DNA from: Ornithinibacillus bavariensis
GTDB lineage: Bacteria > Bacillota > Bacilli > Bacillales > Amphibacillaceae
Assembly (NCBI RefSeq): GCF_018333235.1
Contig: NZ_BORP01000003.1
Location: 186,001-250,000, forward strand
Length of the DNA stretch: 64,000 bases
Direction of reading: 5' to 3'
Made by a program: the position numbers and the translations under genes. Below the pieces are notes generated by a model, which saw nothing but the letters and a program-made list of their open reading frames with translations, had not been told where the DNA came from and ran no database searches. Below, piece by piece: positions 1-64,000 of this stretch. Numbering within the stretch: the stretch's first letter is position 1; every line of letters begins with the position of its first letter.

Positions 1-693
1 GGAAAAATGGTGTTGAATAAAAACCCAGAGAACTATTTTATGGAGGTTGAACAAGCAGCCTTTGGTACGGGTGTCCTTGTAGATGGACTGGATTTTTCCG
101 ATGACAAAATGCTACAAGGAAGGACATTTTCCTATTCTGATACACAGCGTTATCGAGTAGGGGCTAATTATTTACAGCTGCCAATTAATGCAGCAAAAAA
201 ACGTGTTGCAACAAATCAAGAAGGCGGACAGCTTCGGCACTATAATGATAAAGCACCTGGTCAAAATCCGCATGTAAACTACGAGCCTTCTATCCTCGGT
301 GGTTTAACGGAAGCCGAGCAAGTTGGAAAGGAATATACGCCAAAAGTAGAAGGAAATCTCGTTCGCGAATCGATTGACCGAAATGATAATACGAAGCAAG
401 CTGGTGAAACATATCGCCGCTTCGAACAATGGGAAAAGGATGAACTCATTAACAATCTAGTCAATGATTTATCCATTTGCGATAAACGTATTCAAGACAA
501 AATGATTGCTCTTGCAGAAGAAGCTGATGAGGAATATGGTCGACGCCTTCGCGAAGGAATTGCTGCTAAAATAAAGGAAATGGGTAATACGAATATGGAA
601 GCAGGAGAAGAATTCCACCCTCTTGGTGCTAAAGATGCCCCAGAAGCAGTCGATGATGCCATTAGAAAAGGACGGGAAGCCGATCCTTATTGA
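1..693 (+). CDS. katA: Catalase, C-terminal part (gene starts before the window)
   Basis: Haem catalase that breaks down hydrogen peroxide in the cytosol. Only the last 230 codons are present; the frame is open to base 1, so the in-window ATG at 7 is internal. The visible part begins in the conserved LNKNPENYF segment and contains the proximal haem-ligand motif R-x-F-x-Y-x-D-T ([12 protein letters not shown]), where the Tyr is the axial iron ligand. The rest matches the C-terminal helical region of clade-3 monofunctional catalases such as Bacillus KatA. The distal His and Asn residues lie upstream and cannot be checked. A strong hairpin terminator follows directly. Family assignment is secure; the symbol is by similarity. 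Confidence 0.95.
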
Positions 694-701
694 TATTGTG
701 G

Positions 702-736
702 AGAGGTACCAGTTTGATTGGTACCTCTTCTTTTTG
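702..736 (+). terminator. Rho-independent terminator of the catalase gene
   Basis: A perfect 9-bp stem (AGAGGTACC / GGTACCTCT) with a 9-nt loop, followed by a T-rich tail, 8 nt after the catalase stop codon. Confidence 0.85.
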
Positions 737-843
737 AGAAGAAAAAGTTATATTTAGTGAAACGCTGATATGCTGCTACTATTCGCTGATAATCATGTTC
801 CCGAGTTCTCCAAGACCAACTTTATCGTATAAAACTACTTCAG

Positions 844-880
844 AAACCAAAAAAAGGCAAGGAAACGTATCCTTGCCTCA
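844..880 (-). terminator. Terminator of the HesB-like gene
   Basis: Stem AGGCAAGGA / TCCTTGCCT. The run of A on the plus strand before the left arm gives the U tract for the minus-strand gene ending at 891. Confidence 0.8.
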
Positions 881-890
881 TGCAAACCTA

Positions 891-1187
891 TTAATGATGA
901 TGTCCCATTTTAGGATTTGTAATTACCATTTCTTCCTGTGGCACATAGAAGTATTGAATCCATACTCCATCTAAATACTCGTTTCCTTTTTCCAATATAA
1001 TATCGATGTCCTTGTCTGTTTTTACCACTTCATCATTTTCTGTAGGTGTATCTAATTCAATATCATAATGAGCATGGTCTCCGTGAATATGAGTAACAAC
1101 GACACGAATCATTTTTCCTTGTGCCTCTTCTGACTCAAGCATCTTTTTTAAGACTTTCGCAGCATTTCTATTTATTTTACATTGCAT
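891..1187 (-). CDS. HesB/IscA-like fold protein lacking the cluster-ligand cysteines
   Basis: A 98-residue protein with the length and beta-rich pattern of the HesB/IscA-like iron-sulphur biosynthesis domain (compare small Bacillus proteins such as YneR and YqkB). Canonical A-type carriers use three conserved cysteines. Here the only Cys is residue 3, and the C-terminus ends in GHHH, so classical Fe-S carrier function is not supported. Several internal His residues (HIHGDHAHYD, near residues 33-42) could bind metal, but that is inference. It stands alone with its own terminator, divergent from the GntR gene. Confidence in the fold is moderate and the function is unknown. Confidence 0.65.
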   Translation of the reverse strand: MQCKINRNAAKVLKKMLESEEAQGKMIRVVVTHIHGDHAHYDIELDTPTENDEVVKTDKDIDIILEKGNEYLDGVWIQYFYVPQEEMVITNPKMGHHH

Positions 1188-1364
1188 AATAATGAACTCC
1201 TTTTACTCAAAATTTACTTTTATATTGTTTCAGTTTTAACCAAAAAACACAAATTAAACATCTTATCAAAACAACTCCCTACTTCCTTCTTTAAAAATCA
1301 CATATTCATAGAATAAGTTTTCATGTATACTAGAAATAGAGATAGTTATGGAGGGGGGATTCCG

Positions 1365-2030
1365 TTGCCAATACCAAATAATCATACAAAACCCATTCGT
1401 ACTACAGCTAAGGAAGGCGCATATAAACAACTACTTCATTGGATCATCGATGGTACCTTATACCCAGGTGAAAAGCTAAACGATACAGAGCTCGCTAATG
1501 CATTAGGTGTAAGTAGGACACCGGTCCGAGAGTCCCTACAGCTGTTAGAGTCACAAGGATTCGTTAAAATGTATCCGGGTAAGGCGACCCAAGTAACTGA
1601 AGTTGAAAAAGAGTCTATTAAAGAATTACTGCCACCATTAGCTGCATTACAGGCATTGTCAGCAGAACTTGCTATTGAGCATATCACTTCGAAAGATATC
1701 TCCTTATTAACTACTACCAACCATGCCTTCCGTGATGCACTTTACGAAAAAGACTATCATTCTGCCTTGAATATAGATGAGCAATTTCACCAGGTGATTG
1801 TGGACATTGCTAATAACGGATACATAAATAATATCGTTGAAAAGCTCCAAGCACATGTAAGAAGGCTGTTCTTTCATAACTCCATCATTCTATCGGTCAA
1901 CTCTATCGACGTTCACGAGAGAATCATTCGTGCGATGGAAAAGAAGAATAAAGAAGAAGCGTCTAGCTTAATGAAACAAAACTGGCTAGGAATACTGCAA
2001 GATTTTCAACTACCAGAAAAAATTAGTTAA
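1365..2030 (+). CDS. GntR-family transcriptional regulator (FadR/FCD type)
   Basis: DNA-binding regulator of 221 residues. The N-terminal winged helix of the GntR family is clear around residues 15-70 (AYKQLLHWIIDGTLYPGEKL, then ELANALGVSRTPVRESLQLL). It is followed by an all-helical FCD-type ligand-binding domain, whose members usually sense a small carboxylate. I place the start at TTG 1365 because GGAGGGGGG lies 6-7 nt before it; an ATG at 1323 in the same frame has no ribosome binding site. The gene is convergent with brnQ and shares a bidirectional terminator with it. The ligand and targets cannot be read from the sequence. Confidence 0.9.
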   Translation: MPIPNNHTKPIRTTAKEGAYKQLLHWIIDGTLYPGEKLNDTELANALGVSRTPVRESLQLLESQGFVKMYPGKATQVTEVEKESIKELLPPLAALQALSAELAIEHITSKDISLLTTTNHAFRDALYEKDYHSALNIDEQFHQVIVDIANNGYINNIVEKLQAHVRRLFFHNSIILSVNSIDVHERIIRAMEKKNKEEASSLMKQNWLGILQDFQLPEKIS

Positions 2031-2031
2031 T

Positions 2032-2071
2032 AAAAAAATCGGTGCCCTCATTTTGGACACCGATTTTTTTA
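2032..2071. terminator. Bidirectional terminator between gntR and brnQ
   Basis: AAAAAATCGGTG...CACCGATTTTTT: a long stem flanked by A and T runs, placed between two convergent genes and overlapping the brnQ stop codon. Confidence 0.9.
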
Positions 2072-3427
2072 TGCCTCTACAGTCCTTCCTACCCTTGCCA
2101 ATCTAGCAATAACTCCTGTAATAAGTATGACAACCACTGCTGGAACAAGCCAACCGAGGCCATTATCATAAAACGGTAGTATATCTTGATAGAAATTTAC
2201 AATTGGTTGGAAGAATCCATAACCCTCTATTTCAAGAGAACTATATAACGTTTTTAGGCCGTCTACAATACTTACTAAAAACGTTACCGCGATAGTAGAA
2301 ACATACACGATACGGGAATGGTGAAATAAAGGTGACAAGAATGTCAACAGCATTAAAACAACAGCCAATGGATATAAGAACATTAATACTGGTATCGAGT
2401 ACGTAATAATATTCGTTAATCCAAAATTAGCAATCACAAAAGTTAATACAGTAAAGAAAATAACGAGCGTTTTATAGCTAAACCTCGGTAACAACCGGTG
2501 AAAGTATTCCCCACATGCTGTAATTAAACCAATATTTGTCGTTAGACATGCTAATATCATGACAACCCCTAGTAAAATTGAACCAAAAATACCAAAATAA
2601 TAATCCGCTGCACTACTTAAGACAAGTCCACCAGTGTCAAAAAGTCCAAACTCCTCGACGCTTACAGATCCCAAGTACGAAATTCCGAGATAAATTAATC
2701 CTAAAAACGTAATTGCTATTAAACCAGTTTTGGTGGTTGCTGCAAGAATACCTCTTTTGGTTGTGACTCCCAACGAACGGATTGCATTAATCACAATGAT
2801 TCCAAAAACTAATGATGCCAAAGCATCCATTGTATTATATCCCTCTAGAAAACCAGTAGTAAAAGGACTGCTTTGATATACTCCTACTGGAGATTGAGGT
2901 GTCCCTAACGGTTTTATAATGACAAGAATAAGAAGAATAGCAAGTAATACAACAATACCAGGAGCTAGAATTTTCCCTACATTATCTACAATTTTTGCCG
3001 GATTTAAGGAAAGCCATAGCGTAATGGCAGAGAATATAAGTGTAAATAAGAATAATCCCAACGAATGTGAACCCTCACCTAAATGCGGTAAAATAGCTAC
3101 ATCAAACGCAACTGCCCCTGTTCTTGGTGATGCAAAGAAGGGTCCAATTGTTAAATATAGTAAAGTTGTAAAGAACACACCATAAGCCGGATGTACCCGA
3201 CCGGAAAGTTCTTGCAAGTCTTTACTTCCGGAAAAACCCATAGCGAGTATTCCTAAAAAAGGTAATCCTACTCCGGTTACTAGAAATCCTAGAGCAGCTA
3301 GCCATAAATTCGTTCCTGCTGCTTGTCCTAACTGAGCCGGAAAAATTAAGTTCCCCGCTCCAAAGAACAAGGCAAAAAGCATTGTACCTATAACTAAATA
3401 CGATGAAAATGATAGTTTTTTCGTCAA
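2069..3427 (-). CDS. brnQ: Branched-chain amino acid Na+/H+ symporter BrnQ
   Basis: Integral membrane carrier of the LIVCS family that imports leucine, isoleucine and valine using a cation gradient. The 452 residues form about 12 hydrophobic segments. The N-terminus has the family signature (LFALFFGAGNLIFPAQLG, near residues 17-34), and the length is typical. It is a single gene, convergent with the GntR regulator at its 3' end. The 350-bp region upstream shows no T-box consensus, so tRNA-dependent attenuation is not supported. Assignment is confident at the family level; the exact substrate preference is inferred. Confidence 0.93.
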   Translation of the reverse strand: MTKKLSFSSYLVIGTMLFALFFGAGNLIFPAQLGQAAGTNLWLAALGFLVTGVGLPFLGILAMGFSGSKDLQELSGRVHPAYGVFFTTLLYLTIGPFFASPRTGAVAFDVAILPHLGEGSHSLGLFLFTLIFSAITLWLSLNPAKIVDNVGKILAPGIVVLLAILLILVIIKPLGTPQSPVGVYQSSPFTTGFLEGYNTMDALASLVFGIIVINAIRSLGVTTKRGILAATTKTGLIAITFLGLIYLGISYLGSVSVEEFGLFDTGGLVLSSAADYYFGIFGSILLGVVMILACLTTNIGLITACGEYFHRLLPRFSYKTLVIFFTVLTFVIANFGLTNIITYSIPVLMFLYPLAVVLMLLTFLSPLFHHSRIVYVSTIAVTFLVSIVDGLKTLYSSLEIEGYGFFQPIVNFYQDILPFYDNGLGWLVPAVVVILITGVIARLARVGRTVEA

Positions 3428-3705
3428 TTGTCTCTCTCCTGTTGTTTTTCTGAATTATCAGATTAATAGACGAGCAATAAATCAGATATAGACGAAATTT
3501 ATCTTACTACTTTCTTTAGTAAAATGCAATATATTACGGCTAAATTTTTCGACTTTTTGGCCTTTTGTACTATTTTAGCTATGTGGCTAGTATCGTAATG
3601 CAATCTAAAAGTAAATTATCTAACTTCATTAAACAGATTCCTGATGATTAGAAAGTAACCTCCTTCACCATAGATAGCACTTATAGTAATTAAAATTATT
3701 TCTAT
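3428..3705. other. Intergenic region upstream of brnQ
   Basis: AT-rich gap holding the brnQ leader and promoter. I see no coding frame, T-box or other structured RNA that I can defend. Confidence 0.5.
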
Positions 3706-3748
3706 CAAAAAGCTAACCCCAGGGCCCTATTCCCTAAGATTAGCTTAA
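3706..3748 (-). terminator. Terminator of the mntABCD operon
   Basis: Minus-strand hairpin: AAGCTAA pairs with TTAGCTT around an inner CTTAGGG/CCCT stem, followed by a U tract (plus-strand A run at 3706-3711). It lies about 30 nt beyond the mntD stop codon. Confidence 0.85.
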
Positions 3749-3779
3749 AGTTAAAGCTTCGTTAAGTTATAAGATTTCA

Positions 3780-4658
3780 TTAGGCTGCTACAATTTCCCC
3801 CGGCCGACGATATTTCGCAATTAGACCGTGCTTAGGCGAACCAATAAAACTGATTAAAAAAACGATTCCCGTTGCAAATGCCATCGAAGCAGAGATGGAC
3901 GTATCTATCCATGCTGCAATATAATATCCCGCTACTGCAGAAACGACTCCAAACAATGCACTTAATAGTAACATTACAGACAATTTATCTGTCCAAAGAT
4001 AAGCAGCGGCGGCTGGTGTAATCAGCATGGCAACAACCATAATAGCGCCTACCGCATCAAAAGACGCCACTGTCGTAATGGATACGAGGCTCATGAATAG
4101 ATAATGCATAAAAACAACTGGGATTCCTAGGCTAGCAGCAAGAGCCGGATCAAATGATGTAATTTTCCATTCTTTGTAAAATGCTATAATACAGACCAAC
4201 ACGATCATCAGCACTAGTGCTAGAAGGGCAGTCGCTTCAGGTACTTTTCCTACTATTGGAAGCGTAATAGTCTCCCAAGGAATAAATGTAATCTCTCCCA
4301 TTAATGCATGCTGAACATCAAGGTGAGCATTTCCGATAGAGGTTGTAATTAATATAACTCCAACTGCAAAGAGTGTAGTAAAGACAATTCCAATCGAGGC
4401 ATGCTGTTCGATTTCAAATTGATGAAGACCTTGAACGAAAAGGGCAGTTAGAAGTCCAGCTAGTATAGCACCCACCAACATATGTGGCCCACTTAATTCC
4501 TTGGTGATAAGAAAAGCAGTGACAATTCCTAATAAGACTGTATGACTAATAGCATCCGCCATCATAGCCATTTTTCTTAAAATAAGAAATGTCCCTACAA
4601 GTCCACAAGAGAGTCCAACTAATGATGCAGTCAAGATTATCCATGCTGTATAAGACAT
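3780..4658 (-). CDS. mntD: Manganese ABC importer, membrane subunit MntD
   Basis: Second permease of the metal importer, 292 residues with about 8 membrane segments of the ABC-3 (ZnuB/TroC/MntC) family. The family region DAISHTVLLGIV near residue 35 corresponds to the DALSHA-type motif. It starts 1 nt after the mntC stop codon, so the genes are translationally coupled. It ends the operon mntA-mntB-mntC-mntD, the same order as in Bacillus subtilis. It would pair with MntC to form the channel driven by MntB. The metal is inferred to be manganese from the MntR-like boxes upstream of mntA; zinc is the alternative for this family. Confidence 0.9.
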   Translation of the reverse strand: MSYTAWIILTASLVGLSCGLVGTFLILRKMAMMADAISHTVLLGIVTAFLITKELSGPHMLVGAILAGLLTALFVQGLHQFEIEQHASIGIVFTTLFAVGVILITTSIGNAHLDVQHALMGEITFIPWETITLPIVGKVPEATALLALVLMIVLVCIIAFYKEWKITSFDPALAASLGIPVVFMHYLFMSLVSITTVASFDAVGAIMVVAMLITPAAAAYLWTDKLSVMLLLSALFGVVSAVAGYYIAAWIDTSISASMAFATGIVFLISFIGSPKHGLIAKYRRPGEIVAA

Positions 4659-4659
4659 T

Positions 4660-5583
4660 TTAATTCACTCCTTTTGTTCCGATTGTCGAGGTCTGTTTTG
4701 TAGTACCAATTCGCTTACGTTCCAAATATTGCTCAAACCAGGTGATAAGTAACCCCTTCTCTTTCCCAAAAAGCAAAGAAAAGATAAAGAGAATAGCAGC
4801 AACTACTACAATAAACGGGCCAGTAGGCCACCCTTTTCCTACTGCACTTAAATAAGTCCCAAAGGCCCCAGATAGTCCTCCAAACAATGCAGATAGAATA
4901 AGCATATAGTGAAAGGAGTTGGTCCAATATCGAGCACTAACGGAAGGAATAATTAGCAATGCGGCAATTAAGATAACCCCAACAGCCTGAATTCCAATTA
5001 CAATCGTTGTCACCAATATTAGGGTGTAAATAACATTCATCATGCTCAAGGAAAGGCCAAGTCCCTTCGCATGCTGTGGATCAAATAAAAATAATTTCCA
5101 CTCCTTGAACCCAATAAAGATAATCGTAATGACTACTAATGCTAAAATGAGCATTGTGAAAACGTCCAGTTTTACCATTGACGCAGCTTGCCCGAAAATA
5201 AAACTATCTAGACCGCTTTGATTCCCACCAGCAGAACGATTGACAATCGTTAATAACATAATCCCAAGACCAAAGAAAATCGAAAGGACCATTCCCATTG
5301 CCGTATCTTCTGTAATCCTAGTGGATGACTGGATCCATTGAATAAAGAAAGCCCCAACTAATGCACTAACTGCAGCACCGGTAATGAGAAATATGATATT
5401 TTTCTCCCCGATGACTAAAAAGCCAATAATGACACCAGGTAGTGCGGAATGAGCTAATGCATCACTCATGAGACTTTGCTTCTTCCAATAGGCTAAGCAA
5501 CCAACCATACCAGAGGCAATGCCTAAAGTCATCGTACTAGCTAATACCCACTGAAAGTTACTACTAGTTAGAATGGACCACAT
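4660..5583 (-). CDS. mntC: Manganese ABC importer, membrane subunit MntC
   Basis: ABC-3 family permease of 307 residues, about 8-9 hydrophobic helices, with the conserved SLMSDALAHSALPGVI segment near residue 40. I chose ATG 5583 because GAGGGGGG sits 6-7 nt upstream; the TTG at 5598 lacks a suitable site. The gene overlaps the 3' end of mntB by 20 nt. It has a polar, basic C-terminal tail beyond the last helix. It partners MntD in the membrane and MntB in the cytosol. Regulation would follow the single operon promoter in front of mntA. Confidence 0.9.
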   Translation of the reverse strand: MWSILTSSNFQWVLASTMTLGIASGMVGCLAYWKKQSLMSDALAHSALPGVIIGFLVIGEKNIIFLITGAAVSALVGAFFIQWIQSSTRITEDTAMGMVLSIFFGLGIMLLTIVNRSAGGNQSGLDSFIFGQAASMVKLDVFTMLILALVVITIIFIGFKEWKLFLFDPQHAKGLGLSLSMMNVIYTLILVTTIVIGIQAVGVILIAALLIIPSVSARYWTNSFHYMLILSALFGGLSGAFGTYLSAVGKGWPTGPFIVVVAAILFIFSLLFGKEKGLLITWFEQYLERKRIGTTKQTSTIGTKGVN

Positions 5584-6322
5584 GGGAACCCCCCTCAACT
5601 ATTCGTTGCATTTTTCCGCCATAGGTTTTCATGATATTTTCCTTTGTAAATACTGAGTCCGTCAAACCATGCTCTTTAACCGTTCGATTTAAAAATAAAA
5701 CATGGTCAAAATAATCCGTGACAGTCTGCAAATCATGATGAACAACCATCACCGTTTTCCCCTCATCTTTTAGCTCCTTAAGTATTGCCATAATTGCTTT
5801 TTCCGTTGTCGCATCGACACCTGCAAGTGGTTCATCCATGAAATAAAACTCTGCATCCTGAACGAGTGCACGTGCGAGAAAAACACGTTGCTGCTGTCCA
5901 CCTGAGAGCTGACTAATTTGCCGATCTGCATATGGTGCCATATCCATTTTTTCTAGTGCCTCATATGCTAATTTCCTATGGGCTCGGGATGGTCGCTTTA
6001 GCCACCCGATTTGCCCATATAAGCCCATAACAACTACATCCAACGCGTTTGTTGGAAAATCCCAATCAACAGATCCCCGCTGTGGAACGTAGCCAATAAC
6101 TCGTTTTGCCTTTTTAAAAGGCAATCCATAAAAATCTATTTTCCCTGTGAGAGAGGGATGTAAGTGTAAAAGCGTCTTAATCAATGTAGACTTACCCGCA
6201 CCATTAGGCCCAACTATTCCTGTTAAGGACCCTTCCTCGATTTGAAAATTTACGTTATCAAGCACCGTATTTTTCCGATAGGATGCAGATAGATTAGTAA
6301 CCTTTAATACTGTTTTTGCCAT
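5564..6322 (-). CDS. mntB: Manganese ABC importer, ATP-binding subunit MntB
   Basis: Cytosolic ATPase of 252 residues that powers metal uptake. Walker A is GPNGAGKST (near residues 38-46), the ABC signature is LSGGQQQRV (near 138-146), Walker B is AEFYFMDEPLAG (near 158-169), and the switch His lies in MVVHHDL (near 193-199). The length is standard for the ZnuC/MntB subfamily. It starts 1 nt after the mntA stop codon and overlaps mntC. The complete operon has all four components, so the importer is likely functional. Confidence 0.93.
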   Translation of the reverse strand: MAKTVLKVTNLSASYRKNTVLDNVNFQIEEGSLTGIVGPNGAGKSTLIKTLLHLHPSLTGKIDFYGLPFKKAKRVIGYVPQRGSVDWDFPTNALDVVVMGLYGQIGWLKRPSRAHRKLAYEALEKMDMAPYADRQISQLSGGQQQRVFLARALVQDAEFYFMDEPLAGVDATTEKAIMAILKELKDEGKTVMVVHHDLQTVTDYFDHVLFLNRTVKEHGLTDSVFTKENIMKTYGGKMQRIVEGGSHVVHSN

Positions 6323-6323
6323 G

Positions 6324-7265
6324 TTAATTTACCCCTCCCATTAATGCCTCATAAATCGTCTTTACATTATGCCGATACATACCTAGGTACGTACCCTCTT
6401 CGGTTCCAGCCTTCCCCATTGCATCTGAATAAAGCTGTCCACCCAGTTCCACATCAACTCCCTCTTCTCTTGCCCCTTCTATAACAGCCTTAATGGAGCT
6501 CTCATTAATACTACTTTCCACAAAAACGGCAGGAACATTATATTGTTTAATAATCTCAATGGTACTTCTAATATTTGAAACGCCAATTTCACTATCTGTA
6601 CTTAATCCCTGAAGTCCAATAACCTCTAAATCATGCATTCTACCAAAATAACCAAAGGCATCATGTGCCGTAACTAAGTATCGATGTTCAACAGGAATCT
6701 CTGAAAGCTTTTTGGATTCTTCGCTTAAATCATCCACTTTTGCAAAATATGCTTCCTTGTTTTTCGCTAATACATCGGACCTCTCTGGTGCATATTTCTG
6801 TAATTCCTTAACAGCCTCATCCAGTGCTAGCTTCCATAGCTCTAAATCAAACCAAATATGCGGATCAATCGAACCCTTTTCATCCTTCAAAAGTAGTTCT
6901 TCCGGTACTGCCTCTCCTACCGCTACAACAGGCTTTGCAGCTTTCATTTCTTCAAATATACCGACCATATTTGCTTCAAGATTTAAGCCGTTATAAAAAA
7001 CAAGCTCAGCATCGGCAATTTTTGTAATATCTCCGTGTGTAGCATTATAAAGATGCGGATCTACCGAAGGACCCATTAAGCTGTTCACCTCGACAAGATC
7101 TCCACCAATTACTTGTAAAGGTTCGGCAATTTGGGCAATGGTTGTAACAATCTTTATTTTCCCATCACTAGCATGATTAGCAGATTCCCCAGATGAACAA
7201 GCCGTCAAAAACAAACCCAAGCTAAGTATAAGAATTAATATCCAGCCTTTACTAAAACACTCCAC
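6324..7265 (-). CDS. mntA: Manganese-binding lipoprotein MntA
   Basis: Extracellular substrate-binding lipoprotein of the cluster A-I (TroA/PsaA/ZnuA) family, 313 residues. The signal peptide runs about 22 residues and ends in lipobox LTAC, so Cys23 would be lipidated. Metal ligands expected for the family are visible: His in DPHLYN, His in DPHIWFD, and the later Glu/Asp positions in FVESS and LYSDA. There is no long His-rich loop, which in ZnuA often marks zinc use, so manganese is favoured. The GTG start at 7265 is preceded by AGGGAGAG. It is the first gene of the operon, directly behind the promoter with two MntR-like boxes. Confidence 0.93.
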   Translation of the reverse strand: MECFSKGWILILILSLGLFLTACSSGESANHASDGKIKIVTTIAQIAEPLQVIGGDLVEVNSLMGPSVDPHLYNATHGDITKIADAELVFYNGLNLEANMVGIFEEMKAAKPVVAVGEAVPEELLLKDEKGSIDPHIWFDLELWKLALDEAVKELQKYAPERSDVLAKNKEAYFAKVDDLSEESKKLSEIPVEHRYLVTAHDAFGYFGRMHDLEVIGLQGLSTDSEIGVSNIRSTIEIIKQYNVPAVFVESSINESSIKAVIEGAREEGVDVELGGQLYSDAMGKAGTEEGTYLGMYRHNVKTIYEALMGGVN

Positions 7266-7284
7266 TTTTGCACTCTCCCTTTTG

Positions 7285-7304
7285 TTTTTCCCTTAGGAAA
7301 AATT
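7285..7304 (-). promoter_or_regulatory. MntR-like operator, promoter-proximal
   Basis: TTTTTCCCTTAGGAAAAATT is a near-perfect palindrome between the -10 box and the mntA start. It resembles the MntR box of bacilli (TTTGC..TAAGG.AAA type). Binding here would block transcription. Assignment is by pattern only. Confidence 0.55.
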
Positions 7305-7320
7305 ATTAGTTAATTACAAT

Positions 7321-7348
7321 ATTAAATAGTACAGTTTGTATTAGTCAA
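7321..7348 (-). promoter_or_regulatory. Sigma-A-type promoter of mntABCD
   Basis: On the minus strand: -35 TTGACT (7343-7348), a 16-nt spacer, and -10 TTTAAT (7321-7326). It is flanked on both sides by MntR-like palindromes. Confidence 0.6.
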
Positions 7349-7371
7349 GTTATTTTTGCTAAAACTTTAAC

Positions 7372-7389
7372 TTTTGCCCTAGGGAAACA
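7372..7389 (-). promoter_or_regulatory. MntR-like operator, upstream copy
   Basis: TTTTGCCCTAGGGAAACA carries the symmetric core TTTGCCCTAGGGAAA. It closely fits the Bacillus MntR operator pattern and lies just upstream of the -35 box, so two sites bracket the promoter. Confidence 0.6.
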
Positions 7390-7444
7390 CTGGACGTTTC
7401 TAGTAATATGCAGGGATAAGCTGAAACGTGCAATCTATTGAAAA

Positions 7445-7486
7445 TAAAAAAGCTGCTCAAGGTACATTACCTTAAACAGCTTTTTA
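7445..7486 (-). terminator. Terminator of the PadR-DUF1700-DUF4097 operon
   Basis: Stem AAGCTG...CAGCTT with an inner AGG/CCT pairing, flanked by an A run that gives the minus-strand U tract, just after the stop codon at 7499. Confidence 0.8.
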
Positions 7487-7498
7487 CCAATCCATATA

Positions 7499-8308
7499 CT
7501 ATTTCGAAACCGTAATACTACCATTAACCGTCGTTAACTTAATTCTATTCTCTCCATTACCGGTTACACTGCTTCTTGTATTACTACCAAAGATATCAAC
7601 TTTTCCATTTACTACACTAGCATCAATGGTTGCATTTGTTGGCTCATTTTGTGTTTGAACCTTAATTCTTCCATTCACAGATTCTAGATCAATTGAGCGA
7701 TCTAGATCGTCCGTTATAAATGTGATGGTTCCATTGGTAACATCGCTAGACACCTGACCATCTACATAATTAAATCTAATACTCCCATTTTCAGAGGTAA
7801 CATGAGTCCGATTAGTGATAACTTCAGTAAGCTCTACTCTTCCATTTTCTGTTTCAATTGCTACATCTTCAGCGGATACATTTTCCGCTTCGATCTTTCC
7901 ATTTTCCGCTTCTATTTTTAATTTGTGATACATTTTTTCAGGTAAATATACTGTTAATTTAGGACTTTTAAAATCAAAATCCCAACCGAAATGTAGAAAC
8001 TGGATAACCTTTTCTTCTAATTCAATGGCAAGGGATTGACCTTGTTCTTCCAATTCTAGATTATATTTTTTTTGTTTGGATTCTGTTGCATAAAATTCTA
8101 CCGTAATAGTTTCTTCTTTCGTAGGCAACACTTCAATTCCCGCATTATCCGCTTCGATTGAGATATCCGTTATATTTGTATTTTCAATAACTTCTTTTTT
8201 ACTTATCTCTTCTGCGGAACCAGATAGTCTAAATGTAGCTAAAACACCTACTAACCCTACAGCAAGAAGACAAGAAGCAATGACGATCAATAGCTTTTGT
8301 TTAGGCAT
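7499..8308 (-). CDS. DUF4097 beta-helix-like membrane-anchored protein
   Basis: A 269-residue protein with one N-terminal membrane helix (residues 5-28) and an extracellular domain of repeated short strands. Phrases such as IEAENGKIEAENV, ETENGRVELTEV and VNGRIKVQT recur about every 20 residues, typical of DUF4097 (LiaG/YvlB-like) proteins thought to form a right-handed beta-helix. It overlaps the DUF1700 gene by 8 nt and is the last gene of the PadR operon. Related operons respond to envelope stress, which suggests a cell-envelope role; the biochemical function is unknown. Confidence 0.85.
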   Translation of the reverse strand: MPKQKLLIVIASCLLAVGLVGVLATFRLSGSAEEISKKEVIENTNITDISIEADNAGIEVLPTKEETITVEFYATESKQKKYNLELEEQGQSLAIELEEKVIQFLHFGWDFDFKSPKLTVYLPEKMYHKLKIEAENGKIEAENVSAEDVAIETENGRVELTEVITNRTHVTSENGSIRFNYVDGQVSSDVTNGTITFITDDLDRSIDLESVNGRIKVQTQNEPTNATIDASVVNGKVDIFGSNTRSSVTGNGENRIKLTTVNGSITVSK

Positions 8309-8870
8309 CTTTCATTCCTCCTTTAACCATTCTGACATTGAAATTCAGATAACGAATAAAGCCTTTAAATAACCAGCGTGTAACATAATACATCCCAATG
8401 ATCACGAATATACCGAGTCCACACAATGCGATAGTAAAAAATAGCCCATATAGTTCAAAAACTTCTGGATAGATGACCACATTCAGCAAATACAGTACTG
8501 GATTGAGTAAAAATGTTACACCAATGACCCATCCAGAAAAAAGAATTCCTAATAATGCAATAAAAGGTCCTAACACAATTACTAGATTGAAAAAACCCAG
8601 TCCGATAACTGCCCAAACAGCACGGAAAATATTACCGGTAGAGGCAGTCTCCTCTACCTGTTCTAAGCGATACGTGACAATCATTTCCTTAGCAATTTGC
8701 TGTGGTGATCCCAAGGAAGCTGCAATCTCCTGCTCTGTCTTCCCTTCACTCAATCCAATCTCGAAATGCTCCTCGAAATCATTTATGATATCCTCTCTCT
8801 CTGAAGACGGAAGTCGTTTCAAGGCATCATTTAGCTTTTCTATAAACTGCCCTTTATTCATCGCTAACAC
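8301..8870 (-). CDS. DUF1700 membrane protein
   Basis: A 189-residue protein with the DUF1700 layout: a soluble N-terminal helical domain (residues 1-75, with LPSSEREDIINDFEEHF) and then three or four membrane helices. The N-terminal domain ends in a stretch typical of the family (SLGSPQQIAKEM). It overlaps the PadR gene upstream by 17 nt and DUF4097 downstream by 8 nt, so the three are co-translated. PadR-DUF1700-DUF4097 sets are common in Firmicutes and are linked to envelope homeostasis. The molecular role is not known. Confidence 0.87.
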   Translation of the reverse strand: MLAMNKGQFIEKLNDALKRLPSSEREDIINDFEEHFEIGLSEGKTEQEIAASLGSPQQIAKEMIVTYRLEQVEETASTGNIFRAVWAVIGLGFFNLVIVLGPFIALLGILFSGWVIGVTFLLNPVLYLLNVVIYPEVFELYGLFFTIALCGLGIFVIIGMYYVTRWLFKGFIRYLNFNVRMVKGGMKDA

Positions 8871-9186
8871 CTTCCTTTATTAACTCATTTACCCCATTGG
8901 TAAACTCATCCCACTCTCGTAATAGCTCATGAAGATACTGACGCCCCTCATCTGTTAATGCATAATATTTTCGAGATGGCCCCTCCGATGATTCCTTTAA
9001 ATACGTTGTAAAATAACCTTCCTTTGTTAATCTTCTTAATAATGGATATACCGTTCCTTCCGATATAGCAATCTGATCTGATATCTTTTGTACAAGTTCA
9101 TAGCCATAACGGTCCTGCCTATCTAGTAGGACAAGTACACATAGCTCTAGCACGCCTTTTTTAAATTGTACATTCAACATTTTCAC
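8854..9186 (-). CDS. PadR-family transcriptional regulator (first copy)
   Basis: Winged-helix repressor of 110 residues with the PadR core (LELCVLVLLDRQDRYGYELVQKI, then EGTVYPLLRRLTKEGYF). The length matches the short PadR subfamily, which has a single C-terminal dimerisation helix. It is the first gene of an operon with DUF1700 and DUF4097 and starts at an ATG preceded by GAGGTGAAA. Such regulators normally repress their own operon, and a GTATA-9N-TATAC inverted repeat lies about 30 nt upstream. Confidence 0.9.
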   Translation of the reverse strand: MKMLNVQFKKGVLELCVLVLLDRQDRYGYELVQKISDQIAISEGTVYPLLRRLTKEGYFTTYLKESSEGPSRKYYALTDEGRQYLHELLREWDEFTNGVNELIKEGVSDE

Positions 9187-9216
9187 CTCTTCGTTTTCTC
9201 ATCACTATTATATAAT

Positions 9217-9235
9217 GTATAGTACCGGTTTATAC
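9217..9235 (-). promoter_or_regulatory. Candidate PadR operator
   Basis: GTATA-9N-TATAC inverted repeat in the promoter region of the PadR gene. The geometry is similar to PadR-family operators (short inverted arms about 10 nt apart). By position only. Confidence 0.4.
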
Positions 9236-9296
9236 ACACTACTTTGCTCAGCTATAATATAACACACACTACTGTTCAATGCAAGGTACTAAATGA

Positions 9297-9352
9297 AAAA
9301 AAGTAAAAACGATTAATACCCTCTTGAAAACAGGTACTAACAGTTTTTACCT
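9297..9352 (-). terminator. Terminator of the DUF2812 gene
   Basis: Minus-strand hairpin with GTAAAAA / TTTTTAC outer arms and an inner TTAGTACC/GGGTATTAA pairing, followed by a U tract. It is imperfect but correctly placed just after the stop codon at 9363. Confidence 0.55.
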
Positions 9353-9362
9353 TTTTACCTTT

Positions 9363-9887
9363 TTACTTTCTTTCGATGGATTGAACCCTTTTTCTCAACG
9401 ATAAAAGGACATAAACATAGAGTACTATGACTACAGCATCTACGCCCACTATCGTATAGTAAAAAGGATAACTCTTCCATGAATTAAAGAGACCAGTGAA
9501 GATGCCAAGTTGTGACACAAGGAAGCATAAGAAAATCGTTACATAGAAACGAATCATCCGATTAAAGGAATCTCTTATGGATTCTTTATCAGAATATAAC
9601 TTTCTAACTTCTTTATTGGATGTTTCGGTTCTAAAGTAGTGGAATGCATTTATCGCATTTGTTACATACTCCCATCCAGCATCCTTATATAGCTGTAAAT
9701 AATCATCCTTCACATTCTGCTGAAAATCAATCTGATACACATAGGACTTTTCCGGATCTTCTTCAAAGGTATAACTAAACAACTGATACTTTTGAAGATG
9801 CAGTCCATTCCTCGACATCTCTGTTAACCATTCTTCTTCCTTCCCTACATCAGAACCTAAAAATAATCGAAACTTTCTTTTTGCCAT
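9363..9887 (-). CDS. DUF2812 membrane protein
   Basis: A 174-residue protein with an N-terminal soluble DUF2812 region (KEEEWLTEMSRNGLHL, then YVYQIDF) and two membrane helices near residues 110-160, ending in a basic tail. The start is placed at ATG 9887 because GGAGGGG lies 8 nt upstream; earlier in-frame codons belong to the overlapping PadR gene. DUF2812 genes regularly follow a PadR gene, as here, where the PadR stop and this start are 1 nt apart. The function is unknown; the pairing suggests a membrane protein controlled by its neighbour. Confidence 0.85.
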   Translation of the reverse strand: MAKRKFRLFLGSDVGKEEEWLTEMSRNGLHLQKYQLFSYTFEEDPEKSYVYQIDFQQNVKDDYLQLYKDAGWEYVTNAINAFHYFRTETSNKEVRKLYSDKESIRDSFNRMIRFYVTIFLCFLVSQLGIFTGLFNSWKSYPFYYTIVGVDAVVIVLYVYVLLSLRKRVQSIERK

Positions 9888-9888
9888 T

Positions 9889-10224
9889 TTAATTCCCCTC
9901 CATCTGTTGAATAATTTCACTAGAATTTTCCACTAATGATTTCAAACGTTTATATTCGAGCTGTAAAACCTCTCTACCTAATTCCGTTAGCTGATAATAC
10001 TTACGCCGATCATCATCCTGTACTTGGGCCTTCTCTACCACTTTTTGTTTTTCTAATTTACTTAAAGCACCATATAAGGTACCTGGTCCCATTGTCACTT
10101 CACCTTTACTAACCTCCTCTACATCCTGCATGATTGCATAGCCATGTCGTACTTCCCGTAAGGATAATAGAATATAGTAGGTTGCTTGTGAAAGAGGCAG
10201 AAATGCTTCTGGTTCTTTTCTCAT
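9889..10224 (-). CDS. PadR-family transcriptional regulator (second copy)
   Basis: Winged-helix regulator of 111 residues, with the PadR pattern LSQATYYILLSLREVRHGYAI followed by GPGTLYGALSKLEKQKVV and a C-terminal helix rich in Lys and Glu. The upstream frame is open further, but ATG 10224 (MRKEPEAF) has GGTGGTG 7 nt before it and fits family length. It forms a two-gene operon with DUF2812. Its promoter carries two direct copies of TGTCGATATAT, a likely autoregulatory site. Confidence 0.88.
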   Translation of the reverse strand: MRKEPEAFLPLSQATYYILLSLREVRHGYAIMQDVEEVSKGEVTMGPGTLYGALSKLEKQKVVEKAQVQDDDRRKYYQLTELGREVLQLEYKRLKSLVENSSEIIQQMEGN

Positions 10225-10248
10225 TTTTTTCACCACCATTATATCTAG

Positions 10249-10280
10249 TGTCGATATATCGTATGTCGATATATTAACAT
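10249..10280 (-). promoter_or_regulatory. Candidate operator of the second PadR gene
   Basis: Two direct copies of TGTCGATATAT (10249-10259 and 10264-10274). The second lies within ATGT-10N-ACAT (10263-10280), an inverted arrangement like PadR-type operators. It sits about 25-55 nt upstream of the start codon. Confidence 0.45.
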
Positions 10281-10387
10281 GTAAAAAAATATAATGCAAT
10301 AGCTTTTTTAAAAAAATACAAACCGAAGCGAATCAAAGACCATATTTTAAACAAAAGATTAATTTCCTGTATTCCGAGAAAGATAAA

Positions 10388-10416
10388 TTGAAGCTATATT
10401 GGTTTTTCTTTATACT
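10388..10416 (+). promoter_or_regulatory. Sigma-A-type promoter of ribA-ribD
   Basis: TTGAAG, a 17-nt spacer, then TATACT. The transcript leader would be only about 20 nt long, which leaves no room for an FMN riboswitch. Confidence 0.6.
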
Positions 10417-10440
10417 AAGGGCAATGAAAGGGGTAATAAT

Positions 10441-11196
10441 ATGGGACAAATAAATCTAGAAGCAAAAGTACTAGCCATCTTAAAAGATAAAATACAATCC
10501 ATTAAGACACCGGAAGGAGCAATCTATTTAGTCGGCCCAATTCAGCTTCCTGTTAATTTATATGGTGAAACAGTTGAGTTCAAATGGTATTGTTGGTTAC
10601 ATTCCGATGAGTTTACCGATGACTATCAAACCATTATTGATAACTTATCCTCACAAAATCTAGCCGAATTTCAACAATCGAGTGTATTAGTATACGGTGA
10701 TTTTGAAAACGATGATGATGCACTAATCCGTATGCATTCTATTTGCCACACTGGCGATATTTTTGGTAGTAAACGCTGTGACTGTGGCTTCCAATTAAGA
10801 GAATCCATGCATAAAATAGTTGAGCATGGGACTGGAGCCATTTTCTATTTGGCGAACCACGAAGGTCGCGGCATTGGACTATTTTCCAAAGCAATGGCTT
10901 ATATTTTACAGGAGAATGGCCTCGACACTGTTGAAGCAAATGAAGCACTTGGCTTTGTCAATGACTCCAGGAATTATGATGATGCCATTCGTGTACTTAA
11001 ACAGCTTCGCTCAAAACCAGTAACATTAATTACAAATAATCCATTAAAGCTCGAAGCGATGAAAGAGGCGGGCTTAACCTTAGTTGGTCGTGTTCCACTT
11101 TGGGGAGATGTCTCCGAGTATAATGAGCGTTATTTAAAAACAAAGGTTGAAAAATCAGGGCATCTTCGTGAAGAGAGGAACTGCTCTAATGACTAA
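10441..11196 (+). CDS. ribA: GTP cyclohydrolase II
   Basis: Converts GTP to 2,5-diamino-6-ribosylamino-pyrimidinone phosphate, the first step of riboflavin synthesis. The 251-residue protein has the zinc-binding motif C-H-T-G-D-x-F-G-x-x-x-C-D-C (near residues 102-115) and the GRGIGL substrate segment (near 144). It is a stand-alone RibA without the DHBP synthase (RibB) half usual in bacilli. ATG 10441 follows AAAGGGG; the longer frame from 10399 lacks a ribosome binding site. It overlaps ribD by 8 nt. Because the rest of the rib genes are absent here, a role outside housekeeping riboflavin synthesis is possible. Confidence 0.9.
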   Translation: MGQINLEAKVLAILKDKIQSIKTPEGAIYLVGPIQLPVNLYGETVEFKWYCWLHSDEFTDDYQTIIDNLSSQNLAEFQQSSVLVYGDFENDDDALIRMHSICHTGDIFGSKRCDCGFQLRESMHKIVEHGTGAIFYLANHEGRGIGLFSKAMAYILQENGLDTVEANEALGFVNDSRNYDDAIRVLKQLRSKPVTLITNNPLKLEAMKEAGLTLVGRVPLWGDVSEYNERYLKTKVEKSGHLREERNCSND

Positions 11197-12283
11197 CCAT
11201 GAATTTTATATGGACTTAGCCTTACAAAATGCAATTGCCATGAAGGGGCAAACAGACCCCAATCCATTAGTCGGTGCGGTTATTATTAATGATAATCGTA
11301 TTGTTGGGGTAGGTAGCCACTTAAAGGCCGGTGAGCCACATGCGGAGATTCATGCGCTAAGAATGGCGGGAGACAAAGCAAAAGGTGGAACAATCTATGT
11401 TACGCTAGAGCCATGTTCCCATCATGGGAGAACTGGCCCCTGTGCCGAGGCAATTGTGGAAGCAGGAATTAAAAAAGTAATCATTGCAACACTAGACCCA
11501 AATCCAATTGTCGCTGGAAATGGTGTCAGAATTTTAGAGGATGCTGGTATTGAGGTAATTACTGGAATACGTGAAAAAGAATCCATTAAAATGAATGAAG
11601 TTTTTAATAAATTCATTATGACCAAAAAACCGTTTGTGACCCTCAAGGCTGGGGTGACGCTTGATGGAAAAGTGGCTACACATACCTTCAGCAGTAAGTG
11701 GATTACTTCAGATGAGTCAAGGCAGGATGTACACCAGCTCCGAAGTGAAAACATGGCTATCCTCGTTGGAATTAACACTGTATTAAAGGATAATCCATCA
11801 CTCACTTCACGAATTCCAAATGGCAGAAATCCAATTCGTGTTATCATGGATTCTACGTTGAAAATCCCACTAGATGCAAATGTAGTAACAGATAATCAAG
11901 CTGAAACGTGGATCTTTACTAGCCAGCATTATGACAGTGTAAAAAAACAGCAGCTGGAGGAGCTTGGAATTCATATTTTTGTAACGACTAGTGAAAATTC
12001 CGTTAATCCAAATGAAGTAGTAAAGATATTAGGGGAAAAGCTTGTTTCCTCTTTATTTATCGAAGGTGGCGGCAATATTCACGCATCCTTCTTGGAAAAT
12101 AGACTAGTAGATAAGGTCGTCCTCTATTTTGCACCAAAGCTAATTGGTGGAAAGGATGCTCCTACTTTCTTAGAAGGAACAGGAATTGCCGACATGGCAG
12201 ATGCTGTAGAACTAATGGATACAATGATAGAAAAAGTAGGCAGTGATTTTAAGTTTACTGGCTATCCAACCTATGGAAATTGA
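11189..12283 (+). CDS. ribD: Bifunctional pyrimidine deaminase/reductase RibD
   Basis: Carries out the second and third steps of riboflavin synthesis: deamination, then NADPH-dependent reduction of the ribosyl side chain. The 364 residues contain an N-terminal cytidine-deaminase-like zinc domain (HAEIHAL near residue 50, PCSHHGRTGPC near residues 75-85) and a C-terminal reductase domain (from about residue 150, with KWITSDESRQDVHQLR and LFIEGGG). Both halves look complete. Translation starts inside the end of ribA (ATG 11189 after GAGAGGA), so the two are coupled. The third gene of the operon is a nucleotidase-like HAD protein. Confidence 0.92.
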   Translation: MTNHEFYMDLALQNAIAMKGQTDPNPLVGAVIINDNRIVGVGSHLKAGEPHAEIHALRMAGDKAKGGTIYVTLEPCSHHGRTGPCAEAIVEAGIKKVIIATLDPNPIVAGNGVRILEDAGIEVITGIREKESIKMNEVFNKFIMTKKPFVTLKAGVTLDGKVATHTFSSKWITSDESRQDVHQLRSENMAILVGINTVLKDNPSLTSRIPNGRNPIRVIMDSTLKIPLDANVVTDNQAETWIFTSQHYDSVKKQQLEELGIHIFVTTSENSVNPNEVVKILGEKLVSSLFIEGGGNIHASFLENRLVDKVVLYFAPKLIGGKDAPTFLEGTGIADMADAVELMDTMIEKVGSDFKFTGYPTYGN

Positions 12284-12291
12284 GGGATTGT

Positions 12292-12855
12292 ATGCGGTTC
12301 GGATTTGATATTGATGATACATTAATTAATCTAAGAGAACATGCCTTTCAGCTTTATAAAACAAAACTAAATAAGGAAGTACCAATAGAAGAATTTCATA
12401 AGCTTCAACGGGTAGAAATTCACGAACCATTTGGATTAAGTGAAGAAGAAGGCAATAAGATGTGGAAAAGCTCCCTAGAGGAAATTTATTTTACAGATTG
12501 TCCTGTGTTTCCGGGTGCAGTGGAAACTGTAAATAGGTTGGTGGAGCTAGGCCATGAGGTATTTTATATTACTGCCCGACCAAAAAAACATGGTGAGCGA
12601 ACCAAACAGTGGATGATAGAGCAAGGATTTCCTATCCACACTGGCCATTTCTTCTATGGAATGGAGGACCATGAAAAAATTCATATTATAAAAGACTTAT
12701 ATCTTGATTATTATGTGGATGACAAGCCAACAATCTTGGAAACCTTGTCCGAGGAGCCGATTAAAGTTTATCTGAAGGATCAGTCCTATAATCGAGATAG
12801 TAGGTTTAATCGAATAGTGGATTGGGTGGAATTTTTACCAATCATTAATGAATAA
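12292..12855 (+). CDS. HAD-superfamily 5'(3')-deoxyribonucleotidase-like protein
   Basis: A 187-residue phosphatase of the NT5C/YqfW type. HAD motif I is FDIDDTLI (near residues 4-11), motif II is YITARP, and motif III/IV is DYYVDDKP. The start at ATG 12292 follows GAGGGAT, 9 nt after the ribD stop codon, so it is in the same operon. Members dephosphorylate small nucleotides. The missing riboflavin-pathway phosphatase step (removing phosphate from the RibD product) is usually done by HAD enzymes, so this protein could serve that step; that link is inference from context. Confidence 0.82.
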   Translation: MRFGFDIDDTLINLREHAFQLYKTKLNKEVPIEEFHKLQRVEIHEPFGLSEEEGNKMWKSSLEEIYFTDCPVFPGAVETVNRLVELGHEVFYITARPKKHGERTKQWMIEQGFPIHTGHFFYGMEDHEKIHIIKDLYLDYYVDDKPTILETLSEEPIKVYLKDQSYNRDSRFNRIVDWVEFLPIINE

Positions 12856-12892
12856 AGGTATTGCTGTATTGGCAATACCTTTATTCATTAAT
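12844..12892. terminator. Perfect 21-bp bidirectional terminator
   Basis: Arms 12844-12864 and 12872-12892 are exact reverse complements over 21 bp around a 7-nt loop. The left arm contains the last codons and stop of the nucleotidase gene, and the right arm lies just before the end of the convergent marR gene. Confidence 0.9.
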
Positions 12893-12898
12893 ATCTAA

Positions 12899-13354
12899 TT
12901 ATAACTCCTGTGCGTACAAGCCTAGCCTTTTTATTTGCTCAATCACCGTCTTTTTCTCTTCCGTATCCAATCCCCCCATAATCTCACTAATTGCTTGGGC
13001 ATGCTGGGGAAAGATTTCGTCCATGAGCTTTTGTCCGGATTCCGTTATCACTGCATATGTTACCCGTCGATCTGTTGGACAAGCTTTTCTAGCTAAGTAT
13101 TTCTTTTCCTCTAGCTTATCCACTACATATGTAATACTACTACTGGCAAGTAGAACCTTTTGACCAATCCGCTGAATAGGCTGTTCCCCCTTATGATACA
13201 GTAATTCAAGTACACCAAATTCAGTCAAATTAAGGCCGTAGCTTTTTATATTTAGAACAACCTGTTTTTCAATGGCTTGAATTGCTCTTGTCAATACTAC
13301 AAATAGTTTAAGTGAAAGCTCCTGGTCTTCATTAAAATGATCCGAAGCAACCAT
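12899..13354 (-). CDS. MarR-family transcriptional regulator
   Basis: A 151-residue regulator with the MarR winged-helix core (LTEFGVLELLYHKGEQPIQRIGQKVLLASSSITYVVDKLEEKKYL in pieces near residues 50-100, and RRVTYAVIT as the wing). It resembles the OhrR/HosA branch in length, but no N-terminal redox cysteine in the OhrR position is seen. ATG 13354 is chosen because AAGGA precedes it by 9 nt, whereas the ATG at 13363 abuts the site. It stands alone, convergent with the rib operon. A short palindrome upstream may be its operator. Confidence 0.87.
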   Translation of the reverse strand: MVASDHFNEDQELSLKLFVVLTRAIQAIEKQVVLNIKSYGLNLTEFGVLELLYHKGEQPIQRIGQKVLLASSSITYVVDKLEEKKYLARKACPTDRRVTYAVITESGQKLMDEIFPQHAQAISEIMGGLDTEEKKTVIEQIKRLGLYAQEL

Positions 13355-13380
13355 GATTATCATTCCTTTTTATTTTTGGT

Positions 13381-13395
13381 AAATAAGTTTTATTT
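13381..13395 (-). promoter_or_regulatory. Candidate MarR autoregulatory palindrome
   Basis: AAATAA-GTT-TTATTT, a perfect 6-bp inverted repeat inside a wider GGTA...TACC symmetry, about 27 nt upstream of the marR start. Confidence 0.35.
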
Positions 13396-13461
13396 AGTAT
13401 ACCGTATATTACTAGGATTTTCTATTATGATACAGAAGAAAGCGGAAGCAGTATCCATAAT

Positions 13462-13499
13462 AAAAAGCACCTCCAATTGTGTATGACAATTGGAGGTGC
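13462..13499 (-). terminator. Terminator of the cadCA operon
   Basis: Perfect 14-bp stem GCACCTCCAATTGT / ACAATTGGAGGTGC with a 5-nt loop and a minus-strand U tract, 10 nt after the cadA stop. Confidence 0.92.
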
Positions 13500-13508
13500 A
13501 GATCCACA

Positions 13509-15617
13509 CTAAAGAGACTTTTTCATTAATCGCATTGCATTCAATACGACGATAAGTGTTGCTCCCATATCTGCAAATATAGCAATCCATAGTGTCAGCC
13601 AGCCTGGTATTACTAGTAGCAGTGCAACTAGCTTAAGAGCAAGTGCAAATATAATGTTTTGTTTGATAATGGATAGGGTTTTACGACTTAACGATATGGT
13701 ATATGGTAATTTTTCTAGATCATCTGCCATTAGTGCAATGTCTGCTGTCTCCAATGCAGCATCTGTACCAGCACCTCCCATAGCAATCCCAACATTAGCT
13801 GTGGCTAGTGCAGGTGCATCATTAATACCATCTCCTACCATCGCAACATTACCATATTTCGCTTTTAATTCTTTGATAGCAGTCAATTTGTCGTCAGGTA
13901 AAAGCTCTGCCCTTGTTTCCGTTAAACCAAGGCTTGAACTAATGGCCACCCCAGTTAATTGATTATCCCCAGTTAACATTATCGTTTGTCTAATTCCAAG
14001 GTTATGAAGCTTTTGGATGATGGATTTACTCGTAACCCGTGCTTGGTCTGCTACGGCAATAAGAGCAATAATTTCACTTTTCGTTCCAAGAAGCATTACC
14101 GTTTTACCTTCTGATTGCAGTTGGTTAATTCTTTCTTTTTCTTCTCTAGAAACTGTACTATATTCTTCTAATAATGCTAGGTTTCCAATAAGATATTCCT
14201 CATCCAGAATTTTTGCCTTTGCCCCTTTTCCAGTTATAGATACAAAGTTCTTTGCATGGTATTTATCTATATTTGACTTGGTAGCTTTTCTAATAATTGC
14301 TGATGCAAGTGGATGCTGTGAGTATTCTTCAATCGCACTTGCAATACGTAAAATTTCTTGTTCGTTCTGATTGGCTAGGGACACTATATCGGTAACTTCA
14401 GGTTTTCCTCTCGTAAGTGTTCCAGTTTTGTCAAAGGCTATTGCTTTCAGATGTCCAGTTTCTTCTAAATGAATACCACCTTTAATCAAAACGCCATTTC
14501 TAGCGGCATTTCCTATTGCAGTTACGATAGCGACTGGTGTCGAGACGACTAGAGCACATGGGCATCCAACAACTAATACCGCTAAACCACTATACACCCA
14601 CTCTGACCAGTCCCCACTAAAGAATAACGGAGGAATAACTGCTACAAGTAAAGCAATGGCCATTATTGCTGGGGTGTAATATTTAGCAAATTTGTCGACA
14701 AATTGCTGTGAAGGAGCACGTTCTGCTTGTGCTTCTTCTACAAGATGAATTATTTTCGCAATGGTCGTATCCTCTACCCGCTTCGTAACACGAACCTCTA
14801 AGGAGCCCTCTTCATTGATGGTTCCTGCAAATACCTCATCTCCAGTTGTCTTGTGTACCGGAATGGATTCACCAGTAATTGCTGCCTGATTAACGGAGGA
14901 CTCGCCGTTAACTACCTCACCGTCCATGGCAATTTTTTGTCCGGGTTTAATTAATAAAATATCGTTAATTTGAACATCCTCTACAGCAATTTCGATTGTC
15001 TCATTACTTTTGCGAATGGTAGCCTTTTTTGGGGCAATATCCATTAAGGATGTAATGGATCGTCTCGCCTTATCGATGGAATAGCTCTCAAGTGCCTCAC
15101 TCAGCGCAAATAGAAATACAACGACTGCACCTTCTGCCCATTCGCCTATAATGGCTGCGCCAATTATGGCGATTGTCATTAAGGTCTTCATATCAAATTG
15201 GAGCTTGGATAAATTCTTTAAACCTATGATAAAGAGACTATACCCACCAATTAGGATAGCCGCCAGAAATGCCCCTATCGTAAGAGGGTGAGATTCATTT
15301 ATCATAAAATAGAATATATATCCTAGCATTGTAAAGAAAAGTGAAATCATCGTTTTCACATTCTCTTTCTTTTTCCAAAAGGATTGTTTAAACTCAGAAA
15401 GCTTACTCTGCTCAGGGATAACCTTAATCCCATCAAATGCCCCTGCTTCTTCTAATTCGTCAACCGTAGCGGCCCCCTGAATGGTCAACTTTGCAGCACC
15501 AAAGTTCAATTGTGCATCTTCAACAGAGGAAATATTTCGGACATTCTTTTCAAATTTTGCTGCACAATTAGCACAAGACAAGCCTTGTAGTCGATAGACA
15601 TGTTGATTTTCCGCCAA
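13509..15617 (-). CDS. cadA: Heavy-metal P1B-type ATPase CadA
   Basis: Membrane pump that exports Cd2+, Zn2+ or Pb2+ with ATP. The protein is about 702 residues with one N-terminal HMA domain (GLSCANC near residues 12-18), the intramembrane CPC motif (VVGCPCAL), the phosphorylation motif DKTGTLT, the TGDN segment and [10 protein letters not shown] in the hinge. The HMA, A, P and N domains appear intact. I favour the TTG start at 15617 with AGAAGG 8-9 nt upstream; ATG 15638 overlaps cadC and lacks a ribosome site. It is directly downstream of cadC in one operon. CadA is favoured over a pure zinc pump by the CadC-type regulator. Confidence 0.93.
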
Positions 15618-15618
15618 T

Positions 15619-15993
15619 TTATTCACCTTCTTTCGCATGCTCTAGTGCGATGGAAACTAATTGGTAGACATGTTGATCCTTTAGCGAATAAAATACTAGC
15701 TTTCCTTCCTTACGATACTTAGCAAGTCCCATATTGCGCAGTAATCGCAAATGATGGGAGGCAGTAGCCGTTGTTGAACCGATAATATTAGCAACATCAC
15801 ATACACAGAGCTCTTCCTCTATTGTTAACGCATAGGTAATTTTTAGACGGGTAGCATCTGATAATGCCTTAAAAATCATTTCTACCCCAGCCACCTCTTC
15901 TACCCTTGGTTTAACGCGGTTAACCTTCTCCTCATCAAACGAAAACGTTTCACATGTATCCTTCTCTAACTTATCATTCACTGATTCTACCAT
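15619..15993 (-). CDS. cadC: ArsR/SmtB-family metal sensor CadC
   Basis: Repressor of the cad operon, released by Cd2+, Pb2+ or Zn2+. The 124-residue protein is close to the pI258-type CadC: DTCETF near residue 12 gives the N-terminal Cys, [12 protein letters not shown] gives the Cys pair of the alpha-3N site, and ASHHLRLL is the recognition helix. All metal ligands I would expect for the N-terminal thiolate site are present. ATG 15993 follows GAGGGG by 6 nt; ATG 16011 is in frame but has no ribosome binding site. The operator-like palindrome overlaps the -10 region directly upstream. Confidence 0.93.
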
Positions 15994-16007
15994 TTCATAC
16001 CCCTCAT

Positions 16008-16028
16008 TCAAATATTCATTTGATTATA
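16008..16028 (-). promoter_or_regulatory. cadC operator overlapping the -10 box
   Basis: The palindrome TCAAATATTCATTTGA (16008-16023) abuts a TATAAT -10 box (16023-16028 on the minus strand). It closely resembles the known pI258 cad operator (TCAAATA-type half sites). No good -35 hexamer is evident. Confidence 0.7.
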
Positions 16029-16061
16029 AGAATAGTATATGTGAGAAATGAAAATATTGCC

Positions 16062-16097
16062 AACAAAATATTCAAATAGGTATTTGAATATTTTGTT
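16062..16097. promoter_or_regulatory. Perfect 17-2-17 palindrome, second CadC-like site
   Basis: Arms 16062-16078 and 16081-16097 are exact reverse complements around GG. The inner part TTCAAATA-GG-TATTTGAA repeats the CadC/SmtB half-site found at the promoter, about 60 bp further upstream. There is no clear U tract, so a terminator role is less likely. Confidence 0.55.
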
Positions 16098-16112
16098 CTT
16101 CTTGTTAAACAC

Positions 16113-16147
16113 AAAAAGACCCGTCTCCAAAATGAAGTCAGGTCTCA
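16113..16147 (-). terminator. Terminator of the GNAT gene
   Basis: Minus-strand hairpin: AGACC/GGTCT outer stem, inner CTTC/GGAG pairing, and TTTTTG tail. It overlaps the stop codon at 16145. Confidence 0.7.
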
Positions 16148-16900
16148 CTTATGATATACTTTCAGGGCTTCACACTGGAATCCCATCAATTGGTAATTTT
16201 GCTTCTGATACATTTCTCTTGGCGTATCCTTCCCATCAGCAATTAAAATAACCGTACGATCCTGATATAAATCCATAACATTTCGTTGGAGCTGACTCCC
16301 TATCCCTTTGCGTTGCATAGAATCTATTACAAAAAGGTTATCAATCTCGGCAATCCCTTCACTAAGGATGACGTCAACCGCACCTACTGGCTTATCTTGA
16401 TAGAATACGATGAATTGAACTACGTCATTGCTATGAAATCTAAGTTGATGCAGCTTTACCTTCTCCTTAGCAAAATTCTCTCCAAACTGGATTTCCTGAT
16501 CATACTGTAGCTTTAAATATTCTTCATAATTCTTTGCATTTACTTTTTCCACTTGTATATTAGGATTCTCAGGAACCATTGGAAAGTTTGCAGGGTTTAT
16601 CGCGTATAGTTCATTTATCCCTGAAGTGTATCCTTCCATATTAAAATATTCTACTAGTTCAACACTTACGTTCTGATTTGGTGGGAAAAGAAATTTCACA
16701 TGATTTTGCCCATTGTTTACGTGAAAATCCCTTAAAAACATCTCCGCCTCTTTAAATTCATGCATAGCGGGCATCCGTTTAAACGCTATAAAATTACTAT
16801 CATATCGAGTTAGCATTTCCGGATAATGATAGTGCTTATATAAGTCATTTTCTTTTATTACATGACCTTTAGTTTCTATATTTTCAAATGTTATATTCAT
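16145..16900 (-). CDS. GNAT-family N-acetyltransferase
   Basis: A 251-residue protein with the acetyl-CoA binding GNAT fold in its C-terminal half. Motif A is DSMQRKGIGSQLQRNVM (near residues 190-206), preceded by strand beta-4 (AEIDNLFVI). The N-terminal 110 residues form a second, divergent alpha/beta region, giving a length above that of a single GNAT domain. It is followed by its own terminator and is not in an operon with cadC. The substrate cannot be inferred from the sequence. Confidence 0.85.
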   Translation of the reverse strand: MNITFENIETKGHVIKENDLYKHYHYPEMLTRYDSNFIAFKRMPAMHEFKEAEMFLRDFHVNNGQNHVKFLFPPNQNVSVELVEYFNMEGYTSGINELYAINPANFPMVPENPNIQVEKVNAKNYEEYLKLQYDQEIQFGENFAKEKVKLHQLRFHSNDVVQFIVFYQDKPVGAVDVILSEGIAEIDNLFVIDSMQRKGIGSQLQRNVMDLYQDRTVILIADGKDTPREMYQKQNYQLMGFQCEALKVYHK

Positions 16901-17132
16901 ACTTTACTTTTCACCTTTTTCTCCATTAATCTGTACATATCACTTGAACAGCTCATACGCTTGTCCAAGCAGCCTGCAATACCATTTAACAGATTCCATC
17001 AAATCATTTACATGGATAATAATTGTATGTACTCTATTTTGAATTGGACTTATCATTTACGTTCTTCTCTGTAATAAGGTATCTTCTTTACTAATAATTC
17101 GCCAAAACTTTCGATTTTCCTTCTAACATGCA

Positions 17133-17738
17133 TTAATAATCTAATCGATAAACTAAAAAGCGTTCATTATTGTTTTTTTCATATAGACCTGGAACCACAA
17201 CCTCCTGAGCTTGTTTAAATGCTGTACGATTTTCTAAGTAAAATACATAATCCTCGGAAGGGTAGTAAAGAATAATGTCCACTTCTCTTGGGGCCTTCTC
17301 CACCGAAAGCATAATTTGATTCACTATGTATTGAAAGATATGAACGGAAAATGGGTTAAAGAAATAAAATCGATTATCTATTTCACTAATTTCATACTGC
17401 TCAGCTAAACAGTGCTTAAACTGGAGTGTCTCTACAGAATTATTTGTTTTCTTTGTGTAAAGTTTTCGGTTATGAAGAGCCTTGCGATAGGCGATTTCAT
17501 TCATTTCAATTCCGGTCACTGCTGCTTGATAAAAATAATGAATAAAGAAGTTTAGCCTACCAAGGCCACAGCCAAAATCCACGAAATGATCACTACTTTT
17601 CACTTCATATTGTTCAACTAAAATCTCTAAAGCCTCGTATGGAGTTGGCTCATACGGATAATAATGAGTTATTTGGTTTAATACACCTTTACCTATTGTT
17701 TGTATGTTAAATAGCTTATCATAATAATATTCCTTCAT
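17133..17738 (-). CDS. Class I SAM-dependent methyltransferase
   Basis: A 201-residue protein with a Rossmann-like methyltransferase core. Motif I is HFVDFGCGLGRLNFFIHYF (near residues 50-68), the acidic post-I residue is in VTGIEMNE (near 74-81), and FFNPFS (near 125-130) takes the place of the NPPY-like motif IV. The C-terminal strand carries FLVYRLDY. The NPF-type motif is found in methyltransferases acting on amide or exocyclic nitrogens, but the substrate is unknown. It is a single gene with no operon partner. Confidence 0.8.
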   Translation of the reverse strand: MKEYYYDKLFNIQTIGKGVLNQITHYYPYEPTPYEALEILVEQYEVKSSDHFVDFGCGLGRLNFFIHYFYQAAVTGIEMNEIAYRKALHNRKLYTKKTNNSVETLQFKHCLAEQYEISEIDNRFYFFNPFSVHIFQYIVNQIMLSVEKAPREVDIILYYPSEDYVFYLENRTAFKQAQEVVVPGLYEKNNNERFLVYRLDY

Positions 17739-18023
17739 ATCTGTGCCTCATTATCTGTTTTTATCGTAATATTACGCTTGTTTTACTCATTAGACAAGGT
17801 GGTGTCTCCCTATTTTATCGTTGGCTGACATAATCTTTTTCTTTGTTGATACTAGTTTCGGTAACTATCCTAATCTATAATTCTTCTCAGGATAATCATG
17901 GCATTTACGATTTTTCCTCTTGGTCACGTTAAAAATTTCTGCCAATTTTAATCACTATTAACGCTTGTCAGCAAACTCTAACAAGTTTACTATTAGATAG
18001 GGAACTTAGAAAGGACAGAGTGA

Positions 18024-19190
18024 ATGGATAAACGTGTTTATTTCTTAATGATCGTTTCATTTATTATTGGAATGGTCGAATTAATCATAAGTGGTTTACT
18101 GGATCTAATTGCCGGTGATTTACATGTATCGATTGGAGCTGCAGGGTTTTTAGTAACCATCTTTTCTCTTATTTTTGCTATTGCATCTCCGATTTTATTG
18201 CTAATGACAGCAAAAATTGAACGAAAGAAGCTTACCTTAATCTTTTTGTTTTTCTTTCTAATCGGTAATGTCGTATCGATTATTAGCCCGAATTATAGTA
18301 TTCTGTTGCTGGGTAGGATTATTACTGCATTAAGTGGAGCGCTCTTAATCATTCTTTGCCTTGTCATGGCTCCTACAATCGTAGAACCTAAATACCGTGG
18401 AAGGGCGATTGGAATTGTATCGATGGGTGTTAGTGGTTCATTAGTGCTTGGTGTTCCAGTAGGATTAATGCTAGGAGAAATGTTTAGCTGGCGGGCACCT
18501 TTTATTTTTATAGCAATATTGACTGCCTTGTCCCTCATTGGTGTCTTTTTCTTCATGGATCGTGTGGAACCAAAGCCTTCTGTTCCGCTTCGATTGCAGC
18601 TAGCAACCTTGAAATCAAGGAAAATATTGTTTGCGCATTTTTCAACCTTCCTTTATATGTCTGGACATTCCGTGCTTTATACGTATTTAAAGCCTTTTGT
18701 TCAGGAAACGATGGATTTAAGTGCTACCTGGATTAGTATTCTCTTTTTAATTTTTGGGATAGCAGCTGTGAGTGGTGGAGGTCTTGGTGGTACATTCGCT
18801 GATACGTTAGGTACAAAAAGGACGATTATTTCCTCCATCCTAATATTCAGTACGGTGATTCTTGTAATTCCATATACTACTTTCTTCATGCCTATATTCT
18901 TGATTGCACTCGTACTATGGGGAATTATGAGCTGGGCTATATCACCAGCGATGCAAAGCTATTTAATTGACTCTTCACCAGAAACATCTGATATTCAACA
19001 GAGCTTAAGTAACTCATCCCTGCACTTTGGCATCGCATTTGGTTCGTTCGTTGGGGGAATGATTATTGGAAAATTACCAATTGAAGCAAACGCAATTATC
19101 GGCGGATTATTCATCTTAGCTTCTCTTGGAACCATGCTCATCTCCTTAAAAAGTAGTCTAGTATCAAACAAAGCTTCTTCAACCATGTAA
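18024..19190 (+). CDS. MFS transporter, drug/metabolite efflux type
   Basis: A 388-residue membrane protein with 12 predicted helices and the DHA1-type layout (AraJ/NepI/YdhP-like). Motif A in loop 2-3 is degenerate (MTAKIERKKLT), and loop 8-9 has GGTFADTLGTKRT. The PVG-containing helix 5 (LGVPVGLMLG) is the motif C of proton antiporters, so export is likely. AAAGGA precedes ATG 18024 by 8 nt. It is monocistronic, with a clear terminator after the stop codon. The substrate is unknown; sugar-efflux and purine-nucleoside exporters are relatives. Confidence 0.85.
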   Translation: MDKRVYFLMIVSFIIGMVELIISGLLDLIAGDLHVSIGAAGFLVTIFSLIFAIASPILLLMTAKIERKKLTLIFLFFFLIGNVVSIISPNYSILLLGRIITALSGALLIILCLVMAPTIVEPKYRGRAIGIVSMGVSGSLVLGVPVGLMLGEMFSWRAPFIFIAILTALSLIGVFFFMDRVEPKPSVPLRLQLATLKSRKILFAHFSTFLYMSGHSVLYTYLKPFVQETMDLSATWISILFLIFGIAAVSGGGLGGTFADTLGTKRTIISSILIFSTVILVIPYTTFFMPIFLIALVLWGIMSWAISPAMQSYLIDSSPETSDIQQSLSNSSLHFGIAFGSFVGGMIIGKLPIEANAIIGGLFILASLGTMLISLKSSLVSNKASSTM

Positions 19191-19193
19191 AAT

Positions 19194-19234
19194 AGGATGA
19201 CCTTTTAAAATTCATTTAAAAAGGTCATCCTTTT
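19194..19234 (+). terminator. Terminator of the MFS gene
   Basis: Stem AGGATGACCTTTT / AAAAGGTCATCCT with a short loop and a TTTT tail, directly after the stop codon. Confidence 0.88.
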
Positions 19235-19500
19235 CATTAAGCAACCTTATTGCTCCGCTCTCATATCCTCTTACAACTTATGCCAATATAGCTTTTACTC
19301 ATCATCAAGCACAGCCACTTGCCAGAAGCAAGATGGAACTTCTATATTCAAACCCGTTCTATGGCTTCCACTACACATTCAGCTAACGTTTTTCTATGCT
19401 CGCAGGTTGTACCCCTACATCTAGTTTAGTTAGTTGTATATTATAGTTTTCGTCTATAAAATAGCAAGATATTTTTTAAAACAAACATATCCTGTCCGCA
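19235..19500. other. Intergenic region, possible short gene remnant
   Basis: No intact gene. On the minus strand two adjacent frames read as short protein-like fragments near 19330-19440 (KLDVGVQP, then CEHRKTLAECVVEAIERV and a stop). They could be the tail of a decayed gene but are too short to name. Confidence 0.25.
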
Positions 19501-20121
19501 TTATTTCTTACAAATGGCTATACCAAGTGGAAAATTTTTCTCTATTACCGCTGGATGTTCAGGTTGGATTAATGCACCTTTTTGATAAAAAAAGTTTTTG
19601 TCTGGATAATCTGCAAATAATTCCTTAAATTCCTGTACAGTCAGTTGGTGAACATGAAATTCCTGCCCACTTGGCTTTCCTCTCCCTTCCCCAAATGGCG
19701 TGGATAAAATTAATGTTCCACCTGGCTTGAGCATTTCATAAATATTTTTCATAAATTTGGCTTCTTCTTTTACATGCTCAATTGTTTCAAAGCTGATGAT
19801 ACAATCGAACTGGCCAAGCTTATCCGGTAATGTTTGATCAGTAACATCCCCTACTAAAAAGGTTGAGCATGGATGATAATAGGTAGCCTTTGCATACTTC
19901 ACTGCATCTGGATCAATATCAATACCGATAACCGCTTCTACATGATTTACACGCGACTTCGCAATAATATGACTCCCATACCCTGAACCACTGGCAAAAT
20001 CCAGTACTCTTCCGTAAGCATATTCCTTTGCAAAATGATATCTAGCAATATGTTCGATTAACAACCCATTCAATATTTTCATGTTCTCTGGGATAATTCG
20101 TTCTCCTGTATCCTTTAGCAT
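19501..20121 (-). CDS. Class I SAM-dependent methyltransferase (methyltransf_11/25 type)
   Basis: A 206-residue protein with a full SAM-binding core: motif I VLDFASGSGYGSHII (near residues 38-52), acidic strand 2 VIGIDIDPDAVKYA (near 64-77), motif II CIISFETIEHV (near 105-115), and motif III LKPGGTLILSTPF (near 130-142). The EHV segment is typical of UbiE/COQ5-like and glycan methyltransferases. The start is uncertain among GTG 20133, ATG 20127 and ATG 20121; the last has GGGG 6 nt upstream. It stands alone. The substrate is not evident. Confidence 0.85.
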   Translation of the reverse strand: MLKDTGERIIPENMKILNGLLIEHIARYHFAKEYAYGRVLDFASGSGYGSHIIAKSRVNHVEAVIGIDIDPDAVKYAKATYYHPCSTFLVGDVTDQTLPDKLGQFDCIISFETIEHVKEEAKFMKNIYEMLKPGGTLILSTPFGEGRGKPSGQEFHVHQLTVQEFKELFADYPDKNFFYQKGALIQPEHPAVIEKNFPLGIAICKK

Positions 20122-20259
20122 GTCCATCCCCACGTTCCATTTTTTTCATATTTTTTAGTCTACCATGCAGATACTCATCTGGGAAATATTTAATAGCAAG
20201 GGTATGTTATTCCATATATTGCTAATACTAATTGAAAAGCACTACTAGGAGGTTGGAAA

Positions 20260-20694
20260 GTGATTGAATTACAAACAGAGTTGGAAGGAAAGCGGGCCTA
20301 CTTTGGCGTTGCCCGACAGTTAGCGAAGCAATTTGGACTTAGTATGTGTGGTAGCTGGGAGTATGACGGTGCATTCTTTGATGCAACACTACACCGTGAA
20401 AATGGGGAAACCATTTATCTTCGTATGCCATTTCACGTACTTGAAGGAATGTTAGATAGAAGTGATGCTTTCATTGAATTTAGAACACCATTTGTGATTA
20501 AGCATATCGTACATATTGGTTTAGACAAGGATGAGAACTCCTTACTTGCAGCAACAGGTTTTAATCAATTTCAGGAACCACTGGATAAAGATGGACAAAT
20601 AAGAAATAAAACAAAGTGGGAAGAAATCGGTGAAGATGTGTCAAATGAATATGCCCGAGCAATCGCTGCTATAGAGACCAAACATATATCTTAA
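20260..20694 (+). CDS. YugN-like family protein
   Basis: A 144-residue cytosolic protein resembling the YugN-like family of bacilli. The start is GTG 20260 with AGGAGG 8 nt before it. Visible features are an N-terminal amphipathic segment (GKRAYFGVARQLAKQFGLSM), a beta-rich middle (FDATLHRENGETIYLRMPF) and the conserved FVIKHIVHIGLD stretch. No catalytic motif can be recognised. It is monocistronic with a strong hairpin after the stop codon. The family has no proven biochemical function, so none is assigned. Confidence 0.75.
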   Translation: MIELQTELEGKRAYFGVARQLAKQFGLSMCGSWEYDGAFFDATLHRENGETIYLRMPFHVLEGMLDRSDAFIEFRTPFVIKHIVHIGLDKDENSLLAATGFNQFQEPLDKDGQIRNKTKWEEIGEDVSNEYARAIAAIETKHIS

Positions 20695-20698
20695 CCGT

Positions 20699-20733
20699 AA
20701 AGACAACCAATTATAATAGATTGGTTGTCTTTA
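20699..20733. terminator. Bidirectional terminator
   Basis: AAAGACAACCAAT / ATTGGTTGTCTTT stem with an 8-nt loop, between the convergent YugN-like and acyltransferase-like genes. Confidence 0.88.
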
Positions 20734-21801
20734 CATTAGTATACTCGGGTTTGAAAGTATTTCCATATTTACAAATGATGAATTAGAATCAAGTGTTCCT
20801 TTGATTTGTTTGATGCGCAGCTTCTCTCCGTCCAACCATTTTTGAAAGTCTAACATTACAGGCTTTTGGTCACCACCTAAAGAAAACCATGCCTTCATTT
20901 CTCTTGGAAAATATGCTGAGGTATGGAGTGTACCTGCCCAAGCACCATATTTAGAAGAAAACACACCATTATTCGTATTATTCATCATCTGAAAAGCCTG
21001 ATAAGTATCCAAGCTATTCTTTCCTTGAAGCATCATAGACGCTTGCCTATTCATGGATTCATCTGTTCGGTAACGGTTTTCCTCCGTTATTTTTTCAAAG
21101 TGATTTGTACATGCATTACTGTGATGGACCTCTACTCTTCGTGGGGAGGCTTCAACGACATAGCTCTTACCCTGTTTATCAAGAAGGACATAATTAAAAG
21201 AGTGTCTATGTGGGATCTCTTTTAACAGATCAACTGCCTCTGCAACAGATGCGCAAGACTCGAGAATAAGTCTCCCAATCATATTACAAATAAAACCACT
21301 ATCAGAACGGACACGATTAACAAAGTTATATCCCATTGCTAACCCTTTTTCATTTATCCCATCAATACGCCCGGTGATTTGCATCGAAGGTCCAGCTATT
21401 GCATACCCACCATCCGTAGGCTGATAAAGCACATATCGTCCTTCATAGGATGCAGGATGGTTATCGTAATTCCGTACCATATAATCCTCACCGGTAAAAA
21501 TAGAGCACCCACTTTTACCATATTCTAAATAGTATCCGCCAAATTCTCGAATCGCATCGTGCATATGCCATTGCAGTGCATCACATAGTCCCTCTATTTC
21601 CTCCCATACGCCAGGAGCAAATTGCAAAATAGCAGACTTAACCTCCTGCTCGTCAATCGAAAAATGATATTTTCTCTTTGGTCCCCATTGTTTTTCACGA
21701 TTGGCAAGAATTGGTGATTCTCTAAGTGCCTCACCCTGCATAAATCCGAAATCATAGTGACCTCCGCGAAATTGAATTATGTCACTGTATACTGGTTTCA
21801 T
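20731..21801 (-). CDS. C45-family acyltransferase/hydrolase (penicillin acyltransferase-like)
   Basis: An Ntn-hydrolase-fold protein of 356 residues related to acyl-CoA:6-aminopenicillanate acyltransferases and choloylglycine-type amidases. In this family an internal Cys becomes the N-terminal nucleophile after self-cleavage; here the likely residue is the Cys of GKSGCSIFTGEDYMVRNYD (near residue 115). An Asn/Arg-rich follow-up (RNYDNHP) and the later GYNFVNR segment also match. ATG 21801 follows GAGGAG by 6 nt; a 32-codon upstream extension has no support. It is a single gene. The natural amide substrate is unknown. Confidence 0.83.
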   Translation of the reverse strand: MKPVYSDIIQFRGGHYDFGFMQGEALRESPILANREKQWGPKRKYHFSIDEQEVKSAILQFAPGVWEEIEGLCDALQWHMHDAIREFGGYYLEYGKSGCSIFTGEDYMVRNYDNHPASYEGRYVLYQPTDGGYAIAGPSMQITGRIDGINEKGLAMGYNFVNRVRSDSGFICNMIGRLILESCASVAEAVDLLKEIPHRHSFNYVLLDKQGKSYVVEASPRRVEVHHSNACTNHFEKITEENRYRTDESMNRQASMMLQGKNSLDTYQAFQMMNNTNNGVFSSKYGAWAGTLHTSAYFPREMKAWFSLGGDQKPVMLDFQKWLDGEKLRIKQIKGTLDSNSSFVNMEILSNPSILM

Positions 21802-21918
21802 CGTTATCTCCTCATTCCAAATGTATCCTAAGTTTAGTTTATTTTTCATAGGAAAGAAAAAATTATGCCTGCGAATAAAAGGAGTACCGTAAGCCATTCT
21901 ACTATCTGAGGTGATTAA

Positions 21919-22128
21919 ATGAAAAAAGAGGAAAATAAAAAATTTGCGATGCCTGTTGAAGCAAACATAGACGGAGAAATTGGCGCGCAGAATGGACTAC
22001 GAGCAAACTATCCATTTGACTATTTAAATAAAATGGTTGGGGACTCTGTTAAGGAGCATAAGGAATTAGAAGCAGCAAATGAAATAATTGCAGAAAAGGA
22101 AATCGGGCAGTCATTCCATAATTCTTGA
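21919..22128 (+). CDS. Small acidic hypothetical protein
   Basis: A 69-residue soluble protein with no recognised domain. It is rich in Glu, Lys and Asn with a short core (GEIGAQNGLRANYPFDYLNKMV) and a helical acidic tail. GAGGTG 6 nt before the ATG and a strong terminator after the stop codon make it a convincing gene. It is divergent from the acyltransferase-like gene. Similar small proteins occur in spore formers, but I do not recognise this one. Confidence 0.6.
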   Translation: MKKEENKKFAMPVEANIDGEIGAQNGLRANYPFDYLNKMVGDSVKEHKELEAANEIIAEKEIGQSFHNS

Positions 22129-22137
22129 ATGAAATAC

Positions 22138-22175
22138 AATATGGCAGTGGGAATAGCCTATCCCACCGCCATATT
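22138..22175. terminator. Bidirectional terminator
   Basis: AATATGGC-A-GTGGGA / TCCCAC-C-GCCATATT stem with a short loop, between the small hypothetical gene and the convergent ABC-2 operon. Confidence 0.85.
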
Positions 22176-22964
22176 CTAAACACTCTTTAATAATGCACCA
22201 TTTTTCCTAGCAACCTTTTCCATCATTGTCGCAAACACTAACGAAACCAATAAATAACAGATACCGATAATTAGCTCTTTTCCTAATAAAGGGTATACCG
22301 AATACGACTCGATTCCATAAATGGAACGTAGTGCCTCAATGCTATGGGTTAATGGTAGCATTCTTGCGATAAATTCCAGGCTGTTTGGAAGCAGTGTAAC
22401 CGAGAAGTTTACCCCACAGAATACTTGAAAGACTGCCAATGCTAGGTTTAAAAACAGGTTAACATTAGCAAATAATAGACTAAGGCAAGCGAATAATAAT
22501 GAAAAAGCTAACACCGAAAACAGGGTGACAATAAATAACACCAGAATATTTCCAATTTGGTCTAAAGGTAATGGAATATCAAATATGAGCCAGCCGATTA
22601 GTAAACCGACGGTAAAAACAAACATTCCATCGAACAATGGTACAATCGCTTTTCGAATAATAATCCACAGTGTCGGTGAAGGAGAAGCGATATTTAACTC
22701 TAGCGTCCCATACCTTCTCTCAAATCGGAACATTGTCATAAAGTTTATCATAATTGTATGACATGTATAGCTAGCAATATTTCCAATGACTACAAAGCTT
22801 AAATAGTCCGACCCAATCATGGCACTGACTAATGTTGCATAAAACAAATAGTTCATAAAAGGATCAACAATGCGAAACAAAATAAACAGCTTTAATGATT
22901 GAAAGGAATATAGTGCTTTATAGGATAGGTTAGTAAATCCGTATTTATGTATCCAAAACATCAC
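22176..22964 (-). CDS. ABC-2 type exporter permease, second subunit
   Basis: Membrane subunit of 262 residues with six hydrophobic helices and an ABC-2 layout. The coupling region near the N-terminus (SYKALYSFQSLKLFILFRIVDP) precedes the first helix, and RFERRYGTLELNIASPSP (near residues 80-97) is the typical cytosolic loop. It overlaps the preceding permease gene by 4 nt. With the second permease and the ATPase it forms a three-gene exporter operon. The substrate (drug, lipid or antimicrobial peptide) is unknown. Confidence 0.85.
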   Translation of the reverse strand: MMFWIHKYGFTNLSYKALYSFQSLKLFILFRIVDPFMNYLFYATLVSAMIGSDYLSFVVIGNIASYTCHTIMINFMTMFRFERRYGTLELNIASPSPTLWIIIRKAIVPLFDGMFVFTVGLLIGWLIFDIPLPLDQIGNILVLFIVTLFSVLAFSLLFACLSLLFANVNLFLNLALAVFQVFCGVNFSVTLLPNSLEFIARMLPLTHSIEALRSIYGIESYSVYPLLGKELIIGICYLLVSLVFATMMEKVARKNGALLKSV

Positions 22965-23719
22965 ATTGCACCTAACTTTCCATGTCTACGTAAGACCATT
23001 TCCATTTTTCGAATAACAAATGCAGCTAATAATAAATAGATGAAACTTATACCTAGTGAAATTATCATGGTCGTATACATCATTTCATTTACCTCAATTG
23101 CTTCATAGACAGCTTTTATTCCCCAGGTCATCGGTATACCATATGAAACAAATTGGATAACATTAGGCAATTGCTCAACTGGAATAAATACCCCACACAT
23201 TAAAATAATTGGTGTCAGAATTAAATTTTGAAAATCAAACACATTTTGAAATACCGCAAAAACTATTGCTAAAATGATTCCCACTACACATAAAGAAATA
23301 ATAAGCACAATGACAGAAGAAAAAAACCAGAAATAATTTGAAATAGTAATGGAAAAACCAAAAATAAATCTGGCATATACGAAGCTTAACACCATCGTAA
23401 TTAGTGCAATCATGGAATTACTAAATGCCTTTGAGATAATGACTTGAAACAGTGAGGTTGGTGCCGCAATAACAAGCTTTAATGTGTCACTCCATCGTAA
23501 AGAGACTAATGCAGAACCCGAGGAATATAATACATAGCTCCACATACTAATTAATGCCGAAGCTACTACAAAGCGGTCTGTATTTACATCTCCCCTAATC
23601 TGCTGTAGAAAATATACAATCGTTAGAAATACTAAAGGCTGGAAGAAAAGTAGAAATTGGTACATTTTGTTATGAAAATTTGTAAAGTATTTTATCTCTT
23701 GGACGAATAAATTTAGCAT
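22961..23719 (-). CDS. ABC-2 type exporter permease, first subunit
   Basis: A 252-residue membrane protein with six helices of the ABC-2 superfamily. The segment SLRWSDTLKLVIAAPTSLFQVIISK between helices 2 and 3 is the usual coupling loop, and CGVFIPVEQLPNVIQFVSYGIPMTW is the conserved C-terminal hairpin of DrrB/NodJ-like permeases. It starts 1 nt after the ATPase gene ends and overlaps the second permease by 4 nt. The two unequal permeases would form a heterodimeric pore. Confidence 0.85.
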   Translation of the reverse strand: MLNLFVQEIKYFTNFHNKMYQFLLFFQPLVFLTIVYFLQQIRGDVNTDRFVVASALISMWSYVLYSSGSALVSLRWSDTLKLVIAAPTSLFQVIISKAFSNSMIALITMVLSFVYARFIFGFSITISNYFWFFSSVIVLIISLCVVGIILAIVFAVFQNVFDFQNLILTPIILMCGVFIPVEQLPNVIQFVSYGIPMTWGIKAVYEAIEVNEMMYTTMIISLGISFIYLLLAAFVIRKMEMVLRRHGKLGAM

Positions 23720-23720
23720 C

Positions 23721-24665
23721 TTAACCTACATCCTCCATTAGATAAATATAGGCATCCTCTAACGATATCTCTCTCTTACTAAGTTTAAGCACCTGACCAA
23801 ATTGTTCCAAATAACTAGTTGCCTCATCCTCACTAGAAATTTTCATTTCGAATTTAATATGAACAAAGGATCCCTTTAAAACTTCTTCCTCTACATTCTT
23901 AAAGGTTTGATCCGCTTTCAGCTTCTCTAAATGTTCCGTGCTCAATATCGCCTCATACAGGTTCAAATGATTACAGCTCTCCTTAATATGACTTGGTTCA
24001 CCAATGATGCTGATTTTCCCATCGCGAATAAAAGCTATGCGGTCACATAAATCATCTGCTTCTTGCATGTAATGGGTTGTTAAAATTACTGTTATCCCTT
24101 GTTCAGAAAGTTCTCTGACTAAGTCTCGTAATAATCTTGCTCCAACCGGATCAAGACCGATAGTAGGCTCATCCAAAAACAGGATTTTCGGCTCATTAAT
24201 TAAGCATCTAGCAATATGTAATCGTTGAATCATTCCTTTGGAAAAGGTATGGATTTTCTGGTTTTCTGCTTCCTTTAAGGAGACTAAATCTAGTAGTTTA
24301 TCAATTAATGCGGGTTGTTCCTTCCTCTTTACCTTATAAAGCGTACAAAAATAATATAAATATTCCTTTCCCGTTAGCCGACCATAAACGCCTCGCTCTC
24401 CACCATATACAAAATTAATTTGGTTTCTAATTTTTTGACTTTCACTGACGACATCGTAACCTAATACCTTTACATCGCCTTCTGTTGGAAGTAATAATGT
24501 CGTAAGTATTTTAATCGTCGTAGTCTTACCTGCACCGTTCGGACCTAAGAGACCAAATACCTCTCCTCGTTTCACATCAAAGGAAATATGATCAAGTGCA
24601 AGCTTATTCCCCTCTTTTAGCTTATATACACGTGTAAGATCCTTCACTTCAATAACGTTTTCCAA
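23721..24665 (-). CDS. ABC exporter ATP-binding protein
   Basis: ATPase of 314 residues in the DrrA/NatA-like group. Walker A is GPNGAGKTT (near residues 41-49), the ABC signature is FSKGMIQRL (near 141-149; the S-K-G-M variant of LSGGQ is usual in this group), Walker B is ILFLDEPT and the switch His lies in LTTHYM. A C-terminal extension of about 90 residues follows the core. It is the first gene of the three-gene ABC-2 operon. No regulator is adjacent. Confidence 0.9.
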   Translation of the reverse strand: MENVIEVKDLTRVYKLKEGNKLALDHISFDVKRGEVFGLLGPNGAGKTTTIKILTTLLLPTEGDVKVLGYDVVSESQKIRNQINFVYGGERGVYGRLTGKEYLYYFCTLYKVKRKEQPALIDKLLDLVSLKEAENQKIHTFSKGMIQRLHIARCLINEPKILFLDEPTIGLDPVGARLLRDLVRELSEQGITVILTTHYMQEADDLCDRIAFIRDGKISIIGEPSHIKESCNHLNLYEAILSTEHLEKLKADQTFKNVEEEVLKGSFVHIKFEMKISSEDEATSYLEQFGQVLKLSKREISLEDAYIYLMEDVG

Positions 24666-24798
24666 CCTAATTCCCCTTTTATTATTGATATGTTTTGAAT
24701 TTTATCATACTTGGGAAATAATTCCTATATTGAAAAATATTCAGGGAATATAGCTGTTATAATCACTTGAAATAGGTAATATAATTGGATAGAGCTAA

Positions 24799-24957
24799 AT
24801 GAAAGGTCACGAAAATTGGCAATTACTACAGAATAACGATGCCAAAGAGGATGTTGAATGAAGTAAGGGATTAGTTACGGAATGATGTCATAGATAAAAA
24901 AATGACTTTGAAGAAATGATAAATATAATTCAAAAAGATAGGAAGAAAGTGTTATAA
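24799..24957 (+). pseudogene. Decayed AbrB/MazE-type antitoxin gene
   Basis: The plus strand reads as a broken SpoVT/AbrB-domain antitoxin. After ATG 24799 a frameshift leads to KVTKIGNYYRITMPKRMLNEV, which matches the swapped-hairpin motif (K-V-T-K-I-G-N-S-x-G-I-T-x-P-K-x-x-L). An in-frame TAG follows. A third frame then gives a C-terminal-like tail DFEEMINIIQKDRKKVL and a stop at 24955-24957. At least two frameshifts and one stop codon are needed, so it cannot be functional. No toxin gene is adjacent. It is a relic of a toxin-antitoxin or stand-alone AbrB-like gene. Confidence 0.6.
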
Positions 24958-25001
24958 GGCACATCCTTATTATTAGAATGTGCCTTCCAAGGCTATTTTT
25001 T
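24956..25001 (+). terminator. Terminator-like hairpin after the antitoxin relic
   Basis: AAGGCACAT / ATGTGCCTT stem (24956-24964, 24978-24986); a seven-T run follows after 7 nt. Probably the old terminator of the decayed gene. Confidence 0.5.
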
Positions 25002-25049
25002 TATTCTATTTGCAAATATAATATCTTTTCTAATTTCTGTTTATTTATT

Positions 25050-25991
25050 TTATTTTCCTCGCAGAACCGCTAACAGGTCGGCTTTGAATACATCACGATC
25101 CACAGCTTCACAAACCCTCACATTAGGATTCTTCCCACTCCGATTATTGATATCTACCATATTATAACCTCTCGTGATCTCGCCTTTTGTTTCTACATCG
25201 ACATAGTACATCGTTGACTTTGTCATTAATTCCTCATTCGCTGCAATCGCAACTAATAATGTATCTGGATGTGTTGTTCCATTAATCTTATGTACTTCAC
25301 GGTTAAATTTCAGTACAACACGATTTATATCCATGAAAAATTTCGAGCGCTCTGTTCCTAGCTTTTCAATCTCCTGATGGTCCTCATCTGCCATAACAGA
25401 GTACCTTGTACACATATCCCAGCCGACCATTGTAATTGGAATACCAGAATGTAAAACGATTTTAGCTGCTTCCGGATCCACATAAAAATTATACTCTGCA
25501 GCTGCCGTAATATTACCGAGGGAATTGTTCGTACCTCCCATGATATAAATATGTGGAATATCCTTCACAATTGTAGGGTCCTTCTTCATCGCCATCGCAA
25601 TATTCGTTAATGGCGCAATAGCTAATAGCTCTATCTCTCCGGGGTTTGCTTTTACCGTTTCAATAATAAAATCAATCGCATGCTTGTCCTCTGGTCGTTG
25701 CTTAGCTTTTTCAAAGAATGAATCCCCCATTCCGTCTTTTCCATGGACATCCTCTACTGTTACATGCCCTTCCTGTGTTCCAAGGATTGGACCCTCATAT
25801 CCTTTAAAAACTGGCACATGATAATCCGGATTAAAAACCTGGATTGTATACAATGCGTTCTCTACCTCTTGATCAAAATCTACATTTCCACCAGTAATGG
25901 TTACTCCTTCAACTTTAAAATGATGAAGTGCCGTTAGAATGGCAATTGTATCATCACCTGCTGTGTCCGTATCAATAATAATTCTTCTCAT
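25050..25991 (-). CDS. Nucleoside hydrolase (IUNH family), canonical motif
   Basis: Cleaves N-glycosidic bonds of ribonucleosides to base and ribose. The 313-residue protein has the calcium-binding signature DTDTAGDD (residues 7-14) at the N-terminus and the conserved PLTNIA and IMGG segments, then the DPEAAKIVL region and a late His-rich loop. AGGAGG precedes ATG 25991. It lies 12 nt after the neighbouring nucleoside hydrolase gene, so the two are co-transcribed. Substrate choice (pyrimidine or inosine type) cannot be fixed from the sequence. Confidence 0.92.
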   Translation of the reverse strand: MRRIIIDTDTAGDDTIAILTALHHFKVEGVTITGGNVDFDQEVENALYTIQVFNPDYHVPVFKGYEGPILGTQEGHVTVEDVHGKDGMGDSFFEKAKQRPEDKHAIDFIIETVKANPGEIELLAIAPLTNIAMAMKKDPTIVKDIPHIYIMGGTNNSLGNITAAAEYNFYVDPEAAKIVLHSGIPITMVGWDMCTRYSVMADEDHQEIEKLGTERSKFFMDINRVVLKFNREVHKINGTTHPDTLLVAIAANEELMTKSTMYYVDVETKGEITRGYNMVDINNRSGKNPNVRVCEAVDRDVFKADLLAVLRGK

Positions 25992-26003
25992 TTTGTATTC
26001 CTC

Positions 26004-26942
26004 CTATGCCTGTTTAGCTAATTCCGTGATGTAAGTGAAGAAGGCATCTCTGTCTGCCTCATAAACCAATTGAACTGCTCGTCCACTTTCAGACAGCTCT
26101 GTTTTACCTTGACTAGGTCCATCCTTATAGACAATGCTTTTGACCTCTTTTTTCTTAACTAAATCATCTCTGCCAACAGTAGCAGTTGTTAATACATCCC
26201 AAAGGAAATAAGTAGAATTTGTTTGGAAATGAACTAAAGGCGGTACAACAGCATAGCTTTGCCCAAGAAAATCTACACCTTCATATTTCCGCTCAGAAGC
26301 CCAGTGATTTCTCACATCCAATGTTAGTGGAACCATATTCGTACTCTCTAATGCCACTAGATCTATTTGAATATTCGAGTCCCACACAGCCTTTACAGCC
26401 TCTGGGTCCCAAAAAGCATTCCATTCTGCTGTTCCATCATGCTCAGGCTCCTCGACATTACCCATTTCTAAGAATGTGCCACCCATCCAAGCTAATTTTT
26501 CAATTTTCCCTTGAATGTCAGGTGCTTCTTCTAATGCTCTAGCTAAATCTGTCAGAGGACCGACGAAGACTAAGGTTATTTTTTCTGTGCTATTACGAAG
26601 TGACTCAATTAAATGCTTGTGAGCTGGTAGATCAGATAACGGTGTTTTGACCGGTAAGTGCTCATTTAATATCGGCAAAGCATCCACCACAAATGCATGC
26701 ATTCGCCAATCTTTAGGAAATGGATTTTTTCCACGTGAATTGGAAGCAGAAACCTCAATTCTTCGACCCTTGCCAAAACGATCGATAATTTTTCTACTTG
26801 CAGAAACTGCTGGTTCTAGATAACAGTCTGCAGGAATGACACCCACCCCAATTAAATCAACATCATCCATTTGTAGCAATAGAAATAATGATACTAAATC
26901 ATCTACTCCACCATCGTGGTTCAAGTAAACTTTTTTCTTCAT
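26004..26942 (-). CDS. Nucleoside hydrolase-like protein with variant metal motif
   Basis: A second IUNH-fold protein, 312 residues. The N-terminal signature reads NHDGGVDD (near residues 6-13) instead of DTDPGxDD: the first Asp is replaced by Asn, while the three Asp residues that would ligate calcium are kept. Other family segments are present (FVGPLTDLA, WMGGTF, WNAFWDPEAV). AAGGAAG precedes ATG 26942 by 7 nt; the upstream extension has no ribosome site. It is the first gene of a two-gene operon with the canonical hydrolase. Activity is plausible; a shifted substrate range is inference. Confidence 0.87.
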   Translation of the reverse strand: MKKKVYLNHDGGVDDLVSLFLLLQMDDVDLIGVGVIPADCYLEPAVSASRKIIDRFGKGRRIEVSASNSRGKNPFPKDWRMHAFVVDALPILNEHLPVKTPLSDLPAHKHLIESLRNSTEKITLVFVGPLTDLARALEEAPDIQGKIEKLAWMGGTFLEMGNVEEPEHDGTAEWNAFWDPEAVKAVWDSNIQIDLVALESTNMVPLTLDVRNHWASERKYEGVDFLGQSYAVVPPLVHFQTNSTYFLWDVLTTATVGRDDLVKKKEVKSIVYKDGPSQGKTELSESGRAVQLVYEADRDAFFTYITELAKQA

Positions 26943-27033
26943 GGATGCACTTCCTTTTTCATCTACTGTTTTGACTATATTATAGTCCACTTTTACAGAT
27001 AGTGGTAGCTTTGCTTTTCTTATGAAAAGGCAT

Positions 27034-27064
27034 CAAAAAAGCGCAATCCCAAAGAATTGCGCTT
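27034..27064 (-). terminator. Terminator of the cupin gene
   Basis: AAAAAAGCGCAATTC... / ...GAATTGCGCTTT stem with the A run supplying the minus-strand U tract, adjacent to the stop codon at 27072. Confidence 0.85.
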
Positions 27065-27071
27065 TCCCAAC

Positions 27072-27617
27072 TTAATCTCCTTCCTCCATTGCTTGTGCTT
27101 TGGTCGTATGGACTGTTCCATGAGGGTGATGTGGAGGAGCATAGATGGAATAAAGCTTTAACGGTATATTTCCTGTATTGATGACATTATGCCAGGTCCC
27201 TGCTGGTACCATTATAGCCGTGTCATCCCGTAATCTTCGTTCAAAATCTAGCTTATTCTCCTCTTTCCCCATTTGAACAATACCTTGCCCTTGCTCAATG
27301 CGAAGAAATTGATCTGTATTTGGGTGAATCTCTAATCCTATATCCTCACCGACATTTATACTCATCAATGTTACCTGTAGGTGTTTACCAGTCCATAAGG
27401 TAGTACGATAATTTTTATTTTGTTTACTTGCTGCGTTAATATCCACAACAAATGGTCCTGGACCATGGTCTTTCAATGGTACCCTAGCCTTCAACTTCTC
27501 TGTTTGCCAATAGCCCCAACGTGTGTCAGGAACCTGCCAGTAAGGCGTCTGCATAGGATAATACGCAGGGTCATAGTATAGAGCTGTATTCGGATACATC
27601 ATCGGAACATAGTACAT
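27072..27617 (-). CDS. Cupin-domain protein with Tyr/Pro-rich N-terminus
   Basis: A 181-residue protein with a single cupin barrel from about residue 75. Cupin motif 1 is GLEIHPNTDQFLRIEQGQG, with one His of the usual pair replaced, and motif 2 is PAGTWHNVINTG. The first 40 residues are unusually rich in Tyr, Met and Pro (MYPNTALYYDPAYYPM), as in some spore-coat or surface proteins. ATG 27617 is used because GAGAGG precedes it by 9 nt. It is monocistronic. Whether it is an enzyme or a binding protein cannot be decided. Confidence 0.8.
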   Translation of the reverse strand: MYYVPMMYPNTALYYDPAYYPMQTPYWQVPDTRWGYWQTEKLKARVPLKDHGPGPFVVDINAASKQNKNYRTTLWTGKHLQVTLMSINVGEDIGLEIHPNTDQFLRIEQGQGIVQMGKEENKLDFERRLRDDTAIMVPAGTWHNVINTGNIPLKLYSIYAPPHHPHGTVHTTKAQAMEEGD

Positions 27618-27692
27618 TTTCTCCATCCTCTCATAGATTTTCTAAATTATTGTATGCTCTATGTTAGGCGAATGTACTTGTTAATGTTATCC

Positions 27693-28445
27693 TTACTTAA
27701 CTACTTCTATTTCCTGCTCCTGATGTTCATGTAATCCATCATCATTTGTGACATGGATTACAATCGTGTATTTACCTGTCTCTGTAAACGAGTGTGCACT
27801 ACTATATTCACCAGATTTAGCTTCTTTTGCATCGACCCAATCATGCTTTTCAGAACCATCCTGGTATATTTCATAACGTACATTTGCAGCTACAAGAGGT
27901 TGATCATCTAATTGCAGATGAACTGTTAATGGCACTTTTTGGTTCTGTTTTACACTATCCGGTTTTTCAAAATGCATAGAAAAACCTTCTGTACTTGAGT
28001 GCTCATGCCCTTCCTCATGACCCTCATCATGCGTGGCTGCTGCACCATTACCAACTGTAATCGATTTTTTTGGCATGGAATGCATGTCTCTTGCTGTTGT
28101 ATGTGCATAGATTTCATAAATGCCATCCTTATCAAAAGTCACTTCGGCAGTATATGTACCATCTGCATTATTTTTTGCATTGATAGTCTTACTATCCTTT
28201 TCCTTTCCTTGTTCCCAATATTCAAACTGAACCTCATTAGCATCTTTAACTGCCTCTTCACCATACGAAACAACTGCCTTTAGTAGTACTGTTTCATTTA
28301 CTTCTGCATGCTCTGGAAGATCAAAATCAACACGTAATACGTGCAGTTCTTCTGGTTCACTCTCGGTCTCTTTTTCAGAATTTCCACATGCTGATAACAA
28401 CCCTAACACAATTACGATTAATCCAATCCAAATTCTTCGTTTCAT
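27693..28445 (-). CDS. Lipoprotein with two YtkA/FixH-like domains
   Basis: A 250-residue exported lipoprotein: signal peptide with lipobox LSAC (Cys near residue 20), then two immunoglobulin-like YtkA domains of about 90 residues each (near 35-130 and 155-248). They are separated by a His/Glu-rich linker (HDEGHEEGHEHSS) that could bind metal. GGAGG lies before ATG 28445. It lies 21 nt downstream of the DeoR-type regulator gene with the NosL-like region, so the two are likely one operon. YtkA/FixH domains occur in copper and respiratory contexts; a role in metal binding at the cell surface is inference. Confidence 0.82.
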   Translation of the reverse strand: MKRRIWIGLIVIVLGLLSACGNSEKETESEPEELHVLRVDFDLPEHAEVNETVLLKAVVSYGEEAVKDANEVQFEYWEQGKEKDSKTINAKNNADGTYTAEVTFDKDGIYEIYAHTTARDMHSMPKKSITVGNGAAATHDEGHEEGHEHSSTEGFSMHFEKPDSVKQNQKVPLTVHLQLDDQPLVAANVRYEIYQDGSEKHDWVDAKEAKSGEYSSAHSFTETGKYTIVIHVTNDDGLHEHQEQEIEVVK

Positions 28446-28466
28446 TTTCTTTCCTCCATTAGTATT

Positions 28467-29051
28467 TTAGCTGTGATTATGACATCCATAAGTCCCAAGC
28501 ATTTTATCGGCAATGACTTCCATAGCCTCTTGAAATCCATAAATCTTACCACCAAATCCTTTTACAAACTTCTCGGCATGTTCTAGGTTTCCAAATGTTA
28601 AAACTTGTGGCTGACAACAGGCAATATTTAAAGTAGTATCCATTATATACCAAGTTAATGGTGCACTTATCGTTGTATTTAGGAAAAAATCATGACAAAT
28701 TGCCTGCAGTACTCCGTTACCTAATTGTCGATGTCTTAGTAGACCACAGTGTGCACAGCAAGCAGTCTCAATTTGGTCATTTTCCAAGATTAGCCGATAT
28801 GCCATCTTTGCATTAACTGGCTTCTGACAATACGTACATATCCCCTGGTCAGGCAAACGATTATCCTCTTTTTCGATGAGGGAGATCCCACCAAAGGTCT
28901 TGATAATCAGCCCCTCTTCCAATAAAGGCTTAATGTCACGATAGACCGTCATTTCTGAGACTCCTAGCTTTTCACTTAATTCACTAATTCTCATCGCCTT
29001 TTTCGAATAAATTAATGCTCTTATTTTATTTTGCCTTTCAACCGGCAGCAT
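28467..29051 (-). CDS. DeoR-type HTH regulator with NosL-like C-terminal region
   Basis: A 194-residue protein. Residues 1-55 are a DeoR-type helix-turn-helix (MRISELSEKLGVSEMTVYRDI). From about residue 72 there are two CxxC pairs (CTYC, CCAHC). The C-terminus has the pattern of NosL/copper-binding proteins: a PLTWYIMDTT segment, an ACCQPQVLTFGNLEHAEKFV stretch, then GGKIYGFQEAM. I read it as a metal-responsive regulator controlling the YtkA lipoprotein downstream. The domain match is by eye; a DeoR with a plain zinc ribbon is the alternative. Confidence 0.7.
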   Translation of the reverse strand: MLPVERQNKIRALIYSKKAMRISELSEKLGVSEMTVYRDIKPLLEEGLIIKTFGGISLIEKEDNRLPDQGICTYCQKPVNAKMAYRLILENDQIETACCAHCGLLRHRQLGNGVLQAICHDFFLNTTISAPLTWYIMDTTLNIACCQPQVLTFGNLEHAEKFVKGFGGKIYGFQEAMEVIADKMLGTYGCHNHS

Positions 29052-29175
29052 AGATTCACCCCTTTGTTATAGTTTGAGGAAATTTGTTTCAATTTAACAA
29101 TCTAACACAAGTATAACACCTAAATATTCTTATTTATTCAGGTAAGTTTGAAAGAATTGTGACTTTATTATTAAA

Positions 29176-29214
29176 TAGAAAAAACCAAACTTCCATGAAG
29201 CTTGGCTTTTTATA
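29176..29214 (-). terminator. Terminator of the methyltransferase-like gene
   Basis: AAAAACC-AAACTTCCATGAAGCTTGG-type hairpin (minus-strand AAGCTTCATGGAAGTTTGG core) ending in a U tract; it overlaps the stop codon at 29210. Confidence 0.65.
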
Positions 29215-30094
29215 AATAACATGTAATCGATTGTTCAATCCAGTACATAAATACGGTACCCGGACAATTTTTTTCAAATTCTTTCATTCTTAAATACATA
29301 TCCAGTCCATCTGAAACATCATGCCATAAATCTGTGAATACAAAATCATAATTATTCATAGGCATTTTTTCCTCAGCAAATTCAAAGGCATCCGCTTTTA
29401 TAATAGTAATTTTCTCTGCATTATCAAACTGTGGTAGTATATATTGTTTAAATAACTGAATAACATCCTCATTTTTCTCCACAATGGTGACGGTTTTGAC
29501 TCTCTCTTTTTCAGATACCATATAAGCATAATAACCAAGTCCCAAACCATATGTCAGAACATGGCCGAATGCTTGATCAACCGCTTCTTGTATCGTCTCT
29601 ATTTCATTTGGAGTAACAGTCATCCAAATACGGTTACGTTCCAGAACCGCGGGGTAAATAAATTCCCTATCAAAAAATCCAATTTGCGGTATTTGTCTAC
29701 CTTCTTTCGTTTGGATAATATCATCACAAACAAAAGCCTCAAATGGTTTATATTTTTCATATTTTAATTCACTATTACCGATTTTTATAGTAGGTAGCTT
29801 GATATTTTTGTAATATAGGTTACTAGAATATGTACCTCCATCAAGATGATGAATCATCTGCAGAAAGTACTGGTTAAATAGCTCCCTGTCAGCTGTATTA
29901 TCTACTATATCCAGTCCAAACGCAGCAGCTAATATAATCGAAAAAGCATATTCATAAGAGATACCACCTTGAACAAGCTCCTCGATTTCCTCTTTTTCTA
30001 CATAATCAGGCGCATTATTTAAATAATTGCTTACTAGGGAAAATACTTTGTAGTTATCTTGTTTTACGTTTTCTTTTACCATATTGTGCCTCAT
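29210..30094 (-). CDS. Spermidine-synthase-like / SAM methyltransferase-fold protein
   Basis: A 294-residue protein. The C-terminal half has a Rossmann SAM-binding core resembling spermidine synthases: motif I VLTYGLGLGYYAYMV (near residues 178-192), acidic strand VTIVEKNEDVI (near 200-210), then IIKADAFEF and YDFVFTDLWHD (near 250-260). The N-terminal 150 residues are helical and of no recognised family. AGGAGA precedes ATG 30094. The 5' end of the gene and its leader are duplicated just upstream. No polyamine gene is adjacent, so the substrate remains open. Confidence 0.7.
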   Translation of the reverse strand: MRHNMVKENVKQDNYKVFSLVSNYLNNAPDYVEKEEIEELVQGGISYEYAFSIILAAAFGLDIVDNTADRELFNQYFLQMIHHLDGGTYSSNLYYKNIKLPTIKIGNSELKYEKYKPFEAFVCDDIIQTKEGRQIPQIGFFDREFIYPAVLERNRIWMTVTPNEIETIQEAVDQAFGHVLTYGLGLGYYAYMVSEKERVKTVTIVEKNEDVIQLFKQYILPQFDNAEKITIIKADAFEFAEEKMPMNNYDFVFTDLWHDVSDGLDMYLRMKEFEKNCPGTVFMYWIEQSITCYL

Positions 30095-30256
30095 TCTTTC
30101 TCCTAATCCGATGCGGTATATGTATATTTAGGGTGATCTATATAAGTAACGCTATTTTAATTTTACCAGTTGTACCTCATTCTTTCTCCTAATCCGATGC
30201 AGTTTGTTTAGGGTGATCTATATAAGTAACGCTATTTTAATTTTACCAATTGTACC
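30089..30256. repeat. Tandem duplication of a promoter/start region (about 80-86 bp units)
   Basis: Unit 1 (30089-30174) and unit 2 (30175-30256) share CCTCATTCTTTCTCCTAATC at one end and GGGTGATCTATATAAGTAAC at the other, with a small indel between. On the minus strand each unit holds an AGGAGA site and an ATG; the upstream copy reads only five codons (MRYNW) before a stop. It duplicates the leader and first codons of the methyltransferase-like gene. Confidence 0.9.
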
Positions 30257-30440
30257 TTTATTATTCCAAAAGGATTGCTAATCACATGCGATTAGATTGT
30301 AGTCTAACCCTATTCTGGAAAAATTCTTGAGGTGACTCCCAAAGGACCCGAGTCAGGATGTTATTTCTATTCTGTCTTGAATAATTGGATAATTTTTCCT
30401 ATAGTATACTATAAGACTATGAAAGGATGTGAGAAAGTGA

Positions 30441-31352
30441 ATGATAATGACAAAACCAGAGGAAATAAATATTTTTCAGTATTTAGAAGCCCGCTTTAAT
30501 CTTTCAGAGGGAGATAGACTATACTATTCGAACCTGCTAAAGGGTTATGAGGGAGAACAACTATTTGTCAAATTGCTTAGTGACCAGGCTGAGACTTGGA
30601 CAATCTTAAACGATGTTATTCTTGAATGGAATAATGCTACCTTTCAAATTGACACATTAATTATCTTCCGCAACAAGATCTATTTGTTTGAGATTAAAAA
30701 TTATGAAGGAGATTATTATATTGAAAATGAAATATGGTATACCATATCGAACAAAGAAATTAAAAACCCGCTTCTACAGCTAACCAGATGTGAATCGTTA
30801 CTCCGCCAGCTACTCCAACATTACGGATTCCGTATCCCTATTGAATCGTATATTATCTTCATTAACCTGGAGTTTACACTATTCCATGCCACGACAAATC
30901 TACCAATAATACTACCAACCCAGTTAAAACGTTATTTGACTCAGTTAAAGACAGCACACCAATCCACTAGTAGTAACCATAAACTAGCTAAATTAATTGC
31001 CACACTTCGCAAAGATAAATCTCCATATACAAAAATACCCACATACACCTATGAGGACGTAAAGAAGGGAATTACATGTAGTGCCTGTAGCTCATTTGAA
31101 ATAAAAATTATAAAAAGACAGTTAATTTGTATGCACTGCAATTATCATGAGCATATAGACGCTGCCATTTTAAGGTCCACACGACAGTTTAAAACTCTGT
31201 TCCCTGATAAAAAAATAACCACTAAAATAATTTATGATTGGTGTCAGATTATCGATTCTAGAAAAACTATTCGTAGAGTATTAGTAAATAATTTCACTCA
31301 ATTAGGGCATGCAAAGTCTATTTATTATATAGACTCTAGTGAAATAAAATAA
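30441..31352 (+). CDS. NERD-domain protein with C-terminal zinc finger
   Basis: A 303-residue protein. The NERD (nuclease-related) domain covers about residues 30-140: GYEGEQLFVKLL, then FQIDTLIIFRNKIYLFEIKNYEGDY, which supplies the D...E-x-K catalytic pattern of the PD-(D/E)xK fold. Near residue 210 two CxxC pairs (CSAC and CMHC) suggest a zinc ribbon. It has no operon partner; the long minisatellite follows its 3' end. NERD proteins are believed to process DNA, but few have been tested. Two ATGs (30441, 30447) compete for the start. Confidence 0.85.
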   Translation: MIMTKPEEINIFQYLEARFNLSEGDRLYYSNLLKGYEGEQLFVKLLSDQAETWTILNDVILEWNNATFQIDTLIIFRNKIYLFEIKNYEGDYYIENEIWYTISNKEIKNPLLQLTRCESLLRQLLQHYGFRIPIESYIIFINLEFTLFHATTNLPIILPTQLKRYLTQLKTAHQSTSSNHKLAKLIATLRKDKSPYTKIPTYTYEDVKKGITCSACSSFEIKIIKRQLICMHCNYHEHIDAAILRSTRQFKTLFPDKKITTKIIYDWCQIIDSRKTIRRVLVNNFTQLGHAKSIYYIDSSEIK

Positions 31353-31417
31353 AATAACAATGGAAGTTTAAGGCAGCTACCATGTTGATCTATTGGTCGC
31401 TGAGGTTCGTGGGATGA

Positions 31418-32083
31418 AATAGGTGCTTTGGTTGGTGTTTCTTGTCTGAGGACGGATTTTTGGTGGCAATAGCGACTTTGGGACCGTTTTTTGTCCGGGC
31501 ATCGATTTTTGGGAACCAATAGCGGCTTTGGGGACCGTTTTTCGTTCGAGTACCGATTTTCGGGAGCCAATAGCGGCTTTTGGTACCGTTTTTTGTCCGG
31601 GCATAGATTTTCGGGAGCCAATAGCGGCTTTTGGTACCGTTTTTCGTCCGTGCACCGATTTTTGGGAACCAATAGCGCCTTTGTTTACCGTTTTTCATTC
31701 GAGTACCGATTTTCGGGAGCTAATAGCGGCTTTGTTTACCGTTTTTCGTTCGAGTACCGATTTTTGGGAGCCAATAGCGGCTTTGTTTACCGTTTTTCGT
31801 TCGAGTACTGATTTTCGGGAACCAATAGCGGCTTTGTTTACCGTTTTTCGTTCGTGCACTGATTTTCGGGAGCCAATAGCGGCTTTGGCTACCGTTTTTT
31901 GTCCGAGCTCCGATTTTCGGGAACCAATAGCCGCTTTGGGGACCGTTTTTCGTTCGAGTACCGATTTTCGGGATGCAATAGTGGCTTTGGCTACTGGTTC
32001 TCGCCCAGGCACGTTTTCGAGAGACAATAACCGCTTTGCTCACTGGCTCTCGCCCGAGCACAGTTATTCGCGAAGCAATAACT
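31418..32083. repeat. 51-bp minisatellite, about 13 copies
   Basis: Tandem array with a strict 51-bp period: the AATAGCGGCTTTG motif recurs near 31521, 31572, 31623, 31674, 31725, 31776, 31827, 31878, 31929 and 31980, with more diverged units at both ends. Each unit contains CCGATTTTCGG, a small hairpin. Since 51 is a multiple of 3, long frames stay open on both strands (up to 188 codons); these are products of the repeat and I do not call them genes. The array lies between a NERD gene and an MFS gene that both point towards it. Confidence 0.92.
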
Positions 32084-32149
32084 GCTTTGCATGAAGTTAC
32101 CCGGTCCCAACAAGGAAGAACCGGGGGACAATAATATCAATCTATGACT

Positions 32150-33343
32150 CTAGCTCTCCACTCTCTTAAAAAAGATCCAACCAACTCCCAATAGGAGCAT
32201 TAAGCTTCCTGCAACATAATAGACTGCTGATAAACTATAAAACTCTAATAAGACAAAAGAGGCGAGTGGCCCAAGAGCGGCGCCGACATCTACAGCTAGG
32301 GTATGTGCTGTCATGACTTTTACATGGTCAGACCTGGATGCCGCACTAGTAGCTAGCGTATCTGTTGTAGTCGTGAACATTGTCGATATAAGCTGAAATA
32401 GTAATAGTGTAATTAATAACCAGATTATAGATTGGACACTACCTAATAAAAGAAATAAAACCCCACCACCAATTAATGGGATAAGTATAACTCTATGTAA
32501 AGACTGTAAGGAATCTAGCATTTTTCCAAGTAAAGGTGCAAGAAATGGATCCCATCCCCAGCGAATTGCTTGAACGAATCCTGCAAGAGTTGCTGCTCCA
32601 ATGGTTATATGTGAAAAGCTCCATTCCGTTACATGGGAGCGTTCGATTAAAGGGCTTAGGGTCGAAGCAAATAATCCAGACACGATAAATCCCAATGCTA
32701 TCCCTGTTGCTAGCACCATTTGAATATACGGTGTTAGCCATGGCTTTGTTACAGTTTGGTTAATCTTTTCCTCTTGCTCTTCATTTTTGGAAGCAGGGAC
32801 TAAATACCAAACAAAAGGTATTGTGATTAACGCAATCATTGCAAACAGCATGGTAACAAACATGACAGATGTTTGATCAACCAAAATTCCTCCGGCTAGC
32901 ATTCCTGCTAACCCTCCAAGTCCCCATAATCCATTATATAGGCCAACAAACTGTCCACGATTGCTGTCACTAGTAACATCGATTACGGTTAAAAATCCCC
33001 CCAAACGGAGAAAAGACCAAGCTACACCCCATAAAGCACGCATCACAAGCAATAGCCAAAATTGATTAACAATCCCATACGAAGCAGTAGTGATGACAGC
33101 TAATGCAACCGCTATAAAGACTCCTGTACGCATTTGGTATCGTTTATAAAACAGTCCCACCAAAGGAGTAATTGGTAATCGAATGAACCGGTTGATAGAT
33201 AATAGGATACCCACCTGCCAAAGAGCCGTCATGCCAAAGTCCTGCCAATATAATGGAAGAACAATAAAAAGCATGGCATCCCCCATTACTGCCACCCCGG
33301 TTATTAATGCTATTCCAACAACCCTTCTCCTTGTAGTTGTCAT
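32150..33343 (-). CDS. MFS transporter
   Basis: A 397-residue membrane protein with 12 predicted helices split by a charged central loop (KNEEQEEKINQT near residues 185-197). Helix 4-5 has RGQFVGLYNGLWGLGGLAGMLAGG, fitting a DHA1-like drug exporter. GGGGGAA precedes ATG 33343. It is monocistronic and convergent with the NERD gene across the minisatellite. The substrate is unknown, and no regulator is adjacent. Confidence 0.85.
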   Translation of the reverse strand: MTTTRRRVVGIALITGVAVMGDAMLFIVLPLYWQDFGMTALWQVGILLSINRFIRLPITPLVGLFYKRYQMRTGVFIAVALAVITTASYGIVNQFWLLLVMRALWGVAWSFLRLGGFLTVIDVTSDSNRGQFVGLYNGLWGLGGLAGMLAGGILVDQTSVMFVTMLFAMIALITIPFVWYLVPASKNEEQEEKINQTVTKPWLTPYIQMVLATGIALGFIVSGLFASTLSPLIERSHVTEWSFSHITIGAATLAGFVQAIRWGWDPFLAPLLGKMLDSLQSLHRVILIPLIGGGVLFLLLGSVQSIIWLLITLLLFQLISTMFTTTTDTLATSAASRSDHVKVMTAHTLAVDVGAALGPLASFVLLEFYSLSAVYYVAGSLMLLLGVGWIFFKRVES

Positions 33344-33468
33344 GTGTATGATTCCCCCTTCGTTTCATCAAACCAGTCTCATGTATAAGAAGTCTTCTAT
33401 TTATTTTTTTAGACTATTAGTATTTCACAGTTTCTTTTATTAGAGTACATCATACCATACATTCTTAG

Positions 33469-33951
33469 TTATGAAGTAAGCTTCTTTTCAGAGAAATACC
33501 ATACACAAATGATGCGAACGAAGAAGAAGGATAGAAATAATGTAATCCAAGTATAATACCACTCCCAATGGGTATATTTAATTAGTTCGGTATTTCTTTC
33601 TAATAAACCCTCGATAATAGTCATGAAGGAGCAATAGCTAACATAATAACCTAATTGAATGAAACGATTGGAACCATTAGGGTACCATACATTAAATGCA
33701 GCACATATGATTGGAAAGATGAAGTATTCAAACGTAAAACTCGTTCGATTAATCGAATCAAATAAACGAACAGGATACTCAATCATCCCCAGATCTACAA
33801 CCAAAAGCCCAACCAAAAAAGTAATCGCCTGGTTAAACAAAAAAGCAACGATAGCAAGTCGGTATTTACCTTTTGGGATGAGAAAAAGTACACTAGTGGC
33901 CAAAGTATAGGCAACTATTAATATCCACCACTCAATTATCATTAAACACAC
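33469..33951 (-). CDS. CBO0543-family membrane protein (first copy)
   Basis: A 160-residue protein with five hydrophobic helices, of the CBO0543 family found mainly in endospore formers. The family-typical C-terminal region is LLERNTELIKYTHWEWYYTW, after which a last helix and a short basic tail follow. The start may be GTG 33951 or ATG 33942. It is adjacent to a paralogue (33968-34435) with 16 nt between them, so the pair forms an operon. The function is unknown. Confidence 0.75.
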   Translation of the reverse strand: MCLMIIEWWILIVAYTLATSVLFLIPKGKYRLAIVAFLFNQAITFLVGLLVVDLGMIEYPVRLFDSINRTSFTFEYFIFPIICAAFNVWYPNGSNRFIQLGYYVSYCSFMTIIEGLLERNTELIKYTHWEWYYTWITLFLSFFFVRIICVWYFSEKKLTS

Positions 33952-33967
33952 AACCCTTATGGAGCAA

Positions 33968-34435
33968 TTATTTTCTTCCTCTATAGAACCAACTACAGCA
34001 CATTTGACTCATGAAAAAGATGAACCCATTATAAACCCACATCCCAAAAGATGTTATCCTATCATATTCCAATAAATTAGTATGTCTTTCAATTAACATA
34101 TCGAATAAAGTGACAGATGAAACCCAGATTAAAAAATATGTAATTCTATATTTTAAACTGCCATTTGCTTTCATATGGACGTAATACAACGAGAACAACA
34201 TAGGATAAAATAAATAATTTATTGTAACCGTGAGATCTGTCGCTTTCGGAAAAAATCGTACAGGTGCACTTAACAAGTTATTGGAAAAAGAAAACATATC
34301 ACAGAGCCAAATAATTGCTTGGAATATCATGAATACTAAAATGCCCTTTCGCTTCTCTTTACGTGGAATGAATACAATAAATCCGATAATGCCAATTATC
34401 CACATGGCAATTAAGATGAAATAATCCATTTGCAT
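33968..34435 (-). CDS. CBO0543-family membrane protein (second copy)
   Basis: A 155-residue paralogue of the neighbouring protein, with the same five-helix plan and an equivalent C-terminal signature (LIERHTNLLEYDRITSFGMW). Sequence identity with its neighbour is low outside this region, so the duplication is old. GGGAG precedes ATG 34435 by 8 nt. It is the first gene of the two-gene operon. The family has no established role. Confidence 0.75.
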   Translation of the reverse strand: MQMDYFILIAMWIIGIIGFIVFIPRKEKRKGILVFMIFQAIIWLCDMFSFSNNLLSAPVRFFPKATDLTVTINYLFYPMLFSLYYVHMKANGSLKYRITYFLIWVSSVTLFDMLIERHTNLLEYDRITSFGMWVYNGFIFFMSQMCCSWFYRGRK

Positions 34436-34531
34436 ATTAGCAACTCCCTATTTTGAAAAAAGCTGTTGTACACTAGATTTTTTTTAATATGTTTGATCTC
34501 AAGATGCACTCCAACATTTATTACGTAACCA

Positions 34532-35719
34532 CTAATCAATACCATAATAACTACAAACAACTATTCCAACTGCTTTCGCCGCCACTAAGAGAGCATCTTC
34601 ATTGATATCAAATTTAGGATGATGATTAAAATATGGCTTCTCTACACCCTTTGGTTTACAACAAATATAGAAAAAGCAAGCAGGAAACCTATTTGCATAA
34701 TGGGCAAAGTCTTCAGACGGCGATAGTGGTGGGAATTCCTTAACTTCGGTGATATCTTTATCGTTTGCACTTTTTAAAGCTGCAGCAACCATATCTGTTA
34801 ATCCCGGATTATTATACAAAGGCGGATAATCTGGTTCATAGGTTAAATCACATTTCACATCAAATTCCTCTTCAACACCTCTAGCAATCCGACGAATTTC
34901 ACATTCAATTAACGCCCTTGTTTCTTCCGTCATTGCCCGAACATCACCTTCAAGTTCCACACGATCTTTAATCACATTAAATGTACCCTTCCCATCAAAG
35001 GAACCAATTGTTACGACCCCCATGTCAAACGGGTTTAACCGTCTACTTACTACGGTTTGAATTGCTGTTACAAAATACGCCCCCGCTACAATAGCATCAT
35101 TCGCTAAGTGAGGTGAGGAACCATGGCCCCCTAAGCCTTGCACCTTCAACTTAAAATATGCCCGACCTGGAAAGACATAACCACTGTTGTACCCAACCAC
35201 GCCTGCTGGCCCCATTGGTAAAAGATGAATACCAAAAATATCATCGAGATCATCTAACAAGCCAGACGCAATCATTCCAATCGCACCACCTGGAGGTACT
35301 TCTTCAGCTGGTTGATGAATAATTTTTATAGTACCTGGAATTTCATCCTTTAATTGGATTAAGCAATCTGCAAGAACCATTAGATACGCCGTATGACCAT
35401 CATGTGCACATGCATGCATGACTCCAGGGACTTCCGATTTAAAGGGTACCTCTGTTTCCTCTTGAATTGGAAGTGCATCAAAATCTGCTCGTAGTCCAAT
35501 TGTTTTCCCTGGCTTTCCACCTTTAATGGTTACTATAATGCCATAGCCGCCACCGACATTTGTTTGTATCGCAACATCCTTTCCCTTATAAAACTCTTCT
35601 ATATATTGACTAGTATTTTTTTCATAAAATGACAGTTCTGGATACTCATGTAGATAACGGCGAATATTTATTATTTCATCCTTACGACTTTCTAACATGG
35701 CTATTAAATGTTCTCTCAT
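34532..35719 (-). CDS. M20-family amidohydrolase / aminoacyl hydrolase
   Basis: A 395-residue metal-dependent hydrolase of the M20D group (hippurate hydrolase, N-acyl-amino-acid deacylase or IAA-amino-acid hydrolase type). Metal-site segments are visible: MHACAHDGHTAYL (near residues 102-114), HQPAEEVPPGGA (near 135-146), and the C-terminal SPSEDFAHY and NHHPKFD. A dimerisation (lid) domain fills residues 190-300. GGGGGAA precedes ATG 35719. It is divergent from the Na+ symporter gene, 218 bp away. The substrate is not determinable. Confidence 0.9.
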   Translation of the reverse strand: MREHLIAMLESRKDEIINIRRYLHEYPELSFYEKNTSQYIEEFYKGKDVAIQTNVGGGYGIIVTIKGGKPGKTIGLRADFDALPIQEETEVPFKSEVPGVMHACAHDGHTAYLMVLADCLIQLKDEIPGTIKIIHQPAEEVPPGGAIGMIASGLLDDLDDIFGIHLLPMGPAGVVGYNSGYVFPGRAYFKLKVQGLGGHGSSPHLANDAIVAGAYFVTAIQTVVSRRLNPFDMGVVTIGSFDGKGTFNVIKDRVELEGDVRAMTEETRALIECEIRRIARGVEEEFDVKCDLTYEPDYPPLYNNPGLTDMVAAALKSANDKDITEVKEFPPLSPSEDFAHYANRFPACFFYICCKPKGVEKPYFNHHPKFDINEDALLVAAKAVGIVVCSYYGID

Positions 35720-35937
35720 CTAGATTCCCCCTATTCTGACGTTTACTTCCTGATATCATTAGTTATTAGAGTTTTTGGCATTTACTATTCCAAATTGCTA
35801 TTTATTCTTGTTTTGAACAAGATTATTGAATATAGAAAAATCAGGTTCCCCAGATATTTCATCAAATTTCCTATTGACAAAATCCCCCATTATCATAGAC
35901 AATTGGAAACATTAATTACTTCAGGAGGAATCGTATA

Positions 35938-37281
35938 TTGGAACAGCAAGAACAATTTACTACTAGATTGGGTTTTATTTTAACTGCAGCAGGATCTGCC
36001 ATTGGCTTAGGAGCAATTTGGAAGTTTCCATATATCGCTGGTCAAAATGGTGGAGGGGCTTTTTTAATTATCTTTATTTTATTTACCATTATTCTTGGGC
36101 TACCCCTTCTTTTAGCGGAATTTACGATTGGTAGAAGTGCACAGCGAGATGCCATTTCTTCCTTTAAACGAATAGCCCCTGGAACGAAATGGTATTACAT
36201 AGGAATACTTGGTGTGATAACCTGTTTTATTTTATTGTCGTTTTACAGTGTGATTGGCGGCTGGATTATCAGCTACCTCTTAAAGGCAATTACTGGTGGG
36301 CTGAACGGTCTTGATAGTCAGCAATATGCATCCTTGTTCGAACAAACTATTGCAAATCCTGTTACTAGTTTAGTGGTACAACTGGTGTTTATTTTACTCA
36401 CTATCATTGTTGTCGCAAAAGGACTTCAAAAGGGGATTGAACGGGCAAGTAGTATTATGATGCCTGCTTTAGCGATTCTATTTATCATTTTAGTAATTCG
36501 TTCGGTCACATTAGATGGTGCTTCAACCGGAATTGCTTTTTTGCTTGAACCTGACTTTTCTAAAGTTACGTCTAAAACTATCCTGGAAGCAATGGGCCAG
36601 TCTTTTTTCACTCTGAGCATAGGTGTTTCTGTTATGATTACATACAGCGCCTATTTACCGAAACATCAAAGCCTGCCTAAATCTGCTTTTTCAATTGTAG
36701 GCATGAACATCGCCATTGTGTTGTTGGCCGGATTAGCTATTTTTCCTGCCGTATTTTCCTTTGGTCTTTCTCCAGATGCAGGGCCTGTACTTCTATTCCA
36801 TGTACTGCCAACGATTTTTAGTCAGTTACCATTTGGAATGGCATTTTTTGTAGCTTTTCTTATCATTTTTTTATTTGCGGCACTGACATCAGCCTTTTCA
36901 ATGCTTGAAATTATTGTTTCTGTCATAGCGAAGGGGGATCAAGCGAAGCGAAGTAAAGCTGCCTGGATAATTGGTATCGCTATTTTTATATTTGGCATTC
37001 CTTCTGCATTGTCATATGGTCTATTAAATGATTTTACTATTTTTAATAAATCATTTTTTGACCTTGCTGATTTCACTGTGAGTAATATTTTAATGCCTTT
37101 AGGATCATTGTTAATGGCGGTATTTGTTTCCTTTAAAATGAAGAAGTCAGCTCTGTATGAGGAAATAAAACGTGGAAGCAATATTAGTCAATTCATATTT
37201 CAACTATGGTTTATCCTAATACGGTATGTAGCACCAATATTAATTATTGCAGTTATGCTTGATGTGTTAGGTGTTTGGTAG
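35938..37281 (+). CDS. Sodium-dependent transporter of the SNF (NSS) family
   Basis: A 447-residue Na+-coupled symporter with 11 predicted helices. Helix 1 has the signature [21 protein letters not shown], which contains the unwound glycine region and the Na+ site. Bacterial members (LeuT, TnaT, MhsT) carry amino acids. The start is TTG 35938, with AGGAGG about 9 nt upstream. The next gene is convergent, and a bidirectional terminator separates them. The divergent M20 hydrolase suggests, weakly, that the released amino acid might be the substrate. Confidence 0.9.
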
Positions 37282-37307
37282 GAATAACGAAATATTATTT
37301 TATATAT

Positions 37308-37342
37308 TAAAATAGGAAAGGGCATCTCCCCTTTCCTATTTC
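37308..37342. terminator. Bidirectional terminator
   Basis: AAATAGGAAAGGG / CCCTTTCCTATTT perfect 13-bp stem with a 6-nt loop between convergent genes. Confidence 0.9.
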
Positions 37343-37351
37343 TACTGATCG

Positions 37352-38953
37352 CTACCTTCCAATATCCCTTCTATTATATCCAATAAAACCAACCATGGTT
37401 AAAGCAATAGCGATAGTTACCAATATAAGGATTGGTAACCATGTCATATCCTCCAGCTGGATTTGCGGAATATGCCCAAAAGGAGTAAGCTTACTAAGCC
37501 ATTCGGGAAGCTGGAATAACCCTCCCATATATAGAACAAAGAAGGAATAAACAATATACATCCAGTTGATACTGGTTATTTTTGGTCTAATTCCTATTAA
37601 TAAGACAGCAACACTAATCATGACAAGCATTGCTGGATAATAAATAATGCCCCATCCGTAAATTGTTCCGAATTGATAAGGCTCCTCCATTGTGGATACT
37701 CCTGCCAGCCATAAGCCAATTGCAGCGAGAGATATCATGACAAATCCATTGATAATAGAAATGACAAGGAAGCTCCCCATCAGTCGCGTTCTGGAAACAG
37801 CCCTTCCTAGTATATGTTCTATACGGCCCTTTTTCTCCTCACCATATAGTTTATTCACTGTCATTACTGGAGAAACTGTTGCAAGAATTGCCATTACCAT
37901 GATAATCATGGATACAAATTGAGTAGTTACCGAATTGCCTTCTTCGGATCCGAATAACTGCTCCAACACATCATTTCCTTCAAAAAATGAATCTATATCC
38001 CCTAAAATAGATCCGTAGGTAACACCTAATACAAACATCCCTATTGCCCATGATAGAATTGCTGTTCGTTGGAGCCTAAAACTTAAACCAATCGTACTCT
38101 GTAAAAAAACAGAGGCACTATTTCTACCAGGCTTTGACGGTAATAACCCTGCCTCTAAATCTCGGTTACTATTTAAATAATTTGCTACGATAAATAGAAT
38201 CATAGATACAACAAGCATTAAAGCCATTGGCCACCAATTATTCTCGTCATAGATTTGTGTTTTCGTTATCCAACCAAATGGTGAAATCCAACTTAACGCT
38301 TCATTACCTACATCCCCAACTGCACGTACAATATAGGCAACGAGAAGAAAACCAATGGAGAGGCCAATCGTTCCACGCGAGCTTTCTGATAGTTGACCAA
38401 AAAATGCTGTAACACCTGCAAAAAATAGACCTGTTGTCCCTAGAGTCACTCCATATAACAATGACCCTTCTAAATCCATACTTTCAATTTGAAAGCCATA
38501 AAGTCCAAAGCCAACGATAAGCGCTAATAGTATATTTGTAAGGCTATAAACAAGTAAGGTTGCATTTAGATACGACAACCGTCCAATTCGTAAGGAACGA
38601 ATCATCTCTATACGACCATTTTCTTCATCCCCACGGGTATGTCGTGTTACGAGTAAAATACTCATCAATCCAACTGCCATAGCTGTAAAAAGCAACATCT
38701 CATGTGCTGTCATAACACCAATCGTATAGTTCGACAAATCAGCAGGACCAAGCATTGCAGTCATGGCCGGATTTTCCATCGTTTGTGCCAATGTATCTCG
38801 CTGTTCTTGTGAACCATATAATTCAGTAAATGATATCGGTACGATAAACGTAAAGAAACTGATTCCGACTAACCATAAAGGAATTCTAATTCGGTCTCTC
38901 CTAATGATAAATTTTGAGAGCGTTCCGATACCTTTATTTATTTGACTAGCCAT
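37352..38953 (-). CDS. ABC exporter permease, tetronasin-resistance type
   Basis: A 533-residue membrane protein with about 12 helices in two ABC-2-like halves. This fits the long permeases related to the tetronasin resistance transporter (TnrB3-like). The N-terminal MENPAMTAMLGPAD segment and two internal copies of the motif RHTRGDEENGRIEMI (near residues 104-118) and YGEEKKGRIEHI (near 355-366) are diagnostic of an internal repeat. Its start overlaps the ATPase stop by 1 nt. It is the last gene of a TetR-ATPase-permease operon. Drug or polyketide export is likely. Confidence 0.85.
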   Translation of the reverse strand: MASQINKGIGTLSKFIIRRDRIRIPLWLVGISFFTFIVPISFTELYGSQEQRDTLAQTMENPAMTAMLGPADLSNYTIGVMTAHEMLLFTAMAVGLMSILLVTRHTRGDEENGRIEMIRSLRIGRLSYLNATLLVYSLTNILLALIVGFGLYGFQIESMDLEGSLLYGVTLGTTGLFFAGVTAFFGQLSESSRGTIGLSIGFLLVAYIVRAVGDVGNEALSWISPFGWITKTQIYDENNWWPMALMLVVSMILFIVANYLNSNRDLEAGLLPSKPGRNSASVFLQSTIGLSFRLQRTAILSWAIGMFVLGVTYGSILGDIDSFFEGNDVLEQLFGSEEGNSVTTQFVSMIIMVMAILATVSPVMTVNKLYGEEKKGRIEHILGRAVSRTRLMGSFLVISIINGFVMISLAAIGLWLAGVSTMEEPYQFGTIYGWGIIYYPAMLVMISVAVLLIGIRPKITSINWMYIVYSFFVLYMGGLFQLPEWLSKLTPFGHIPQIQLEDMTWLPILILVTIAIALTMVGFIGYNRRDIGR

Positions 38954-39855
38954 TAGGACCTCCCCCCTGCTCCCGCTTTCCCTTCATAATGACGCATGAA
39001 AAGATCTTCCAGAGTTGGTGGTGTGCTTTCCAGTTTAACCACTCCAAATTGACTAATATGTTTCATTACTACATCTAATTCTTCCGTATCCACTTGGAAG
39101 GAAAGCACTCCCTCTCGTTCATCTATTTCATGAATGCCTTTTAACACATGGAGGTCTGTAATTTGCTCCTTTGTTTTCACTAGCAAATTAATTCGCGTCA
39201 AATGACGTAACTCACTTAATGTACCCGTTTCAATTATCTTTCCTTGACGAATAATACCGACCCGGTCGCATAACTTTTCAACCTCAGATAAAATATGACT
39301 GGATAGAAGAATACTTTTTCCTGATTGTTTCTGCTCCATCACACATTGTTGGAAAACCTGCTCCATTAAAGGGTCAAGACCAGAAGTTGGTTCATCAAGG
39401 ATATATAGATCAGCATCTGATGAAAAAGCAGCAACTAGTGCAACCTTTTGCCTGTTTCCTTTCGAGTACGTGCGACATTTTTTGGATGGATCTAAATCAA
39501 ATCGTTTAATTAATTCCTCACGCCTATTTGTGTTATTTCCGCCCCGCAGCTTTACAAACAAATCAATAACTTCTCCACCAGTTAAATTTGGCCACAAATT
39601 AACATCACCTGGTACGTAGGAAATACGCTTGTGGATTTCAACTGCATCTGCCCAAGCGTCCTTACCGAAGATTTTCGCCTCTCCTGCTGTTGCCTTCAGA
39701 ATCCCAAGTAATATACGAATCGTTGTTGACTTTCCAGCACCATTTGGCCCAATAAAACCAAATACCTCTCCCTCTCTCACCTCTAGGTTAATACCATTTA
39801 ATGCCGTGAACTTACCAAACCTTTTTGTTAATTCACTCACTTGCAGGACACTCAT
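38953..39855 (-). CDS. ABC exporter ATP-binding protein
   Basis: A 300-residue ATPase paired with the long permease. Walker A is GPNGAGKST (near residues 37-45), the signature is YSKGNRQKV (near 134-142), Walker B is LYILDEPTSGLDP and the switch His is in LSSHILSEVEK. A C-terminal domain of about 80 residues follows, as in CcmA/DrrA-like exporters. It overlaps the tetR stop codon by 4 nt (ATGA). Expression is likely controlled by the TetR protein encoded first in the operon. Confidence 0.9.
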   Translation of the reverse strand: MSVLQVSELTKRFGKFTALNGINLEVREGEVFGFIGPNGAGKSTTIRILLGILKATAGEAKIFGKDAWADAVEIHKRISYVPGDVNLWPNLTGGEVIDLFVKLRGGNNTNRREELIKRFDLDPSKKCRTYSKGNRQKVALVAAFSSDADLYILDEPTSGLDPLMEQVFQQCVMEQKQSGKSILLSSHILSEVEKLCDRVGIIRQGKIIETGTLSELRHLTRINLLVKTKEQITDLHVLKGIHEIDEREGVLSFQVDTEELDVVMKHISQFGVVKLESTPPTLEDLFMRHYEGKAGAGGRS

Positions 39856-40499
39856 TTTGCCCCCTCCTCTTTTTGGTAATATACCGTCTTAAGGACCTCT
39901 AAATAGCCATAAAACTCAGCCCAATAAGGATCGAAATTAATGGTGGATAGATTTTGATTTTTTAACTGATTGATTAATTCATTTTGATAGCCTTCAATAG
40001 ACCATTGTATTAATTTCAATGCTTTATCTGTATCAACGTCTTTACGAAATAGGGTCTTATCAATATTTTCATATAGCTTCAAGTTACTAAGAGCTAATAA
40101 TTCCTCATATCGCTTCCTATATGCCTTTGGAACCTCTAATGCTTCATTTAAAATAAAGCTGCCTAAGAAGTTAAGTACATAAGGATTTTTGAGATGATAT
40201 TTTGCTTTTACTTCTGCTATCTGTTTTAGTCTCTCTACAAAATCAGGCTCATTTGTATCGATACGCTGAAAAAACTCAACCATCGTGATATCCAAGCAGT
40301 AATTAATTAGAAAGAGATACAGATCCTCCTTACTGTTGAAATAATAGAAAAGCATTCCTTTTCCTATTCCAGCATTTTTTACTATTTGGTTTGTCGAGGC
40401 TTTCTCATATCCATTCTCTGCAAATTCCTTTAATGCTGCTTCTATAATTCTTTTTTGTTTATCTATATCGAGGTTATAAAATGATTGATTAATTTCCAA
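39852..40499 (-). CDS. TetR/AcrR-family transcriptional regulator
   Basis: A 215-residue regulator with the TetR helix-turn-helix at residues 15-60 (IIEAALKEFAENGYEKASTNQI, GIGKGMLFYYFNSKEDLYLF). The rest is an all-helical ligand domain. The start is taken as TTG 40499 with AAGG 6 nt upstream; the reading frame extends to 40544 but would run into the operators. It is the first gene of the operon with the ABC exporter. Two identical-spaced GACC-5N-GGTC sites lie upstream, and a broken copy of its 5' end is found at 44.4 kb. Confidence 0.9.
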   Translation of the reverse strand: MEINQSFYNLDIDKQKRIIEAALKEFAENGYEKASTNQIVKNAGIGKGMLFYYFNSKEDLYLFLINYCLDITMVEFFQRIDTNEPDFVERLKQIAEVKAKYHLKNPYVLNFLGSFILNEALEVPKAYRKRYEELLALSNLKLYENIDKTLFRKDVDTDKALKLIQWSIEGYQNELINQLKNQNLSTINFDPYWAEFYGYLEVLKTVYYQKEEGAK

Positions 40500-40536
40500 T
40501 CCCTCCCTTGGATTCAGTAGTATAGTTAAACCGTTA

Positions 40537-40582
40537 GACCACATCGGTCGATTTCATCGTAGCATTTTAGACCACACTGGTC
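40537..40582. promoter_or_regulatory. Paired TetR operators
   Basis: Two 13-bp inverted repeats, GACCACATCGGTC (40537-40549) and GACCACACTGGTC (40570-40582), 33 bp apart centre to centre, about three helical turns. They lie upstream of the tetR start, consistent with autoregulation. Confidence 0.7.
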
Positions 40583-40653
40583 AATAGGCCTTACGAACAA
40601 AAATCCAGCACTTAAGTAAACACTTTATTAAGTTAGGATATTCCCTTCTGTCC

Positions 40654-40770
40654 CTACTGAATATTAGTTGAACTCATAGCTTGCTTTAACTTGCCACGCC
40701 CTTGCTTACCATTTTCAATCTCCTTCAAATTCTTAAGTGATTTATTTAAGCCTATTACCCTGCAATAGCC
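40654..40770 (-). pseudogene. Possible 3' remnant of an unidentified gene
   Basis: On the minus strand about 38 codons stay open and read like a protein tail (VIGLNKSLKNLKEIENGKQG, then RGKLKQAM and a stop at 40654). There is no start codon with a ribosome binding site, and the upstream side runs into the uvrA terminator. A second short frame (40793-40882, MKFNVVIVGLGIG...) overlaps that terminator. Chance cannot be excluded. Confidence 0.35.
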
Positions 40771-40772
40771 AT

Positions 40773-40809
40773 AAAAAAAGGGAACGAAAGTCCTAGTAAA
40801 CTCGTTCCC
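40773..40809 (-). terminator. Terminator downstream of the UvrA-like gene
   Basis: GGGAACGA / TCGTTCCC stem, with a seven-A run on the plus strand giving the minus-strand U tract. It is about 100 nt beyond the stop codon at 40913. Confidence 0.8.
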
Positions 40810-40912
40810 TACAGCCCTTCATTTTAGAAGTAAGCTTTTCCGTTCCTATACCTAATCCGACAATTACAACGTTAAACTTCATTCAGTAGATGGTTTACAT
40901 TCAGCTAACCTG

Positions 40913-43372
40913 CTATAAATATTGGCCTGTGTATGATTTGTTACATGTTATGAGCGAATCTGGCGTCCCTTCCGCAATAAGTTGACCACCTTTATCCCCA
41001 CCTTCTGGACCTAAATCGATAATCCAGTCAGCTCCCTTGATCATTTGACTATTATGCTCCACCATTATAATTGTATTACCTGCGTCGACAAGTCTGTTTA
41101 AAAGCTTAAGTAATTGCGTTACATCATTTGGATGTAATCCAGTTGTTGGTTCATCTAATAAATAGAGTGAACGTTTATTTCCTTGCTTTATTAATTCCTT
41201 CGCTAGCTTGAGACGTTGCCCTTCACCACCGGATAGGGTTGTTAGTGATTGACCCATCTTTAAATAACCTAATCCAATTTCAACAAGTAATTCGAGAACC
41301 TCTCTTACTTTTTTCTCTTCTTCAAAAATGGCTAAACAATCCAGAATAGAGCTTTCCAGTATATCATTAACAGTGAGTCCCTTATATTGGACGGAAAGAA
41401 CGTCCTTTTGAAATCTTTTACCATGGCATACTGGACATACAACCTCTAAGTCTGGAAAGAAAAGCATGTTCGTTGTTACATATCCTAACCCTTGGCAGTT
41501 TTCACAACGACCTCCTACTGTATTAAATGAAAAGTGTTTTGCAGTTAGTCCTCTTTCTTTCGCAGCTCTTTCTTTCGCAAAAATATTTCGGATATGTGTA
41601 AACACATCAATATAAGTGGCTATATTAGAACGTTTCATTCTACTAAGTGGAGATTGGCCAACTGTTATCATCTGATCAAAATGATGAAGTCCTGTTACAC
41701 TTTCAAATCCTTCATGTATTTTGTCATACCCTTTTGCTAATACATCGAAAACGAGAGACGATTTACCAGAGCCAGATACACCTGTCACTGCCGTCAGACA
41801 CCCAATTGGAATAGTCACTGTTATATTTTTCAAATTATGTATTGTTGCATGATGAACGGTAATTCCTTCTCCAGTTCCTTCGCGACATGTTTTATTTATC
41901 TCTACTTCTTCACGTAAAAACCTTCCTGTCACCGAATCTTCTTGATTCACTAGCTCTTGAAGGGTACCTTGACCAACAACCGTTCCACCTAAATTACCAG
42001 CCCCTGGACCAATATCAATAATATAATCCGCTTCCTTCATGACATCAACATCATGCTCAATAAGCAAAACGGTATTTCCTAAGTCTCTTAACCCTTTTAG
42101 AACACTTACGAGACCTAAAGTATCCTTTGGATGTAATCCAACAGTAGGCTCATCCATGATATACAGGACTCCTGTTAGAGCCGAGTCAAGTAGGGCAGAC
42201 AATCGTAACCGTTGCGCTTCTCCACCCGACAACGTAATCACTTGACGGTCTAATGTTAAGTAGCCCAAGCCAATCTTGATTATTCTCGCAAGTTTCGTAT
42301 TCAAGTCCTGAATGAAGGTTTCCACTAGCTTATAGCTTTCTTGAATTAACACCTTCTCCAGTTTGAGGGTCCAATTTAGCAATTCCTCTAGAGAACAATT
42401 TACCAGCATTGGAATTGTCATGCCTTCTACCGTTACATTTCTACTTACTTTATTTAATCGATCTCCCTCACAGTCTGGACAAACTTGAGTATAAAAGTAT
42501 TCTTCAGCCTCTGATGATGACCCAGATTTTTCTGCAAATCTTCTCCACATTCCAGTTAATACACCTTCAAATTTACCTTTTTCTACTGTCTTAGGAGGTA
42601 GAATATCAGGAAAATGTCCTTTTACTTCGTCACTTTCAACACCATAGTAAAGAATTGCCTTCTGTTCCGGGCTATAATCCTTTAGTCGAAGTCCTTTTTC
42701 AAGTGGTACACCATAATAATCCATCGCATTTTTTACAACAGACACCATATAGTCACCATAACGACCTTTCCAGAAATCAACAGCCCCCTCTTCTTCAATT
42801 GGAAGCTGTTGGTGAAAGACCGATTCTAGATGAATATTTACCGTCTCACCTAGACCTTTACAAGTCGGACAAGCTCCTTCCGTTTTATTGTATGAAAAGT
42901 GGGTTCGTGTCAGCCTCTCCATCCGATGATGACAGTTAGGACAATGAATATATTCTTTATAGCTTCCTTCCTCTTTCTCTATATCCTCTTCGTGGAAGGT
43001 AGGATCTATTTCATGACTACAATCTGGACACAATCGCTTACCTAGTTTTTCAAAAACCATTCTTAAACTCGTGTACATATCTGTTACTGTCCCAACAGTT
43101 GAACGCGGATTCCTATTGGTAATTTGTTGGTTAATACTTATAGCTGGTGAGAGCCCACTCATTAAATCTACTTTGGGCTTATTAATACCTTGAAGACCCA
43201 TGGATTCTAAATACTGTCTCTGACATTCCTTAAATAACGTGTCCATCGCCAGTGTCGACTTTCCAGATCCAGATGGACCAGTAAATACAACGAGTTTATT
43301 TTTGGGAATAGAGACAGACAGCCCTTTTAGATTATTTTCCCTTGCACCTTTAACAAGAATAACATCCTTCAA
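40913..43372 (-). CDS. Class II UvrA-like excinuclease ATPase
   Basis: An 819-residue tandem ABC ATPase. The N-terminal half has Walker A GPSGSGKST (near residues 32-40), a zinc module with CPDC and CPNC, and signature LSGGEAQRL. The C-terminal half has Walker A GVSGSGKSS, zinc module CENC...CPVC and signature LSGGEGQRL. It is about 120 residues shorter than housekeeping UvrA (about 940), as in class II UvrA, which lack the UvrB-binding domain and are linked to antibiotic and DNA-damage tolerance. Start at TTG 43372: GGAGG lies 8 nt before it. It is divergent from a tandem-MerR gene. The true uvrAB locus must be elsewhere. Confidence 0.88.
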   Translation of the reverse strand: MKDVILVKGARENNLKGLSVSIPKNKLVVFTGPSGSGKSTLAMDTLFKECQRQYLESMGLQGINKPKVDLMSGLSPAISINQQITNRNPRSTVGTVTDMYTSLRMVFEKLGKRLCPDCSHEIDPTFHEEDIEKEEGSYKEYIHCPNCHHRMERLTRTHFSYNKTEGACPTCKGLGETVNIHLESVFHQQLPIEEEGAVDFWKGRYGDYMVSVVKNAMDYYGVPLEKGLRLKDYSPEQKAILYYGVESDEVKGHFPDILPPKTVEKGKFEGVLTGMWRRFAEKSGSSSEAEEYFYTQVCPDCEGDRLNKVSRNVTVEGMTIPMLVNCSLEELLNWTLKLEKVLIQESYKLVETFIQDLNTKLARIIKIGLGYLTLDRQVITLSGGEAQRLRLSALLDSALTGVLYIMDEPTVGLHPKDTLGLVSVLKGLRDLGNTVLLIEHDVDVMKEADYIIDIGPGAGNLGGTVVGQGTLQELVNQEDSVTGRFLREEVEINKTCREGTGEGITVHHATIHNLKNITVTIPIGCLTAVTGVSGSGKSSLVFDVLAKGYDKIHEGFESVTGLHHFDQMITVGQSPLSRMKRSNIATYIDVFTHIRNIFAKERAAKERGLTAKHFSFNTVGGRCENCQGLGYVTTNMLFFPDLEVVCPVCHGKRFQKDVLSVQYKGLTVNDILESSILDCLAIFEEEKKVREVLELLVEIGLGYLKMGQSLTTLSGGEGQRLKLAKELIKQGNKRSLYLLDEPTTGLHPNDVTQLLKLLNRLVDAGNTIIMVEHNSQMIKGADWIIDLGPEGGDKGGQLIAEGTPDSLITCNKSYTGQYL

Positions 43373-43446
43373 TCCTAACTCCTCCTTTTCAGCATCTATT
43401 CTAATCATACAACATTTATGCAAGTGCAAGGTTACACCTATTATGT

Positions 43447-43462
43447 TACTATTATGATAGTA
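43447..43462. promoter_or_regulatory. Candidate MerR-type operator between uvrA2 and merR
   Basis: TACTAT-TATG-ATAGTA, a perfect 6-bp inverted repeat in the divergent intergenic region, placed to control one or both genes. Confidence 0.4.
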
Positions 43463-43541
43463 TTTTTAACCAACAAACTCGCCATGGTACTTTAAGGTTT
43501 TAAATCAATCTTTATACTTCTATTTTGTTTTGGAGGTTCAG

Positions 43542-44255
43542 ATGGAATTAAGACCAGTAGATATTGCTCGTAAATTAGATGTAGGAACAAGCGCTTTAAG
43601 ACATTATGAGGAATGGGGGATTGTCCCGCCAGCTAAACGGAAGCCAAATGGATATCGTATTTATACAGAAGAACACGAGGCATATTTCTTATGTATCCGA
43701 GCAATGTACCCAGGGTTCGGGATGGCTGCTGTTCGAAAAATAATGCCGATGATCCAGCAAGGTCAATATACAGAGGCATTATGGGAAGTAAATAAGCTGC
43801 AGGCAGATTTATATCAGAGGAAAATGCAAGCAACAAAAGCCTTAGAAATACTTAAACCTGCTAATATGAAAAGTTTCTTGGATAAAAGAAATAAAGATTG
43901 GTATACAATTGGTGAAGTAGAAAGAGAAATTGATGTACCCACTACAACGCTTAGGCATTGGGAGAAGGAGGGTCTCATTACTCCGTATAGGGACCCAGAA
44001 AGTGGATACAGGAAGTATAACCGAGAGGATATTCGTAGATTATTAATTATCCGAACTGTTCAATCATCGGTTTACCTACTCGATAAAGTTAGAGTAATAA
44101 TGGACAAAATCAATCATTTAAGTATTCATGAGGCTAGAAAAATCGTTATGGATTCATTAGCTCATATGGACTACCAAATTGAGCAACAGTTCCGTGGTGG
44201 TTTTTATTTATACCAATTAATAGAATTACTTAAGAAAAACATAGAGGATTCCTAG
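43542..44255 (+). CDS. Tandem MerR-type regulator (two HTH domains)
   Basis: A 237-residue protein that carries two MerR DNA-binding domains: residues 1-70 (PVDIARKLDVGTSALRHYEEWGI) and residues 120-190 (WYTIGEVEREIDVPTTTLRHWEKEGL). A helical linker joins them, and a short helical tail follows. No separate ligand domain is seen. GGAGG lies 5 nt before ATG 43542; the TTG at 43530 is part of the ribosome site. It is divergent from the class II uvrA-like gene; this pairing suggests it controls that gene in response to a drug or DNA damage. That role is inferred. Confidence 0.88.
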   Translation: MELRPVDIARKLDVGTSALRHYEEWGIVPPAKRKPNGYRIYTEEHEAYFLCIRAMYPGFGMAAVRKIMPMIQQGQYTEALWEVNKLQADLYQRKMQATKALEILKPANMKSFLDKRNKDWYTIGEVEREIDVPTTTLRHWEKEGLITPYRDPESGYRKYNREDIRRLLIIRTVQSSVYLLDKVRVIMDKINHLSIHEARKIVMDSLAHMDYQIEQQFRGGFYLYQLIELLKKNIEDS

Positions 44256-44331
44256 AGAGAAACCCAGATGGATCAGAATATACGGTTTAACTTCTCTAGT
44301 ATTTCTGGGTTGTATTTGAGTTTTTTCTAAT

Positions 44332-44413
44332 TGCAAATTCCTTTAGTTCTGCTTCTACAATCCTTTTTTTGTTTATCCACATCGAGGTTATAAAATGATT
44401 GATTAATTTCCAA
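44332..44413 (-). pseudogene. Truncated, frameshifted copy of the local tetR 5' end
   Basis: The minus strand matches the start of the tetR gene at 39852-40499: MEINQSFYNLD is unchanged, then one extra A in the AAACAAAAAA run shifts the frame, and similarity stops after the codons for KEFA. Similarity continues upstream to about 44466, including a decayed operator (GACTACAATGTTC, 44447-44459). It is a duplication relic about 3.9 kb from its source. Confidence 0.85.
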
Positions 44414-44483
44414 TCCCTTCCTTAGGATTAACATTTAACTATTTTAGACTACAATGTTCAATTGGCCATTTCTAAGTTGAATG

Positions 44484-44515
44484 AAAAAAGGCTGAATCCA
44501 TTCTGAATCCAGCCC
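44484..44515 (-). terminator. Terminator of the ArsR operon
   Basis: GGCTGGATTCAG / TGGATTCAGCC-type hairpin with the plus-strand A run (44484-44489) as the minus-strand U tract, 6 nt after the last gene. Confidence 0.7.
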
Positions 44516-44521
44516 AATTTC

Positions 44522-45229
44522 TTAATAACCAAAAAAAGCACTCTTTTTGATATTCCGTTTTGAGATATTATTATCTTGTAAATAGCTATGCATAGAATCT
44601 ACCATTGACTTTGGCCCCGAAATAAAGAATCTACCATCGTTTGAATAGGAATTAGTAATCTCATCTATTTTCTGATACAATTCATCCCTTGAAGCAAGAT
44701 ATGTTACATGTATTGACGTACTGCTAGCAATAGTATCAATCTCATCTTTGAATAAATAGGATTGTGAGCTATCTAGGTAAAGTAGATGAATTGATTGGTC
44801 AGCTGTAACTCCATTTGCCTCAATCTGTTTTATAATCGATCGAAACGGTGTAATTCCTATTCCACCTGCAATTAAGAAGGTTGGACAGTTATCTCTTAAA
44901 TAAAAAGACCCGACAGGACCACTCATCCTAATTTTCATTCCCTCTTCCAGCTCTAGCATCGCCCTCTTAAAGTCACTTGGATTATCACTAATACTTGTTG
45001 TTATTTTAATAGTATTCTCTGAGGGAGCAGATGCCACACTAAATGGTCGTATCGAATTTCTGATTTTCTTATGCGTAATACTGAATAACCCATGTTGTCC
45101 TGCTTGCCACGTTACATCCTTCTCTTTTTCAAATAAAAAGGTATACACACCATCAGATTCTTTGTAGCTATCTAAGAGAACTAAATCTCTCTTTTTAAAT
45201 ACGGATAATGTATCTTGCAAAAAACTCAT
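44522..45229 (-). CDS. Ferredoxin-reductase-type FAD/NAD(P)H oxidoreductase
   Basis: A 235-residue flavoprotein of the FNR superfamily. The FAD-binding barrel covers residues 1-110 with RPFSVAS (near 61-67, the RxYS-type flavin motif) and GPVGSFYL (near 103). The NAD(P)H domain begins at IAGGIGITPFRSII (near 118-131) and ends in the aromatic FFGY that stacks on the flavin. There is no iron-sulphur domain, so it needs an external partner. AGGAGG precedes ATG 45229. It is the last gene of an ArsR-led operon. Confidence 0.87.
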   Translation of the reverse strand: MSFLQDTLSVFKKRDLVLLDSYKESDGVYTFLFEKEKDVTWQAGQHGLFSITHKKIRNSIRPFSVASAPSENTIKITTSISDNPSDFKRAMLELEEGMKIRMSGPVGSFYLRDNCPTFLIAGGIGITPFRSIIKQIEANGVTADQSIHLLYLDSSQSYLFKDEIDTIASSTSIHVTYLASRDELYQKIDEITNSYSNDGRFFISGPKSMVDSMHSYLQDNNISKRNIKKSAFFGY

Positions 45230-45270
45230 TTTTAATGCCTCCTTTTTTACCTAACTAACATTTATAAGGA

Positions 45271-45642
45271 CTATTTCCGCCAGAAAGTAGTACAGTTTGC
45301 CTTGTCCCAAATATTAAACTCAATCATTTTCTCTAGTAATGAGTAATCAAACGGCTGATTCCAAGGGAAACGTATTAACTCCTTCGTGTATTCAAAACCC
45401 GCCTTCTTAATATCATCCTCTACATATGTAATAGTCACAGCTTCAGGGGCGACAGCTAAATGTTTTTTAGATGCGCTAAACCCAATAATAAATGTGCCAT
45501 GATCTGTAAACATTGGCTGATTCCATTTAATTTCGGGCTCTAAATTTGGATAGTAATCTTTTATCCAAGTAAAAATTTCTTCTGTTCTTTCTCGATGGGT
45601 AGGATCATCAATCCCTGCTAGAAACTCAGCAAAATATTCCAT
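45271..45642 (-). CDS. DUF1801 iron chaperone, Fra/YdhG-like
   Basis: A 123-residue protein of the DUF1801 family with the YdhG-type sequence. In Bacillus subtilis the homologue (Fra) has a frataxin-like fold and delivers iron. Typical parts are FAEFLAGIDDPTHRERTEEI (N-terminal helix), EIKWNQPMF, FIIGFSASKKHLAVAPE and the C-terminal Trp-rich tail IRFPWNQPFD. GGAGGG precedes ATG 45642. It is the third gene of the ArsR operon, 17 nt after the SRPBCC gene. A role in iron handling is inferred from the homologue. Confidence 0.8.
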   Translation of the reverse strand: MEYFAEFLAGIDDPTHRERTEEIFTWIKDYYPNLEPEIKWNQPMFTDHGTFIIGFSASKKHLAVAPEAVTITYVEDDIKKAGFEYTKELIRFPWNQPFDYSLLEKMIEFNIWDKANCTTFWRK

Positions 45643-45659
45643 AAAACACCCTCCAAGGC

Positions 45660-46067
45660 TTAAGATATGTTACTTTCAAGAGATTCCTCTAAAACCTTCT
45701 TTAAGTCCTCCATTTTTCCAGCCCAACCATATTTTGCACCATTGAACGCAAAATCTTCTTTTTCAAATCCTGTTTGTTCCAGATGTAAGTAGGTCATTTC
45801 TCCCTCTTGTTTTAACGTCCACGTGACTACCGTGTTTATTGGGCCCCCTACCCATGTGTAAGATAACTTATATGGTTCATCTACTACCAAAACCTCACTA
45901 TCTACTATTAAGTCGATTTCCTTATTTTGAAACTGACATTTGTATCCTACGATAGGTTTAAAATTATTTTCCATTACCCACCTTGCAAGGGTATCTGAAT
46001 TAGTTAAGGCATCCCATACTTTATTGATAGGACTCTTAAATTGAAAATCTAACGATATATCTGCCAT
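45660..46067 (-). CDS. SRPBCC (AHSA1-like) domain protein
   Basis: A 135-residue single-domain protein with the helix-grip fold of the AHSA1/START superfamily: N-terminal FKSPINKVWDALTNSDTLARW, central GYKCQFQNKEIDLIVDSEVL and a C-terminal helix ending in LKKVLEESL. These proteins bind hydrophobic ligands, and many sit next to an ArsR-type regulator gene as here (3 nt apart). AGGAGG precedes ATG 46067. The ligand is unknown. Confidence 0.87.
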   Translation of the reverse strand: MADISLDFQFKSPINKVWDALTNSDTLARWVMENNFKPIVGYKCQFQNKEIDLIVDSEVLVVDEPYKLSYTWVGGPINTVVTWTLKQEGEMTYLHLEQTGFEKEDFAFNGAKYGWAGKMEDLKKVLEESLESNIS

Positions 46068-46070
46068 GAT

Positions 46071-46394
46071 CTATTCCTCCTCCAAAATAGTTTTAAGTAC
46101 CATTGCTCTTTCATTCCAGAACTTCTCATAAAATGATAACCAATCTTTAACCTCTTGTAAGGGGCCAGCATTTAATCGATATCTAGTTTCTCTACCTAGT
46201 TTACGGTTCGTTACAAGATTCGCTTCTTTAAGGATCGCCAAGTGTTTTGAAACTGCGGTACGTCCAATTTGAAATTGTTCCGTTAATTCATGAAGAGGTA
46301 CCTCTTCTTCATCTGCCAGCAAGCGTATTAATTTACGTCTTGTCGGATCTGCTATAGCTATAAAAACATCACGTCTTTGGTGAGTGCTGTTCAA
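46071..46394 (-). CDS. ArsR-family winged-helix regulator
   Basis: A 107-residue regulator with the ArsR fold (HQRRDVFIAIADPTRRKLIRLL, then FQIGRTAVSKHLAILKEANLV as recognition helix and KLGRETRYRL as wing). It lacks the ELCVC metal-binding motif of CadC, so it is probably not a metal sensor of that class. TTG 46394 follows AAAGGG by 8 nt and is favoured over GTG 46403 and ATG 46400. It leads the operon with SRPBCC, DUF1801 and flavoreductase genes. Two copies of an inverted repeat upstream are likely operators. Confidence 0.85.
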   Translation of the reverse strand: MNSTHQRRDVFIAIADPTRRKLIRLLADEEEVPLHELTEQFQIGRTAVSKHLAILKEANLVTNRKLGRETRYRLNAGPLQEVKDWLSFYEKFWNERAMVLKTILEEE

Positions 46395-46418
46395 TGTCAT
46401 CACCCTTTATATTTATTA

Positions 46419-46460
46419 GACACTAATTGGTGTCTTAATTATACGCCACCAATTAGTGTC
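46419..46460. promoter_or_regulatory. Paired operators of the ArsR operon
   Basis: GACACTAATTGGTGTC (46419-46434) and its reverse complement with one change, GCCACCAATTAGTGTC-type (46445-46460), 26 bp apart centre to centre, directly upstream of the regulator gene. Confidence 0.7.
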
Positions 46461-46546
46461 CAGTCAAATGTATATTATTTATATTAGCCCTTACCCTATT
46501 TATTTCTCTATTACTCTTGCAAAATTTCCACTCGATACTCGCAAAA

Positions 46547-46996
46547 TTATAAATCAATATACCTCACTTGCAACCCAGAAATTTGACCTAGTAACTTCCG
46601 ATAATACTCCGAGCGAATCGAAAACTCGCCATATTCTTCATGCGTTGTACATGAAAACCAAGCAAAGTCATTTTTTAGAAAAGTCAAATCCTCAGGCAGG
46701 TTTGGTGCCACCCAATCATAAAGTGTATTTGCAGATTGTTGCAATAGACTACATGTATCCCGATTCGATTCCATTACATATACAGTTGCTTTTGGACCTT
46801 TTGTAATGGTATTTGCCCATTTTTTAGTTTTATAGGTTTCCAGAATATATGGCTGAAACTTCTCTAGTATTACTGGATTATATTTCAGTTCTTTTCTTGT
46901 TACGAAATAGAATTTATCTGAATGATCACATAGCACCTTCATTAACTGCTGGTAGGTTTCTCCAGTAGGATTTTCAACTATTTCCCAGTATTCCAT
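46547..46996 (-). CDS. Conserved hypothetical protein
   Basis: A 149-residue soluble protein of no recognised family. It begins MEYWEIVENPTGETYQQLMK and contains KWANTITKGPKATVYVMESN and an aromatic, charged C-terminal region. ATG 46996 is chosen because AAAGGTG lies 6 nt before it. No signal peptide, membrane segment or catalytic motif is visible. It is flanked by the ArsR operon on one side and the RNHCP gene on the other and has no operon partner. Confidence 0.65.
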   Translation of the reverse strand: MEYWEIVENPTGETYQQLMKVLCDHSDKFYFVTRKELKYNPVILEKFQPYILETYKTKKWANTITKGPKATVYVMESNRDTCSLLQQSANTLYDWVAPNLPEDLTFLKNDFAWFSCTTHEEYGEFSIRSEYYRKLLGQISGLQVRYIDL

Positions 46997-47063
46997 TTCA
47001 ATCACCTTTTTCACATTATTATTATTTTCTATACGTGATACGCTTTAAAATGCATCCATTGTA

Positions 47064-47099
47064 TAAAAATGCCTTCCCAATTATAAAATTGAGAAGGCA
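47064..47099 (-). terminator. Terminator of the RNHCP gene
   Basis: GCCTTC-T-CAATT / AATTG-G-GAAGGC stem with a U tract on the minus strand, about 10 nt after the stop codon. Confidence 0.88.
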
Positions 47100-47108
47100 G
47101 AGAATAAT

Positions 47109-47426
47109 CTACATAAGTGAATAAGAGGTCATTAGACTCAAAATATTATCTTCCTGAATCGTATTATAAGCTACCTTATTCCGTTGTAATTTACCACATT
47201 TTATACATTCATGAATAATTTGATAACCCTTTTTCCCAGAGTAGTCTAAGCTAATCGGACGCATTAAGCCCTGACAATTACTTAAACGATCACCAGGTTG
47301 ATTATCGAGGTGCTTTGAAAATAAACAAAATGGACAGTGATTTCGATAGCTGCCATTTGTTAAAGGCATGACATTTGCTCCACAATTTCCGCATTGAAAA
47401 GCTGTGTTTTCTGATATTCTACTCAA
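47109..47426 (-). CDS. RNHCP-domain zinc protein
   Basis: A 105-residue protein named for its RNHCP motif (YRNHCPFCLFSKH, near residues 27-39). It has three CxxC pairs (CGNCG, CPFC, CIKCG), so it probably binds zinc in one or two ribbons. The start is taken at TTG 47426 with GGAGG 9 nt upstream; the extension to 47459 contains the ribosome site. It is monocistronic with a strong terminator. The family is widespread in bacteria, and its function is unknown. Confidence 0.82.
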   Translation of the reverse strand: MSRISENTAFQCGNCGANVMPLTNGSYRNHCPFCLFSKHLDNQPGDRLSNCQGLMRPISLDYSGKKGYQIIHECIKCGKLQRNKVAYNTIQEDNILSLMTSYSLM

Positions 47427-47487
47427 CGTTATCTTCCTCCAAGATGAATTTTCCATCATTGGAGAAAGGGTTCCGTTTGTTTTCCTA

Positions 47488-47693
47488 CTAAAAATGTAGT
47501 TTCAGGCTTTTAAGGCGAAGGGACATATTCACCGCTCTGTTCTGGAGAGCGATTACTTCTAGTTCCTGCTTCACAAGGACATGTTGCATCCCCTGATCCG
47601 GACCATGATTGACTTTTTCATAATTGTATCAACCACTGTAAGACGGACTTCTCCACCTTCCACTAGTAGGTGTTCATCCTTAATCACTGACAT
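47488..47693 (-). pseudogene. Frameshifted small gene
   Basis: ATG 47693 has AGGGGA about 8 nt upstream. The frame reads MSVIKDEHLLVEGGEVRL and TVVDTI, then meets an early stop at 47571. Restoring one T in ATTATG joins it to a second open frame (YEKVNHGPDQGMQHVLVKQE, then LEVIALQNRAVNM) that ends at 47488. The combined product of about 68 residues has no family I recognise. Two separate tiny genes are less likely than one broken gene. The remaining bases to 48012 show no coding signal. Confidence 0.4.
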
Positions 47694-48012
47694 AGGCATC
47701 GTCCCCTAGAAGATCCGATTGAGTTTTACTAGTTGATTCAAAAAATCACTCCAAAATTTCTTTTTATTTAGATTATTCCCTTCCCTAATTATATAATCTA
47801 TTAGACTCGAAAACAAATATAGATTAATAGTTATTGTGTTAAGGGAATCATTGCGTAATCTCCTTTTATATAGCATTTCCCAGATATAAAAGCAAAGTGT
47901 ATTTTGGGGAGGAAGTAAACTTAACCTTCGACAGGAATGGATGTCGTATAATGTTGTAATTAAAAATACATATCGACCATTTAGAATGATTATGTTTCAT
48001 GCACTATCTAAC

Positions 48013-48855
48013 TCATTCTTCCTCAATTCGCATCCTCATTTCCATTAATATCCCTTTTTCTCGATTGGAAGAGTAATGAAGGTTTACCAATGACTCGTAA
48101 ATATCACTTATTACCGTTAATCGATTGTCTTCTACGTATTGGAGGAGCTTTTTTAAATTTGTAAAATAATCCTGTTCTGATAAGCTATAAAAAGCAATAC
48201 ATACATATTTCCCCCGAGGAATGGTTGCGATCTCGGTATCTTTTGATAGTTCCAAGGTATCCTCGTTCGATAAGACAGGTGTGAATAAATATTTGTAGGA
48301 GACTTCCTCGGCACAGGTATATGACCGGTAAGGGAAGATAGCACCATAATCATTGTACCGAAAACCCTCTGTCGATGCTGTAATTTGCTTAAGTTTTTGA
48401 AACGATGCATTTAATATATTTGTCGGATTAATTCCATCAGCGCCTGTCTGAATAATTTGGGTTTCCTCTTCATGAGAGAAAAATACTTCACCTATTGTCG
48501 GGTACTCCTTTATACGCTGTATACCCTTTTTCGCACTTGTAATTGTTTGTTCAATTTGCATTAAGTTATCAATTTTATCCTTTACAACTCTTTCTTGTTC
48601 TTTTAAAAATACTAGTAAATCATCTGCGTTAAATTCCTGCACCTCTTTTATTTCCTTTAAAGGGATGCCAATATATTTCAAGGATTTGATTAAGTCTAAC
48701 AGGTATAACTGCGAATCATCATAATAGCGATAGTTCGTATTTGGATCAATATAGGCCGGTTTAAACAAGCCAATTTTATCGTAATGCCGAAGCGCTTTTA
48801 TCGAGATATTCATTAGCTTAGAGACTTCGCCTATGGAATAGTATCTTTCCGTCAT
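48013..48855 (-). CDS. MerR-family regulator with effector-binding domain (BmrR-like)
   Basis: A 280-residue regulator. The MerR DNA-binding domain fills residues 1-75 (YSIGEVSKLMNISIKALRHYDKIGLF, then YIDPNTNYRYYDDSQ), followed by a coiled-coil helix (residues 80-118). The C-terminal GyrI/BmrR-like drug-binding domain spans about 125-275. AAGGATG precedes ATG 48855. It lies downstream of an MFS multidrug exporter gene in the same direction, separated by a strong terminator. It is likely to activate efflux in response to a lipophilic cation, as BmrR does. Confidence 0.9.
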   Translation of the reverse strand: MTERYYSIGEVSKLMNISIKALRHYDKIGLFKPAYIDPNTNYRYYDDSQLYLLDLIKSLKYIGIPLKEIKEVQEFNADDLLVFLKEQERVVKDKIDNLMQIEQTITSAKKGIQRIKEYPTIGEVFFSHEEETQIIQTGADGINPTNILNASFQKLKQITASTEGFRYNDYGAIFPYRSYTCAEEVSYKYLFTPVLSNEDTLELSKDTEIATIPRGKYVCIAFYSLSEQDYFTNLKKLLQYVEDNRLTVISDIYESLVNLHYSSNREKGILMEMRMRIEEE

Positions 48856-48888
48856 ATGTTCATCACATCCTTAATCATACCGTATAGC

Positions 48889-48929
48889 AAAAACTGTATT
48901 CCTTGCAACATACAAGGAATACAGTTTTT
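48889..48929. terminator. Perfect 17-bp terminator hairpin
   Basis: Arms 48889-48905 and 48913-48929 are exact reverse complements with a 7-nt loop, flanked by A and T runs. It ends the MFS transcript before merR. Confidence 0.92.
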
Positions 48930-48935
48930 CCATAC

Positions 48936-50102
48936 TTATGCCTTTTGGTGTTTTGGTTCTTTCCATGCAAGTGTTAGCCCAATTCCTATAGCTAAAATAA
49001 TGGTTGCAAAATAAAACGGGTAATTAAGATCAATATCGAATAATAATCCACCGATTACTGGCCCAATCACATTCCCGACACTGGTAAACATAGAGTTCAT
49101 ACCAGCAACAAAGCCTTGTTCCTTACCAGCAATTCTTGTTAGATATGTCGTTACAGCTGGGCGCATCAAATCAAATCCAATAAATACTGTGATGGTAACA
49201 AGTAAAATTGTAAAATATTCATGAACCATCGTTAATAAAAATACGAGAACAGCCGACACCATAAGGCTATATCGGATTAAGCGAATTTCCCCTAGCCATT
49301 TGGTTAAGCGATCAAATAACACAATTTGAAAGAATGCACCGATAATGCCTCCACCTGTTATCGCAATGGCAATATCCTTCGGTGTGAAACTGAACTTATG
49401 ATCGACAAACAATGAAAATAGCGATTCAAAGGATGATAAACCGAATGAGAATATCAATATGATCACAAAGGATATAAAATACATCGGTGCAAAAATTCGT
49501 TTCCAACCTTTATTTTGTCCTACATTGTCTTCCTCATGTTCAGGATTTCTCTCTGGTTCATGAAGCAGTATAAATGACAATATTGCGGCAACTAAAGCAA
49601 CGCCTGCTGCAACAAAGAACGGTAAACGAGTATGAATATCTGCTAAGAAGCCCCCGATACCAGGTCCGATAATAAATCCTGTTGAGATAGCTGCCGACAT
49701 ATAGCCCATTGCTTTGGAGCGAGTTTCAATCGTAGTAATATCAGCAATAAAAGCCGTTACTGCTGGCATGATGAAAGCTGCACTTACCCCTCCAAGCATA
49801 CGTGATATAAAAAGTAAGCTAACTGAATTTCCGATTCCAAATAGTAATTCGGAAAAACTAAAAATAATTAAGCCAACTACAATCATTCTTTTACGACCAA
49901 ATTGATCAACCCATCGACCTGCAATTGGTGATACAAGCAATTGTACAAAAGCAAAAGCAGCGACCATATTGCCGAGTACCGACCCAGATAAATGCAATTC
50001 ATTCATAATAGTGGGAACGACTGGAATAACAAGACTAATTCCCAAGAATGCGATGAAGATATTTGCTAAAACGATAGTTAATACAATGTTGTGTTTCCGC
50101 AT
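48936..50102 (-). CDS. MFS multidrug efflux transporter (Bmr/NorA-like)
   Basis: A 388-residue proton antiporter with 12 helices. Motif A is GRWVDQFGRKRMIVVGL (near residues 60-76), motif B lies in RMLGGVSAAFIMPAV (near 106-120) and motif C in GFIIGPGIGGFL (near 138-149), all typical of DHA1 drug exporters such as Bmr and NorA. AAGGGAG precedes ATG 50102. The next gene in the same direction is a BmrR-like regulator, which supports multidrug export. Fluoroquinolones and cationic dyes are usual substrates in the family. Confidence 0.9.
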   Translation of the reverse strand: MRKHNIVLTIVLANIFIAFLGISLVIPVVPTIMNELHLSGSVLGNMVAAFAFVQLLVSPIAGRWVDQFGRKRMIVVGLIIFSFSELLFGIGNSVSLLFISRMLGGVSAAFIMPAVTAFIADITTIETRSKAMGYMSAAISTGFIIGPGIGGFLADIHTRLPFFVAAGVALVAAILSFILLHEPERNPEHEEDNVGQNKGWKRIFAPMYFISFVIILIFSFGLSSFESLFSLFVDHKFSFTPKDIAIAITGGGIIGAFFQIVLFDRLTKWLGEIRLIRYSLMVSAVLVFLLTMVHEYFTILLVTITVFIGFDLMRPAVTTYLTRIAGKEQGFVAGMNSMFTSVGNVIGPVIGGLLFDIDLNYPFYFATIILAIGIGLTLAWKEPKHQKA

Positions 50103-50210
50103 ATTGTTCTACTCCCTTAAAAAACGTATATAACCTAATTTAATGCCTACCCTTAGGGGAGAGTCAATGGATTTGTACTTATTTTACAATAAAGGTGTTT
50201 ATCTCTATTT

Positions 50211-50458
50211 CTAGCTAATCTGGCTTATATCGATAATCCCAGGGCTTGACATCCTATTGAAGGACATATAATTATTCTTATCCAAATCGCCACTTAGTAG
50301 TCGTAGGGTTGTTTGTTGATCTACTTCTAATCCGTTATATGCGAGTTTCCTCGTATTTTCTTAGCTAGCCCATCCTCCCCAAATATCAATTAAGTTACAC
50401 TTATAAGTTCACTTAAAGGGATATTCGTATCTCCTGCCACCCATAAATTGGGTTCCAT
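50211..50458 (-). pseudogene. Probable decayed gene, family unknown
   Basis: Three minus-strand pieces line up. MEPNLWVAGDTNIPLSELIS runs to a TAA; the same frame resumes with LIFGEDGLAKKIRG. A frame change then gives KLAYNGLEVDQQTTLRLLSG and DLDKNNYMSFNRMSSPGIID before a stop at 50211. The composition looks protein-like, but the frames are short and other readings are possible, so this is tentative. Confidence 0.35.
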
Positions 50459-50510
50459 AATCTCTATCACGTAAATTACCAGATGGAATGGAGGGAAAAT
50501 GGCAAAAGGA

Positions 50511-50546
50511 AAAGGACTAGCCCGTATTTTATTGGGCCAGCCCTAT
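50511..50546 (-). terminator. Hairpin, possible terminator downstream of hpt
   Basis: Minus-strand AGG-G-CT-G-GCCC / GGGC-T-AG-T-CCT stem followed by TTTT. It is about 130 nt after the hpt stop codon. Confidence 0.5.
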
Positions 50547-50677
50547 TGTAACGAAAAACTAATGGAATAACGGTTAACTTCACAATGGTTCTCCCATTAC
50601 CCTACACCGCTTCTAGCCGTTTCGATACGAACTATTTAGTAGGAGATACGTTAAGAAGAGTATACGACTTGCTACTT

Positions 50678-51202
50678 TCAATTATCAATCACTTCAAATA
50701 TATAAGGGGTATTACGATAATGATGACCAAAGTTCAGGCCATATCCCGCTACAAACAGGTCTTCTATAACAAACCCTTTATAGTCAACATCAATATCGGC
50801 TTGTCTACGTGACGGTTTATCAAGAAGTGTACAAGTTTTTAAGCTTTTGGGATGTTTTTCTCTTAATACATCGTATACTGCCTTCATTGTATTCCCCGAA
50901 TCCAATATATCATCAACGATAAGAACATCATATTCGGAGATATCCTCTGTGAGGTTCGAGAATATTTTCACTTCACCTGTGCTCGTTTTTTCAAATCCGT
51001 AACTTGCCGTTTCTATAAATTCAATTCGAACTGGAATCGTGATATGCCTTACAAGATCTGCTGTAAAAATAAAGCTTCCTCTTAATAATGAAATAACAAG
51101 AAGATTTTTACCCTCATTTTCATAATCCTTTGATATAACTGTGCCTAGTTCCCTTATCTTTTCTTTTATTTCTTCTTCCTTGAATAAAACATTTTTTATC
51201 AT
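50678..51202 (-). CDS. hpt: Hypoxanthine phosphoribosyltransferase
   Basis: Salvages hypoxanthine and guanine to IMP and GMP using PRPP. The 174-residue type I PRTase has the PRPP-binding loop VLIVDDILDSGNTMK (near residues 92-106), the upstream LLRGSFIF loop (near 40-47) and the C-terminal hood segment FVIEDLFVAGYGLNF with the catalytic region. Length and motifs match Hpt. It lies 44 nt downstream of a purine permease gene in the same direction, so uptake and salvage are linked. A second hpt near the replication origin is normal for bacilli, so this may be a paralogue. Confidence 0.9.
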   Translation of the reverse strand: MIKNVLFKEEEIKEKIRELGTVISKDYENEGKNLLVISLLRGSFIFTADLVRHITIPVRIEFIETASYGFEKTSTGEVKIFSNLTEDISEYDVLIVDDILDSGNTMKAVYDVLREKHPKSLKTCTLLDKPSRRQADIDVDYKGFVIEDLFVAGYGLNFGHHYRNTPYIFEVIDN

Positions 51203-51246
51203 TCATTTCTACCACCCTAGTTATAATTCACATGTACAGATTTTAT

Positions 51247-52533
51247 TTAAAATACGTACTGAATAACAAAGTTACCGATAAACAAAATGGCAATCAAATA
51301 AAGTGCAGGGTGGATTTCCTTCCATTTCCCCAGAAGGAGCTTTATCAATGGATAAAGTATAAAGCCAATTGCCATACCATCTGCAATACTATACGTTAAG
51401 GGAATTAATACAATAATTAATAGTGCTGGTATACATTCCGTTAACTCATCCATTTGTATATGAACAATGTTTTGCAACATTAGAATCCCAATCAATATCA
51501 ATATTGGAGAAACTGCACTTGCAGGAACTATTTTAATGATCGGTATAAACAAGATGGAAACAAGAAACATAATTCCAGTTACAATACTCGTTAGCCCAGT
51601 TCTGCCACCAGCTGTAATTCCTGCCGCTGCTTCCACTGATGCTACAGTAGGACTTGTACCAAATATTCCTGAGGATAAAACCGAAACCGCAGTTGCCTGA
51701 AGTGATTTCTTGCTGCTTTCAGGACGATTAAGCATTTTACTATGCCCATGTATTAAACCAATGTTCTCAAACACAATCACCATAGCAAAAGAAATGGAGG
51801 TTAGCCAGAAAATGATATTTCCAGCCTGTCCCCACGATATTTGGCCAAACACGCCAATGTATTCATGAAAGGATGGCATAGAAAGAGATATTCCCTCAAA
51901 ATTAGAACCACCGAACCAAATCGTTAGAAACGAGGTAATAATAATACTTAATAATAGGTTTCCTGGTACATTTTTAATAAATAATAGAATGGTAATCGTT
52001 AAACCAATAAACGTTATGATTGCTGTAGGGCTGCTCAAATCACCAATTGCAAGTAATGTGTGCTCAGAGCTTGTAATAATGCCCGCATTTTCAAATCCTA
52101 TTAAGATGAGTAGGATGCCTATTCCAATTGTAATGGCTTCCTTTAAGGAATTAGGAATGGAGGATGTGATTACTTTGGCCAATGGTGTAAAGGCAATAAC
52201 AATGAAAACGAGGCCAGAAACAAAAACCATTGCCAAGGCTTCCTGCCAGGAAAATCCCCCAGATTGAACGATCGTATATGTGAACATTGCATTAAGGCCC
52301 ATACCAGGAATAATAAGAAGAGGAGCATTGCTCCATAACCCCATGACTAAGCAGCCAATAAAACTGGTCAAAATAGTTGCAATAATCCCTGCTTCCATTG
52401 GGATTCCTGCTACCGCTAAAATTGTTGCATTAACAATAATAATATAGGCCACAGTAATATATGAAATTAACCCCGCAGAAATTTCTTTTGTAATTGTCGT
52501 ACCATATTGATTAAATTTAAAAAAACGCTCCAT
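51247..52533 (-). CDS. NCS2-family purine permease (AzgA type)
   Basis: A 428-residue membrane carrier with 13-14 helices of the AzgA (guanine/hypoxanthine) branch of NCS2. Diagnostic parts are KEISAGLISYITVAYIIIVN (helix 1), GLNAMFTYT (near residue 80), the SIPNSLKEAITIGIGILL segment and the TSPTVASVEAAAGITAGGRTG motif (near 293-313). AAGGTGA precedes ATG 52533. It is the first gene of a two-gene salvage operon with hpt, and a LysR gene is transcribed away from the same intergenic region. PbuG/PbuO-like proteins of bacilli are the nearest named relatives. Confidence 0.9.
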   Translation of the reverse strand: MERFFKFNQYGTTITKEISAGLISYITVAYIIIVNATILAVAGIPMEAGIIATILTSFIGCLVMGLWSNAPLLIIPGMGLNAMFTYTIVQSGGFSWQEALAMVFVSGLVFIVIAFTPLAKVITSSIPNSLKEAITIGIGILLILIGFENAGIITSSEHTLLAIGDLSSPTAIITFIGLTITILLFIKNVPGNLLLSIIITSFLTIWFGGSNFEGISLSMPSFHEYIGVFGQISWGQAGNIIFWLTSISFAMVIVFENIGLIHGHSKMLNRPESSKKSLQATAVSVLSSGIFGTSPTVASVEAAAGITAGGRTGLTSIVTGIMFLVSILFIPIIKIVPASAVSPILILIGILMLQNIVHIQMDELTECIPALLIIVLIPLTYSIADGMAIGFILYPLIKLLLGKWKEIHPALYLIAILFIGNFVIQYVF

Positions 52534-52656
52534 CTAATCACCTTTCCACTTTACCTTTTAAAGGAATATGAAAATCATGATAACATGGACATATCCATAT
52601 GGAAAATATATAATTTAAATGGAAACTATATGTTTTTTATATAGAAGGAGAAATGT

Positions 52657-53517
52657 ATGGATATTAAACAATTACGGTATTTTATAGCTATAGCTGAGGA
52701 GAAGAATATAACTGCTGCTGCCAGTCGTCTGCATATGTCTCAACCACCTCTAAGCATGCAGTTGAAGCAATTGGAAAGTGAGTTAGGTGTTAAATTGTTC
52801 GATCGAAGTGGCAAAAGAATGGAGTTAACGGATAAAGGTGAAGTACTTTACAAAAAGGCTTTACACCTTGTAAACAATTTAGAGGAAATAAAAAACGAAA
52901 TACAGGAAACCGAGCAAGGAAAAAAGGGTGTTCTAGCTTTAGGTATTAATACTTTATCGCTTTCAGGATTTTCAGAAGTACTCCAGTCCTTCCACAAAAA
53001 ATATCCGTCCGTTTCTTTAAAAATTGTTCAAAACGATTCTAATTACTTAGCAGAGATGGTAAAAACGAGAGCCATCGAAATGGCATTTGTACGGCTTCCA
53101 CTCGAACATCATGGTTTGATATATCAGCATCTCATGAATGAGCCCTTTTATTTCGTAACAGATAAGGAAACAAGCACGATTTCACTAGAAGAGGTTTCAC
53201 AGATCCCTCTTATTATTCCAAGTACAGAAGGGCTGGGCATCTATAGTACGATTCTTGAAGCATTTACAAAGCAAAACCTGCAACTAAACAAAATGGCAGA
53301 GTGCTCTGATATGAATACATTAATGGATTTGGTTAAAGGGGGAATTGGTGCAACAATTGTTCCAAAGTCGGTACTAGACGTCTATGGTGATAAGCAGCTC
53401 TGTTCTATACCGATATGCAATACTAATATGGCATCTTCTTTAGGAGTCATTTGGCTTGAAAACCATTATGTCTCTACTCCTGCAAAGAAGTTTATCAGGC
53501 TACTGAAAGAACTCTAA
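52657..53517 (+). CDS. LysR-family transcriptional regulator
   Basis: A 286-residue regulator with the LysR helix-turn-helix at residues 1-60 (LRYFIAIAEEKNITAAASRL, then QPPLSMQLKQLESELGVKLF) and a periplasmic-binding-like effector domain from residue 90. GAAGGAG precedes ATG 52657. It is divergent from the purine permease, with a 123-bp region rich in A and T that holds a CCATATGG palindrome. LysR regulators commonly control the divergent gene, so it probably responds to a purine or precursor. The ligand is not known. Confidence 0.9.
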   Translation: MDIKQLRYFIAIAEEKNITAAASRLHMSQPPLSMQLKQLESELGVKLFDRSGKRMELTDKGEVLYKKALHLVNNLEEIKNEIQETEQGKKGVLALGINTLSLSGFSEVLQSFHKKYPSVSLKIVQNDSNYLAEMVKTRAIEMAFVRLPLEHHGLIYQHLMNEPFYFVTDKETSTISLEEVSQIPLIIPSTEGLGIYSTILEAFTKQNLQLNKMAECSDMNTLMDLVKGGIGATIVPKSVLDVYGDKQLCSIPICNTNMASSLGVIWLENHYVSTPAKKFIRLLKEL

Positions 53518-53851
53518 AAATTATTTCTATGGTGAAAAAGTTGGAATTTAACATCATGTTTGGAATGATATGCTATGTTCCTTTCTATAAGATAAACACA
53601 CCATATTGCAAAGTAAAAAATACTAAGAGACTTTTTTAGTTATAGTTTATTAATATTTTCATGTGCATCTAAGGTTAGCACCATAATTAGTAATAATGTA
53701 TCCCACTTGCAAAATCACTTTAATATAAGTGCTATTCGTAATTACAAGGGTAAAGAAGACACAAATAAATGTAAAGATTCAGTTTATAATACTGCTAATT
53801 AATCAATTCAATGGTACTATTGATTTATATATTTTAATAGGGGGTCTAAGA
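53518..53851. other. Region upstream of cas3
   Basis: AT-rich region with no coding signal I accept; the cas3 frame is open back to 53729 but lacks a start signal there. GGTTAGCACCATAATTAG (53673-53690) recurs in altered form after cas2 (GGTTAGCACTAATTA near 61969). The cas promoter must lie here, but I cannot assign its boxes. Confidence 0.45.
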
Positions 53852-56257
53852 ATGGTCTATATAGCCCATGTTCGCGAAAATGATCAGGAAATTCAAACTG
53901 TTTCCGAGCATTTACTTGGCGTTAAACGTTTAGCAGAGGTATTTGGCGAAAAATTAGGGCTAGCTCATGTTGCTGGTTTAGCAGGCTTGCTTCATGACTT
54001 GGGAAAGTATACAGATGTTTTTCAAGAATACATAATACAAGTAGCATTTCATCAGGAACCCGCTGAAAAAAAACGTGGCGAGGTTGATCATTCAACAGCC
54101 GGAGGAAAATTGCTGTTCTCCATGTTCCATAATAAAAATAATACACCTCAAGAAAAATTACTAACCGAAATAGTCGGAAATGCCATTATTTCACACCACA
54201 GTAATTTACATGATTACATTTCCCCAGATATCAAATCCGACTTTTTAAGGCGTGTAAGGGATAAAGATTTAGAAGAATATCCACTAGCCGTTGAACGCTT
54301 TTTCGAAGAAGTAATAACAGAGAAGGACTTTAAACAATATGTATACAATGCCTTGGATGAATTAATGCAATTCATAGATTCTAGTCCTACACAAATTTTC
54401 TTTCTAACAAAATTTATTTTTAGCTGTTTAGTCGATGCTGATAGAACAGATACTAGACAATTTGAAGAAAAGAGGAAAGAAGTACAGGATTCGCAATTTG
54501 GAAGTCTATTCGCCTCCTACTATCAAAAATTATTGAATAAACTCATTTCCTTTAAAAAGGGTAAAAAAGGTAATGAGCAAATCAATAAATTACGACAAGA
54601 ATTGTCAGAACAATGCGACTCATTTGCTGATAAACCCTCAGGTATTTATACTTTGTCAATTCCAACAGGAGGAGGAAAAACACTAGCTAGCCTCCGATAT
54701 GCACTTAAACATGCACAAAAATTTGATAAACAGCGGATTATATACGTTGTACCATTTACAACAATAATTGAACAAAATGCAGAAGAGATTAGAAAGATAT
54801 TGGAAGACGATATACATCTATTAGAGCATCATTCCAATGTTATTGATGATGAAGAGGAAAATGATGAACTACTCGATGGTTTGATTACAAAGAGAGAAAA
54901 ACTAAAACTTGCACGTGATAACTGGGATAGCCCTATTATTTTCACTACACTTGTCCAATTTTTGAATGTTTTTTATGCCAAAGGAAATAGAAATACACGA
55001 CGATTACATAATCTAAGTCATTCTGTACTTATCTTTGATGAAGTACAGAAGGTTCCGACAAAAAGTGTATCCCTTTTCAATGAAGCGCTAAACTTTTTAA
55101 AAAAAGATGCTCACTCTAGCATTCTGCTTTGCACTGCAACCCAACCAACATTGGATCATGTAAATCATTCTCTATTGAAAAACAGAGATGGAGAGATTGT
55201 TCAAAATCTGCCAGAAGTTTTTAAAGCATTTAAGAGGAATGAGATTATTGATCGAACAGGTACACAGATAAATAATAACCAGTTAGCTGATTGGATTCAT
55301 TCTAATGCAGAATCATGGGTTAATACACTTGTAATATTAAATACAAAGTCAGTGGTTAAAAAACTTTACGAAGCTTTAAAGGATGGTCCATTACCAGTTT
55401 ATCATTTGAGTACAACTATGTGTGCAGTACATCGGAAAGATATTTTAAACAAAATAAAGAAATTATTGAAAAATAAAACCCCTTTTATATGCGTGACAAC
55501 TCAATTGATTGAAGCCGGTGTTGATGTAAGCTTTAAGCGTGTAATTCGATCATTGGCTGGACTCGATTCCATTGCTCAAGCAGCTGGAAGATGTAATAGG
55601 CATGGTGAAGATGGTGTCCAAGATGTATACGTGATTGATCATGCTGATGAAAAACTTACGAGATTGAAGGAAATTAAAACTGGTAAAGAGATAACAGGGA
55701 ATATTCTTGCAAGATATAAAAAGGTCGCTGAGGAATATGATAAAAGCTTATTATCGTATACAGCGATGAATGAATACTTCCAGCATTATTATAAAAAAAT
55801 GGAAACAGATTTAAACTATTATATTCCTAAGGTAGAAAAAGACATGACGAAATTGTTGATGGCTACTCGAAGGGAAAACGATTATCTCAAAGCATATGTG
55901 AAAAAATATAAAGCAGGATTTCCACTAGTTTTAACCGGCAGTTATAAAACAGCAGCAGACTATTTCCAAGTTATTGATCAACAGACTACTTCTGTAATTG
56001 TACCTTATGGCGATGGAAAAGAAATTATCGCAAAGTTAAATAGTGTTAAGAGAATAGAAGATTTATCAAAACTATTAAAGCGAGCGCAACAATATACGGT
56101 TAATGTATATTCACAAGCCTTAAGACAATTGAACCAGGATAATGCTATTGTTCCGCATCTAGAAGGCATGATTTATGAGCTAAGGGAGAATTGGTACAGT
56201 GAAGATTATGGTGTTGATTTTAAAGGAGAAGGTGAGATGGACTTTATGTCATTTTAA
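53852..56257 (+). CDS. cas3: CRISPR-associated helicase/nuclease Cas3 (type I-C)
   Basis: Degrades DNA recruited by the Cascade complex. The 801-residue protein has an N-terminal HD nuclease domain (His20, then LLHDLGK with His48-Asp49, DHSTAGG, ISHHSN) and a superfamily-2 helicase: Walker A IPTGGGKTLA, DExx box FDEVQ (a DEVQ variant), LLCTATQPT as motif III and QAAGRCNRHGE as motif VI. ATG 53852 follows AGGGGGT by 7-8 nt and removes 41 weak upstream codons. Both halves look intact. A 233-bp gap separates it from cas5c. Confidence 0.95.
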   Translation: MVYIAHVRENDQEIQTVSEHLLGVKRLAEVFGEKLGLAHVAGLAGLLHDLGKYTDVFQEYIIQVAFHQEPAEKKRGEVDHSTAGGKLLFSMFHNKNNTPQEKLLTEIVGNAIISHHSNLHDYISPDIKSDFLRRVRDKDLEEYPLAVERFFEEVITEKDFKQYVYNALDELMQFIDSSPTQIFFLTKFIFSCLVDADRTDTRQFEEKRKEVQDSQFGSLFASYYQKLLNKLISFKKGKKGNEQINKLRQELSEQCDSFADKPSGIYTLSIPTGGGKTLASLRYALKHAQKFDKQRIIYVVPFTTIIEQNAEEIRKILEDDIHLLEHHSNVIDDEEENDELLDGLITKREKLKLARDNWDSPIIFTTLVQFLNVFYAKGNRNTRRLHNLSHSVLIFDEVQKVPTKSVSLFNEALNFLKKDAHSSILLCTATQPTLDHVNHSLLKNRDGEIVQNLPEVFKAFKRNEIIDRTGTQINNNQLADWIHSNAESWVNTLVILNTKSVVKKLYEALKDGPLPVYHLSTTMCAVHRKDILNKIKKLLKNKTPFICVTTQLIEAGVDVSFKRVIRSLAGLDSIAQAAGRCNRHGEDGVQDVYVIDHADEKLTRLKEIKTGKEITGNILARYKKVAEEYDKSLLSYTAMNEYFQHYYKKMETDLNYYIPKVEKDMTKLLMATRRENDYLKAYVKKYKAGFPLVLTGSYKTAADYFQVIDQQTTSVIVPYGDGKEIIAKLNSVKRIEDLSKLLKRAQQYTVNVYSQALRQLNQDNAIVPHLEGMIYELRENWYSEDYGVDFKGEGEMDFMSF

Positions 56258-56490
56258 AATAAAATCTATCTATTTCAGATAGCCGTTTCAAAATTCTATA
56301 TATGAATTTTTCAATCTGCACTTAAATAAACGATATATTTAATATAACAAAATATTAAATAAAAATGTTACTTGGATCTAAATGCCAAATAAATATATAT
56401 CAGTAAAGTTTATACAAATCCTACTGGTTTATTCTATTTTAATATTAAATAGAAAATTCACTAGCTATCTATTTTAAAGGAGGTGAAACC
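56258..56490. other. Gap between cas3 and cas5c
   Basis: A 233-bp very AT-rich stretch with several AATATTAAAT-like palindromic words near 56340-56455. No reading frame. The gap may hold a second promoter for cas5c onwards; no sure -35/-10 pair can be chosen. Confidence 0.4.
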
Positions 56491-57204
56491 ATGAAAAACG
56501 AAATCCAATTTGAGATATTTGGCGATTATGCCCTTTTCACAGACCCGCTTACCAAAATTGGTGGTGAAAAGCTTTCATATAGTGTACCGACGTACCAAGC
56601 TATAAAAGGAATAGTAGAATCCGTTTATTGGAAGCCAACAATCATGTTTATTATTGACGAACTTCGTGTCATGAAACCAATTCAGATGGAGTCAAAAGGA
56701 ATTCGGCCAATTGAATATGGCGGTGGGAATACACTTGCGAACTATACCTATTTGAGGGATGTGCATTACCAGGTAAAGGCACATTTTGAATTTAATATGA
56801 ACCGCCCTGATATGGCATTTGATCGTAATGAAGGGAAGCACTTTAGCATTCTTCAGCGAGCATTGAAAGCTGGTGGTCGTAGAGACATTTTCCTTGGCAC
56901 AAGAGAATGTCAGGGCTACGTGGAACCTTGCGAATATGGAAGTGGAAAAGGTTACTATGATGAAATTCACGCAGATTATACACTCGGAACAATGGTACAT
57001 GGTTTTAATTATCCAGATGAAACAGGAAAAAATCAATTAGAAGTCAGATTATGGCGACCAGAAATGAAGAGGGGATATATTCAGTTTCCTAGACCCGAAA
57101 ATTGCAAGATTATAAGACCAATTAAAGAAATGGAAGCAAAATTTTTTAATGAAGAAAATATAGAATCTGTTGAATCGTTGTCTCGTTCGTTAGGGGGGGA
57201 ATAA
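56491..57204 (+). CDS. cas5: Cas5c (Cas5d), pre-crRNA endonuclease and Cascade subunit
   Basis: In type I-C systems Cas5 replaces Cas6: it cuts the repeat RNA and stays on the 5' handle. The 237-residue protein has the RAMP ferredoxin fold with a glycine-rich segment (IEYGGGNT, residues 74-81). Tyr46 (SVYW), Lys116 and His117 (EGKHFS) lie at exactly the numbers described as catalytic for the Bacillus halodurans enzyme, so it should be active. AAAGGAGGTG precedes the ATG. cas8c follows after 2 nt. Confidence 0.95.
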
Positions 57205-57206
57205 GA

Positions 57207-59120
57207 TTGAGTTGGTTGCAGAATCTGTACAAAACCTACAATGACAATGAAGAATACGTTGGAAAAATAGTCAAGAAACGAAGTGATCGGGAGTATACAT
57301 TATTACCGATTTCCCATACAACACAAAATGCGCATATTGAAGTTACAGTTGATGAATATGGGAATTATTTGAAAGGAATTGTACTAGAAAAAGAGAATAC
57401 TATTATTCCTTGCACTGAGGAGTCTGCAAGTCGTGCAGGTTCAAAGGTTGCACCATACCCATTACATGATAAATTAAGTTATGTTGCAGGTGACTTTGTA
57501 AAATATGGAGGGAAAATTAAAAATCATGACGATATCCCTTTCGAGTCATATATCAAGAATTTAAAGGAATGGGCAGAATCACCACATACCACAGAAAAAG
57601 TAATAAGTATTTATAAATATGTATGCAAAGGACGGTTGATTGAAGATTTGGTTAACGATGGTCTTCTAGTGTTGGATGAGAATCAACAATTAATTGAGAA
57701 GTGGAATAAGAAGCTCGAAGAAACCCTTGGAGAAAAGCCATTAATCTTTTCTAGTGGTGCTACAGATCAAGTAAGTGCTTTTGTTCGATTTAATGTTTAT
57801 AAACGAACATCCACAGTAGAAGTATGGAAGGATAAAGAAGTATACCAGTCTTTTATTGACTTTTATAATGAAAAATTAGGTGATGAGGATGTTGACTTTG
57901 TAACAGGTAAAATAGCTCCAAGTACAGAGCGACATGCCAATAAAATTCGTCATGCAGCCGACAAGGCAAAATTGATTTCAGCGAACGACACTTCAGGATT
58001 TACTTTCCGCGGTAGATTTACGACTAGTAGGGACGCTGCTAGTATTAGCTATGAGGTATCACAAAAAGCCCATAATGCATTAAAGTGGCTAATTCACCGT
58101 CAGGGGAAAACTATTGATAACCGTGTATTTCTTGTTTGGGGGAATGATGGCAAAAATGTCCCTTACCCAGTTGAAGACGCCTTGGATATTTTGCAACATA
58201 CAAATCAAAACATAGAAACAGATCCGGATACAGATAAACCTTTTGCAGAAGAAGTAAAAAGAGCTATAGATGGATATCGAAATGATCTTGACTATGACTC
58301 AGAAGTTAACATAATTGTTCTTGACTCTGCGACTACGGGAAGAATGGCAGTTCTTTATTATCGAAATATGAATAAAGAGATATACCTTAATCGATTAAAA
58401 GATTGGCATTCAAAGTGTATATGGGAGCATAGATATCGCAGAAGTGAGGAGAGATTTGTGAAATTTTACGGTGCTCCAGCAACGAAAGATATTGCTTTTG
58501 CAGCATATGGTCCTAGGGCGAGTGAAAAAGTTGTAAAGGGCTTAATGGAAAGATTGCTTCCTTGTATTATAGACGGACGTGTTGTTCCGAAGGATATTAT
58601 GAAAAGTGCTTTTCATCGAGCATCTAATCCTGTTACGATGGAGCATTGGGAATGGGAGAAAACCCTGAGCGTTACCTGTGCATTAATACGAAGATCATTG
58701 CTTGAAGAAAAGGAGGAAATGGATGTGACATTAGACAAAGATATTACTGATCGTAGTTACCTATTTGGTAGATTGTTAGCAGTTGCTGATGTACTAGAGA
58801 GAAGTGCACTTGGTAAAGAGGAAACGAGAGCTACTAATGCAATACGTTATATGAATTCTTTTTCACAAAAGCCGAGCCGAACATGGATGACTCTGCAGGC
58901 GAGTTTACAACCATATCAATCAAAGCTTGGGGCAAAAGCGAACTATTTATCAAAAGTTATAGATGAGATTAGTGATAAATTTTCTATTGATGATTTTAAT
59001 AATAAGCCACTATCTGAAAAATTTTTATTGGGTTTTTACAGTCAACGTCGAGAACTATATATGAAAAAAGAAAAAAATATTGAAAGTGAGGAACAAATAA
59101 ATGAGTATACTCGACCATAA
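57207..59120 (+). CDS. cas8c: Cas8c (Csd1), large subunit of type I-C Cascade
   Basis: The 637-residue large subunit recognises the PAM and stabilises the R-loop. The Csd1 signature regions are present: WLQNLYKTYN at the N-terminus, then FTFRGRF, SYEVSQKAHNALKWLI and RVFLVWGN, plus SKCIWEHRYRR. The start is TTG 57207 with a G-rich ribosome site 6-7 nt upstream. It lies 2 nt after cas5c and overlaps cas7 by 20 nt. The last 131 codons also form an independent unit for the small subunit (see the Cas11c entry). Confidence 0.95.
   Translation: MSWLQNLYKTYNDNEEYVGKIVKKRSDREYTLLPISHTTQNAHIEVTVDEYGNYLKGIVLEKENTIIPCTEESASRAGSKVAPYPLHDKLSYVAGDFVKYGGKIKNHDDIPFESYIKNLKEWAESPHTTEKVISIYKYVCKGRLIEDLVNDGLLVLDENQQLIEKWNKKLEETLGEKPLIFSSGATDQVSAFVRFNVYKRTSTVEVWKDKEVYQSFIDFYNEKLGDEDVDFVTGKIAPSTERHANKIRHAADKAKLISANDTSGFTFRGRFTTSRDAASISYEVSQKAHNALKWLIHRQGKTIDNRVFLVWGNDGKNVPYPVEDALDILQHTNQNIETDPDTDKPFAEEVKRAIDGYRNDLDYDSEVNIIVLDSATTGRMAVLYYRNMNKEIYLNRLKDWHSKCIWEHRYRRSEERFVKFYGAPATKDIAFAAYGPRASEKVVKGLMERLLPCIIDGRVVPKDIMKSAFHRASNPVTMEHWEWEKTLSVTCALIRRSLLEEKEEMDVTLDKDITDRSYLFGRLLAVADVLERSALGKEETRATNAIRYMNSFSQKPSRTWMTLQASLQPYQSKLGAKANYLSKVIDEISDKFSIDDFNNKPLSEKFLLGFYSQRRELYMKKEKNIESEEQINEYTRP
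58725..59120 (+). CDS. cas11c: Cas11c small subunit from an internal start in cas8c
   Basis: Type I-C effector complexes contain Cas11c, a small subunit translated from within cas8c. Here AAGGAGG (58710-58716) precedes GTG 58725 by 8 nt, in the cas8c frame. The predicted 131-residue product begins at MTLDKDITDRSYLFGRLLAV and covers the helical C-terminal domain; it ends with cas8c. An ATG at 58719 has only 2 nt spacing and is less suitable. Internal translation is known for the subtype; this exact site is inferred from the sequence. Confidence 0.8.
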   Translation: MTLDKDITDRSYLFGRLLAVADVLERSALGKEETRATNAIRYMNSFSQKPSRTWMTLQASLQPYQSKLGAKANYLSKVIDEISDKFSIDDFNNKPLSEKFLLGFYSQRRELYMKKEKNIESEEQINEYTRP

Positions 59121-59958
59121 AGTTGATTTTGCTGTAGTTTTATCTGTTTCAAAGGCTAACCCGAATGGCGATCCGCTAAATGGAAACCGTCCACGTCAAA
59201 ATTACGATGGACATGGAGAGATTTCAGACGTTGCTATCAAACGAAAAATCCGTAACCGATTGCAAGATATGGGGGAATCCATTTTTGTTCAATCTGATGA
59301 CCGCAAAACAGATGGCTTTAAGAGTTTAAAGGAAAGAGCAGAATCTGATGAAACCTTAGCAAAAATGTTAAAAGATAAGAAAGCTGCACGTGATAAATTT
59401 GCTTCAATTGCTTGTGAGAAATGGATAGACGTCCGCAGTTTCGGACAAGTGTTTGCTTTTAAGGGATCTGATCTTTCCGTAGGTGTTCGTGGTCCCGTGA
59501 GTGTTCAAACAGCAACTAGTATTGATCCGATCGATATCACAAGTTTACAGATTACTAAAAGTGTGAATTCAGTTACAAGTGACACTAAGGGTTCTGACAC
59601 TATGGGAATGAAGCATCGTGTAGACTTTGGAGTATATGTATTCAATGGAAGTATTAATACACAACTTGCTGAAAAAACGGGATTTACAAATGAAGACGCA
59701 GAAAAAATTAAACAAGCTTTAATTACACTATTTGAAAATGATAGTTCATCTGCACGACCTGATGGTAGTATGGAAGTTCATAAAGTATACTGGTGGGAGC
59801 ATAGCTCTAAACTAGGTCAATATTCTTCCGCAAAAGTACATCGTTCTTTAAGAATTGAAGCTAAAACAGATGCTCCGAAGTCTTTTGATGAAGACAATTA
59901 TACGATAGCATTACATGACTTACAAGGTCTAGCGGTGGAAGTATTTAATGGGCAATAA
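59101..59958 (+). CDS. cas7: Cas7 (Csd2), Cascade backbone subunit
   Basis: A 285-residue backbone protein that polymerises along the crRNA. The N-terminal strand DFAVVLSVSKANPNGDPLNG is the family mark. RSFGQVFAF, VGVRGPVSVQ and MGMKHRVDFGVYVFNGS are other conserved parts, giving the RRM-like palm with a thumb loop. It overlaps the end of cas8c by 20 nt and cas4 by 11 nt. The start ATG 59101 follows GTGAGGAAC-like pairing within cas8c. It is of typical length. Confidence 0.95.
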   Translation: MSILDHKVDFAVVLSVSKANPNGDPLNGNRPRQNYDGHGEISDVAIKRKIRNRLQDMGESIFVQSDDRKTDGFKSLKERAESDETLAKMLKDKKAARDKFASIACEKWIDVRSFGQVFAFKGSDLSVGVRGPVSVQTATSIDPIDITSLQITKSVNSVTSDTKGSDTMGMKHRVDFGVYVFNGSINTQLAEKTGFTNEDAEKIKQALITLFENDSSSARPDGSMEVHKVYWWEHSSKLGQYSSAKVHRSLRIEAKTDAPKSFDEDNYTIALHDLQGLAVEVFNGQ

Positions 59959-60604
59959 TGAAGATCAATACTTAATGTTGTCAGGTCTACAGCACTTTGA
60001 GTTTTGTCGCCGACAATGGGCATTGATCCATATTGAACAACAATGGGAAGAGAATGTAAAAACAATTGAAGGACAGCATTTGCATCAAAAAGCTGATCAA
60101 CCATTTGTCCGTGAAAAACGTGGTGAAAAGCTGATCGTACGAGCGATGCCTATACAATCTCATCATTTAAAATTGAATGGTATCTGTGACGTTGTTGAAT
60201 TTATTGAAAATCCAGATGGTGTCGAATTAGCTGGAATGAATGGTTTATTCTTACCATATCCAGTTGAATATAAACGAGGTAAACCAAAAAAAGGTGACGA
60301 AGATATTATTCAACTAGTAGCACAAGCAATTTGTTTAGAAGAAATGCTTCTTTGTAAAGTCGATAAAGGGTTTCTCTATTACCATGAAATAAAGCATCGT
60401 GTGGAAGTGCCTATAAATGAAACTTTTAAAAATAAAGTGACAGAGATGGCAAAGGAAATGCACCATTATTATGATAATCGGCATACACCTAAAGTTAAAA
60501 CAGGTCAACATTGTAAAAGCTGTTCATTACAACATATTTGTTTACCGAAGCTAATGATGAAGCATTCTGTAAAAAGTTTTATTGAAGGGAGGTTGAACGA
60601 GTGA
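59948..60604 (+). CDS. cas4: Cas4 nuclease for prespacer trimming
   Basis: A 218-residue PD-(D/E)xK exonuclease with a Fe-S cluster that works with Cas1-Cas2 to choose spacers with a correct PAM. The cluster cysteines are visible: one in EFCRRQW (near residue 18) and three in GQHCKSCSLQHICLP (near residues 184-193). The catalytic core includes GICDVVEF and PVEYKRGKPK, and a RecB-like QL-AQAICLEEM segment. It overlaps both neighbours (11 nt with cas7, 4 nt with cas1), a sign of coupled translation. Confidence 0.95.
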   Translation: MGNNEDQYLMLSGLQHFEFCRRQWALIHIEQQWEENVKTIEGQHLHQKADQPFVREKRGEKLIVRAMPIQSHHLKLNGICDVVEFIENPDGVELAGMNGLFLPYPVEYKRGKPKKGDEDIIQLVAQAICLEEMLLCKVDKGFLYYHEIKHRVEVPINETFKNKVTEMAKEMHHYYDNRHTPKVKTGQHCKSCSLQHICLPKLMMKHSVKSFIEGRLNE

Positions 60605-61632
60605 AAAAATTGCTAAACACGTTGTTTGTTACCCAATCGGATGTTTATTTGTCATTAGATGGGGATAATATTGTGTTGCTAAAAGATCAGGAACAACTCG
60701 GGAGGCTTCCTTTACATAATTTAGAAAGTATCGTTAGTTTTGGATACACAGGAGCTAGTCCTGCGCTAATGGGATACTGTGCTGAACGTAATATATCAAT
60801 TGCCTTCCTAACAAAGAACGGAAGGTTCTTGGCACGGGTAATTGGTCAAAGTAGAGGTAATGTCACGTTAAGGAAGAAACAATATCGTTTATCCGATGAC
60901 GAGCAAGCCTCAGCAAGAATTGCACGTAATTTTATCTTTGGTAAAATCTATAATAACAAATGGATACTTGAACGAATGACAAGAAATTATCCATTTCGTA
61001 TAGATGTTGATCGTTTTAAAGAAATATCTAACCACCTGACTTCGATTCTCCAAGAAGTAAGAAAATGTGAAGATTTAGATAGCCTAAGAGGTTGGGAAGG
61101 ACAAGCCGCTATTAGTTATAATAGGGTCTTTAATTCTATGATTCTACAACAAAAAGATGATTTTTATTTTCATCAGCGCTCTAGGAGACCGCCAAAGGAC
61201 AATGTAAATGCAATGCTTTCTTTTGCCTATACACTTCTTGCAAATGATACTGCGGCTGCTTTGGAAACTGTTGGTCTCGACGCTTATGTTGGTTTTATGC
61301 ACCGTGATAGGCCTGGACGCGTATCTCTTGCTCTTGATCTGATGGAAGAATTAAGAGGAGTTTTTGCAGATAAATTTGTATTATCCTTAATAAATCGCAA
61401 AGAGGTAAACAAGGATAATTTTTATAAAAAGGAAAATGGCGCTATATTAATGACAGATGATGCCAGAAAAATTTTTTTGAAGTCCTGGCAGTTGAAGAAA
61501 CAAGATAAGATAACACATCCATTCCTATCTGAAAAAATAACATGGGGACTGGTACCTTATGTACAGGCATTATTACTTGCACGACACTTACGTGGCGATT
61601 TAGATGAATATCCACCATTTTTATGGAAGTAG
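60601..61632 (+). CDS. cas1: Cas1 integrase (type I-C)
   Basis: Central integrase of adaptation, 343 residues. The N-terminal beta domain (LFVTQSDVYLSLDGDNIV) is followed by the helical catalytic domain with the metal-binding Glu in RGWEGQAAISYNRVF (near residue 165), His in GFMHRDRPGR (near 233) and Asp/Glu in SLALDLMEELR (near 246). The GTG start overlaps the cas4 stop codon (GTGA). Cas2 follows 8 nt downstream. Confidence 0.96.
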   Translation: MKKLLNTLFVTQSDVYLSLDGDNIVLLKDQEQLGRLPLHNLESIVSFGYTGASPALMGYCAERNISIAFLTKNGRFLARVIGQSRGNVTLRKKQYRLSDDEQASARIARNFIFGKIYNNKWILERMTRNYPFRIDVDRFKEISNHLTSILQEVRKCEDLDSLRGWEGQAAISYNRVFNSMILQQKDDFYFHQRSRRPPKDNVNAMLSFAYTLLANDTAAALETVGLDAYVGFMHRDRPGRVSLALDLMEELRGVFADKFVLSLINRKEVNKDNFYKKENGAILMTDDARKIFLKSWQLKKQDKITHPFLSEKITWGLVPYVQALLLARHLRGDLDEYPPFLWK

Positions 61633-61640
61633 GTGAATTG

Positions 61641-61931
61641 ATGCTAGTTTTAATTACGTATGATGTTAGTACCTCAAGTAAAGGTGGAACAAAAAGACTT
61701 AGAAAAGTTTCAAAGGCATGTCAAAATTATGGACAACGTGTACAAAACTCTGTCTTTGAATGCATTTTAGATGCTACACAATATACAATATTAAAACATG
61801 AATTGGAGCAACTTATTGATTCCACTACAGATAGCCTTCGATTTTATAATTTAGGGAACAATCATAAAACTAAAGTAGAGCATATTGGAATAAAAGAATC
61901 TATAGATTTAGAAGAACCATTATTATTTTAG
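61641..61931 (+). CDS. cas2: Cas2 (type I-C)
   Basis: A 96-residue ferredoxin-fold partner of Cas1 in spacer integration. The first strand VLITYDVST carries the conserved Asp, and QNSVFECILDATQY and the C-terminal beta strands also match. ATG 61641 follows AGGTGA by 6 nt; the frame from 61623 overlaps cas1 and is not preferred. It is the last cas gene, and the leader and array follow in the same orientation. Confidence 0.95.
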   Translation: MLVLITYDVSTSSKGGTKRLRKVSKACQNYGQRVQNSVFECILDATQYTILKHELEQLIDSTTDSLRFYNLGNNHKTKVEHIGIKESIDLEEPLLF

Positions 61932-61934
61932 TTA

Positions 61935-61979
61935 TAGTGCTAACCCTAAGTGCACATAAATTCTGTAGGGGGTTAGCAC
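61935..61979 (+). other. 11-bp hairpin between cas2 and the leader
   Basis: Arms AGTGCTAACCC (61935-61945) and GGGTTAGCACT (61969-61979) pair perfectly around a 23-nt loop. No U tract follows, so it is not a classical terminator. It could be an RNA structure or a protein site at the start of the leader. Confidence 0.6.
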
Positions 61980-62104
61980 TAATTAACCACATACTTTTAG
62001 GAAAATAATGGGAAATAATAAGGAAAAGTTATGTGAATTAGTATATTTTCAGAGGGAAAATATTTTTTTCGAATATGCGTTCTTGTTTTTTAAAGGAATT
62101 CGCT
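61980..62104 (+). promoter_or_regulatory. CRISPR leader
   Basis: A 125-bp AT-rich, non-coding stretch directly before the first repeat, on the cas2 side, which is where new spacers join. It should hold the pre-crRNA promoter and the integration signals; no -10/-35 pair is named with confidence. Confidence 0.75.
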
Positions 62105-64000
62105 GTCGCACTCTTTATGGGTGCGTGGATTGAAATCAAAAGGGGCATCATCAACAATCGGTTGGTGGTGGTCGCACTCTTTATGGGTGCGTGGATTGAA
62201 ATTATCTTGAACAAGATCCCAGGTGTCCATATCAATGTCGCACTCTTTATGGGTGCGTGGATTGAAATCTCTAATACGTGTATCTAAGTTTTCAAATAAT
62301 GGAGTCGCACTCTTTATGGGTGCGTGGATTGAAATTGTAAAGTAGGAATATCTACAGATGAAGTTGAACCGTCGCACTCTTTATGGGTGCGTGGATTGAA
62401 ATTGTTATGATCTTTGTATTTATTTGGTTTTCCAGTGTCGCACTCTTTATGGGTGCGTGGATTGAAATATAGTCTAACCGAGGAAGAAATGACGTATATC
62501 CATAGTCGCACTCTTTATGGGTGCGTGGATTGAAATTCTATTGATATTAATAGTAGTTATCCCTATGTAAGTCGCACTCTTTATGGGTGCGTGGATTGAA
62601 ATGGGTTTAGTATCGTACCATCCTTGTCCTGGTCGAGTCGCACTCTTTATGGGTGCGTGGATTGAAATATGTCAATGGTTTGACGTGCTTTTAATCCATC
62701 ATGTCGCACTCTTTATGGGTGCGTGGATTGAAATGTTTAAACTAGTAAGCTCTTTAATCTGTGAAGTGTCGCACTCTTTATGGGTGCGTGGATTGAAATT
62801 AATGCATCTTGCTTACTGTATCCTGCTTCCTTGGTCGCACTCTTTATGGGTGCGTGGATTGAAATTCTTTGATGTTCTTTGTCCAACATCCGGAAAACTG
62901 TCGCACTCTTTATGGGTGCGTGGATTGAAATAAATGTTGGGAAGGAGGTAATCGTCAAGTGATAAGTCGCACTCTTTATGGGTGCGTGGATTGAAATTTT
63001 GAAGGTGATAAAGTTATTCTACGTGATGGTGTCGCACTCTTTATGGGTGCGTGGATTGAAATCTATTTAGTGCGTACCCTAAAGATTGTGGCCCGGTCGC
63101 ACTCTTTATGGGTGCGTGGATTGAAATCAAACGAAAATAACTTGATGAATAATTTACATACGTCGCACTCTTTATGGGTGCGTGGATTGAAATTTCGAGA
63201 TTGGTATTTATCCAGTTTTCCAAACTAGTCGCACTCTTTATGGGTGCGTGGATTGAAATTGATACGGAAGCGAAAAGTAATCGAAGTTTTACCGTCGCAC
63301 TCTTTATGGGTGCGTGGATTGAAATGCTAACAATCTGTATATTATCGAAGCTGTTCCCCGTCGCACTCTTTATGGGTGCGTGGATTGAAATATTGCCGAT
63401 ATGGCGGTTGTAAACCAAATTAAGAGTCGCACTCTTTATGGGTGCGTGGATTGAAATCCTTAAACTTTGGGCATTATCTCGCATAACCTCAGTCGCACTC
63501 TTTATGGGTGCGTGGATTGAAATCCCGTTATAAACATCACCGTTGAACACCTCTACGGTCGCACTCTTTATGGGTGCGTGGATTGAAATACCACTACGTC
63601 TGTTTGCGTGTCGCAACCATATTGTCGCACTCTTTATGGGTGCGTGGATTGAAATACCACTACGTCTGTTTGCGTGTCGCAACCATATTGTCGCACTCTT
63701 TATGGGTGCGTGGATTGAAATCGTTGGGATATAGTATCTTTAGAAAGTCATCAGACGTCGCACTCTTTATGGGTGCGTGGATTGAAATCTCTGTATCTTG
63801 GGGTAGAAGGGGAATGAACCCCGTCGCACTCTTTATGGGTGCGTGGATTGAAATGGAACGAATACAAATGCTAAACCTAAAAGTACAAAGTCGCACTCTT
63901 TATGGGTGCGTGGATTGAAATGACTCTAAAACGCTGAACATTTAAACCACTAAAATGTCGCACTCTTTATGGGTGCGTGGATTGAAATATAGCCTTCTTC
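62105..64000 (+). CRISPR. Type I-C CRISPR array, 29 repeats visible, continues beyond the window
   Basis: The 32-bp repeat starts GTCGCACTCTTTATGG and ends GTGCGTGGATTGAAAT; all 29 copies (62105-62136 to 63957-63988) read the same. There are 28 complete spacers of 33-36 bp, mostly 34, and a partial one at the edge. The repeat holds a CGCAC/GTGCG hairpin, and the last 11 nt (TGGATTGAAAT) would form the 5' handle after Cas5c cleavage. The leader is at the cas2 end, so new spacers are at the low-coordinate side. Spacers 23 and 24 (63590-63623, 63656-63689) are identical. Confidence 0.98.

Follow-up and report, generated by a model that had tools for sequence, protein, structure and literature searches.

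An internal start signal conserved as nucleotides within cas8c and the probable origin of Cas11c in the type I-C operon of Ornithinibacillus bavariensis

The internal start of Cas11c, the small subunit of type I-C Cascade, was reportedly first described in a 2020 Molecular Cell paper. PDB entry 8G9S, which we take to be a Neisseria type I-C system, shows a separate 124-aa Cas11 chain beside Cas8, corresponding to the same region as the one studied here, although the aligned Cas8 chains are only 29-31% identical. In D. vulgaris, an internal ribosome site within cas8c has been reported, and native mass spectrometry revealed two Cas11c copies beside Cas8c in Cascade; they are stacked behind Cas8c and are likely to hold the non-target strand (PMC7684278). 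Cas11c is reportedly required for type I-C Cascade to form (Tan 2022, cited in PMC11899642). That source also describes Cas11b and Cas11d of types I-B and I-D, likewise small subunits made from an in-frame internal start, although these belong to other subtypes with other large subunits (PMC11899642).

The window, i.e., the whole stretch of 64,000 nucleotides of the O. bavariensis genome analyzed here, harbors a complete type I-C operon in the order cas3-cas5c-cas8c-cas7-cas4-cas1-cas2 with an adjoining CRISPR array; the gene order, the adjacent array and the absence of cas6 from the operon all mark the subtype. The seven operon ORFs were all assigned, and none of them is cas6 or a separate cas11. 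The cas3 gene (HD plus helicase; 53852..56257, +) was recognized by TIGR01587 and TIGR01596 in a search from 53855, and by site energy its start is likelier to be ATG 53852 than the GTG 53729 of the ORF list. It is followed by cas5c (56491..57204, +; TIGR01876) and by cas8c (Csd1; 57207..59120, +), the large subunit of type I-C Cascade, which starts with TTG, encodes 637 aa and matched NCBIfam TIGR01863 with 512 bits (cut-off 218.65) as well as Pfam PF09709. The C-terminal domain of Cas8c is itself a Cas11-type domain. Downstream, the start of cas7 (Csd2; 59101..59958, +; TIGR02589) overlaps the cas8c/cas11c end by 20 nt, and cas4 (59948..60604, +; TIGR00372), the type I-C cas1 (60601..61632, +; TIGR03640) and cas2 (61641..61931, +; TIGR01573) complete the operon, the last having a better ribosome site at ATG 61641 than at ATG 61623. 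The array (62105..64000, +), with its 32-nt repeat GTCGCACTCTTTATGGGTGCGTGGATTGAAAT, runs on to near the window edge, and 28 spacers were read within 62001-64000.

Elsewhere in the window, a 175-nt element (47509-47683, -) resembles part of small-subunit rRNA, scoring 79 bits against RF00177 (own genome) and 59.8 bits against RF02542. It lies just upstream of an ORF (47109-47459, -) that contains the letters RNHCP and presumably represents the domain of that name. The element occurs in 16 of 155 family genomes, its own included, with an RNHCP-type ORF beside it in all 12 loci taken (the window's among them), and is possibly an rRNA-mimicking leader.

The first-pass annotation had proposed that ribosomes also initiate inside cas8c, and its description of the site proved correct to the base. 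AAGGAGG at 58710-58716 is followed, after 8 nt (58717-58724), by an in-frame GTG at 58725-58727, which is codon 507 of cas8c and is continued for 131 codons up to the stop at 59118-59120. From the sequence, the pairing energy and the conservation of GAGG, we delimit an internal Shine-Dalgarno AAAGGAGG (58709..58716, +) and a predicted cas11c gene (58725..59120, +) that shares the frame and stop of cas8c and would encode the 131-aa small subunit. Site strength was expressed as predicted pairing energy with the canonical anti-Shine-Dalgarno tail, in the form we take to be standard; this tail was assumed because the 16S 3' end is unreadable in the draft genome. By this measure the internal GTG site reaches -12.5 kcal/mol, the strongest value among 108 in-frame ATG, GTG or TTG codons that lie 20 or more codons into the seven cas genes. 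Among 1473 other in-frame start codons lying inside cas8c in a set of 63 genes, 0.07% attain this value. The further claim that only cas5c has a stronger site in the operon does not hold by pairing energy, since cas1 (-17.4) and cas2 (-14.1 at ATG 61641, but only -1.8 if the start is ATG 61623) surpass it along with cas5c (-17.9), while cas7 (-11.8), cas8c (-11.5), cas3 (-10.5) and cas4 (-6.4) fall below it. In local RNA folds the site is partly paired, with unpaired probabilities of 0.16-0.82 over 58710-58716.

As judged from sequence comparison, the AAGGAGG/GTG site is almost certainly the translation start of Cas11c. This reading is supported by the site itself, by the homology to Cas11c chains of known structure, by the agreement in start position and by the nucleotide-level selection presented below. 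When the region is aligned with the known Cas11c start, residue 1 of the window product coincides with residue 489 of D. vulgaris Cas8c. The two share the subtype, the derivation from the C-terminal part of cas8c, the internal ribosome site, the aligned first residue and the helical bundle; they differ in sequence (34% identity over 110 aligned residues) and in that the window start is GTG. The helical nature that had been ascribed to the product is borne out by this homology and by the helical-bundle fold. The family libraries searched do not single out the gene, with NCBIfam, Pfam and PADLOC naming the stretch only as part of Cas8c/Csd1; a search of the Cas11c stretch in PHROGs found nothing.

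The internal start signal is kept by selection as nucleotides in many related bacteria. In the family sample (159 genomes, 28 with any match), a start codon stands in the GTG column in all 26 full-length cas8c genes, the window's own included. An order sample, in which 53 of 397 genomes matched, provided 30 loci, 28 of them new, and these 28 together with the 26 family genes and 11 loci from named genomes sum to 65, or 63 genes after removal of two duplicates. The column holds a start codon in 63/63, by way of three different codons, and GAGG stands upstream in 60/63; the three genes without it (L067, L068 and L069), none of them above about 41% identity, were found in a Mariprofundaceae bacterium, Haloferula and Rhodoferax. 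If amino acids alone were kept, codon use predicts start codon plus GAGG in 6.2 of the 63 genes (chance of both for the window gene alone, 0.034), and the runner-up among 618 columns tested has both in 3/63; the motif glutamate is encoded by GAG in 57/57 genes (mean of 31% over 29 Glu columns) and the valine start codon is GTG in 47/47 (24% over 26 Val columns). The comparisons between columns among these figures keep the relatedness of the sequences. No further column among the 618 has a start codon in at least 90% of genes. The median energy of the internal site over the 63 genes is -13.6 kcal/mol, compared with -3.2 for the 1473 other internal in-frame starts, and the window's site ranks 49 of 63 by strength.

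Conserved nucleotides could in principle mark a pause or regulatory element in cas8c, as intragenic Shine-Dalgarno-like sequences have been suggested to slow ribosomes, and the small protein could instead be released by cleavage of Cas8c; we regard this alternative as extremely improbable. A pause element would not require a start codon at constant spacing, yet one is maintained here throughout the set by means of three codons, and for a cleavage site conservation would be expected at the amino-acid level, whereas the residues around codon 507 vary. The internal ribosome site reported for D. vulgaris also argues against it (PMC7684278). In its favor, type I-B Cascade of H. volcanii forms without Cas11b (PMC11899642), so that not every type I system depends on a small subunit.

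A wider set of 58 loci was drawn from a class search, a phylum search (at most 30 loci each, from 63 and 73 matching genomes, respectively) and the family of the genome G542 discussed below. Four loci were unreadable here, namely L087, L094 and L101, all three of which match by the tail only, and L152, which is cut short, and removing one stand-alone gene (L085) and two rows of a fused gene from the remaining 54 left 51 cas8c genes, 4 of them from genomes counted before. The internal start codon is present in 51/51, several having weaker sites (e.g., L095, L104, L106 and L108). In L095, L098, L104, L106 and L108, a weaker site (AAAGAAGGG or similar) is combined with the retained start codon and with an additional in-frame ATG that precedes the Cas11c start by two codons.

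An ATG at this upstream position bears on the exact start of Cas11c, as it also occurs in the window (ATG 58719, in frame, which would give 133 aa) and in L009, L013, L014, L095, L098, L104, L105, L106 and L108. ATG is usually a stronger start than GTG. In addition, an out-of-frame ATG at 58723, immediately followed by TGA (58723-58728), overlaps the Cas11c GTG; lying 6 nt past AAGGAGG, it is well spaced and might compete with the GTG. That Cas11c is made from ATG 58719, or that initiation is largely lost to the ATG-TGA, nevertheless appears very improbable to us. ATG 58719 lies just 2 nt past AAGGAGG, which is too near by common experience, and neither ATG is conserved as a start, in contrast to the GTG column, at which the solved Cas11c also begins. 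The overlapping ATG is no commoner than codon use predicts (16/47 GTG-start genes vs 15.2 expected), and the ATG-TGA was accordingly rejected as a conserved regulatory device; the full ATG-TGA overlap occurs in 4/47.

With GTG 58725 as the start of Cas11c, the cas genes would lie on one shared mRNA, on which one set of ribosomes would start at TTG 57207 and make Cas8c, and a second would bind AAAGGAGG at 58709-58716, start at GTG 58725 and yield free Cas11c, i.e., the last 131 residues of Cas8c as a separate helical-bundle protein. The better internal site (-12.5 with GTG vs -11.5 with TTG for Cas8c) may help Cas11c to exceed Cas8c. The Cas11c copies would be arranged along the Cas7-crRNA backbone, following the C-terminal domain of Cas8c, whose fold they share, and would there probably hold the DNA strand that is displaced. 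This explanation is established biology for type I-C; we infer that the internal site is used in the O. bavariensis genome as well.

A different arrangement was found in G542, a Bacilli genome whose type I-C operon contains a cas8c of 893 aa (L115 5663-8341; G542:C4:87662-90340) with three Cas11 domains in one frame. These domains are 63-70% identical among themselves and 46-49% identical to the window's. The start column reads ATT in the first (site -8.8), ACA in the second (-2.1) and ATG in the third (-1.5). Within the family of G542, 3/29 genomes have a match, G542 included, and its two relatives keep GAGGAGG...ATG (-13.6) and AAGGAGG...GTG (-12.2). Among 398 class and 398 phylum genomes (overlapping samples), G542 alone showed multiple Cas11 matches within a single frame. 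Long frames in G204 (922) and G198 (913) were considered as further fusions and discarded, as the loci hold cas8c genes of 629 and 621 aa. The simplest reading of the G542 sequence is that the two added domains replace internal initiation, giving one large and two small units in one chain, and that the internal start signal decayed after the fusion; this single case seems to need no internal start.

Genes resembling cas11c were also detected without surrounding cas genes, first in the family search (L027-L030) and then on plasmids (best of 25 records examined) and IMG/VR contigs. On prophages, phage contigs and plasmids they comprise L031 7887-8336, L032 7420-7734, L033 7269-7742, L074 6198-6668, L075 6655-7188, L079 7992-8453, L081 1233-1724, L082 8001-8324, L083 3505-3954, L155-L160 and L162 6001-6327; L084 and L034 seem to represent one contig. 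Class-search matches covering only the helix-turn-helix tail (query from about residue 90 on) were not counted as relatives. Of 21 loci examined for cas genes, 19 distinct ones were retained after removal of L153, L161 and one duplicate and addition of L162, which was judged by annotation. In 18 loci, no cas3, cas5, cas7, cas4, cas2 or N-terminal part of cas8c was found within 3 to 16 kb; the cas1 match of L080 is weak and partial (E 3e-4). The rejected MT836291.1 (L153) and IMGVR_UViG_3300010162_000756 (L161) hold cas7-cas4-cas1-cas2; filed as phage, they are either phage-borne type I-C systems or bacterial DNA placed there in error.

By alignment coverage or translation, a helix-turn-helix tail is present in 16/19 loci, the exceptions being L032, L082 and L162, and the genes of L080 and L085 look frame-broken. 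Several have neighboring ORFs that resemble phage lysis or tail genes by eye, without a family search, and plasmid pPLP3 carries the antirestriction gene ardA about 5 kb from its Cas11c-like gene. A profile comparison of the mobile family with Cas11c aligned 105 columns, nearly the whole domain (E 4e-25), and the predicted model of one mobile protein is a helical bundle with a small mixed tail (pLDDT 89). Foldseek gave no match for the phage protein at E 0.001 or better, its best six (2.2e-3 to 3.4e-2) being type I-C Cascade chains, and a PDB profile search with the phage family returned only the Xis protein 4J2N, through the tail. Similarly, PHROGs matched the L027 protein by its tail, to excisionases and the like, and the L027 protein had no match at E 0.001 among phage records.

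Solitary repeats are known as RNA anti-CRISPRs, one of which stands beside acrIC5 (PMC10651486), and AcrIB4 is homologous to the end of Cas8b and described as impairing type I-B immunity (PMC13131331). These two precedents lead to a tentative proposal, which we consider possible but somewhat short of an even chance, namely that the mobile proteins are subunit-decoy anti-CRISPRs of type I-C, accompanied in one prophage by a solitary I-C repeat, and that the G542 fusion drops the internal start and fixes the subunit ratio. Cas11c would be a weak point because it is a free, repeated subunit; a decoy would enter type I-C Cascade in its place and spoil it, and the helix-turn-helix tail would control the decoy's own gene. 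By tying two extra Cas11 domains to Cas8c, the G542 host would set the ratio at 1:2 and might, in addition, keep a decoy out. The mobile relatives are phage- or plasmid-borne and come without the rest of the cas genes, a setting looked for in anti-CRISPRs. Like AcrIB4, they resemble a Cas8 C-terminal domain, but AcrIB4 is a 9.1-kDa type I-B protein, to which the mobile family is likened by description (PMC13131331), whereas the latter is Cas11c-like, mostly tailed by a helix-turn-helix, and a candidate inhibitor only.

On the G194 prophage, a solitary type I-C repeat (L075 6573-6604, G194:C8, -) lies about 50 nt downstream of the Cas11c-like gene on the same strand and is 30/32 nt like the host's own by eye. 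With the full pattern and up to 6 substitutions, such repeats occurred in 1/19 loci (L075). Shuffling all loci five times gave no hit, and the shorter matches in L081 and L160 (16 nt, 3 substitutions) were disregarded. The TTC trinucleotide is presumably the type I-C flank motif. Host spacer 23 of G194 matches the solitary repeat with one mismatch and a TTC flank. A rearrangement within the array is a possible, though less likely, source of this match, as the spacer itself resembles a repeat, but its flank and both of its differences recur in the prophage copy. When own spacers were compared with the contig stretches bearing the mobile genes, G141 (5 spacers) and G194 (40) showed near-perfect matches, G073 (19 spacers) and G278 (9) showed none, and no array was present within the 3 kb examined in G731. 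In G141, a spacer matches the contig that carries the mobile gene, at a distance of 25 kb from it; this match has one mismatch and a TTC flank. Among eight spacer matches inspected, six have the TTC flank and two do not, and the reversed-spacer control yielded one weak 14-nt match. A stand-alone gene accompanies a full cas8c in the same genome in 2/4 vs 24/155 genomes of the family sample (p 0.13) and 2/2 vs 43/395 of the order sample (p 0.013), or 4/6 when pooled (p 0.003), with few genomes, some shared between samples, and with carriers listed by hand, leaving out G731 (class sample), which has both. No description of a tandem-Cas11 Cas8c or of mobile Cas11c-like proteins was found in the open-access literature, subscription papers and preprints aside, and one may be in print.

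Together, these observations add to the window a gene left without a name of its own by the family libraries used, and the start codon and Shine-Dalgarno kept against synonymous drift serve as a test that uses sequence alone and needs no experiment. The G542 fusion is like a natural rescue experiment, predicting a working Cascade in which one polypeptide stands for three and no free Cas11c is made, and the mobile relatives suggest a class of candidate type I-C inhibitors that can be tested directly.
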